Below are positions 1-37,668 of a stretch of 37,668 nucleotides of DNA, piece after piece. Location: positions 1 to 37,668 of the forward strand of contig NZ_POTZ01000011.1 of NCBI RefSeq assembly GCF_003236365.1. The letters run 5' to 3'. Source of the DNA: Streptomyces sp. NTH33. GTDB taxonomy: Bacteria > Actinomycetota > Actinomycetes > Streptomycetales > Streptomycetaceae. The notes under the pieces were generated by a model. That model was not told where the DNA came from and searched no databases. It saw only the letters and a list, made by a program, of their open reading frames with translations. The translations under genes were made by a program, and so were the position numbers. The stretch's first letter is position 1, and each line of letters opens with the position of its first letter.

Positions 1-53
1 GTCAGGGGGCGTGGCAGGGGGCGTGGCAGGGACAACAGGGGCGTACGTCCACG
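1..53. other. window edge, no complete gene
   Basis: These bases follow the stop codon of the sensor kinase. They contain two direct copies of GGGGGCGTGGCA. A partner response regulator gene would be expected beyond the left edge, because NarL/LuxR-type kinases are usually followed by one, but none of it can be read here. Confidence 0.5.
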
Positions 54-1277
54 TCAGTGCGCCGGTTTGAGCGGCAGCAGGGCGCTGATGCGGAAGCCTC
101 CACCGGGGCGGGGGCCCGCGTCCAGGGTGCCGCCGACCATGCCGACGCGTTCGCGCATGCCGATCAGGCCGTGGCCCCCGCCGTCGGCGCCGCCCTCCTC
201 GTACAGCTCGTGCGGGGCGCCCTTGCCGTCGTCCTCGACGAGCAGGCCGAGGCCGTCGTCGAAGTAGACCAGGCGCACGCTCGCGCCCGTGTTCGGCCCG
301 CCGTGCTTGCGGGTGTTGGTCAGGGCCTCCTGCACGATGCGGTACGCGGTGAGCTCGACCCCGCTGGGCAGCGGACGCGGAGTGCCCTCGATCCTGAAGT
401 CCACGGGCAGTCCGGAGCCCCGGCACTGCTCGACCAGCTCCTCGATCTGGTCGACGTCGGGCTGCGGCACGTACTCGCCGCTCTCCCGGGGCTCGCCGGT
501 GCGCAGCACGCCCAGCAGGCGGCGCATCTCGGCGAGGGCCTGGCGGCCGGTGGAGGAGATGGTCTCCAGGGCCTTCTTCGCCTGGTCGGGCGCGGCGTCG
601 AGGACGTAGGCGGCGCCGTCTGCCTGCACCACCATCACCGACACGTTGTGCGCGACCACGTCGTGCAGCTCGCGCGCGATCCGGGCGCGCTCGGCGGCGA
701 CCGCCACCTTCGCCTGCGCCTCGCGCTCCTTCTCCAGGCGGGCGGCGCGCTCCTCCAGCTGCGCGAAGTAGGCACGGCGGGTGCGCATGGAGTCGCCGAG
801 CACCCAGGCGAGGGCGAACGGCACCGTCGTGAAGACCGCCACGGCGACGTTGCCGAGGGCGCTCGCGTCGTCCTGCGGCCAGCGGATCTGCGCGAGGGCC
901 GCCGCGCACAGCCCGCCGGCCAGGGCGAACCGGGAGGCCCAGCGGGCGCCGTCCGCGGCGACGGTGTAGACGATCACCAGCATGGCGAAGTCGGCCGGCG
1001 TCGTCTGGACGTCCAGGACCAGCTGTGCCACGCCGGTCGCCGCCGCCAGCAGCAGCATCTTCTCGGGCATCCGGCGGCGCAGGGCGACGACCGCGCACAG
1101 CACGACGGAGACGGCCAGGGCCGCACCGGGTGATCCGTGGTGGTCCGGCACCCTGTGGATGCTCGCCGCGCTCACGCCGGAGATCCCGAGCAGGACCAGG
1201 GCCCAGAAGCCGTCGACCCACATCGGGTGCCTGCGGAGGAAGTCATAGAGGCGCTGCACGTAACCCAGAGTAGGCAA
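54..1277 (-). CDS. two-component sensor histidine kinase (HisKA_3/NarL type)
   Basis: A 407-aa membrane histidine kinase that would autophosphorylate and pass phosphate to a LuxR-type response regulator. Residues 20-165 hold four to five hydrophobic segments with short loops and no large sensor domain, as in intramembrane-sensing actinobacterial kinases. A charged coiled-coil linker covers about 170-200. The HisKA_3 H-box is ARELHDVVAH with the phospho-acceptor His at about 205. The HATPase domain shows the N-box QEALTNTRKH (Asn about 321), EDDGKG and GHGLIGMRERV. The signal and target genes cannot be told from sequence. It is divergent from the methyltransferase gene at 1378. The family call is firm; the role is unknown. 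Confidence 0.9.
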   Translation of the reverse strand: MPTLGYVQRLYDFLRRHPMWVDGFWALVLLGISGVSAASIHRVPDHHGSPGAALAVSVVLCAVVALRRRMPEKMLLLAAATGVAQLVLDVQTTPADFAMLVIVYTVAADGARWASRFALAGGLCAAALAQIRWPQDDASALGNVAVAVFTTVPFALAWVLGDSMRTRRAYFAQLEERAARLEKEREAQAKVAVAAERARIARELHDVVAHNVSVMVVQADGAAYVLDAAPDQAKKALETISSTGRQALAEMRRLLGVLRTGEPRESGEYVPQPDVDQIEELVEQCRGSGLPVDFRIEGTPRPLPSGVELTAYRIVQEALTNTRKHGGPNTGASVRLVYFDDGLGLLVEDDGKGAPHELYEEGGADGGGHGLIGMRERVGMVGGTLDAGPRPGGGFRISALLPLKPAH

Positions 1278-1365
1278 GCGGGACAGGCGCAGGGGTCAAC
1301 CGGAGGGCCGATCCGCACGCGGCGCCCGTACTCCCCAAGGTGGAGGCCGCGATCACCTGTGCGCC

Positions 1366-1377
1366 TAGTCTGGCGGG
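1366..1377 (+). promoter_or_regulatory. -10 hexamer of a probable leaderless transcript (methyltransferase)
   Basis: TAGTCT at 1366-1371 ends 6 nt before the GTG at 1378, and there is no Shine-Dalgarno sequence. This spacing would place transcription start on the start codon. No convincing -35 is visible. Confidence 0.5.
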
Positions 1378-2469
1378 GTGGCGGACAACACAGAGGGCGG
1401 CACCGCGGACACCGGGACGGACACCAGGACGGACGTCGGGGCGGACGGCCCGGCGGAGGAGTGGCGCGGCTGGCGGGCGGCGGCCGAGGAGGCCCTGTAC
1501 GGACCGGGCGGCTTCTACCGGCGGCCCGAGGGGCCGGCCGGGCACTTCCGTACGTCCGTGCACGCCTCGCCGCTGTTCGCGCGGGCCGTGGCGCGGCTGC
1601 TGTGCCTGGTCGACGAGGCGCTGGGCCGCCCGGCGGAGCTGGACTTCGTCGACATGGCGGCCGGGCGGGGCGAGCTGGCCGCCGGAGTGCTCGCCGCGCT
1701 GCCCGCGGACGTGGCCGCACGCACGCGCGTGCACGCCGTCGAGATCGCCGGCCGGCCCGGCGGCCTCGACCACCGGATCGAGTGGCTGCCCGAGCCCCCG
1801 CGGGGGATCACGGGGCTGCTGTTCGCCAACGAGTGGCTGGACAACGTGCCGGTGGAGGTCGCGGAGGTGGACGCCGCGGGCGTACCCCGGCGCGTTCTCG
1901 TACGGCGGGACGGCACCGAGCGGCTCGGGGAGCCGGTGGCGGGAGCGGAGGCCGAGTGGCTGGCGCGGTGGTGGCCGCTGCCGGCCGAGCAGGGGCTGCG
2001 CGCGGAGATCGGGCTGCCCCGGGACACCGCCTGGGCCGCCGCGGCCGCCCGCGTGGAGCGGGGTCTGGCGGTCGCCGTCGACTACGCGCACACGGCGGAC
2101 ACCCGGCCGCCCTTCGGCACGCTCACCGGCTTCCGGGAGGGCCGGGAGACGGCGCCGGTACCGGACGGCTCGTGCGACATCACGGCGCACGTGGCCCTGG
2201 ACGCGTGCGCCGCGTACGCGCCCCCGGGCGCCCGTCTGCTCACCCAGCGCGATGCACTGCGCGCCCTGGGAGTCACCGGCGCACGCCCCCCGCTGTCGCT
2301 CGCCTCCGCGCACCCCGAAGAGTACGTACGTGCCCTGGCACACGCCGGGGAGGCCGCCGAGCTCACCGCGGCCGGGGGGCTCGGTGACTTCGGCTGGCTG
2401 GTGCGGCCGGTCGGCGTGCCCGGGCCGGCGGCCCTATTTGTCGATGTCCCCGACCACGAAGAACATTGA
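1378..2469 (+). CDS. MidA/NDUFAF7-like SAM-dependent methyltransferase
   Basis: A 363-aa class I methyltransferase of the MidA/NDUFAF7 family (Methyltransf_28, formerly DUF185). Visible family features are [12 protein letters not shown] and GHFRTS (about 41-60), a SAM-binding loop DMAAGRGEL (92-100, a variant of ExGxGxG), an acidic strand end [17 protein letters not shown] (149-158) and AVDYAH. Human NDUFAF7 dimethylates an arginine of NDUFS2, the NuoD homologue of complex I. The adjacent convergent gene here encodes NuoD2, and the two 3' ends overlap by 36 bp. That the protein methylates NuoD2 or NuoD is inference. The GTG start is supported by the leaderless -10 and by the low-complexity acidic tail before the conserved region. 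Confidence 0.82.
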
Positions 2470-3585
2470 CCCCAGGATCGCCACCATGTCCGCCACCAGC
2501 GTGCCCGGCAGCAGCTCGGTGAGCGCCTGGATGTTGTTGTACGAGGCCGAGCGCAGCTTCAGCCGGTACGGGGTCTTCTCGCCCTTGCTGACCAGGTAGT
2601 AGCCGTTGATGCCGAGCGGGTTCTCGGTCCACGCGTACGTGTGCCCCTCGGGCGCCTTCAGGACCTTCGGCAGCCGCTGGTTGATCGGGCCCGGCTCCAG
2701 CTCGGCCAGCCGGTCCAGGCAGGCGTCGGCGAGGTCGAGCGCGTTGTGGGTCTGCTCCAGCAGGCACTCGAAGCGGGCCAGGCAGTCGCCCTCCTGCCGG
2801 GTGACGACCTTCAGGGTGTCCCGCAGCTCCCCGTAGGCGAGGTACGGCTCGTCGCGGCGCAGGTCGAAGTCGACGCCCGAGGCGCGCGCGATCGGACCGC
2901 TCGCACCGTAGGCGTGCACGGCCTGCGGCGTCAGGACTCCCACGCCCCGGGTGCGCCCCCGGAAGATCTCGTTGCCGAGCACCAGGTCGTCGAAGACGTC
3001 CATGCGCGAGCGCACGGCGGCGACCGCGGCACGCGCGCGCGTGGCCCACCCGGCCGGCAGGTCCTCCTTCAGGCCGCCGACCCGGTTGAACATGTAGTGC
3101 ATCCGGCCGCCGGAGACCTCCTCCATGACGTTCTGCAGGACCTCGCGCTCCCGGAACGCGTAGAAGACCGGCGTGATGCCGCCCAGCTCCAGCGGGTAGG
3201 AGCCGAGGAACATCAGGTGGTTGAGCACCCGGTTGAGCTCCGCGAGCAGCGTGCGCGTCCACACCGCGCGCACGGGGACCTCCATGCCGAGCATCCGCTC
3301 CACGGCGAGGACCACGCCCAGCTCGTTCGAGAAGGCCGACAGCCAGTCGTGGCGGTTGGCCAGCATGATGATCTGACGGTAGTCACGCGCCTCGAACAGC
3401 TTCTCCGCGCCGCGGTGCATGTAGCCGATCACCGGCTCCGCGCGCGAGATGCGCTCGCCGTCCAGCACCAGCTTCAGCCGCAGCACTCCGTGCGTGGACG
3501 GGTGCTGGGGTCCGATGTTGAGCACCATGTCGGTGCCCTCCGCGGCGCCGCCGATCCCGACCGTGGTCTGGGTCGTAGGAGTCAT
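2434..3585 (-). CDS. nuoD2: orphan NADH-quinone oxidoreductase subunit D paralogue
   Basis: A 383-aa NuoD/49-kDa-type subunit, the complex I protein that helps form the quinone site near cluster N2. It keeps GPQHPSTHG (25-33), GYMHRGAEK (54-62), [10 protein letters not shown] and the ending VVGDIDK. No other nuo gene is present, so it is an orphan copy. Positions usually conserved in NuoD are changed: the common DRxDY reads NRHDW, GDCYDRYLVR reads [10 protein letters not shown], and the terminal Arg is Lys. This suggests a divergent or specialised subunit. The ATG at 3585 is chosen because GGGGAG lies 9 nt upstream; a GTG two codons earlier is too close to it. Only 31 bp separate it from the divergent PH-domain gene. 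Confidence 0.9.
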
Positions 3586-3604
3586 GGACACAGTCTCCCC
3601 TACG

Positions 3605-3616
3605 TACGCTTGCCTC
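3605..3616 (+). promoter_or_regulatory. -10 hexamer of a probable leaderless transcript (PH-domain operon)
   Basis: TACGCT at 3605-3610 is followed by 6 nt and the ATG at 3617, with no ribosome binding site. The promoter lies inside the 31-bp gap to nuoD2 and runs into the nuoD2 leader, so the two divergent promoters must overlap. Confidence 0.55.
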
Positions 3617-4129
3617 ATGGAGACGGGGAGCGCGGACAGCGTGGACGAGGAGCGGGCGGCCGGGGGCGAGCCGGTGTGGATCCCGCTGCCGCGCGGCCTG
3701 CTGCAAATGCGGCGGCTGCTGCTGGTGGTGTGGCTGGGCCCGCTCACCCTGGTGGCGGGACTGCTGCCGGGACTGCTGGCCGGTCCCCTCTGGTCGGCCT
3801 TCGCTCTGCTGCCGCTGGCGCTGACGGCGTGGGTCTGGGTGCTGCTCGGCCGCAACTGGCGCTCCTGGCGGTACGCCGAGCGCGCCGACGACCTGCTGAT
3901 CAGCCGGGGCGTGCTGTGGCGCGAGGAGACCGTCGTGCCGTACGGGCGAATGCAGCTGGTCGAGGTCACCTCCGGGCCGGTCGAGCGGCACTTCGGGCTG
4001 GCCACCGTGCAGCTGCACACGGCCGCCGCCGCGACCGACGCGACCATCCCCGGCCTCGACCCGGCCGAGGCGGAACGGCTGCGCGACCGGCTCACCGAGT
4101 TCGGCGAGGCACGATCGGCGGGGCTGTGA
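3617..4129 (+). CDS. bacterial PH-domain membrane protein (YdbS-like)
   Basis: A 170-aa protein with two hydrophobic segments (about 30-78) followed by one bPH_2 domain (PF03703, formerly DUF304) over about 85-150, recognisable from [33 protein letters not shown]. Its size and order match B. subtilis YdbS, the small partner of YdbT. In Bacillus the YdbST pair has been linked to protection against antimicrobial peptides; a similar role here is only inference. The gene's TGA stop overlaps the GTG start of the next gene as GTGA, so the two are translationally coupled. The start is supported by the -10 six bases upstream. Confidence 0.8.
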
Positions 4130-5457
4130 CGGCGGGGGGCGAGGAGACCGTACGCGACGGGCGGCCCGTGGCCGAGCGACGGCTGCACCTGGTGACCCCG
4201 CTCAGGCGGGCGTGGGCGCCGGTCGCCGTACTCGCGGGCTGGGCCGTGCACGACCCCGGCCAGGCGCAGCGGCAGCTCACCCGGCTGACCACGACCACCC
4301 TGCTGATCGGGCTCGCGGTGCTCGTGCCCGCGGCCGCCCTCTACGGCTTTCTGTCCTGGTGGTTCACGCGCTTCGCGGTGACCGACACCGAACTGCGCAT
4401 CCGCACCGGCCTGTTGTTCCGGCGCACCGCGCACATCCGGCTGGAGCGGATCCAGGCCGTCGACGTCACCCGGCCGCTGCTCGCGCGGGTCGCGGGCGTG
4501 GCCAAGCTCAAGCTCGACGTCATAGGGACGGACAAGAAGGACGAACTGGCCTTCCTCGGCGAGGAGGAGGCCCGGGTGCTGCGCGCCGAACTGCTGGCGC
4601 GGGCGGCCGGGTTCGCGCCCGAGTCGGCGCACGAGGTCGGTGAGGCACCCGCGCGGGAGCTCGTGCGCGTACCCGCGCGCGTGATCGCCGTCTCGCTGCT
4701 GCTGACCGGCGCGGTCTGGGGCTCGCTGGTCGCCGCCGTCGTCGTACCGCCGCTGCTGTGGCTGGCCACCGACAGCCTGTGGACGGTGCTGGCGGCCGCG
4801 GTGCCGCTGTTCGGCGGAGCCGTGACCAGCAGCGCGGGCCGCTTCGTCGCCTCCTACGGCTGGACGGTGAGCGAGTCGCCCGACGGGCTGCGGACCGACC
4901 GGGGACTGCTGGACCGCGCCCACGAGACGGTGCCGCCGGGACGGGTGCAGACCGTACGGATCGTGGAGCCACTGCTGTGGCGGCGGCTCGGCTGGGTCCG
5001 GGTGGAGCTGGACGTGGCCGGGTCGTCCGACTCCGTGCTGCTGCCGGTCGCCCCGCGCGAGGTCGCCGAGTCGGTCGTCGCGCGGGTGCTGCCGGGGACG
5101 ACGGTGCCGCCGGCGGCCTCGCTGACGCGTCCGCCGCGGCGCGCCCGGTGGTGCCTGCCGATGTGGTGGCGCGGACACGGAATCGCCGTCACCGACGCGG
5201 TGTTCGCCGCGCGGCACGGGATCCTGTGCCGCCGCCTCGCGCTGGTGCCCCACGCCAAGGTGCAGAGCGTACGGCTGTCCCAGGGCCCGTGGGAGCGCGC
5301 ACGGCGCGTCGCCGACCTCCGCGTGGACACCGGCGCGAACAAGACCGTGACGGCCCGTCTGCGGGACGCCGGGGAGGCGGCGGAGCTCCTGCGGGTCCAG
5401 GCGGAGAGGTCCCGCACCGGGCGCCGGACCGCGCGGCCGGACCGCTGGATGGCCTGA
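4126..5457 (+). CDS. multi-PH-domain membrane protein (YdbT-like)
   Basis: A 443-aa membrane protein with three bPH_2-like units separated by paired hydrophobic segments. Unit one contains [22 protein letters not shown], unit two [25 protein letters not shown], and unit three [19 protein letters not shown]. The order TM pair, PH, TM pair, PH, PH matches B. subtilis YdbT (about 490 aa). It begins at a GTG that overlaps the previous stop. The two proteins probably form one membrane complex; the ligand is unknown. It ends 17 bp from the convergent coiled-coil gene. Confidence 0.8.
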
Positions 5458-5474
5458 GCGCGGCCCGGCGGGTG

Positions 5475-6710
5475 TCAGGAGGCCGCGGTGCGCAGGCCCT
5501 GCATGTCGATCGGTTCCGTCTCGTCGTGGGCCGTCAGGTCGATGACCTGGCCCGCGGCCGGCTTGTACTGGGACTCGGCCTCCGCCTTGTGGAGGGTGAG
5601 GGCCTCCTGGCCGACCACGTCGGCCAGGTCCTCGTTCTGGACGGTGTCCAGGTCGGTGGACGGCGTGTCCTTCTTCGTGCCGAAGAAGTCGAATCCGCCC
5701 TCGGCCACCGGGCGCCGCGCGGGCGCGGCCGGTACGACGGCCACCGCGGTCGGCACGGTGAAGTGCCCGGAGGGCAGCCGCGGCGCGGACCTGGCCGAAG
5801 GCGCCGGTTCGGCCGGCTCCACCGGCTCGACCTGCTTCGCCGACTTCACCGGCTCGACCTGCTCGACCGACTTCACCGGCTCGACCGAGTCGCTCGCCGC
5901 GGTCGGCTCGGTCGCCTCGGTCGTGGTGGCGGCCGCGTGCTCGTGCGCGTCGGCCGCTTCGGGCTGCCCCTCCGGCCCGTCCCCCTCCGGTCCGTCCTCT
6001 TCCGGTCCGTCCTCCCCCGCGATGCCGGCGTCGGCACCGTCGTCGTACTCCGACGGGGCGTCAGACTCCTTGACAACGGCCTCGTTGGCCTCCTCGCCGT
6101 CCGTGCCGAGCCGCGACAGCGCCGCCTGGGCCCGCAGGAACAGCTTGGAGCCCTCCGGGGAGAACACACCGGGAACCTCGGCCTCCGGCTTCTCCTCCGT
6201 GGCGGCCTCGGCCGTGTCGGCCGTCGGCGCGGCGGGCAGCGCAAGGGTGTCGGGGCCGGCCTCTATCTCCAGCAGGCGGCGGCCCTCCAGCGCGCTCGCC
6301 CGCTCCGTCTCCGCCGTGGCGTACCGCCGCAGCAGCGCCGCGTGCTCGTTGCGCAGCCCCGCCAGCTCCGCACGCCTGGCCCGCAGCTTCTGCTCGAGCC
6401 GGACACGCAGCTCGCGCGACTCCTCGAGATCCGTCTCGAGTTCGGCGACCCGCTCCTCGAAGCGCCACTCGTCGCTCGCACGCGCGCGCGTGAGGTCGGC
6501 GACCTGACGGCCGGCCTGCACGTCCCAGCGGCGCATGACGGCCGCGCCGAGGACCGCGGTCGCCGCGGCGACCGCGGCGAGCGACCGCAGCACGATCGCG
6601 TCCGTGAACACCCAGGGAGCCAGGGCGCAGACGAGCGAGACGCCGGCGATCGCCGAAGGAGGCAGCAGCCTGTGCAAGGGCGGGGAATGGCGGTGACGTC
6701 CACGTGGCAT
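5475..6710 (-). CDS. coiled-coil membrane protein of unknown function
   Basis: A 411-aa protein I cannot assign to a named family. A basic His/Arg-rich N-terminus is followed by two hydrophobic segments (about 18-58). A charged coiled coil rich in Glu, Arg and Leu spans about 60-145. An acidic, disordered tail contains the near-repeats [14 protein letters not shown] and [22 protein letters not shown]. The extreme C-terminus ([24 protein letters not shown]) looks conserved and may be a docking segment. The architecture suggests a scaffold at the cytoplasmic face of the membrane. No catalytic motif is visible. TAAGTT sits 7 nt before the ATG, so the mRNA may be leaderless. Confidence 0.7.
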
Positions 6711-6723
6711 GGCCAGAAACTTA
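6711..6723 (-). promoter_or_regulatory. -10 hexamer of a probable leaderless transcript (coiled-coil protein)
   Basis: On the minus strand TAAGTT (6718-6723) is followed by 7 nt and the ATG at 6710. No Shine-Dalgarno sequence is seen. Confidence 0.4.
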
Positions 6724-6835
6724 CCGCGCGTAGGCGGGTCGCGGCAGGCCGCCCGGCAAAAAGACAGCCATACCGAAACCTTCGGGCGGCAGCGGCGGTT
6801 CCGGCCGCCTTTGCCTTCGCTTCAGCAAGATCATT

Positions 6836-7963
6836 TCAGCGGTCGCTCAGGCGGGCACTCATCCACTGCAGCGTCGCCGGGATCTCGCGCCGCCAGGTGT
6901 TGAAGTTGTGACCGCCGCCGTCGAGGATGATCGACGAGATCCGTGTCCTGTCCGTCCCCCTCACCTCGTCTATGAACTTGAGCGTCGCGTTGTAGTTGGC
7001 CTCGCCGACCCTGCTGCTGGTGACGAGCAGTGATGTGTCGGGCGCGGGCAGGTGCTTGATGCTCCATCGCAGGTCGGCGCGGTTCCGCAGCTGCTGGTTC
7101 CCCTGGAAGAGATCGCCCGTGGTCGGGTCGATCGGCGCCTTGTAGTACGGGGACAGGCCCGCGCCCGCGGCGTACACCTCGGGATGGTGCATGGCGAGTT
7201 TCAGCGCGCAGTAACCACCCGTGGAGTTGCCGACGATGCCCCAGCCGACCGGCTTCCTCGCGACCCGGTAGTGGGCGGCGACGGCGTCCGGCAGGTCCTT
7301 GGCGAAGAACGTCTCGGTCTGCGGGCCGCCCGGGATGTCCACGCACTCCGTGTCCCGCGGCGGTGCCACCGTCGGGCGCAGCATCACCAGGATCATCGGC
7401 TGCATCCGCCCCTCCTCGGCGAGATCCCGCGCCGTGCGCGGGTAGTGCAGCTTGCCGATCAGCGCCTGCGCGGTGCCCGGGTAGCCGGTGAGGACCACGG
7501 CCACGGGGAAGGTGCGCCTGCGGTACTGCGGCTGGAAGTACTCCGGCGGCAGGTATATGAACGCGGGCGTGGCGATGCGGGTCGTACGGCCCACGATGTC
7601 GACCTTCTGGATCTGGCCGGCGGTCCGCGGCCGCTCGCCGTCGCCCAGCCGCACCCGCTGGGTGCCGACCACCTGCAGCGGACCGTCGGTGCGGCCGAGC
7701 GCCGAGTTGTCGACGACGACCCCCTGGCCGTTCTCCTGCCCGAACAGGTCCGCCCAGCTGGCGTAGAAGCCGAAGGCCTGGTTGGCGGCGAGCCCGACGC
7801 ACGCGAACAGCACCAACTGGGTGGTCAGCAGCAGGCCGACGCGCCCGCCGACCGCATGCCAGGTGCGGCGGGCCAGACGTGGCCAGAGCCACACCGTGCC
7901 GACGAACAGCAGCACGGCGAACAGAATCGCCAGTGCCAATACCTTGTTGCTCGTAAGACCCAT
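6836..7963 (-). CDS. membrane-anchored alpha/beta-hydrolase (putative esterase, antigen 85/EstD-like)
   Basis: A 375-aa protein with two hydrophobic segments (about 8-27 and 42-62) and an esterase domain (PF00756 type) from about 125. The nucleophile elbow is GNSTGG with Ser at about 247. A late GGGHNF supplies the probable catalytic His at about 352, and the lid region is SPYYKAPIDP. The active site would lie outside the membrane, as in antigen 85-type acyltransferases and esterases. It is divergent from an aminoacyl-lipid synthase gene across about 200 bp. In other bacteria an alpha/beta hydrolase beside such a synthase removes the amino acid from phosphatidylglycerol (PA0919, AhyD). The same role here is inference; a trehalose- or lipid-esterase role is also possible. 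Confidence 0.8.
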   Translation of the reverse strand: MGLTSNKVLALAILFAVLLFVGTVWLWPRLARRTWHAVGGRVGLLLTTQLVLFACVGLAANQAFGFYASWADLFGQENGQGVVVDNSALGRTDGPLQVVGTQRVRLGDGERPRTAGQIQKVDIVGRTTRIATPAFIYLPPEYFQPQYRRRTFPVAVVLTGYPGTAQALIGKLHYPRTARDLAEEGRMQPMILVMLRPTVAPPRDTECVDIPGGPQTETFFAKDLPDAVAAHYRVARKPVGWGIVGNSTGGYCALKLAMHHPEVYAAGAGLSPYYKAPIDPTTGDLFQGNQQLRNRADLRWSIKHLPAPDTSLLVTSSRVGEANYNATLKFIDEVRGTDRTRISSIILDGGGHNFNTWRREIPATLQWMSARLSDR

Positions 7964-8165
7964 GGGCTCTTACCCGCCTGCACTTCCCGCCCGGGCCCGC
8001 CACCGCCTCGCGAGGGCTTGCCCTGGCCTTTTACCTGGCCTTTGACCCGACTTTCCGGCGGGGAGGGAACCTGACTCCCCCGAACACCGTCCTAGAGGGC
8101 GCAATGTCGCCGGATGCCCGGGATCGGCACCGGATTCAAGGTCTCTCGCAGAACTACGGGATGCG
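7964..8165. other. divergent intergenic region, esterase / lipid aminoacyltransferase
   Basis: It must hold both divergent promoters. No clear -35/-10 pair or strong hairpin stands out. A weak GTAAGAG precedes the esterase ATG. Confidence 0.4.
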
Positions 8166-10001
8166 ATGTCCGTCAGGATAGATGGGGAAATGTCAGACAA
8201 GGTTCCGCACCGACCGGGCCGGGTGCGGCGCATGTTCCGCGGCCCGCGCCCCGAGGCCGTCCCCGCTCTGGTCGGCAGGGCCTGCGCGGTCGTCGGCCTC
8301 CTGGACATCGCCGCGGGTGTCTTCCCGCGCTTCAGGCACAGCCGTATGCACGCCATGGCCGAGGTGCTGCCGGGCTCGTTCGGCCCGTTCGCCGCGGCCC
8401 TCTCCCTCAGCGTGGGCGTGCTGTTGCTGCTGCTCGCGCACGGCCTGAAGCGGCGCAAACGGCGGGCCTGGCGCGCGGCCGTGGCACTGCTGCCGGCCGG
8501 CGCGGCGGCGGAGTTCGTCTACCGGCACTCCGTGGTCGGGGTGATCATCTCGCTCGCGCTGCTCGCGCCGCTGCTGATACACCGCCGTGAGTTCGCCGCA
8601 CTGCCGGATCCACGCAGCCGCTGGCGGGCGCTGGCCAACTTCGTCCTGATGAGCGCGGGTTCGCTGGGCCTCGGCATGGTCATCGTCACCGTGCACGGGC
8701 ACCGGATGGTCGGCAACCCCAGCGTGGCGGACCGGCTGACCCACGTCGTCTACGGCCTGTCCGGCTTCGAGGGCCCGGTCGACTACCAGGGCAGCACCTC
8801 CTGGACCGTCGCCTTCTCCCTCGGCGCCCTCGGCTGGCTCACCGCGGTCACCACCGTCTACCTGGCCTTCCGCCCCGAGCACCCGGCCGCGCATCTGACC
8901 GAGGAGGACGAGAGCAGGCTGCGCGCCCTGCTGGCCAAGCACGGCGGCCGGGACTCCCTCGGCCACTTCGCGCTGCGCAGGGACAAGGCGGTCGTTTTCT
9001 CCCCCAGCGGCAAGGCGGCGGTGACGTACCGCGTCGTCTCCAGCGTGATGCTGGCCAGCGGCGACCCGATCGGCGACGTCGAGGCCTGGCCGGGGGCCAT
9101 CGAGCGGTTCATGGACGAGGCCAGGGCCCACTCCTGGACGCCCGCCGTCATGGGCTGCTCCGAGACCGGCGGCGAGGTGTGGACCCGGGAGACCGGTCTG
9201 GACGCTTTGGAACTGGGCGACGAGGCGGTGGTCGACGTCGCGGATTTCTCGCTCGCCGGACGTGCGATGCGCAATGTCCGTCAAATGGTCAAGCGCATCG
9301 AGCGGGCCGGCTACGAAACCCGGGTACGGCGCATCCGTGACCTCGGGAGCACCGAGCTGGAGCGGATCCGGCGGGCCGCGGAGGACTGGCGCGGCACCGA
9401 CACCGAGCGCGGCTTCTCCATGGCGCTCGGCCGTATCGGCGACCGCGCCGACGGGGACTGCCTGATCGCCACCGCGCACAAGCAGGACGACGCGCCGGGC
9501 GAGTACGGCGACCTGAAGGCGATCCTGCACTTCGTGCCCTGGGGCGAGGACGGCGTCTCCCTGGACCTGATGCGGCGCGACCGCTCGGCCGACCCCGGCA
9601 TGAACGAACTGCTGATCGTCGCGGCGCTCCAGGCCGCCCCGAAGTTCGGCATCACCCGCGTCTCACTGAACTTCGCGATGTTCCGCTCGGCGCTGGCACG
9701 CGGCGAGAAGATCGGCGCGGGGCCCGTGCTGCGGGCCTGGCGCGGACTGCTGGTGTTCCTCTCGCGCTGGTTCCAGATCGAGTCGCTGTACAAGTTCAAC
9801 GCCAAGTTCCAGCCCCGCTGGGAGCCGCGGTTCGTCGTCTACCGCGCCTCCGCGGACCTGCCCCGCATCGGCTTCGCCGCCATGCAGGCCGAGGGCTTCG
9901 TCAACCTGGCCCTGCCCCTGCCGCGCTTCCTGCGCCGCCGCACCGCGACCGAGCGCCCCTGCGCCCACTCGGTCGCGGAACGGGACGTACGCGCGGCATA
10001 G
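8166..10001 (+). CDS. MprF/LysX-type phosphatidylglycerol aminoacyltransferase
   Basis: A 611-aa membrane protein. The first ~230 residues hold about six hydrophobic segments. The C-terminal ~350 residues form the LPG synthase GNAT-fold domain (DUF2156/PF09924), with features such as GKAAVTYRVVSSVMLASGDPIGD, WTPAVMGCSE and GMNELLIVAALQAAPKFG. These enzymes move an amino acid from aminoacyl-tRNA to phosphatidylglycerol or another lipid, lowering surface charge and giving resistance to cationic peptides. Unlike mycobacterial LysX there is no fused lysyl-tRNA synthetase domain, so the amino acid is undetermined. The membrane part is shorter than the full MprF flippase. Start choice is uncertain: ATG 8166 has a weak GGGA; ATG 8190 would give 603 aa. 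Confidence 0.85.
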   Translation: MSVRIDGEMSDKVPHRPGRVRRMFRGPRPEAVPALVGRACAVVGLLDIAAGVFPRFRHSRMHAMAEVLPGSFGPFAAALSLSVGVLLLLLAHGLKRRKRRAWRAAVALLPAGAAAEFVYRHSVVGVIISLALLAPLLIHRREFAALPDPRSRWRALANFVLMSAGSLGLGMVIVTVHGHRMVGNPSVADRLTHVVYGLSGFEGPVDYQGSTSWTVAFSLGALGWLTAVTTVYLAFRPEHPAAHLTEEDESRLRALLAKHGGRDSLGHFALRRDKAVVFSPSGKAAVTYRVVSSVMLASGDPIGDVEAWPGAIERFMDEARAHSWTPAVMGCSETGGEVWTRETGLDALELGDEAVVDVADFSLAGRAMRNVRQMVKRIERAGYETRVRRIRDLGSTELERIRRAAEDWRGTDTERGFSMALGRIGDRADGDCLIATAHKQDDAPGEYGDLKAILHFVPWGEDGVSLDLMRRDRSADPGMNELLIVAALQAAPKFGITRVSLNFAMFRSALARGEKIGAGPVLRAWRGLLVFLSRWFQIESLYKFNAKFQPRWEPRFVVYRASADLPRIGFAAMQAEGFVNLALPLPRFLRRRTATERPCAHSVAERDVRAA

Positions 10002-10072
10002 GGCCTGCCCGGCGGGCGCCCCGGCCCGGCGCTGTCGTCCGGGGCGTGGAGGGTGCGGTCGGGTGCGGGGCC

Positions 10073-10084
10073 TACGCTGAAAGT
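10073..10084 (+). promoter_or_regulatory. -10 hexamer of a probable leaderless transcript (folP)
   Basis: TACGCT at 10073-10078 is followed by 6 nt and the folP ATG at 10085, with no ribosome binding site. The same hexamer and spacing occur before the PH-domain operon at 3605. Confidence 0.55.
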
Positions 10085-10993
10085 ATGAGCAATCACAGCG
10101 GGCGCGGCCGAGTGGCGGGCCTTCCGGTATGGGACCGGTGCGCGGTCATGGGGGTCGTGAACGTGACCCCCGACTCCTTCTCCGACGGCGGCCGCTGGTT
10201 CGACACGACCACCGCCGTCAAGCACGGCCTGGACCTCGTCGCCCAGGGCGCGGACCTGATCGACGTGGGCGGCGAGTCCACCCGCCCCGGCGCCACCCGC
10301 GTCGACGAGGCCGAGGAGCTGCGGCGCGTCGTCCCCGTCGTCCGCGGCCTCGCCTCCGAGGGCGTCACGATCTCCGTGGACACCATGCGCGCCCGCGTCG
10401 CCGAGCAGGCGCTCGCGGCAGGCGCCGCACTTGTCAACGACGTCAGCGGCGGCCTCGCCGACCCCGCGATGATCCCGGTGGTCGCGGACACGGGCGCCCC
10501 GTTCGTCGTGATGCACTGGCGCGGCTTCCTGGAGGGCGGCGCCATCCGCGGGGCGTACGACGACGTCGTCACCGAAGTCGTCGACGAACTGCGCGCACGC
10601 GTGGAGGCCGTTCTGGAGGGCGGTGTCGCCGCCGACCGCGTCGTCGTCGACCCCGGTCTCGGCTTCTCCAAGGAGACCGGGCACGACCTGGCGCTCCTGG
10701 CCCACCTCGACCGTCTGCGGGACCTGGGACACCCCGTCCTCGTCGCCGCCTCCCGCAAGCGGTTCCTCGGCCGGGTGCTGGCCGGCCCCGACGGCGCGCC
10801 GCCGCCCGCGCGCGAGCGGGACGCCGCCACCGCCGCCGTCTCCGCGCTCGCCGCGCACGCCGGCGCCTGGGCGGTGCGCGTGCACGAGGTCCACGCGACG
10901 GCGGACGCGGTACGGGTCGCCCGCGCCGTGGAGGGGGCGCGCACCACCGGCGGCCGCACGCCGGGCGCGGGCTCTCCCGAAGGAGCCCGGTGA
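10085..10993 (+). CDS. folP: dihydropteroate synthase
   Basis: A 302-aa DHPS that condenses dihydropterin pyrophosphate with p-aminobenzoate in folate synthesis and is the sulfonamide target. All signatures are visible: GVVNVTPDSFSDGG (23-36), DVGGESTRPGA, NDVSGG, VDPGLGFSKETGHD and ASRKRFLG. The C-terminal ~20 residues (Thr/Gly/Pro-rich) are an extension. It starts the folP, SnoaL-like, folB, folK, DUF3180 set on the + strand. Its TGA overlaps the next GTG as GTGA. The ATG is fixed by the leaderless -10 six bases upstream. Confidence 0.95.
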   Translation: MSNHSGRGRVAGLPVWDRCAVMGVVNVTPDSFSDGGRWFDTTTAVKHGLDLVAQGADLIDVGGESTRPGATRVDEAEELRRVVPVVRGLASEGVTISVDTMRARVAEQALAAGAALVNDVSGGLADPAMIPVVADTGAPFVVMHWRGFLEGGAIRGAYDDVVTEVVDELRARVEAVLEGGVAADRVVVDPGLGFSKETGHDLALLAHLDRLRDLGHPVLVAASRKRFLGRVLAGPDGAPPPARERDAATAAVSALAAHAGAWAVRVHEVHATADAVRVARAVEGARTTGGRTPGAGSPEGAR

Positions 10994-11502
10994 GCGCCCC
11001 CCACACCGATGTCGAACAGGTGGAGGCCGCCAACACCGCCTTCTACGAGTCGCTGGAACAGGGGGATTTCGAGGAGCTGTCCGCGCTCTGGCTCACCCCT
11101 TCCGACCTGGGCGTCGACGAGGAGTACCACGACCCGGCCGACACCGGCGTGATCTCCTGCGTGCACCCCGGCTGGCCCGTGCTCACCGGACGCGGCGAGG
11201 TCCTGCGCTCGTACGCGCTGATCATGGCCAACACCGACTACATCCAGTTCTTCCTCACCGACGTGCACGTCTCGGTGACCGGCGACACCGCCCTGGTGAC
11301 CTGCACCGAGAACATCCTCAGCGGCGGCCCCGCCCCCGCCGACGGCGGCGAGCTCGGCCCGCTGGTCGGACAGCTCGTCGTCGCCACCAACGTGTTCCGG
11401 CGCACACCCTTCGGCTGGAAACTCTGGTCCCACCACGCCTCCCCGGTCCTGGCCGAAAGCGGCGAGGACGAGGAAGACACGGACGACGACACACCCGCCT
11501 GA
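10990..11502 (+). CDS. SnoaL-like/NTF2-fold protein
   Basis: A 170-aa protein of the SnoaL-like/NTF2 superfamily. Supporting features are VEQVEAANTAFYESLEQGDFEELSALW at the start, HPGWPVLTGRGEVLRSYALI in the middle, and TNVFRRTPFGWKLWSHHASPV near the end, the usual pattern for the cone-shaped NTF2 fold. An acidic tail (EDEEDTDDD) follows. AAGGAG lies 5 nt before the GTG, which overlaps the folP stop, so it is coupled to folP. Its role is unknown; position suggests a link to pterin metabolism, but no catalytic residues can be named. A 10-bp tandem repeat covers its stop codon. Confidence 0.82.
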   Translation: MSAPHTDVEQVEAANTAFYESLEQGDFEELSALWLTPSDLGVDEEYHDPADTGVISCVHPGWPVLTGRGEVLRSYALIMANTDYIQFFLTDVHVSVTGDTALVTCTENILSGGPAPADGGELGPLVGQLVVATNVFRRTPFGWKLWSHHASPVLAESGEDEEDTDDDTPA

Positions 11503-11517
11503 GAGGGCCTGAGAGGG
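11498..11517 (+). repeat. 10-bp tandem duplication across a stop codon
   Basis: CCTGAGAGGG occurs twice in direct tandem, at 11498-11507 and 11508-11517. The first copy contains the TGA stop of the SnoaL-like gene. Confidence 0.7.
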
Positions 11518-11763
11518 CGGACACCTGGTGCGGGGCCCGGGACGTGGCCGGAATCACGGGCCGCGGGGAAAGGACCGGCCACCGTCCCGTGAGCAGCCGG
11601 GTTCTCCAGGGAAAACGCACGGTGAAACCTCCCGGACCCGGCTCGCCCGGCCTCCCCCGTGGCCCGGCTCTGTCAGTGTCCGCAGGTAGATTCGTTCGAG
11701 ACCGGTGTGCCGCCCGCACGCGGCAGGAACCGGCCGCCACCGACGACTGCAGGAGTGATTCGC
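11503..11763. other. 261-bp gap between the SnoaL-like gene and folB
   Basis: No coding sequence is seen. A possible -10 (TAGATT, about 11687-11692) lies upstream of folB, without a recognisable -35. The gap suggests folB has its own promoter. Confidence 0.35.
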
Positions 11764-12123
11764 GTGGATCGTGTCGCGCTGCGCGGCCTGAGGGCCCGCG
11801 GGCACCACGGTGTGTTGCCCAAGGAGCGCGAGGAGGGCCAGACCTTCCTCGTGGACGTCGTCATGGGAGTGGACACCCGGCCGGCCGCGGCCGACGACGA
11901 CCTGGCGAGGACCGTGCACTACGGCATCGTGGCCGAGGAGGTCGTGGCCGTGGTGGAAGGCGAGCCGGTGAACCTCATCGAGACGCTCGCCGAGCGCATC
12001 GCCCAGGTCTGTCTGAAGCACGAGGGGGTCCAGGAGGTCGAGGTCTGCGTCCACAAGCCGGACGCACCGATCACGGTCCCCTTCGACGACGTGACCGTCA
12101 CCATCACCCGGAGCCGAGTATGA
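11764..12123 (+). CDS. folB: dihydroneopterin aldolase
   Basis: A 119-aa FolB that converts dihydroneopterin to hydroxymethyl-dihydropterin and glycolaldehyde. Typical features are LRGLRARGHHGVLPKEREEGQ at the N-terminus (catalytic Glu region), NLIETLAERIA, and VCVHKPDAPI near the end with the catalytic Lys. Length matches the family. The GTG start is set by CAGGAG 8 nt upstream. Its TGA overlaps the folK ATG as ATGA, so the two are coupled and act at successive steps. Confidence 0.95.
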   Translation: MDRVALRGLRARGHHGVLPKEREEGQTFLVDVVMGVDTRPAAADDDLARTVHYGIVAEEVVAVVEGEPVNLIETLAERIAQVCLKHEGVQEVEVCVHKPDAPITVPFDDVTVTITRSRV

Positions 12124-12731
12124 ACGCACCCTTCACCAAAGGGCACGGCGACCCGACCGTCCAGCCGGTGCCCGCCGCCGTCGTCGAGAGGGTCGACGCC
12201 GCCGACAGCACCCTGCAGAACCCCAAGCGGGCCGTGATCTCGATCGGCTCCAACCTCGGCAACCGCCTGGAGACCCTCCAGGGCGCCGTGGACGCCCTGG
12301 AGGACACCCCCGGCGTCCGCATCAAGGGCGTCTCCCCGGTCTACGAGACCGAGCCGTGGGGCGTCGAGCCCGGCACCCAGCCGTCGTACTTCAATGCGGT
12401 GGTGATCCTGAGGACGACCCTGCCGCCGTCCTCCCTCCTGGAGCGCGCCCACGCCATCGAGGAGGCCTTCAACCGGGTCCGCGACGAGCGCTGGGGCCCG
12501 CGCACCATCGACGTCGACATCGTCTCCTACGCCGACGCCGTCTCCGACGACCCGGTCCTCACGCTCCCCCACCCGCGCGCCCACGAACGCGCCTTCGTCC
12601 TCGCCCCGTGGCACGACGTGGACCCGCAGGCCCAGCTTCCCGGCCGGGGCGCGGTGGCCGACCTGCTGACCTCGGTCACCCGCGAGGGCGTCCAGCCCCG
12701 GGGGGATCTGGAACTCCGTCTGCCCGAGTAG
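12120..12731 (+). CDS. folK: 2-amino-4-hydroxy-6-hydroxymethyldihydropteridine pyrophosphokinase
   Basis: A 203-aa HPPK that pyrophosphorylates hydroxymethyl-dihydropterin for FolP. Visible motifs are ISIGSNLGNR, YETEPWG, NAVVILRT, the ATP/Mg signature RWGPRTIDVDIV and LPHPRAHERAFVLAPW. About 36 extra N-terminal residues (MNAPFTKGHGDPT onward) precede the core, an extension I regard as disordered. It is coupled to folB by a 4-bp overlap. Confidence 0.95.
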   Translation: MNAPFTKGHGDPTVQPVPAAVVERVDAADSTLQNPKRAVISIGSNLGNRLETLQGAVDALEDTPGVRIKGVSPVYETEPWGVEPGTQPSYFNAVVILRTTLPPSSLLERAHAIEEAFNRVRDERWGPRTIDVDIVSYADAVSDDPVLTLPHPRAHERAFVLAPWHDVDPQAQLPGRGAVADLLTSVTREGVQPRGDLELRLPE

Positions 12732-12807
12732 TCGTTAAGGTCTAGACGACGCAGAACCTGCGCGAGACGTGCGACCGACCACAGTCCGGGGGAGCTGAAG
12801 GGACACC

Positions 12808-13296
12808 GTGAGAGAGCTGCGCATCAGGGTGCTGGCCGGCGTGTTCGTCGTCGCCGGAGTGCTGTCCTGGGCGGCCGCCCGCCTGTGGAACGCGGTGGGG
12901 ACACTCCCCAGCGTCCCCTTGGCAGCCCCCGTCGTCCTCGCTCTGATCGCCGCGGTCCTCCTGGCCACGGCGCTCTCCTTGCGGGCCCGGCTGAAGGCCC
13001 AGCGCGAGCGCCGTCCCGGTGCCAGGGGCGTCGACCCCCTGGTGGCGGCCCGCGCGGTCGTCTTCGGTCAGGCCAGCGCCCTGGTCGCCGCCCTGGTCGC
13101 CGGCATGTACGGCGGCACGGGCGTCGTCCTGCTGGCCCTCCTCGACATCCCGGCCCGCCGCGACCAGGCCGTCTACGCCGGCTTCTCGGTCGTCGCCGGC
13201 ATCGCGGTCATAGCGGCCGCCCTGTTCCTCGAACGGGTCTGCAGACTCCCGGAGGACGACGACCACGACCACCCGGGGGCGGAACCGGTGGCGTGA
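12808..13296 (+). CDS. DUF3180 family membrane protein
   Basis: A 162-aa protein with four predicted hydrophobic segments: about 8-28, 40-58, 88-108 and 120-142. It fits DUF3180, an actinobacterial family of unknown function that habitually follows folK, as it does here after a 76-bp gap. The loop between helices two and three is basic (RARLKAQRERRPGARGVDP) and probably cytoplasmic; the tail is acidic and His-containing. GAAGGG precedes the GTG start. Its stop codon lies in the loop of a terminator-like hairpin. Confidence 0.82.
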   Translation: MRELRIRVLAGVFVVAGVLSWAAARLWNAVGTLPSVPLAAPVVLALIAAVLLATALSLRARLKAQRERRPGARGVDPLVAARAVVFGQASALVAALVAGMYGGTGVVLLALLDIPARRDQAVYAGFSVVAGIAVIAAALFLERVCRLPEDDDHDHPGAEPVA

Positions 13297-13304
13297 GCCA
13301 CCGG
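13285..13304. terminator. hairpin over the DUF3180 stop codon
   Basis: CCGGTGGC (13285-13292) and GCCACCGG (13297-13304) form a perfect 8-bp stem with the tetraloop GTGA, which contains the stop. It lies between convergent DUF3180 and folE and may end transcription from either side. There is no T tract. Confidence 0.55.
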
Positions 13305-13333
13305 AGGCGTCACCAGCTCCCCCGCGGTCCGGG

Positions 13334-13939
13334 TCAGCGCGCCATGATGAGGCTCATCGCCTCGTTCCGCGTCGTTGCGTCCCGCAGCTGACCGCGCACC
13401 GCCGAGGTGACGGTCTTCGCACCGGGCTTGCGGATGCCCCGCATCGACATGCACATGTGCTCGCACTCCACGACGACGATCACGCCGCGCGGCTCCAGGA
13501 TCTCCATCAGCGAGTCCGCGATCTGCGTGGTGAGCCGCTCCTGCACCTGGGGGCGGCGGGCGTAGACGTCCACCAGCCGGGCCAGCTTGGACAGCCCGGT
13601 GATCTTCCCCGTCACGGACGGAATGTAGCCGACGTGGGCGACTCCCCTGAACGGCACGAGATGGTGCTCACAGGTCGAGTACACCTCGATGTCCTTCACG
13701 AGGATCATCTCGTCGTGCCCCAGATCGAACGTCGTCGTCAGGACGTCCTCGGGCTTCTGCCACAGGCCCGCGAATATCTCCTTGTACGCCCGCGCCACCC
13801 GTGCCGGTGTTTCGAGCAGGCCCTCGCGGTCCGGGTCCTCGCCGACCGCGATGAGGAGTTCGCGCACGGCGTTCTCAGCGCGCTTCTCGTCGAACTCGCC
13901 GATGGTCGCCTCGCCGTCCAGCGTCACGGGGTCGGTCAT
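13334..13939 (-). CDS. folE: GTP cyclohydrolase I
   Basis: A 201-aa enzyme for the first step of folate synthesis, GTP to dihydroneopterin triphosphate. Signatures include [13 protein letters not shown], the zinc and catalytic [37 protein letters not shown], and [12 protein letters not shown] carrying the second zinc Cys. Length is normal. It lies 120 bp downstream of ftsH on the same strand with a strong hairpin between them, so it probably has its own promoter or an attenuator. It is convergent with the other fol genes. Confidence 0.96.
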
Positions 13940-13983
13940 GTGAAGCCTCGTTCCTGGTGTGTCTGATCTGCGGACATGCGAAA

Positions 13984-14021
13984 TGCCGCACCCCCCAGGC
14001 TAGAACCTGGGGGGTGCGGCA
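13984..14021 (-). terminator. strong hairpin between ftsH and folE
   Basis: A perfect 16-bp stem, TGCCGCACCCCCCAGG (13984-13999) with its complement at 14006-14021, and a 6-nt loop. On the minus strand it is followed by TTTC. It most likely ends ftsH transcription; a folE attenuator is an alternative. Confidence 0.8.
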
Positions 14022-14059
14022 CACATTCCGGGGCCGGTGCGGCCCGGCGCCCGGGCCCG

Positions 14060-16099
<2,040 letters not shown>

Positions 16100-16285
16100 C
16101 CATACGGAGCGGTGCCGCCCCGTCCCTCCTGCCATAGTGAGTTTGATAAGACAGTTCTTCTGACGGTACCCCAGCATGGTGGCCCGAAGCCGCACAAGTG
16201 GGTCGGCGTTCCCGTCCGCATGCTCCAACGACTCCGGGGCCGCCGGGGTTCCCGATCAACGTACGGCGCATGGGCCCTTCGGAGG

Positions 16286-16849
16286 TCAACCGCCGTAGAC
16301 GTGGGGGGCGAGCGTACCGACGAACGGCAGGTTCCGGTACTTCTCGGCGTAGTCCAGGCCGTAGCCGACGACGAACTCGTTGGGGATGTCGAAGCCGACC
16401 CACTCCACGTCGATGGCGACCTTCGCGGCCTCCGGCTTGCGCAGCAGCGTGCACACCTTCAGGGAGGCGGGCTCGCGGGTGCCGAGGTTGGAGATCAGCC
16501 AGGACAGGGTCAGGCCGGAGTCGATGATGTCCTCGACGACCAGGACGTGCTTGCCCTTGATGTCGGTGTCGAGGTCCTTGAGGATCCGTACGACACCGGA
16601 GGACTGGGTGCCCGCGCCGTAGGAGGACACGGCCATCCAGTCCATGGTGAGCGGGGTGGACAGCGCCCGGGCCAGGTCCGCCATGACCATGACCGCGCCC
16701 TTGAGGACGCCGACGATCAGCAGGTCCTTCCCCTCGTACTCCGCGTCGATCTTCGCGGCCAGCTCGGCCAGCTTCGCGTCGATCTCTTCCTTGGTGATGA
16801 GTACCTGCTTGAGGTCGGCACCCATGTCTTTCGCGTCCACCCGCATCAC
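16286..16849 (-). CDS. hpt: hypoxanthine phosphoribosyltransferase
   Basis: A 187-aa purine salvage enzyme that makes IMP or GMP from hypoxanthine or guanine and PRPP. The PRPP-binding signature [14 protein letters not shown] is clear, as are the flexible-loop region [14 protein letters not shown] and the base-contact end [23 protein letters not shown]. Length is normal. The start could be the GTG at 16849, the ATG at 16846 or the ATG at 16825 (MGADL). It sits between tilS and ftsH, the usual actinobacterial order. Confidence 0.94.
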
Positions 16850-16879
16850 TTTCGGTCGGTCGTCACACCGGCTGTTCCG

Positions 16880-16900
16880 GCCCGCCCCGGCGGGGCGGGC
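16880..16900. terminator. GC-rich hairpin between tilS and hpt
   Basis: GCCCGCCCC (16880-16888) and GGGGCGGGC (16892-16900) make a 9-bp stem with a 3-nt loop. It is close to a second hairpin at 16918-16947. Confidence 0.45.
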
Positions 16901-16917
16901 GGCCGCCGCGGCCTCCC

Positions 16918-16947
16918 CAGGGGGAGAGACCTTCGGCTCTCCCCCTG
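16918..16947. terminator. hairpin downstream of tilS
   Basis: CAGGGGGAGAG (16918-16928) and CTCTCCCCCTG (16937-16947) form a perfect 11-bp stem with an 8-nt loop containing TTCG. It lies just after the tilS stop, so it may reduce read-through from tilS into hpt. Confidence 0.6.
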
Positions 16948-16957
16948 AGGGAAGGAT

Positions 16958-18157
16958 TCAGCCTTGCCGAATCACCAGTCTGCCACCCTGCCGCTGGGCG
17001 ACGACCCGGCCCGGGAGGTTGATGGCCCCCTGACCGCGCCAGCCGGTGATCAGCCGGTCGAGTTCCTCGATGTGCCGGGCGAACAGGGAACCGGGCGGGG
17101 CGCCGGCGTCGATGGCGGCGCGGCGCAGGATGCGGCGGCGCACGGCGGGGGGCAGTTCGTGGAGCTTGGCGCACTCCAGGCGGCCGGCGTCGTCGCGGAC
17201 GGCGGCCTCGGCCTGGCTGGCCCACACGTCGAGGGCGTCGGCGTCGTCGCGGGAGAGCTGGGCGGTGCGGGCGAGGGCCTCGACGACGCCCTTGCCGAGG
17301 GCCTTCTCCAGGGCGGGCAGGCCCTCGTGGCGCAGCCGGGAGCGGGTGTAGGAGGGGTCGGTGTTGTGCGGGTCGTCCCAGACGGGCAGGGACTGGACCA
17401 TGCAGGCCGTGCGGGCGGTCTGCCGGTCGATGTGCAGGAAGGGGCGGCGGTAACGGCCGCCGGCCCCCGAGACCGCGGCCATTCCGGACAGGGAGCGGAT
17501 GCCGGAGCCGCGGGCGAGGCCGAGCAGCACGGTCTCGGCCTGGTCGTCCCGGGTGTGGCCGAGCAGGACGGCGTGGGCGCCGTGGCGGTCGGCGGCGGCG
17601 TCGAGGGCGGCGTAGCGGGCGTCGCGGGCGGCGGCTTCCGGTCCGCCGTCGCGGCCCACGGTGACGGCGACGGCCTCGACCGGGTCCAGGCCGAGTTCGC
17701 GCAGCCGCTGGGCGACCTCGTCGGCGCGCCGGCCGGAGCCGGCCTGGAGCTGGTGGTCGACGGTGATGCCGCCGGCCCGGACGCCGAGCTTGGGGGCCTC
17801 GAAGGCGAGGGCGGAGGCGAGTGCCATGGAGTCGGCGCCGCCGGAGCAGGCCACGAGCACGAGCGGCGCGTGCGGGCGCGCGTGCGGGGCCGGTGGATTC
17901 TCGGGGTCCTGCGGGGCCGGCACGCCGTGGCGGGCCCGCGGGGCGGTCTGTGAGGCGGTCTGCGGGGCGGACCGCGGAGTGCGGCCCGGTGCCGACACGC
18001 CGTGCGGCGACTGCCCGGGGAACTGCGCGGCCCCGGGGTCCGGCCGGTCGTGCGGGGCCGGTGGCACGGGGCGGGACGGGATCTGCTCGTTCAGGATGTC
18101 GTGGAGGACGCGGCGTACCGCCAGGCGTATCGCCGCGACCGCAGGATGGGGACCCAT
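16958..18157 (-). CDS. tilS: tRNA(Ile)-lysidine synthetase
   Basis: A 399-aa enzyme that converts C34 of the CAU-anticodon tRNA-Ile to lysidine. The PP-loop SGGADS (about 105-110), [20 protein letters not shown] and [18 protein letters not shown] are diagnostic. It is the short actinobacterial form without the distal C-terminal domain. A Pro/Ala/Arg-rich low-complexity linker of about 70 residues (27-98) separates a conserved N-terminal helix ([13 protein letters not shown]) from the PP-loop. The ATG has AAGGGA 8-9 nt upstream. Confidence 0.94.
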
Positions 18158-18349
18158 GTCCGGTTCCCTTCACGGAGTTTTCGGGGGTGAGCCCGATATC
18201 GGTCACTCACCGTGTGTAGATGGTGACAGAATCGGGGCGTTCCCCGAGCATCGCACGCCTATCCCTCGCTCACGGTCCCTCGGACGGGTGATTGGAGTGT
18301 CGTCCGCCTGCCGTCGGCCGGATCCGGTCCACGGCGATCACCGGCGCGG

Positions 18350-19483
18350 TCACGGCTCGGCCCTGCGGTGCACCCGTGCGATCCAGTCCGCCGGTTCGGA
18401 GATCTCCGCCTTGGTGGGGAGGGTGTTCGGAGAGGTCCACACCCGGTTGAAGCCGTCCATGCCGACCTGCTCGACGACCGCGCGGACGAACCGCTCGCCG
18501 TCCCGGTACTGCCGCAGCTTGGCGTCCAGGCCGAGCAGCTTGCGCAGGGCCATGTCCAGGCGGGAGGCGCCCCTGGCACGGCGCTGCTGGAACTTCTCGC
18601 GGATCTCCGCGACGGTCGGTACGGCGTCCGGGCCGACCCCGTCCATCACGTAGTCGGCGTGGCCCTCCAGGAGGGACATCACGGCGGTGAGGCGGCCGAG
18701 GATCTCCCGCTGGGCCGGGGTCTGGACCAGCTCGACCAGGGAGCGGCCGCCGTCGTCCTCCTCGCCCTCGGGGCGGCCGCCGACCAGCGACTGGGCGGCA
18801 TCGCGGATGCGCTCCAGGAAGGCCATGGGGTCGACGTCGGTCTCCGCCAGGAAGGACTGGATTTCGCCCTCGAGGTGGTCGCGCAGCCAGGGCACGGCGG
18901 TGAACTGCGTGCGGTGCGTCTCCTCGTGCAGGCACACCCACAGGCGGAAGTCGTGGGGCTCCACGTCGAGCTCGCGCTCGACGTGGACGATGTTCGGCGC
19001 GACGAGCAGGAGCCGGCCGCCGCCGTTCTCTCCGGTGGGGAGGTCGCGGGCGGCCGGGGCGAAGGTCTCGTACTGGCCGAGGACGCGGGAGGCGAGGAAG
19101 GACAGCAGCATGCCGAGCTCGACGCCGGTGACCTTGCCTCCGACGGCGCCGAGGACCGCGCCGCCGGGGGTGCTGCTGCGGCGCTGCTGCATCTTGTCGA
19201 GGAGCGGTTTGAGGATCTCCCGGAAGCCGGCGACGTTCGCCCGGATCCAGCCGGGGCGGTCGACCACGAGTACGGGCGTGTCGTGGGTCTCGTCGGTGCC
19301 CAGTCGGGTGAATCCGCGGACATGTTCCTCGGAGGCCTTGGCATGCCGGCGCAGTTCCGCGACGACGGCCCGGGCCTCGTCCCGGCTCACCTCGGGGCCC
19401 GGCCGTACGAGCCGGGTCGCGGTCGCGACCGCGAGATTCCAGTCGACCATCCCGGGAGTTGCGGCACCACCGATGCTCGTCAT
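18350..19483 (-). CDS. DUF2342-family zinc-dependent metalloprotease
   Basis: A 377-aa protein of PF10103/DUF2342, annotated across actinobacteria as a zinc-dependent metalloprotease. The HExxH site is HEETH (186-190) with surrounding LWVCLHEETHRTQF, and a later LLEGHADYVMDG may supply the third ligand. Other family features are PGWIRANVAGFREI and GGRLLLVAPNIVHVERE. Its substrate is unknown. It lies between tilS and a D,D-carboxypeptidase gene, an order also found in mycobacteria. TACCGT ends 6 nt before the ATG, so the mRNA may be leaderless. Confidence 0.85.
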   Translation of the reverse strand: MTSIGGAATPGMVDWNLAVATATRLVRPGPEVSRDEARAVVAELRRHAKASEEHVRGFTRLGTDETHDTPVLVVDRPGWIRANVAGFREILKPLLDKMQQRRSSTPGGAVLGAVGGKVTGVELGMLLSFLASRVLGQYETFAPAARDLPTGENGGGRLLLVAPNIVHVERELDVEPHDFRLWVCLHEETHRTQFTAVPWLRDHLEGEIQSFLAETDVDPMAFLERIRDAAQSLVGGRPEGEEDDGGRSLVELVQTPAQREILGRLTAVMSLLEGHADYVMDGVGPDAVPTVAEIREKFQQRRARGASRLDMALRKLLGLDAKLRQYRDGERFVRAVVEQVGMDGFNRVWTSPNTLPTKAEISEPADWIARVHRRAEP

Positions 19484-19495
19484 GGGTCAACGGTA
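19484..19495 (-). promoter_or_regulatory. -10 hexamer of a probable leaderless transcript (DUF2342 protease)
   Basis: On the minus strand TACCGT (19490-19495) is followed by 6 nt and the ATG at 19483. A weak -35 (TGCCAG, 19513-19518) lies 17 bp upstream. Confidence 0.5.
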
Positions 19496-19577
19496 CGTGA
19501 GCGCTGCCGCTGCTGGCAGGACGGCGAGGCGGGGCAGGCGGGCGTGTGCCCGGGAGGCACCGGCGCCGGCCGGTGGG

Positions 19578-21245
19578 TCAGCGGCAGGAACAGGTGGTCA
19601 GGGCGGTGACTGCCCGGTCCAGGGCCGACTGGGCCGCTTCCTGGCCGGCGGTGTTCTCCGTGAGGAAGGCGAAGGCCAGGAGGTGGCCGTCCTGGGTCAT
19701 CACCGTGCCCGCCAGGGTGTTGACGCCGGTCAGGGTGCCGGTCTTGGCACGGACCAGGCCGGCCGCGCCGTCCGCACCGGCCGCGCCGTCCGCACCGGCC
19801 GCGCCGTCCGCACCGGCCGCGCCGTCCGCACCGTTCACGTAGCGGCCGCTCAGGGTGCCGGTGAAGCCGGCGACCGGAAGGCCGGTGAGGACCGGGCGGA
19901 GTTCGGGGTGGGCGGGGTCGGCCGCCTTGAGGAGCAGGGCCGTGAGCAGGTCGGCGGTGAGCCGGTCGGCCCGGTCGAGGCCGCTGCCGTCGTGGAACGC
20001 GGCGCCCGTCAGGGGGAGGCCGAGCTTTTGGAGCCGGGCCTCGACCGCGGCCGCGCCGCCGGCGAAGTCGGGACGGGCTCCGGCCGCGAGGGCCGTGTGG
20101 CGGGTCAGGGCCTCGGCGATGTCGTTGTCGCTGTTGGTGAGCATGCGTTCGACCAGGGTGGACAGCGGGGGCGAGGAGACGGTCGCCAGGGTCTTGGCGC
20201 GCGCGGCCGCCCGGGACGGGCCGGCGGCCGTGGTCCGGATGCCTGCGTCGGACAGCAGGCGCGCGAAGGCGTCCGCCGCCTGAGCCGCCGGGTCGGCCAC
20301 GCGCGGGGCGGGGCCCCTGGTCGAGTCGTCGGTGCGGGCCGCGTCGGTCATCAGGGCCGTGACCCGGGCGATGTTCTCGTTGACGCCGATGGGGTGCAGG
20401 TCGGAGCCGGCGTACAGCGAGGTGTCGTACGACAGTGTCACCTTCGTCACACCCCGCTTGGTCAGCGCGGCCGCCGTCTCGTCGGCGAGGGTGCGCAGGC
20501 TCGCCCAGCCCTGGGCGTCCTCGCGGGCGGTGAGCGTGGGGTCGCCGCCGCCGACCAGCACGAGTTCTCCGGTGCCGGGCTCCAGGACGGCACGGGTGGT
20601 GAGCCGGTGGTCCGGGCCGAGGGCGGACAGCGCGGCGACGCCGGTGGCGATCTTGGTGGTGGAGGCGGGGGTGAGCGCCTCGCCGGCCCCCTGGCCGTAC
20701 AGCCGCCTGCCGGTGGCCATGTCGACGACGGAGGCGGAGCGGCGGGTGCCGAGGGCCGGGTTCTGCAGCAGCGGGTCCAGGACGGCTGGGAGACCCGAGC
20801 CGTCGGACACCGGCTCCACCGGGCCGCCGGCCCCGCCGAGCCCCACCAGCACCGGCAGGGCGCTGGGCGCGGGCCGGGCCCCGCCGGCGGACGTGTCACG
20901 CGTACGCGACGTGTCGGACGTATCGTTTCGGCGGCCGTGATCTGCGCCACCCGTGTGCTCCAGGGCAGCCGCCCGGTGCCGCTCGGCCGTACGCTTTCCG
21001 GAGGAGTCCCAGGGACCGGCGGCGGTCACCGCACCGGCGGCGAGCACCAGCCCGGCCGTGGCGGCACCCGCCGTGTACTGCCAGGTCCTCGGTGTCACGA
21101 GCCGCGGCCCGGCGGCCCGCGCAAGCCGCGCGACCCGCGGTTTCACGGCCTGCGCCACCCGTGCCAAACGCGGTCGCGCGGCCCGCGCGAGGCGGGCCAG
21201 ACGCGGTCTCACGGCACGCCAGGCCCTCAGCTCCGGCACGACCAC
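19578..21245 (-). CDS. D-alanyl-D-alanine carboxypeptidase/endopeptidase (PBP4, S13 type)
   Basis: A 555-aa penicillin-binding protein that trims or cleaves peptidoglycan cross-links. Catalytic motifs are ASTTK (Ser about 195), SDN (372-374) and KTG (501-503), each in S13 context. The N-terminus is unusual: about 48 cytoplasmic residues built of a degenerate repeat (RPRLARLARAA, then RPRLARVAQAV, then KPRVARLARAA), then a signal-anchor (about 56-76) and a disordered linker to about 150. A run of four GADGAA units (472-495) sits directly before KTG, encoded by an exact 18-bp repeat. The start is GTG 21245; GTG 21239 has better spacing to AAGGGG. It is divergent from ppa. Confidence 0.92.
   Translation of the reverse strand: MVVPELRAWRAVRPRLARLARAARPRLARVAQAVKPRVARLARAAGPRLVTPRTWQYTAGAATAGLVLAAGAVTAAGPWDSSGKRTAERHRAAALEHTGGADHGRRNDTSDTSRTRDTSAGGARPAPSALPVLVGLGGAGGPVEPVSDGSGLPAVLDPLLQNPALGTRRSASVVDMATGRRLYGQGAGEALTPASTTKIATGVAALSALGPDHRLTTRAVLEPGTGELVLVGGGDPTLTAREDAQGWASLRTLADETAAALTKRGVTKVTLSYDTSLYAGSDLHPIGVNENIARVTALMTDAARTDDSTRGPAPRVADPAAQAADAFARLLSDAGIRTTAAGPSRAAARAKTLATVSSPPLSTLVERMLTNSDNDIAEALTRHTALAAGARPDFAGGAAAVEARLQKLGLPLTGAAFHDGSGLDRADRLTADLLTALLLKAADPAHPELRPVLTGLPVAGFTGTLSGRYVNGADGAAGADGAAGADGAAGADGAAGLVRAKTGTLTGVNTLAGTVMTQDGHLLAFAFLTENTAGQEAAQSALDRAVTALTTCSCR
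19761..19832 (-). repeat. 18-bp minisatellite, four exact copies, in the carboxypeptidase gene
   Basis: GGCCGCGCCGTCCGCACC is repeated exactly at 19761, 19779, 19797 and 19815 (+ strand reading). It is in frame and adds six residues per copy immediately before the KTG active-site box. Confidence 0.95.
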
Positions 21246-21324
21246 CAGCCCCTTTCGCGATCACACACCTGCGTGAGGGACACTTAACCACCAGAACTAT
21301 GTGCTGATCATGGAGGAGCCACCG

Positions 21325-21816
21325 GTGGAGTTCGACGTCACGATCGAGATCCCTAAGGGTTCGCGGAACAAGTACGAGGTGGACCACGAGACCGGTCGTA
21401 TCCGCCTGGACCGTCGACTCTTCACTTCGACCAGCTACCCGGCCGACTACGGCTTCGTCGACAACACCCTCGGCGAGGACGGCGACCCGCTGGACGCGCT
21501 GGTCATCCTGGACGAGCCGACGTTCCCCGGCTGCCTCATCAAGTGCCGCGCCATCGGCATGTTCCGCATGACGGACGAGGCGGGCGGCGACGACAAGCTG
21601 CTGTGCGTCCCGGCGTCCGACCCGCGCGTGGAGCACCTGCGGGACATCCACCACGTGTCGGAGTTCGACCGCCTGGAGATCCAGCACTTCTTCGAGGTCT
21701 ACAAGGACCTGGAGCCCGGCAAGTCCGTCGAGGGCGCCAACTGGGTGGGCCGCTCCGACGCCGAGGCCGAGATCGAGCGTTCCATCAAGCGCTTCCAGGA
21801 GCATGGCGGTCACTGA
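21325..21816 (+). CDS. ppa: inorganic pyrophosphatase
   Basis: A 163-aa soluble family I pyrophosphatase that hydrolyses PPi and so drives biosynthetic reactions. The metal-binding signature [10 protein letters not shown] (51-60) is intact, as are [10 protein letters not shown], the catalytic Tyr region PADYGFV and the ending [14 protein letters not shown]. The GTG start is chosen because GGAGGAG lies 6 nt upstream and the protein then has the usual streptomycete length. A strong hairpin follows at 21834-21867. Confidence 0.96.
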
Positions 21817-21833
21817 GTCGTCCGTCGCTCTCG

Positions 21834-21867
21834 GGCCGTACCGCCCACCAGCCGGGGCGGTACGGCC
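21834..21867 (+). terminator. hairpin after ppa
   Basis: GGCCGTACCGCCC (21834-21846) pairs perfectly with GGGCGGTACGGCC (21855-21867), giving a 13-bp stem and an 8-nt loop, 18 bp past the ppa stop. There is no T tract, as is common in Streptomyces. Confidence 0.75.
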
Positions 21868-21963
21868 TGCTCCTGTCCGCGCACGGCTTCCTGTCCGTGT
21901 ACGGCCAGGTCTGCCCGCCCATACTGAGGCTGACGGAAGGTGTCGTTCAGGGAGCGTTGCCCA

Positions 21964-23700
21964 GTGACGGACGCGGAGGACCTCAAACCGCAGTCGGACG
22001 AGGCGAGGAGCGCGTTCAGGGTTCCCGCGGGGAACTCGATGACCCAGGTCCAGCTGATCCCGGTCGTCCAGCCGGGCGACGGCGAGTCGTCCACGACGTC
22101 GGAGTTCGCCGTACCCGAGGGCCTGGCCGTCCCCCGGACGGGGACCGAGTCGGAGACCACCTCCGAGTTCACGCTCCCGGAGGGGCTCGAGGTTCCGCAG
22201 CCGCCGGCCGCGGAGCCCGAAGGGTCCGCGTTCAGCCCGCCGAGCACCTACAGCGCCCGCCAGGCTCCGCCCGCCTTCACCCCGCCGGGCGGCATACCGG
22301 TGGTCAGCCTGGCCAAGGACGTCCCCTGGCAGGACCGGATGCGCACCATGCTGCGCATGCCGGTGGCCGAGCGCCCTGCGCCCGAGCCGGTGCAGCGGGC
22401 CGAGGAGGGCGGCCCGGCCGTCCCGCGCGTGCTCGACCTGACCCTGCGCATCGGCGAGCTGCTGCTCGCGGGTGGTGAGGGTGCCGAGGACGTCGAGGCG
22501 GCGATGTTCGCGGTCTGCCGGTCCTACGGCCTGGACCGCTGCGAGCCGAACGTCACCTTCACCCTGCTGTCGATCTCCTACCAGCCGTCCCTGGTGGACG
22601 ACCCGGTGACGGCGTCCCGGACGGTACGGCGCCGGGGCACCGACTACACGCGTCTGGCAGCCGTCTTCCAGCTCGTCGACGACCTGAGCGACCCGGAGAC
22701 CCACGTCTCCCTGGAGGAGTCCTACCGGCGGCTGGCGGAGATCCGCCGCAACCGGCACCCCTACTCCGGCTGGGTGCTGACCGCGGCCGCCGGGCTGCTG
22801 GCGGGCACGGCCTCCGTGCTCGTCGGCGGCGACCTGATCGTCTTCGTGGCGGCGGCGCTCGGCGCGATGCTCGGCGACCGGCTGGCGTGGCTGTGCGCCG
22901 GGCGCGGGCTGCCGGAGTTCTACCAGTTCACGGTCGCAGCGATGCCGCCGGCCGCGATCGGCGTCGCGCTCAACGTGACGCACGTCGACGTGAAGGCGTC
23001 CGCGGTCATCACCGGTGGACTGTTCGCGCTCCTGCCCGGGCGGGCGCTGGTGGCGAGCGTGCAGGACGGGCTGACCGGCTTCTACATCACCGCCGCCGCG
23101 CGCCTGCTGGAGGTCATGTACTTCTTCGTCGGCATCGTCACCGGGGTGCTGCTGGTCCTGTACTTCGGGGTGAAGCTGGGTGCCCAGCTCAACCCGGACG
23201 CGGCCCTCGGCGCCAGCGAGCGGCCCGTGCTGCAGATCGTCGCGTCGATGCTGCTGTCGCTGACCTTCGCCGTCCTGCTGCAGCAGGAGCGGTCCACCGT
23301 GCTGTGGGTGACGCTCAACGGCGGCGTCGCCTGGTCGGTGTACGCCGCGATGCACAACGTCGGCGGGATATCGCCGGTGGCGTCCACGGCTGTGGCGGCG
23401 GGCCTGGTGGGCCTGTTCGGGCAGTTGCTGTCGCGGTACCAGTTCGCGTCCGCGCTGCCCTTCACGACGGCCGCGATCGGTCCGCTGCTGCCCGGTTCGG
23501 CGACGTACTTCGGTCTGCTGGCGATCGCGCAGAACAACATCGACAAGGGGCTGTTGTCGCTGGCCAAGGCGGTGTCGCTCGCCATGGCCATCGCAATCGG
23601 CGTGAACCTCGGGTCGGAGATCTTCCGGCTGTTCCTCAGGGTGCCGGGCGGCGCCTCGGCGGCGGGGCGCCGGGCCGCCAAGCGCACGCGCGGGTTCTGA
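21964..23700 (+). CDS. threonine/serine exporter family protein (ThrE-like)
   Basis: A 578-aa membrane protein matching the ThrE/DUF1212 architecture. A soluble N-terminal domain (about 150-265: LDLTLRIGELLLAGGEGAEDVEAAM, then TFTLLSISYQ) precedes about ten hydrophobic helices in two blocks (ThrE and ThrE_2). Corynebacterium ThrE exports threonine and serine; the substrate here is not proven. About 140 disordered residues precede the domain and include a duplicated motif, TTSEFAVPEGLAVP and TTSEFTLPEGLEVP. The GTG start has AGGGAG about 10 nt upstream. It is convergent with the DedA gene. Confidence 0.85.
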   Translation: MTDAEDLKPQSDEARSAFRVPAGNSMTQVQLIPVVQPGDGESSTTSEFAVPEGLAVPRTGTESETTSEFTLPEGLEVPQPPAAEPEGSAFSPPSTYSARQAPPAFTPPGGIPVVSLAKDVPWQDRMRTMLRMPVAERPAPEPVQRAEEGGPAVPRVLDLTLRIGELLLAGGEGAEDVEAAMFAVCRSYGLDRCEPNVTFTLLSISYQPSLVDDPVTASRTVRRRGTDYTRLAAVFQLVDDLSDPETHVSLEESYRRLAEIRRNRHPYSGWVLTAAAGLLAGTASVLVGGDLIVFVAAALGAMLGDRLAWLCAGRGLPEFYQFTVAAMPPAAIGVALNVTHVDVKASAVITGGLFALLPGRALVASVQDGLTGFYITAAARLLEVMYFFVGIVTGVLLVLYFGVKLGAQLNPDAALGASERPVLQIVASMLLSLTFAVLLQQERSTVLWVTLNGGVAWSVYAAMHNVGGISPVASTAVAAGLVGLFGQLLSRYQFASALPFTTAAIGPLLPGSATYFGLLAIAQNNIDKGLLSLAKAVSLAMAIAIGVNLGSEIFRLFLRVPGGASAAGRRAAKRTRGF

Positions 23701-23703
23701 CCC

Positions 23704-23721
23704 GGAGCGCCCGGGCGCTCC
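23704..23721. terminator. bidirectional palindrome between convergent genes
   Basis: GGAGCGCCCGGGCGCTCC is a perfect 18-bp palindrome filling most of the 23-bp gap between the ThrE-like and DedA genes. It could end transcription from both sides. Confidence 0.6.
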
Positions 23722-23723
23722 TC

Positions 23724-24785
23724 TCAGGGGGCGCGGTGGTAGCCGCCGTCGTCCGGGTGCTGCGGGTTCTGGTCGTAGTGCCCCTGCCCGCCGTAGTGGC
23801 CCTGACGGCCGTAGCCCTGCTGGTCGTGGCCCTGCTGGTCATAGCCCTGCTGACCGTAACCCTGCTGGTCGTGGCCCTGCTGGTCGTGGCCCTGCTGACC
23901 ATAACCCTGCTGGTCGTAGCCCTGCTGGTCGTAGTGGCCCCGCCGGCCGTAGCCCTGCTGGTCGCCGTACGGCTGCTGGGGGTACTGCTGCTGGGGGTAC
24001 TGCTGCGGCTGGTTCTGGTTGCCGTTCTGGCCGCCGCCGTACTGGTGCGGCGGCTCGATGCGGCGCAGGCGGGTCGTGGCGTCGTCCATGACCGGCTGCT
24101 GGTACTGCTGCTGATACGGGGCGGGGGTCTCCTGTGCGGCCGGCTCCTCCGGCCCCTCGGGGTTCTTCTTCCCCTGGGAGCGGGCGCGCAGGAACTCGAT
24201 GATGATCGGGACCACCGAGAGGAGGACGATCAGGATGAGGATCGCCTCGATGTTCTTCTTGACGAAGGCGATGTTGCCCAGCCAGGAGCCGAGGAGGGTC
24301 ACCCCCGTGCCCCACAGGATGCCGCCGATGACGTTGAAGATCAGGAACGAGCGGTACCGCATGCCGCTGACGCCCGCGATGATCGGCGTGAACGTGCGCA
24401 CGATGGGCACGAAGCGGGCCAGGACCAGGGACTTGGGGCCGTGCTTCTCGAAGAACTCGTGCGCCTTGGTGACGTTCTCCTGCTTGAACAGGCGGGAGTC
24501 GGGGCGGTTGAAGAGCGCCGGTCCGACCTTCTTGCCGAACATGTAGCCCGCCTGGTCGCCGAGGATCGCGGCCACACAGATGAGGACGATCACGAGCCAC
24601 AGGGGATAGCGCAGCTGACCCGACGTGACCAGCAGGCCGGTGGTGAACAGCAGCGAGTCGCCCGGCAGGAAGAAGCCGATGAGGAGACCGGACTCGGCGA
24701 AGACGATGAGGAGCAGGCCCCAGAGTCCGAAGCTGTTGAGCAGGTAGTTCGGATCCAGCCAGCTTGGGCCGAGGGCAAGCGTCAT
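23724..24785 (-). CDS. DedA family membrane protein with QQGY/QQGH repeat tail
   Basis: A 353-aa protein. Residues 1-210 form a DedA/VTT (SNARE-associated) domain: [55 protein letters not shown] and [11 protein letters not shown]. DedA proteins scramble or flip lipid carriers such as undecaprenyl phosphate and affect envelope stress. The remaining ~140 residues are a hydrophilic Gln/Tyr/Gly/His-rich tail with an eight-copy 5-residue repeat ([15 protein letters not shown]). That tail is not part of the family domain and resembles low-complexity, prion-like segments. Start is ATG 24785 or the GTG just before it, where AGGAG spacing is better (9 nt). Confidence 0.88.
23815..23934 (-). repeat. 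15-bp tandem repeat, eight copies, in the DedA gene
   Basis: On the + strand, eight consecutive 15-bp units begin at 23815 and recur every 15 bp to 23934, each starting CCCTGCTG. Variable positions are mostly at the end of each unit (GTGG, ATAG, GTAA). A ninth isolated unit is at 23953. Confidence 0.9.
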
Positions 24786-24930
24786 CACGGTTCCGGACTC
24801 CTGACGGGGTGGGGAGATACGGCGTCGGGGCGTCGAGGCACGGCCTCGGTGCACTGCCGCACAAACTACCAACGCAATGTGTACACCCTGGGTTCCACTC
24901 GGGCCGAGTGGGGCGCCGTACGGCGGCGGT

Positions 24931-24971
24931 CCTGGCCCGGGAGTGCCCCGTACCGGGCGGCCCGGGCCAGG
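24931..24971 (-). terminator. inverted repeat after tipA
   Basis: CCTGGCCCGGG (24931-24941) and CCCGGGCCAGG (24961-24971) are perfect 11-bp arms separated by 19 nt. They start 3 bp beyond the tipA stop codon. Confidence 0.65.
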
Positions 24972-24974
24972 TGG

Positions 24975-25409
24975 TCAGGAGGTGTGCCGGCCGGCGTTGG
25001 CGAGGATCGCCTCGCGCAGGTACGCGGCCAGGCCCGGCCGGATCTTCTCGTAGGTCGCGGTGAAGCGCGGGTCGGTGACGTACATCTCCGCCAGGCAGGT
25101 GTGCATCTCGTGCGCGCAGTCGTAGTAGCTGCCGGAGATGAACCGGCGGTGCTCCTCGGCCACGTCCATGGCGGCCTGTGAGCCGGCCGGTGCGCCCGCG
25201 TCGAGCAGCGCCGCCATGCGCCGGTGGATCGCGTCCTGCTCCTCGGTGAGCCGCTGCCAGTCCTCCTTGGTGTACGAGGCGGTACGGCGCCGGGACTGCC
25301 GGTAGGCCTCCGTGCCGCCCCAGCGCTGCTGGACCTCCTCGGCGTATCGCTCGGGGTCGTGGTCGCCGAAGACCTCGAACCGCTCCTCGGGTGTGAGGTT
25401 GATGCCCAT
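24975..25409 (-). CDS. TipAS, internal in-frame product of tipA
   Basis: An ATG at codon 110 of tipA (MGINLTPEERF) has GGAGG 8 nt upstream. It would give a 144-aa protein identical in length to the known TipAS, which is made from the same mRNA and acts as a drug-sequestering decoy without the DNA-binding domain. Confidence 0.85.
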   Translation of the reverse strand: MGINLTPEERFEVFGDHDPERYAEEVQQRWGGTEAYRQSRRRTASYTKEDWQRLTEEQDAIHRRMAALLDAGAPAGSQAAMDVAEEHRRFISGSYYDCAHEMHTCLAEMYVTDPRFTATYEKIRPGLAAYLREAILANAGRHTS

Positions 25410-25736
25410 CCTCTGTGCCTCCATGGCGTGCTCCACGGCCGCGGCCATCCTCCGCAGCTTCTCGATCCGGGCGGTCAGCAGTTCGTACTGGCGGCGCAGG
25501 TGCGCCCCCGGGTCCGCTTCCGGGTCGTCGAGCAGGGCCGCGACCTCCTCGAGCGGGAAGCCGAGCTCCCGGTAGAACAGGATCCGCTGCAGCCGGTCGA
25601 GGTCGGCGTCGCTGTAGCGCCGGTGGCCCGCGTGGCTGCGCTCGCCCGGGACGAGCAGGCCGATGTCGTCGTAGTGGTGCAGTGTGCGCACCGTCACTCC
25701 GGCGAAACCGGCGACCTGTCCCACGGTGTAGCCCAC
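24975..25736 (-). CDS. tipA: thiostrepton-induced MerR-family regulator TipAL
   Basis: A 253-aa protein, exactly the length of S. lividans TipAL. Residues 1-110 are a MerR DNA-binding domain (VGQVAGFAGVTVRTLHHYDD) with a dimerising coiled coil. Residues 110-253 are the TipAS antibiotic-binding domain, which captures thiopeptides such as thiostrepton covalently. Cys207 and Cys214 (YDCAHEMHTC) are both present; Cys214 is the known attachment residue. The GTG start at 25736 has AAAGGAG 5 nt upstream. The divergent promoter carries the characteristic inverted repeat and a 19-bp spacer, so the gene should be autoregulated. It lies next to the divergent ClC channel gene. Confidence 0.96.
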   Translation of the reverse strand: MGYTVGQVAGFAGVTVRTLHHYDDIGLLVPGERSHAGHRRYSDADLDRLQRILFYRELGFPLEEVAALLDDPEADPGAHLRRQYELLTARIEKLRRMAAAVEHAMEAQRMGINLTPEERFEVFGDHDPERYAEEVQQRWGGTEAYRQSRRRTASYTKEDWQRLTEEQDAIHRRMAALLDAGAPAGSQAAMDVAEEHRRFISGSYYDCAHEMHTCLAEMYVTDPRFTATYEKIRPGLAAYLREAILANAGRHTS

Positions 25737-25763
25737 TTCCGCTCCTTTCTCGGTACGCGCTCC

Positions 25764-25794
25764 ACAGTGGGTCCTCACGTCGCGTGAGGTGCAA
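25764..25794 (-). promoter_or_regulatory. tipA promoter and operator
   Basis: On the minus strand: -35 TTGCAC (25789-25794), a 19-bp spacer, and -10 CACTGT (25764-25769). The spacer region carries the inverted repeat CCTCACG-N3-CGTGAGG (25773-25789). The long spacer and the repeat inside it are hallmarks of MerR-type activation and match the known tipA promoter. Confidence 0.9.
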
Positions 25795-25857
25795 GCGCGT
25801 TTCCCCGGGAGTGCCGGGGCGCTTCCCGCTCCGGATGTTGTGTCGCTTTCGTCCGCT

Positions 25858-25869
25858 TATCGTGAGCCC
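25858..25869 (+). promoter_or_regulatory. -10 hexamer of a probable leaderless transcript (ClC gene)
   Basis: TATCGT at 25858-25863 is followed by 6 nt and the GTG at 25870. No ribosome site is seen, and the -35 is weak. Confidence 0.5.
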
Positions 25870-27153
25870 GTGGCCCAGGACACCGCACAGCAGGCACCCG
25901 CCGCCCCGGCGGCCCCGGCCCGCGCCCTGCTGCCGCTGCTCCTGCCCGCACTGGCCGTCGGTGTCGGTTCCAGCCTGATGTTCCTGCTGGTGAGCGGGCT
26001 GGCCGAGGAATTGCAGGGAGCACTCTGGCAGGACCTGCCCGACGCGCTGGGCATCGGCCGGTACTCGGTGGTGTGGATGCTGGCCGTGCTCACCGCGACC
26101 GGGGTCCTGGTGGGTCTGGTGGTGTGGAAGGCGCCGAGGCACGCCGGTCCCGATCCGGCGACGCTGGGCCTGACGGCCGCCCCGATCCGGCCGGCCGTGC
26201 TGCCGGGGCTGCTGGCCGCCACCATGCTGATGCTGGCCGGCGGCCCGAGTCTTGGTCCGGAGAACCCCGTCATCATGGCGAATGTGGCCCTGGCGTTCTG
26301 GCTGGGCCGCAGGCTGCTGCCCCGGATGCCGGGCGCGCTGTGGCCGGTGCTGGCGGAGGCGGCGACGATCGGTGCCCTGTTCGGCACGCCGGTGGCCGCC
26401 GCGCTCGTGATCTCCGAGGCGCTGGCCGGGCGGCCGGCCAAGGGCGCGTTGTGGGACAACCTGTTCGCGCCGCTGGCCGCCGGGGCGGCGGGCGCCATGA
26501 CGACCGCCCTGGTGGCCCACCCCACCTTCGACCTGGGCCTGCCTCCCCTTGGCCGCCCCCGCTGGGACGACCTCCTGGCCGCGCTGGTGATCGCCTCCGC
26601 GGCCGCGCTGCTCGGCCTCGCCGCCGTGTACGCCTTCCCGTACGTCCACCGGGTCTTCTCGCGGCTCGGGCACCCGATGGTGGCGCTGCCCGTCGGCGGG
26701 CTCGTGCTCGGCCTGCTGGGGGCGCTGGGCGGCCATCTGACGCTCTTCAAGGGGCTGTCGGAGGTCGCGGAGCTGGCCCGCGACCCCGACGGCCGGACGG
26801 CGGGGCAGTTCGCGACCCTGGCCGTGGTGAAGCTGGCCGCGCTGCTGGTCGCCGCGTCCTGCGGCTTCCGCGGCGGGCGGATCTTCCCCTCCGTGTTCAT
26901 CGGCGCCGCGTTCGGGCTGACCGCGCACGCGCTCGTGCCCGCGGTGCCGCCGGCGCTGGGCGTGGCGGCGGGTGTCCTGGGCATGCTCATGGCCGTCACC
27001 CGGCAGGGCTGGGTGAGCCTGTTCACGGCCGCGGTCCTCGTGTCCTCGCCGACGGTCCTCGCCCTGCTGTGCGTCGCCTCGTTGCCGGCCTGGCTGCTGG
27101 TGACCGGCCGGCCGCAGATGCAGCTCTCGAAGGACGGGAGGGCGATCCGCTGA
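25870..27153 (+). CDS. ClC-family chloride channel/transporter
   Basis: A 427-aa membrane protein with about ten helices. Two ClC selectivity-region motifs are visible in variant form: GGPSLGPENP (for GREGP) and GFRGGRIFPSVFIGAAFG (for GxFxP). ClC proteins carry Cl- as channels or H+/Cl- exchangers. The normal first motif has Arg/Lys-Glu before GP; here the external-gate Glu is kept in GPENP. The gene ends 52 bp before glutamate decarboxylase on the same strand, so the two are probably co-transcribed. In E. coli ClC acts as an electrical shunt during decarboxylase-based acid resistance. The GTG start is set by the leaderless -10. Confidence 0.82.
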   Translation: MAQDTAQQAPAAPAAPARALLPLLLPALAVGVGSSLMFLLVSGLAEELQGALWQDLPDALGIGRYSVVWMLAVLTATGVLVGLVVWKAPRHAGPDPATLGLTAAPIRPAVLPGLLAATMLMLAGGPSLGPENPVIMANVALAFWLGRRLLPRMPGALWPVLAEAATIGALFGTPVAAALVISEALAGRPAKGALWDNLFAPLAAGAAGAMTTALVAHPTFDLGLPPLGRPRWDDLLAALVIASAAALLGLAAVYAFPYVHRVFSRLGHPMVALPVGGLVLGLLGALGGHLTLFKGLSEVAELARDPDGRTAGQFATLAVVKLAALLVAASCGFRGGRIFPSVFIGAAFGLTAHALVPAVPPALGVAAGVLGMLMAVTRQGWVSLFTAAVLVSSPTVLALLCVASLPAWLLVTGRPQMQLSKDGRAIR

Positions 27154-27205
27154 CCCTCCCGCTCCGGCTCCCCTCGACCTTCACTCACCCCGTAGGAGAC
27201 AGTCC

Positions 27206-28648
27206 ATGCCGCTCCACCGAGGACACGAGAAGCCCGACGAGCGCCCCCTGTCCGTCAACCCCTTCTACGGGGAGGCCAACCCGGCCGTGGAGATGGCCGA
27301 GGCGCCGCCCAAGCACCGGCTCGCGGAGGCGCCCCTGACGCCCACGACGGCGTATCAGCTGGTGCACGACGAGCTGATGCTGGACGGCAACTCACGGCTG
27401 AACCTGGCCACGTTCGTCACCACCTGGATGGAGCCGCAGGCCGGCACGCTGATGGGCGAGTGCCGGGACAAGAACATGATCGACAAGGACGAGTACCCGC
27501 GCACCGCCGAGCTGGAGCGGCGCTGTGTGGCGATGCTCGCCGACCTGTGGAACGCGCCGGACCCGTCGGCGGCCATCGGCTGTTCGACGACCGGGTCGAG
27601 CGAGGCGTGCATGCTCGCCGGGATGGCGCTCAAGCGGCGCTGGGCTGGGGGTCCCCCCAGGTCGTCAAGGCACTGGGGGAACAACGAAGACCGCCGGCCC
27701 GCGCGGGACGTGCGCCCGAACCTCGTCATGGGCGTCAACGTCCAGGTGTGCTGGGAGAAGTTCTGCAACTTCTGGGAGGTGGAGGCCCGTCGGGTCCCCA
27801 TGGAAGGCAGCCGCTTCCACCTCGATCCGCAGGCCGCCGCCGAGCTGTGCGACGAGAACACCATCGGGGTCGTCGGCATCCTCGGCTCCACCTACGACGG
27901 CTCCTACGAACCGGTCGCCGACCTGTGCGCCGCGCTGGACGCCCTGCAGGAGCGGACCGGCCTGGACGTCCCCGTGCACGTGGACGGCGCCTCGGGCGGC
28001 ATGATCGCGCCCTTCCTCGACGAGGACCTGGTGTGGGATTTCCGCCTGTCGCGGGTGGCGTCGATCAACACCTCGGGGCACAAGTACGGGCTGGTCTACC
28101 CCGGTGTCGGCTGGGCGCTGTGGCGCGACAAGGAGGCGCTGCCCGAGGAGCTGGTCTTCCGGGTCGACTACCTGGGCGGCGACATGCCGACGTTCGCGCT
28201 GAACTTCTCCCGCCCGGGCGCCCAGGTGGTGGCGCAGTACTACACGTTCCTGCGGCTGGGCCGCGAGGGCTACCGGCTGGTGCAGCAGGCCACCCGCGAC
28301 GTGGCCCGCCACCTCGCCGAACGGATCGAGGCGCTCGGCGACTTCCGGCTGCTGACCCGCGGCGACCAGCTGCCGGCGTTCGCCTTCACGACGGCGCCGG
28401 ACGTCACGTCGTACGACGTGTTCGACGTCTCCCGGCGGCTGCGCGAGAGCGGCTGGCTGGTGCCCGCGTACACCTTCCCGCCGAACCGGGAGGACCTGTC
28501 CGTCCTGCGCGTGGTCTGCCGCAACGGCTTCTCGGCGGATCTCGCCGAACTGTTCGCCGAGGACCTCGCCCGGCTGCTGCCGGGCCTGCGCCGGCAGCCG
28601 CACCCCCTGACCCGGGACAAGCGGGCGGCCACCGGCTTCCACCACTGA
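27206..28648 (+). CDS. gad: glutamate decarboxylase
   Basis: A 480-aa PLP enzyme (group II) that converts glutamate to GABA and CO2 while consuming a proton. Signatures: NLATFVTTWMEP, GCSTTGSSEACMLAGMALKRRW (124-146), HVDGASGGMIAPF, and the PLP-lysine SINTSGHKYG (Lys about 293). Around residues 147-163 (AGGPPRSSRHWGNNEDRR) the sequence departs from the family because a hairpin repeat element lies in frame there; the frame is kept. TAGGAGAC precedes the ATG. It probably forms an operon with the ClC gene. No GadC-type antiporter is in the window. Confidence 0.93.
   Translation: MPLHRGHEKPDERPLSVNPFYGEANPAVEMAEAPPKHRLAEAPLTPTTAYQLVHDELMLDGNSRLNLATFVTTWMEPQAGTLMGECRDKNMIDKDEYPRTAELERRCVAMLADLWNAPDPSAAIGCSTTGSSEACMLAGMALKRRWAGGPPRSSRHWGNNEDRRPARDVRPNLVMGVNVQVCWEKFCNFWEVEARRVPMEGSRFHLDPQAAAELCDENTIGVVGILGSTYDGSYEPVADLCAALDALQERTGLDVPVHVDGASGGMIAPFLDEDLVWDFRLSRVASINTSGHKYGLVYPGVGWALWRDKEALPEELVFRVDYLGGDMPTFALNFSRPGAQVVAQYYTFLRLGREGYRLVQQATRDVARHLAERIEALGDFRLLTRGDQLPAFAFTTAPDVTSYDVFDVSRRLRESGWLVPAYTFPPNREDLSVLRVVCRNGFSADLAELFAEDLARLLPGLRRQPHPLTRDKRAATGFHH
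27645..27681 (+). repeat. interspersed hairpin repeat carried inside gad
   Basis: CTGGGGG (27645-27651), T, CCCCCCAG (27653-27660), a 12-nt spacer, and CTGGGGG (27673-27679). The central C-rich arm can pair with either G-rich arm. I recognise this arrangement as a short repeat scattered between Streptomyces genes; here it is in frame within a coding region. Confidence 0.65.
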
Positions 28649-28704
28649 CGGCCGTACAGCCCCACCACTGACGGCCGCACAGTTCCACCACTGACGGCCG
28701 CACA
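28639..28704 (+). repeat. 23-bp tandem repeat over the gad stop codon
   Basis: CCACCACTGACGGCCG recurs at 28639, 28662 and 28685, a 23-bp period, with three near-identical copies (the third slightly shorter). The first copy encodes the last two His residues and the TGA of gad. Confidence 0.9.
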
Positions 28705-28708
28705 GCGC

Positions 28709-29350
28709 TCAGCGGTCGTCCTCCGGATGCCGCTCCCCCGTCGCGTACGGGTTCTCCTCGCCCTCGGCCAGGACGCCGACGAACGGCTCGCCCTCACCGG
28801 CGAAGGTGTAGGCGCCCCGTTCGAGACGTTCGACCAGGCCCCGGGTCCAGGTGGCGTCGGAGTCGGCCCGGTGGACCCAGAGGTTCATGATCTCGCCGAT
28901 GTGGCCGAGCCGCTCGGGGCCGTCCTCGGGGACGTAGTGCTCGGTGACGGCGGTCCGCCACTGCCCGATCCGCCGGATCCGCTCCCTGAGCAGGGCGATC
29001 GCCTCCTCCCTCGGCAGGTCGACGAGGAAGCCGATGGCCGCGGACTGGATGTCCATCTTCTGGTCGTAGGCGACCAGGGCCTCCCGCAGCAGCCGGAAGT
29101 ACTCCTCGGTGCCCGCTTCGGTGACCTCGTATTCCGTGCGGGGCGGGCCGCCGGCCGTGGAGGGGGCGGTCTCGTGCGCGTGCAGCAGCCCCTGCCTGGC
29201 CATCTGCTTCAGGGCGTGGTAGATCGAACCGGGCTTGGCGTTGGACCACTCGTGCGCGCCCCAGTACTCCAGGTCGCCCCGCACCTGGTAGCCGTGGGCC
29301 CGCCCGTGCTGACGGACGGCGCCCAGCACCAGCAGACGGATCGCTGACAT
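28709..29350 (-). CDS. PadR-family transcriptional regulator
   Basis: A 213-aa repressor-type protein. The N-terminal winged helix (1-90) shows LLVLGAVRQHGRAHGYQVRGDLE, the recognition segment AKPGSIYHALKQMARQGLL and the wing TEYEVTEAGTEEY. The C-terminal half (about 95-190) is the helical dimerisation domain of PadR group members of this length. It lies 24 bp downstream of a DinB-family gene on the same strand, its most likely target. TAACCT ends 7 nt before the ATG, so it may also have its own leaderless transcript. It is convergent with gad. Confidence 0.88.
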   Translation of the reverse strand: MSAIRLLVLGAVRQHGRAHGYQVRGDLEYWGAHEWSNAKPGSIYHALKQMARQGLLHAHETAPSTAGGPPRTEYEVTEAGTEEYFRLLREALVAYDQKMDIQSAAIGFLVDLPREEAIALLRERIRRIGQWRTAVTEHYVPEDGPERLGHIGEIMNLWVHRADSDATWTRGLVERLERGAYTFAGEGEPFVGVLAEGEENPYATGERHPEDDR

Positions 29351-29363
29351 GCGCCCCAGGTTA
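29351..29363 (-). promoter_or_regulatory. -10 hexamer of a probable leaderless transcript (PadR gene)
   Basis: On the minus strand TAACCT (29358-29363) is followed by 7 nt and the ATG at 29350. It sits in the 24-bp gap after the DinB-family gene. Confidence 0.45.
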
Positions 29364-29374
29364 GGGCCGCCGGC

Positions 29375-29914
29375 TCAGCCCGCCTGCGCCAGGGCCACCA
29401 GTTCGAACGCGGTCTTCCCGTCCAGCGACTCCCGGATGATGTCGGCGTGTCCGGCGTGCCGGGCCGTCTCCCGGATCAGGTGCAGACACAGCCGGCGCAC
29501 GGAGACGCGCTCGTCCGGCGGGAACCACGGGGCGTTCAGCAGCGGGAAGGTGTCGTCGAGGCTCGGGACGGACCGGACGTACGCCTCCGTCCCGGCGGCG
29601 ACCTTCTCCCAGTGCTCCAGCTGGGAGGCGACCGTCTCGTCGCCCAGGAGCTGGAAGGACTCGTGCCAGTTCGACTCGTCGCGCGCGACCGCCGGCGGCT
29701 CCTGCCTCGCCCGTGCGATCCACCCCTGCTCGACCTCGGCGACATGCTTGAGCAGCCCGCCCAGGGACAGCTCGCTCGCGCTCGGACGGCTGCGGGCCTG
29801 CTCCTCGGTCAGCCCGAGCAGCGCCCAGCGGATCCCGCCGCGCTGCTCCTCCAGGAACGCCAGCAGCGCGCCCCGCTCGTCGCCCCGCTCCTCGGCTCGC
29901 ACGTGAGTGACCAT
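29375..29914 (-). CDS. DinB/DUF664 family protein
   Basis: A 179-aa four-helix protein of the DinB-like superfamily, which includes mycothiol-dependent enzymes and metal-binding hydrolases. The expected His ligands appear as LLKHVAEVEQGW in helix two and RHAGHADIIRE in helix four. WALLGLTEEQARSRPSASELSLGGLL at the start is typical of the DUF664 branch. Substrate unknown. It is followed by the padR gene, probably in one unit, and preceded by a strong terminator of the aldehyde dehydrogenase gene. Confidence 0.85.
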   Translation of the reverse strand: MVTHVRAEERGDERGALLAFLEEQRGGIRWALLGLTEEQARSRPSASELSLGGLLKHVAEVEQGWIARARQEPPAVARDESNWHESFQLLGDETVASQLEHWEKVAAGTEAYVRSVPSLDDTFPLLNAPWFPPDERVSVRRLCLHLIRETARHAGHADIIRESLDGKTAFELVALAQAG

Positions 29915-29968
29915 GACCGGCCGCTTTTCGTCGTGTTCGTTACTTCTTGTCCGGCCCTCTCGACGCTA

Positions 29969-30005
29969 CGGGCCCTTGCGGACAGGTTCTGTCCGCAAGG
30001 GCCCG
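29969..30005 (-). terminator. very strong hairpin after the aldehyde dehydrogenase gene
   Basis: CGGGCCCTTGCGGACAG (29969-29985) pairs perfectly with CTGTCCGCAAGGGCCCG (29989-30005): a 17-bp stem with a 3-nt loop, about 48 bp past the stop. Confidence 0.85.
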
Positions 30006-30052
30006 GGGCACGGAAGTACGTCCTTACGCGAGGACTCCTGGCGCGATGACTC

Positions 30053-31513
30053 CTAGAAAGGGAACCCGCTCCGCCCGTGCTGGACCGAGATCCACTTGAC
30101 CGTGGTGAACGCGTCCACGGTCGTCTCGCCGTTCAGGCGGCCGACGCCGGAGTGCTTCTCACCGCCGAAGGGGACGAGCGGCTCGTCGTGGACGGTGCCG
30201 TCGTTCACGTGGAACATGCCGGTGTCGATCCGCCGGGCGAAGGCGACACCCCGCTCGACGTCCGCCGTGTGGACGGCGCCGCTGAGCCCGTACGGGGTGT
30301 CGTTGACGATCCGGACCGCCTCCTCCTCGCCGTCGAACGGGATGACGAAGGCGACCGGACCGAAGACCTCCTGCCGGAGCAGGGGGGAGTCGGCGGGCAC
30401 GTCCGTCAGGACGGACGGCTCGACGAGGTTGTCGGTGGTGGTGCCGTGCACCAGGGCGGTGGCGCCCTCGGCGAGAGCCTGCTGGACGGTGCTCGAAAGA
30501 GCGTTCGCCTGGGTGGAGTTGATCACCGGCCCGATGACGGTGTGCGGGTCGCTCGGGTCTCCGACCTTCAGCGACCTCACCTTGGCGACGAACTTCTCGG
30601 TGAACTCACCGGCGACCGAGCGGTCGACCAGGACACGGTTCGCGGCCATGCAGACCTGGCCCTGATGGACGTACCGGCTGAAGACGGCCGCGTCGACCGC
30701 GTAGTCGAGGTCGGCGTCGTCGAGGACGACGATCGCGCTGTTGCCGCCGAGCTCCAGCACCGCGCGCTTGAAGTGGGTGGCGCAGACGGTGGCGACGTGC
30801 CGGCCGACCGCGTCGGAGCCGGTGAAGGAGATGACCCTCGGGACCGGGTGCTCCAGGAAGGCGTCGCCGATCTCGGCTATGTCCGTGACGACGACGTTGA
30901 GCAGACCGGCCGGCAGCCCCGCGTCCTCGAAGATCTTCGCGATCAGGGTGCCGCCGGTGACCGGCGTGTCCTGGTGCGGCTTGAGCACCACGCCGTTGCC
31001 GAGGGCGAGGGCCGGGGCGACGGACTTCAGGGACAGCAGGAAGGGGAAGTTGAAGGGGCTGATCACGCCCACCACACCGACCGGCACCCGGTAGACGCGG
31101 TTCTCCTTGCCGTCGGCCGGGGACGGCAGGATCATCCCCTCGGGACGCAGCGCCAGATGGACCGACTCGCGCAGGAACTCCTTGGCGAGGTGCAGCTCGA
31201 AACCGGCCTTCAGATGCGTGCCGCCGAGCTCGGCGATGATCGCCTCGGTGATCTCCCGCTCACGCTCCTCGACCAGGCGCAGCGCCTTCTCCAGGACGGC
31301 CCGGCGGGCGTAGGGGTTGGTGGCCGCCCACTCCTTCTGGGCACGAGCGGCGCTCCGGTAGGCCTGATCCACCTCGTCGGCCGTGGCCGTGGTGATCGAG
31401 GCCAGCTTCTCGCCGTCGTACGGGTTGAAGTCGATGATGTCCCAGGAGCCGCTGCCCGGGCGCCACTCGCCGTCGATGTACTGCTGGGCCAGGTCGGTGA
31501 AGTAGGACGGCAT
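30053..31513 (-). CDS. NAD(P)-dependent aldehyde dehydrogenase (benzaldehyde/vanillin dehydrogenase-like)
   Basis: A 486-aa ALDH-superfamily enzyme oxidising an aldehyde to its acid. It shows PFNFPFLL, FTGSDAVGRHV (cofactor loop), the catalytic Glu in LELGGNSA (about 254) and the catalytic Cys in GQVCMAANR (about 288), then EVFGPVAFVIPF and PFGGEKHSGVGR. The overall pattern is closest to vanillin or benzaldehyde dehydrogenases; the true substrate is not proven. The ATG at 31513 is chosen because GAGGG lies 5 nt upstream. It is flanked by its own terminator and stands as a single gene. Confidence 0.9.
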   Translation of the reverse strand: MPSYFTDLAQQYIDGEWRPGSGSWDIIDFNPYDGEKLASITTATADEVDQAYRSAARAQKEWAATNPYARRAVLEKALRLVEEREREITEAIIAELGGTHLKAGFELHLAKEFLRESVHLALRPEGMILPSPADGKENRVYRVPVGVVGVISPFNFPFLLSLKSVAPALALGNGVVLKPHQDTPVTGGTLIAKIFEDAGLPAGLLNVVVTDIAEIGDAFLEHPVPRVISFTGSDAVGRHVATVCATHFKRAVLELGGNSAIVVLDDADLDYAVDAAVFSRYVHQGQVCMAANRVLVDRSVAGEFTEKFVAKVRSLKVGDPSDPHTVIGPVINSTQANALSSTVQQALAEGATALVHGTTTDNLVEPSVLTDVPADSPLLRQEVFGPVAFVIPFDGEEEAVRIVNDTPYGLSGAVHTADVERGVAFARRIDTGMFHVNDGTVHDEPLVPFGGEKHSGVGRLNGETTVDAFTTVKWISVQHGRSGFPF

Positions 31514-31675
31514 CTGATCCCTCAATCCCCTGCTGCCGAGGCGGTCGAAGCAGTCGGAGCCCGATCAACTCCCGATCACTTCTTGTCGGTCTGATCGGAT
31601 GCCATCGTACTTGCGAGCGAAGGGAGTTGAGGGTGGAAACGGCTTTCCGCCGGAGTCCCCGCGCCGACGGATCCC
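31514..31675. other. gap upstream of aldehyde dehydrogenase
   Basis: No gene. CAACTCCC (31566-31573) and GGGAGTTG (31621-31628) are inverted arms 47 bp apart and could be an operator pair. A minus-strand TACGAT lies between them as a possible -10, without a clear -35. Confidence 0.35.
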
Positions 31676-32536
31676 CTACGACAGCTGCAGCAGCCCGCGC
31701 AGCAGGTCGCGGCTCTCGTCCGGGCCGGGGCTGTCGTTCCGCAGCTCCTCGAGCGCCTTCTCGTACTGGGCGACGTCCTCGCGCTTGTCCAGGTAGAGGG
31801 CGCTGGTGAGCTGCTCCAGGTAGACCACGTCCGACAGGTCGGACTCCGGGAAGCTGAGGATCGTGAAGGCCCCGGACTCGCCGGCGTGCCCGCCGAAGCT
31901 GAACGGCATGACCTGCAGCCGTACGTTGGGCCGCTCGGAGATCTCGATCAGGTGCTGCAGCTGGCCGCGCATCACCTCGCGGTCGCCGTAGGGACGGCGC
32001 AGGGCGGCCTCGTCCAGGACGATGTGCAGGTCGGGGGCGTTCTCGGAGACGAGGTACTTCTGCCGCTCGAGCCGCAGCGCCACCCGCCGCTCCACGTCGG
32101 CCTCGCTCGCGTCCCGCATGCCGCGGCGGACGACCGCGCGGGCGTACGCCTCGGTCTGCAGCAGCCCGTGCACGAACTGCACCTCGTAGACACGGATCAG
32201 CGACGCCGCGCCCTCCAGCCCCACATAGGTGGGGAACCAGCTGGGCAGGACGTCGGAGTAACTGTGCCACCAGCCCGCGACGTTGGCCTCCTTGGCGAGG
32301 GAGAGCAGTGAGGTGCGCTCCGCCCCGTCCGTGATGCCGTACAAGGTCAACAGGTCTTCCACGTCTCGGGTCTTGAAGCTCACCCGGCCCAGCTCCATCC
32401 GGCTGATCTTCGATTCCGAGGCACGGATCGAGTACCCGGCCGCCTCGCGCGTGATCCCCCGGGCTTCACGCAGTCGCCTGAGTTGCGAGCCGAGCAGCAT
32501 GCGCCGCACCACCGATCCGGGCTCTCCCGCGCTCAC
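31676..32536 (-). CDS. XRE-family regulator with DUF5753 (WhiJ/Scr1-like)
   Basis: A 286-aa protein. An N-terminal helix-turn-helix (about 15-60: LGSQLRRLREARGITREAAGYSIRASESKISRMELGR) is followed by the DUF5753 domain, with LIRVYEVQFVHGLLQTEAYARAVV, VALRLERQKYL, QLQHLIEISERPNVRLQVMPF and VYLEQLTSALYLD. Such proteins act with DUF397 partners in streptomycete development and antibiotic control. The GTG start at 32536 is preferred because GGGGAGG lies about 10 nt upstream; an in-frame TTG lies earlier. Divergent HATPase and nearby DUF397 genes complete the usual trio. It is the best candidate to bind the 28-bp element upstream of both. Confidence 0.88.
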   Translation of the reverse strand: MSAGEPGSVVRRMLLGSQLRRLREARGITREAAGYSIRASESKISRMELGRVSFKTRDVEDLLTLYGITDGAERTSLLSLAKEANVAGWWHSYSDVLPSWFPTYVGLEGAASLIRVYEVQFVHGLLQTEAYARAVVRRGMRDASEADVERRVALRLERQKYLVSENAPDLHIVLDEAALRRPYGDREVMRGQLQHLIEISERPNVRLQVMPFSFGGHAGESGAFTILSFPESDLSDVVYLEQLTSALYLDKREDVAQYEKALEELRNDSPGPDESRDLLRGLLQLS

Positions 32537-32843
32537 GTTCGCCAGCCTCCCCAACCGTCTTCAGGGGCCGCAGTCTGCCACTAAATCACTCCGAGCTGTA
32601 CTCGCGCGGTTACGGAAACGGGAAGAGGCCGAAGATTCTGGGCAGTCGGCGGCGGCGAGGGAGCGGGAGAGGGGCGAACAGAGGACGGGAAGACGGCGGA
32701 AAAATAGCCGACAAGCGGTACGGGGCGACCCAATCCGGTCACGTGCACGTGCATCTGCCCTTGCATCTGTTGTACGCATCCGAAACCATGGCCTCGCACC
32801 ACCGCCGCATCGCAACGACCGCGAATTCCCGGGAGTGCCTCGC
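32537..32843. other. 307-bp divergent regulatory region
   Basis: No coding sequence. It contains one copy of the 28-bp element (32742-32769) and a possible -10 for the HATPase gene (AACCAT, 32784-32789). No obvious promoter for the XRE gene can be read. Confidence 0.5.
32742..32769 (+). promoter_or_regulatory. 28-bp shared element, copy 1 (HATPase gene)
   Basis: It begins CGTGCACGTGCATCTGC and ends CTTGCATCTG, 25/28 identical to copy 2 at 33840-33867. A palindrome CACGTGCACGTG spans 32740-32751. TTGCAT at 32761-32766 is placed 17 bp before AACCAT, so the element overlaps the likely -35. It ends 74 bp before the HATPase start codon. Confidence 0.75.
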
Positions 32844-33395
32844 ATGGGGACGAATGGATCGACCATGCTCGAGCCGTTACGGCAGGGCCTTCCGCCGCTG
32901 GATCCCGCGGCCGTGGCCGGCGCCGCCTCCTGCGCTCTGCCCGCCCGCTACGAAGCGGTGCGCGAGGCGCGGCGGTTCACCCGCGGAACGCTCGACCAGT
33001 GGGAGCTGAGCGACCGGTTCGACGACATCTGCCTGGTGGTCTCCGAGCTGGTCACCAACGCCCTGCGGCACGGACTGCCCCTCGACCGGCGCCGCCCCGC
33101 CGACGAGGACCCGGGGGCCGCATGCCACGCCCCTGTGCCGGCCACATCTCTGCACGCCACGGGCTCGCACGTGCGTCTGCACCTGCTGCGCTGGCCCGAG
33201 CGGCTGGTGTGCGCGGTGCGCGATCCCAGCAGGGAAAGCCCGGTCGCCCGCGGGACGGAGGACTTCTCGGCGGAGTCGGGCCGCGGCCTGTTCCTCGTCG
33301 ACTCCTTCAGCGACAGCTGGGGCTGGCACCCGCTGGCGGGCGCCCTGCACGGCAAGGTGGTCTGGGCGCTCTTCCGGCTGGGGCCCGCCGGTTGA
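32844..33395 (+). CDS. ATP-binding protein, anti-sigma-factor kinase-like (HATPase_c)
   Basis: A 183-aa single-domain GHKL ATPase of the RsbW-like type common in Streptomyces. It shows ALPARYEAVREARRFTRGTL, the N-box DDICLVVSELVTNALRHG, and the G-box region VRDPSRESPVARG then ESGRGLFLVDSFSDSWGW. A Pro/Ala-rich insertion (about 89-110) separates the N-box from the next strand. Such proteins pair with XRE-DUF5753 and DUF397 genes, as here. Start: ATG with GGGAG 8 nt upstream. Partner and phosphorylation target unknown. Confidence 0.88.
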   Translation: MGTNGSTMLEPLRQGLPPLDPAAVAGAASCALPARYEAVREARRFTRGTLDQWELSDRFDDICLVVSELVTNALRHGLPLDRRRPADEDPGAACHAPVPATSLHATGSHVRLHLLRWPERLVCAVRDPSRESPVARGTEDFSAESGRGLFLVDSFSDSWGWHPLAGALHGKVVWALFRLGPAG

Positions 33396-33396
33396 C

Positions 33397-33426
33397 GGAC
33401 CGCGGCGTTCCACTACGCCGCGGTTC
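33397..33426. terminator. hairpin between convergent HATPase and DUF397 genes
   Basis: CCGCGGCGT (33400-33408) and ACGCCGCGG (33415-33423) form a perfect stem with a 6-nt loop, extended by A-T and wobble pairs, directly after the HATPase stop. Confidence 0.65.
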
Positions 33427-33487
33427 TACGCGCGTTGCCGTGCGCTGTGCGCCCCTTGTCCTGATTTTTCAGCCACCCGAGGGGACA

Positions 33488-33757
33488 TCAGCCCGCGATC
33501 AGGTGGTCGAACTCGCCGTCCTTGATGCCCAGCAGCATCGCCTCGATCTCCGCGCGCGTGTAGACGAGCGCGGGGCCGTCGGGGAACCGGGAGTTGCGTA
33601 CGGCCACCTCCCCACCCGGCAGCCGCGCGAACTCCACGCAGGAGCCCTGCGAGTTGCTGTGCCGGCTCTTCTGCCAGACCACCCCGCGCAGTCGCGTGGC
33701 CGCCATGCCGTTGTACACGTCGAACCCCCCGTACCCGCCCTCAACGTCGTGGTCCAC
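33488..33757 (-). CDS. DUF397 domain protein
   Basis: An 89-aa protein with the DUF397 signature VVWQKSRHSNSQGSCVEFARLPGGEVAVRNSRFPDGPALVYTRAEI, in which the W-x-K-S-x-x-S and C-V-E core is intact. DUF397 proteins are small partners of XRE-DUF5753 regulators (Scr1/Scr2-type pairs) and are often present in many copies in Streptomyces. The GTG start has GGGGAG 6 nt upstream. Its promoter carries copy 2 of the 28-bp element. Confidence 0.9.
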   Translation of the reverse strand: MDHDVEGGYGGFDVYNGMAATRLRGVVWQKSRHSNSQGSCVEFARLPGGEVAVRNSRFPDGPALVYTRAEIEAMLLGIKDGEFDHLIAG

Positions 33758-33819
33758 AGGTCGCTCCCCGGTGGTGCACTGGCTGGTGTGGCCATTGATG
33801 CATCGGTCAACTGACCTGG

Positions 33820-33867
33820 ATCATAACCCTGTTCACTTGCATATGCATGAGCAGATGCACGTGCACG
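33820..33867 (-). promoter_or_regulatory. 28-bp shared element, copy 2, and DUF397 promoter
   Basis: On the minus strand the element (33840-33867) begins CGTGCACGTGCATCTGC and ends CATGCATATG. ATGCAT (33843-33848) lies 17 bp before a good -10, TATGAT (33820-33825). The element ends 82 bp before the DUF397 start, close to the 74 bp of copy 1, and in the same orientation to its gene. Confidence 0.75.
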
Positions 33868-33876
33868 GGGAGTGGT

Positions 33877-34074
33877 TCAGTGGTTACAGCATTGAGTTCC
33901 GCTCCACCGGAGCCGGTGAAGCGTCTGCCCCGACTCCCGCAGGACATGCGAGCGCTGTCCCCCGTCCATGATCTTCCGCGCCGTCATCCACGCCGTCATC
34001 CGCGCCGGGTCGTCCGGATCGAATCCTTCGTGCACCAGGAAGAGACGCATACCGCGGCTCTCGTGTTCCGGCCT
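33877..34074 (-). pseudogene. C-terminal remnant of an SRPBCC/AHSA1 protein
   Basis: The reading frame ending at 33877 contains MRLFLVHEGFDPDD and, after a short insertion, ARKIMDGGQRSHVL. These resemble the last ~50 residues of SRPBCC (AHSA1-type) proteins that normally follow an ArsR gene. The rest of the ~150-aa domain is missing, and there is no start with a ribosome site. The repeated MTAWMTARK region looks like a small internal duplication. Confidence 0.55.
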
Positions 34075-34385
34075 TTGTGTGAGCGTCCGGTGAACGGGGC
34101 GGGCCGGATCGGCGTCGGTCCATCGGGTATGCGGTCCAGCAGTTCGCCGAGGTCCTTCATCCGGCCGCGCCAGAACCGCTCGTACGGGTGGAGCCGGTCC
34201 TGCACCTCGGCGAGCGGGGCCGCCAGAAGGCGGTGGATGCGCTGTCGGCCGGAGCGCTGCTCGGAGACGAGACCGGCCTCCCGGAGCGCCTTGAGGTGTT
34301 CCGGGAGGCCGGGGCACCGCATGTCGAAGCGGCCGGCCAGGGCCTGGACGGGCCGGGGTCCCTCGTCGCGCAGCAGCCGCAGCAC
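33996..34385 (-). pseudogene. decayed ArsR-family regulator
   Basis: Residues corresponding to 34385-34130 read as an ArsR winged helix: VLRLLRDEGPRPVQALAGRF, then HLKALREAGLVSEQRSGRQR and PYERFWRGRMKDLGELLDR. The frame is closed upstream by TGA only 12 codons before this point, so the first helix is lost or lies in another frame. The recognition helix (DMRCPGLPEHLKAL) departs from the family pattern DMSRPAVSEHLKVL. After about 85 residues the frame runs into unrelated sequence. Confidence 0.55.
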
Positions 34386-34532
34386 CTCGCGGCGGCGGCC
34401 AGAAGGCTTCCTTCTCCGTCAGCCGTAGGGAAACTCCTGCACATCAAGGGGTATGCGTCCCACCGTGGCTGGTAACTTGCTGCGGTCGTACCGGCCGCCG
34501 GGCGGCCGGCCGGCCAGGACTTGGGGGCTTTG

Positions 34533-35030
34533 ATGACGACGGCGACCAGGGCGACCAGGGTGAGCTCGGCGGTGCGGATCGCGTCGGTGGGCCTGCTCGG
34601 CGCGCTCGCGCTGACCGCGTGCGACAGCGGCGGCTCCGACTCCAAGGGCGGCGCCACCGCCACGCCGAGCGCGAGTGCAAGCGCGAGTGCGAGTGCGAGT
34701 ACGTCCACGTCCGAGAACAACGGCGTAAATCTGGACGGCAGTTGGCTCGCCACCGCCGACGGCAGGGCCGTGGTCCTGATCGTCACCGGCAAGCAGGCCG
34801 CGCTCTTCTCGACCGACCGGACCAGGTGCACGGGGACCATCGGCGAGGAGGGCGGCAAGCACGTGTTCCACCTCGGCACGTGCAAGGCCCGTACGTCGGG
34901 CACGGTGGAGTCCGTCAACAAGACTACGCTCAGGGTCACCTGGGAGGGTGGTCTCGGTGAGGAGACGTACACCCGCTCGGAGGGCCCGGCGCTGCCGCCG
35001 AGCCTGCCCACGGCAAGTTTGGGTTCCTGA
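34533..35030 (+). CDS. small secreted lipoprotein
   Basis: A 165-aa exported protein. An N-terminal signal (RIASVGLLGALALTAC) ends in the lipobox LTAC with Cys at about 30, so it should be lipid-anchored outside the cell. A linker of alternating Ala and Ser (SASASASASASTSTS) follows, then about 95 residues with two further Cys (RTRCTGTIG and HLGTCKART) that may form a disulfide. The fold is not recognised. GGGGG lies 6-7 nt before the ATG. It has the same orientation as the next lipoprotein, 92 bp away, and a near-identical lipobox surround (TACDSG). Confidence 0.8.
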   Translation: MTTATRATRVSSAVRIASVGLLGALALTACDSGGSDSKGGATATPSASASASASASTSTSENNGVNLDGSWLATADGRAVVLIVTGKQAALFSTDRTRCTGTIGEEGGKHVFHLGTCKARTSGTVESVNKTTLRVTWEGGLGEETYTRSEGPALPPSLPTASLGS

Positions 35031-35122
35031 CGCCCCGGAGGGACGGCGCCGGGGCGGGCAACCGCGGCGCACGCCCGTACGTGATGATCCTTGGACACCG
35101 CCACGACCCGAGGAACCACTTC

Positions 35123-35671
35123 ATGCGCGCCATTCCGCTCACCGTCACCGCCCTCGCCGCGGCTCTCCTCCTCACCGCCTGCGACAGCGGCACCGACTCC
35201 GGGAGCACCGACTCCGGGAGCACCGACTCCGGGAGCAAGAACGCCGACAGCGCGGCCTGCCGGATCGGCGAGGTCGAGGTGCAGGTCGGCCCCGCCAACG
35301 CCGCGCCCGCCGCCGGGGACACGGGCAACGTGCCCGTCACCCTCACCAACCAGGGCGCCCAGTGCACCCTGGAGGGCTTCCCGGGCATCACCCTGTCCGC
35401 CGGGAGCTCCACGGCGACCGTCCCGGAGGACAGGACCGCCAGGCCGGAGAAACTCACCCTCGCCAAGGGCGGCACGGCGTCCTTCACGCTCACGTACGTG
35501 CGGGGCGAGGAGGGCGACACGAAGAGCCTCGCGGCGACGTCGCTGAAGCTCAGCCTGCCCGGAGCGGCCGGCAGCCAGGACTTCACGTGGTCCTACGGTC
35601 CGGTGCGGGGCAAGAAGGACGCGGGCGACCCGGACGCGTCGGTGACGGCCCTCCAGCAGGCGGGGGACTGA
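35123..35671 (+). CDS. DUF4232-type lipoprotein
   Basis: A 182-aa secreted lipoprotein. The signal (RAIPLTVTALAAALLLTAC) ends in lipobox LTAC at about residue 22. Three DSGST/DSGSK units follow, from an exact 15-bp repeat. The mature domain fits DUF4232: GNVPVTLTNQGAQCTLEGFPGI with the paired Cys residues, then LAKGGTASFTLTY. These domains occur widely as single-domain streptomycete surface proteins of unknown role. GAGGA lies 8 nt before the ATG. Confidence 0.82.
   Translation: MRAIPLTVTALAAALLLTACDSGTDSGSTDSGSTDSGSKNADSAACRIGEVEVQVGPANAAPAAGDTGNVPVTLTNQGAQCTLEGFPGITLSAGSSTATVPEDRTARPEKLTLAKGGTASFTLTYVRGEEGDTKSLAATSLKLSLPGAAGSQDFTWSYGPVRGKKDAGDPDASVTALQQAGD
35192..35236 (+). repeat. 15-bp tandem repeat, three copies, in a lipoprotein gene
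   Basis: ACCGACTCCGGGAGC occurs three times in exact tandem at 35192, 35207 and 35222. It encodes the Thr/Asp/Ser/Gly linker just after the lipid-anchored Cys. Confidence 0.95.
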
Positions 35672-35690
35672 CGGCGGCGCCCCCGGAGTG

Positions 35691-36791
35691 TCAGCGCAGC
35701 CGGGGGCGGGACCTCACCTCGGCCCGGTCCGCCGCCTGGGCGCCCTCCGTCCAGCCGGCCTCGTCGGTCACGCCACGCAGGCGGGTGGTGGCCGTCTCCG
35801 GGAACATGCGGTCCAGGCGGTCGGCGACCGCGACGTCCCGGCTCGCCAGGACGGGGAGCAGGTCCTCGGTGACCTGGGCCTCGGCGGCGGCCGCGAGGCG
35901 GGTGCCGATGCGGTGGGCGTAGGCGGCGAGGAAGGACTGCCGGAAGGTCCTGGTGCGCCTGCGCCCGCTCGCACGCTGTGCCGCCTCCGCCCTGGTCATC
36001 GCGGTCGTGGCCTGGACCAGCAGTGAGGTGTGGAGCAGTTCGACCGCTTCCAGGTCGGCCTCGAAGCCGACGACCGTGGAGAAGCCGAGGGGTTCGTTCC
36101 ACACGGCCCGGCAGTGGTTCGCCGTGGCGACCGCGTCCAGCAGCACCGCCTTGGCCTGTTCGTACGGCGGCTCGACACCGATGCGGCAGGCGCCGGGGGC
36201 GTCGGGTGACGGGGCACGAGCGGCGAGCAGCGCCTCGTCGATGCTGTGCTGCGCCATCAGCTCCTGCGCCTTCGTGCTCAGCGCCTCCGCCTCCTCCGGG
36301 AAGCCGGTCGCCTCCGCCTTGGCGAGCAGCGCCCGGATCCGGGTCAGCATGCGGGACTCGGGCCGGGGCGCGTGCGCGGACTCGTCCAGGGGTTCGAGCG
36401 CGGGCAGCCGCAACAGCAGGCGGTACAGCTCCAGGACGGCGGTGGCGTACGAGAAGCGGTCGGTGCGAGGCGGTTCCTCGGTGGTCAGCTCGTCGAGCTG
36501 GGCGGCCCAGCGCGGGCCGCGCGGCCGGTCGTGCCCCGCCTGCGCGCGGACGAGCGCCGCCAGCAGCCGTACGTGGACGTCGTCCAGTTCCCGCCGCGCG
36601 ATCCGTACGACATCGGCGGGCTGCCAGCCGCGTCGCCACGCCGCCGCGACCAACTCCTGCCCGCGCCGGGCGAGTTCGGCGTCCGCCGCGGGGTCGGCCG
36701 CCAGCAGGGAGGCACCGGTGTCGAGGGCGTCGTCGGAGGAGGCGTACAGGGCGGCGTCGAACGCGCGGTCGACAGTGCTGGGGCTGGTCAC
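35691..36791 (-). CDS. DUF2786 domain protein
   Basis: A 366-aa cytoplasmic protein. The DUF2786 core is at about 148-185: LTRIRALLAKAEATGFPEEAEALSTKAQELMAQHSID. An Ala/Arg-rich N-terminal region and a helical C-terminal half flank it; the latter includes NHCRAVWNEP and GFEADLEAVELLHTSLL, seen in longer members of the family. Function unknown; the family occurs in actinobacteria and in phage-related proteins. It is divergent from the HTH-Clp_N gene, whose promoter operators lie in the 115-bp gap. Confidence 0.85.
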   Translation of the reverse strand: MTSPSTVDRAFDAALYASSDDALDTGASLLAADPAADAELARRGQELVAAAWRRGWQPADVVRIARRELDDVHVRLLAALVRAQAGHDRPRGPRWAAQLDELTTEEPPRTDRFSYATAVLELYRLLLRLPALEPLDESAHAPRPESRMLTRIRALLAKAEATGFPEEAEALSTKAQELMAQHSIDEALLAARAPSPDAPGACRIGVEPPYEQAKAVLLDAVATANHCRAVWNEPLGFSTVVGFEADLEAVELLHTSLLVQATTAMTRAEAAQRASGRRRTRTFRQSFLAAYAHRIGTRLAAAAEAQVTEDLLPVLASRDVAVADRLDRMFPETATTRLRGVTDEAGWTEGAQAADRAEVRSRPRLR

Positions 36792-36859
36792 GTGTCGATC
36801 GTGCCATGGAGTGCGACACCTCCATCCACAGCCTGTGGACAGACATCCGCCGACCAGCT

Positions 36860-36904
36860 GTCAACTCACGGTTGACGCTGCCCCTGCGTCAACCTACGGT
36901 TGAC
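36860..36904 (+). promoter_or_regulatory. promoter with two identical-type operators (HTH-Clp_N gene)
   Basis: Two inverted repeats, GTCAACTCACGGTTGAC (36860-36876) and GTCAACCTACGGTTGAC (36888-36904), have centres 28 bp apart. The first overlaps -35 TTGACG (36872-36877). After a 17-bp spacer the second contains -10 TACGGT (36895-36900). TACGGT is 6 nt before the ATG, so the transcript is probably leaderless. The layout fits repression by steric blocking. Confidence 0.85.
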
Positions 36905-36906
36905 AC

Positions 36907-37659
36907 ATGACGAACCCCGCCATCAGGTCGAACATCCGTCTGGACGACCTCATCTCGGCCATCAAAAAAGTCCACCAGGAGCCCCTCGACCAGCTCCAGG
37001 ACGCCGTACTCGCCGCCGAGCACCTCGACGAGGTGGCGGACCACCTCATCGGTCACTTCGTCGACCAGGCACGGCGCTCCGGCGCCTCCTGGACCGACAT
37101 CGGCAAGAGCATGGGCGTCACCCGGCAGGCCGCGCAGAAGCGGTTCGTGCCCAAGGAATCGGCCGACCTCGACCCCAGCCAGGGCTTCAGCCGCTACACG
37201 CCACGCGCGCGCAAGGTCGTCATGGCCGCCCACGAGGAGGCCAAGGCGGCCAGGAGCGCCGAGGGCACGCCCGCCCACCTCGTCCTCGGCCTGCTCGGCG
37301 AACCGGAGGCCATGGCCGCCCGGGCCATCGCCGACCAGGGCGTCTCCCTGGAGGCGGTCCGCGAGGCCGCGACCGCCGCCCTGCCCCCGGCGTCCGCCGA
37401 CGCCCCCGAGCTCGTCCCGTACGGCCCGGCCGCCAAGAAGGCCCTGGAGCTCACCTTCCGCGAGGCCCTGCGCCTCGGCCACAACTACATCGGCACCGAA
37501 CACATCCTGCTGGCCCTGCTGGAGCTGGAGAACGGCGAGGGCGTCCTGAGCGGCCTCGGCCTGGACAAGGCACGCACCGAGGAGTACGTCGCGGCGGCCC
37601 TGGCGAAGCTGATGGAGGACCGCGCGCAGCAGGAACAGGGAGACGGGCACGAGGGCTGA
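36907..37659 (+). CDS. HTH plus Clp N-terminal domain protein
   Basis: A 250-aa protein without AAA+ modules. Residues about 25-80 form a helical region with a helix-turn-helix-like segment (SWTDIGKSMGVTRQAAQKRF). Residues about 92-240 carry two Clp_N repeats: FSRYTPRARKVVMAAHEEAK with TPAHLVLGLL, and YGPAAKKALELTFREAL with GHNYIGTEHILLALLE. Clp_N normally binds substrates or adaptors on ClpA/ClpC. A stand-alone copy joined to a DNA-binding segment could act as a regulator that senses or feeds the Clp system. The twin operators at its own promoter suggest autorepression. The ATG is fixed by the -10 and stops at 37659. Confidence 0.88.
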   Translation: MTNPAIRSNIRLDDLISAIKKVHQEPLDQLQDAVLAAEHLDEVADHLIGHFVDQARRSGASWTDIGKSMGVTRQAAQKRFVPKESADLDPSQGFSRYTPRARKVVMAAHEEAKAARSAEGTPAHLVLGLLGEPEAMAARAIADQGVSLEAVREAATAALPPASADAPELVPYGPAAKKALELTFREALRLGHNYIGTEHILLALLELENGEGVLSGLGLDKARTEEYVAAALAKLMEDRAQQEQGDGHEG

Positions 37660-37668
37660 CCGCCCCGC

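Follow-up and report, generated by a model that had tools for sequence, protein, structure and literature searches.

The window (the whole stretch of DNA analysed, 37,668 nt) carries on its forward strand a 250-aa open reading frame preceded by two 17-bp palindromic sites. The features of this locus are the following:

35691–36791, − strand: divergent DUF2786/DUF7168 gene (Pfam), sharing its intergenic stretch with clpC2
36860–36876, + strand: distal operator GTCAACTCACGGTTGAC (sequence scan)
36872–36877, + strand: inferred −35 element TTGACG, within the distal operator (direct reading)
36888–36904, + strand: proximal operator GTCAACCTACGGTTGAC (sequence scan), with a 2 nt gap to the ATG
36895–36900, + strand: inferred −10 element TACGGT, within the proximal operator (direct reading)
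36907–37659, + strand: clpC2 orthologue, 250 aa, predicted leaderless start at 36907 (ORF; PDB matches 9p2p, 8b9o, 8ad9 and 8ada)
36940–37077, + strand: N-terminal helical dimerisation region, residues 12–57 (homology to 8ADA; model helices 12–22, 26–37 and 43–57)
37090–37146, + strand: helix-turn-helix, residues 62–80, recognition helix 73–80 (structure model; conservation; common to HTH-only and zinc-finger relatives)
37186–37620, + strand: C-terminal domain of two Clp_N repeats, residues 94–238, the ligand-binding domain in ClpC2 (Pfam Clp_N; fold Z 22–23 to 8b9o and 8ad9)
37459–37473, + strand: codons 185–189, which include R185 and R189, two arginines proposed in the literature to contact DNA (conserved in 51/52 and 52/52 orthologues)

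The sequence-only reading of this DNA had described a helix-turn-helix (HTH) joined to Clp_N repeats without an ATPase, and the 250-aa frame has this make-up: Pfam recognized Clp_N in two stretches (E 1.2e-21) and found no AAA+/ATPase family, so that the protein does not class as an AAA+ ClpC/ClpA unfoldase. Pfam named no HTH in the window protein, and in its relatives HTH matches were sub-threshold only. The full-length structure model (pLDDT 92) places helices at residues 62–69 and 73–80; a separate model of the N-terminal 86 residues was of low quality (pLDDT 67), and the matches listed in full-length fold searches all fell on the Clp_N half of the protein. Residues 84–243 resemble the ClpC2 structure 9p2p (E 2.4e-79; the literature searches made found no paper describing this structure), residues 92–236 resemble 8AD9 (E 4.3e-41), and residues 9–71 resemble 8ADA, an N-terminal fragment of Rv2667 (E 8.3e-29). 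The closest named orthologues come from Streptomyces (~77%), which makes this genus the most likely source of the window. The locus combines the features that mark ClpC2: an 8ADA-like N-terminal domain, a Clp_N pair without AAA+, R185 and R189, and an operator of the form (C)GTCAAC-n5-GTTGAC(G) located 1–2 nt before the ORF, with a second copy upstream. Judged by its sequence, the gene belongs with mycobacterial clpC2 (Rv2667) as its Streptomyces-type orthologue, and the regulator tied to Clp proteolysis that had been suggested is ClpC2, given that both protein and operator match the published circuit.

Both GTCAAC-N5-GTTGAC sites (36860–36876 and 36888–36904) are free of mismatches in their 12 arm positions, and the only differences between them are at bases 1 and 2 of the 5-nt centre, in line with the earlier description. 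They lie 28 bp apart, start to start, and the half-sites of each palindrome are separated by 11 bp, or one turn of DNA; the proximal site is flanked in the window by C and A. TTGACG, the right arm of the distal site, is followed after a 17 bp spacer by TACGGT in the proximal site. A leaderless start of clpC2 is expected, since the A of the ATG (36907) lies 7 nt past TACGGT. Direct reading of the sequence therefore agrees with the earlier placement of twin operators over the −35 and −10 of a leaderless gene, the promoter itself being a prediction. A scan for consensus sigma-70 promoters found none upstream of clpC2, because TACGGT matches TANNNT only, an actinobacterial −10 form.

Single sites with up to two mismatches are not rare, with three in the window against 0.92 expected from shuffles, whereas the genome scan that had been suggested as a check found the exact pair only once in the 7.86 Mb source genome, at clpC2. 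The reversed-pattern control gave no match in samples of 118, 59 and 236 genomes. A large regulon in the source genome was rejected: exact GTCAA-N7-TTGAC occurs at five places, against three for the reversed control. Two of the five are at clpC2; another (L089, contig C173) is a single GTCAAGAGAGAGTTGAC site 59 nt before a further HTH-family gene, which runs for 157 aa before the fetched stretch ends, and the remaining two lie inside a MarR-like ORF (L004) and ~245 bp before a CobD-like ORF (L003), both families being assigned by eye. With one mismatch allowed, GTCAAC-N5-GTTGAC has 25 sites in this genome and 8 in the control. The divergent DUF2786/DUF7168 gene might also be affected by ClpC2, since it starts ~70 bp from the distal operator.

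Conservation of the operator and a wider HTH family

Among 80 loci fetched, 51 (L005–L055) match over the HTH part and, together with the window, form a set of 52, which excludes the other 29 (L056–L084), in which the match does not begin before residue 38. Conservation of the sites with orthologues had been named as a check, and it holds: both sites are exact in 41 of the 52, carry at most one mismatch each in 49, and stay within two mismatches in all 52. Taken singly, the distal site is exact in 46/52 and the proximal site in 43/52, with at most two mismatches in 52/52 for either. When the 75-bp upstream stretches were base-shuffled, none of 10,400 shuffles had both sites at one mismatch or fewer. 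Centre bases 2–3 read TA in 51/52 proximal sites versus 1/52 distal ones, as expected if the proximal site doubles as the −10. The −35/−10 spacer is 17 bp (36 loci) or 18 bp (16 loci), and the site-to-site spacing is 28 bp (36) or 29 bp (16). Because the start codons of the 52 were picked adjacent to the site, the distance to the ATG follows in part from this choice; many of these loci have the Met next to the site as the first residue of the protein match.

In a class sample of 118 genomes, the N-terminal domain was matched at E 1e-6 in 30, and strongly (E 1.5e-26 or better) in 25. The exact twin occurs in 21 of the 118, all of them within the 25 strong-match genomes (control 0). In the other four strong-match genomes the sites are also paired, with 1-mismatch sites in two and exact sites at 23-bp spacing in two, so that all 25 have a site pair before the matched gene. 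At L107 (G035) and L108 (G012), clpC2 carries both operators exact and 23 bp apart versus the usual 28–29 bp, so the overlap with the −35 and −10 must differ there.

A relaxed twin pattern, searched for in 236 genomes of the class, occurs at 65 places spread over 62 genomes (control 0); all 65 were fetched, the window locus being L002. The twin is followed by an HTH-family gene at 61/65 places (59/63 by profile, plus L131 and L132); because the HTH profile was built from ClpC2 orthologues, only the non-ClpC2 places form an independent test. In 56 of the 61 the reading frame begins 2–4 nt past the site, and in the other five the HTH gene comes second, after a small membrane protein. The largest share, 53/65, stands before clpC2-like genes: 48 by text pattern, plus L131, L132, L148, L173 and L182. 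The last three have the HTH and failed the Clp_N text pattern; L173 and L182 show a Clp_N motif by eye, and L148 has a shortened end. The 12 non-clpC2 places divide into eight before HTH genes of other make-up and four without an HTH (L100, L101, L102 and L142).

The other make-ups are varied. L141 (G281:C397) encodes a ClpX C4 zinc finger joined to the HTH (Pfam zf-C4_ClpX, E 2.5e-14; among the zinc-finger–HTH loci Pfam was run on L141 only). HTH-only proteins stand leaderless behind the twin at L149 and, beyond these eight places and 88–95 aa long, at L110, L120 and L129. At L143, L144, L146, L147 and L150, a small membrane protein and an HTH gene form an operon under a leaderless twin-palindrome promoter, the HTH gene ending in a C-terminal domain that contains WEHRR or WEHKR. 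Pfam named no family for this domain in the two of five operons tested, and a DUF2812-like label was dropped for want of such a match. L145 is a weak match (E 5e-4), with the HTH 738 nt past the site.

Several side observations belong here. L135 (245–619, + strand) and L141 both encode a ClpX C4 zinc finger with a ClpC2-type HTH and have GTCAAG-N5-CTTGAC palindromes just before the start codon; at L135 the second site of this type is degenerate. Such a ClpX-zinc-finger–HTH protein may be to ClpX what ClpC2 is to ClpC1. L137 has the HTH followed by a stretch that is zinc-finger-like by eye, and no operator was seen there. L144 (G200), one of the five membrane-protein operons, comes from the genus of the source genome. 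At L102 (G072:C128) the twin sites are mutually reverse complementary and lie beside a leaderless methyltransferase gene, and the 4 kb fetched there contain no gene of the HTH family.

In 79 control pieces the HTH profile matched only L037up, a mis-cut piece that contains clpC2, and L089. The HTH does not in turn imply the operator, since none was found at 8 of 11 distant HTH relatives (weak N-terminal-domain matches; all but L131, L132 and L135). The common factor behind the twin operators is the HTH, and the twin operator appears to be a signature of this HTH family.

A FAD monooxygenase behind the same operator

The genus of G031 is called Nocardia-like, as the named loci nearest to its ClpC2 belong to Nocardia. 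In this genus 57/59 genomes have one exact twin or more (control 0). Thirteen of these genomes have more than one site, 27 sites in all, of which 24 were fetched (G131:C250, G166:C1:4835028 and G168:C1:437437 were left out). Ten of the 24 lie before clpC2 and 11 before a gene for a FAD monooxygenase; of the other three, L119 is cut by a contig end, L120 stands before an HTH-only gene and L127 before neither. The monooxygenase set comprises:

L100, L101, L110, L113, L115, L116, L121, L124, L125, L128 and L129: FAD monooxygenase loci behind the twin operator

A homologue of the monooxygenase was found at E 1e-140 in 21/59 genomes, a threshold that missed those of G131 and G166 (L125 and L128), both with the twin. 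Upstream of 20 homologues, we found the twin (each site with at most one mismatch) in 15, a single site in one and no site in four; all 15 homologues with at least 68% identity have the twin (15/15). By sequence, the nearest solved relatives of the enzyme are tetracycline destructases, the closest being Tet(51) (E 8e-27), and with 112 and 125 bits against the cut-off of 550 bits in NCBIfam NF033476 it falls outside the tetracycline destructases as defined there.

By the HTH profile, an intact HTH gene is absent from the fetched stretch in 9/11 monooxygenase loci; L110 and L129 have one, L116 has a fragment, and the stretch at L125 is short. Since nine of the 11 loci lack an intact HTH gene, ClpC2 acting in trans on the monooxygenase would be the simplest reading, and with the same twin operator in front of the enzyme (15/20 homologues) ClpC2 probably has targets beyond itself. 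As side observations, the gene across the site from the monooxygenase is an HTH-only gene at L110 and L129, and at L101 it is a PEP-utiliser mobile domain ORF whose start resembles that of the HTH-only protein. Among the papers searched, none joins ClpC2, the monooxygenase and Nocardia.

Proposed circuit, its reader domain and known systems

The available sections of a 2023 report on mycobacterial ClpC2 (PMC10030653) describe, from EMSA, reporter and knockout evidence, a protein that represses its own promoter via CGTCAAC-n5-GTTGACG located 1–2 nt before the ORF. In many actinobacteria this operator is repeated upstream, over the −35 and −10 of a leaderless gene, and both sites can be occupied simultaneously. 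Cyclomarin A, a product of the genus Streptomyces, lifts the repression, with a 263-fold rise of the mRNA in M. smegmatis, and derepressed ClpC2 acts as a sponge for the ClpC1-targeting peptide, which gives protection; the response to heat is mild, about twofold at 45 °C in M. smegmatis (PMC10030653). Three ClpC1 drugs were compared in M. tuberculosis, and desoxycyclomarin was the only one that increased ClpC2; ClpC2 also engages unfolded protein (PMC12913811, available part).

From the sites, the gene, its domain make-up, the conservation and the co-occurrence of operator and HTH observed here, and from the binding, autorepression, cyclomarin release and protection demonstrated in mycobacteria (PMC10030653, available sections), we infer that the HTH is the reader, that the whole circuit holds in Streptomyces and that a ligand acts on it there. 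The explanation we favour, with a probability of roughly 0.85, is that the window encodes a Streptomyces-type ClpC2, which as a dimer would repress the leaderless promoter of its own gene, read the palindromes through its HTH, be released by a ClpC1 ligand and then serve as a sponge. The HTH of the N-terminal dimer domain (residues 62–80) would engage each palindrome, whose half-sites are 11 bp apart, and two ClpC2 dimers over the −35 and −10 would shut out RNA polymerase. The C-terminal Clp_N pair would act as a copy of the N-domain of the ClpC1 unfoldase: once a ClpC1-targeting peptide, or unfolded protein, occupied it, the dimer would come off the DNA, clpC2 would be derepressed and the newly made protein would soak up the ligand.

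Residue 172, which aligns with ClpC1 F80, is Tyr in the window protein and 19 other orthologues and Phe in 12/12 mycobacterial ones, while F94 (aligned to Mtb F96) is present in 52/52 orthologues. Changes at ClpC1 F80 weaken the action of cyclomarin (PMC6395927, available part). Since Tyr172 occupies the position matching ClpC1 F80, the Streptomyces ligand may differ, and the inducer there may be another molecule than cyclomarin. The same residue, together with the twofold induction at 45 °C (PMC10030653) and the engagement of unfolded protein (PMC12913811), would suit a signal of unfolded protein in Streptomyces, from heat or proteotoxic stress, with ClpC2 as a titrated holdase-repressor and not an antibiotic sensor. 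This reading deserves attention, but we hold it to be doubtful on balance: induction by cyclomarin reached 263-fold in M. smegmatis (PMC10030653), and the Nocardia-like genomes, with the same operator in front of a FAD monooxygenase, would point to xenobiotics.

The favoured reading gives the HTH a task that the available text of PMC10030653, in which the terms “helix-turn-helix” and “HTH” do not occur, assigns to the helix of the C-terminal domain that holds R185 and R189. The N-terminal crystal 8ADA covers residues 4–72 (PMC10030653), and in the alignment it ends at ...SWSDIGKSMGV, with V72 inside the HTH and short of the recognition helix. Ten residues of the HTH region (W62, I65, G66, G70, V71, Q74, A75, Q77, R79 and F80) are invariant in the 52 orthologues; R185 (51/52) and R189 (52/52) are conserved likewise, so conservation inside ClpC2 is not decisive for the reader. 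Beyond ClpC2, the window protein has the family core W-x2-[IVL]-G-x3-G-x3-QA-x3-R, six columns of which are invariant in 15 chosen members of varied make-up. Since the twin stands before an HTH-family gene at 61/65 places, including those where the HTH has other partners or none, the N-terminal HTH is most likely the operator reader, and the HTH call of the sequence-only reading is probably better than the published domain assignment.

That the C-terminal Clp_N domain reads the operator through the R185/R189 helix, with the N-terminal domain only dimerising, is improbable in our view. The R185A/R189A change lowers binding in EMSA and the matching M. smegmatis mutant raises the mRNA twofold (PMC10030653), and both arginines are conserved in ClpC2; yet twin operators of the same kind stand before HTH genes without Clp_N, and L131 and L132 have Asp in place of R189 and keep the operator, with 1–3 arm mismatches over the pair. 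The ClpC1 of the source genome also has the first arginine (the R185 position), and ClpC1 binds DNA weakly and with little specificity (PMC10030653). Moreover, the dimerisation mutant R57A, whose residue adjoins the HTH, derepresses 4.6-fold versus 2.0-fold for the double mutant (PMC10030653). The effect of the published arginine mutants may reflect auxiliary contacts or stability. If the HTH reads the DNA, the C-terminal domain would be free as a sensor, fitting release by a ClpC1-binding drug.

A separate regulator that binds the twin sites, with the encoded protein merely its target, gains some room from the fact that ClpC2 binding in Streptomyces is argued by analogy with mycobacteria, but the EMSA of mycobacterial ClpC2 on the same motif (PMC10030653) and the co-occurrence of twin sites with the HTH family at 61/65 places make it very unlikely. 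A new stress circuit unrelated to known systems hardly merits consideration: the twin site is unlike CIRCE, HAIR and the ClgR box, as compared by eye with the HrcA/CIRCE, HspR/HAIR and ClgR consensus, but protein, operator and architecture match published ClpC2 (PMC10030653).

A new operator class was likewise rejected on the literature match to the ClpC2 operator (PMC10030653, available sections); a literature text search on the operator site letters gave noise among the matches listed. The earlier proposal of a Clp-linked regulator was therefore right in kind and not new, as self-repression via exactly this operator is published for mycobacteria, and its general stress circuit gives way to a published drug-sensing sponge with a mild, about twofold heat response (PMC10030653). 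For the window itself this leaves little that is new beyond the extension of the mycobacterial circuit to Streptomyces. New here appear to be the HTH as DNA reader, the monooxygenase as a target and the operator as a signature of the HTH family; among the literature matches listed, neither the shared twin operator nor the ClpX-zinc-finger–HTH fusion is described in titles or the starts of abstracts.

More tentatively, and in our estimate a little short of even odds, these findings may be joined in one reading, in which the twin palindrome marks a whole family of HTH proteins in Actinomycetes, each repressing its own leaderless gene, with varied sensors and unfoldase-domain decoys, and ClpC2 also controls the monooxygenase in trans in Nocardia-like genomes. 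Each HTH would be paired with its own sensor: in ClpC2 a copied ClpC N-domain, elsewhere a copied ClpX zinc-finger N-domain or, in the operons behind a small membrane protein, an unnamed domain; some members would have no sensor. Members with unfoldase domains would be decoy-sensors of the unfoldase’s own input domain, and ClpC2 as a single repressor would free two products at once, the drug sponge and an enzyme that is a candidate for drug modification. The operator is usable as a search key; the ClpX-zinc-finger–HTH fusion and the conserved FAD monooxygenase target that it yielded could show by what means actinomycetes detect and inactivate antibiotics directed at unfoldases.

Compared with known systems, the window protein shares with mycobacterial ClpC2 (Rv2667 and its M. 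smegmatis counterpart) the N-terminal dimer domain, the C-terminal Clp_N pair and the lack of an ATPase, and the loci share a twin CGTCAAC-n5-GTTGACG over the −35 and −10 with a leaderless ATG just past the proximal site (PMC10030653, available sections). The window protein differs in Tyr at residue 172, and several Streptomyces loci have T...A, not C...G, as site flanks. RelI antitoxins, ClpC2 and DUF3887/DUF2812 fusions have already been grouped by their HTH (PMC13284704); RelI (Rv2664) neutralises a toxin, and in the available text of that paper, from which the words “operator” and “palindrom-” are absent, no operator is described. HTH profile A2 matches RelI 9sdc (E 3.9e-16) and also finds 8ADA, its other 11 matches being mostly designed helical proteins or weak. 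The N-domains of ClpC1, ClpA and ClpB have the Clp_N fold of the window protein (Z ~16–22), although these are AAA+ unfoldases, whereas the window protein has an HTH and no ATPase. TetR-type antibiotic repressors offer an analogy, as ligand-released repressors to which ClpC2 may be compared and which in Nocardia-like genomes would apparently be matched also in control over a FAD monooxygenase. In contrast to the TetR type, Pfam shows no TetR domain in the window protein, and the sensor of ClpC2 copies the drug target’s own domain.
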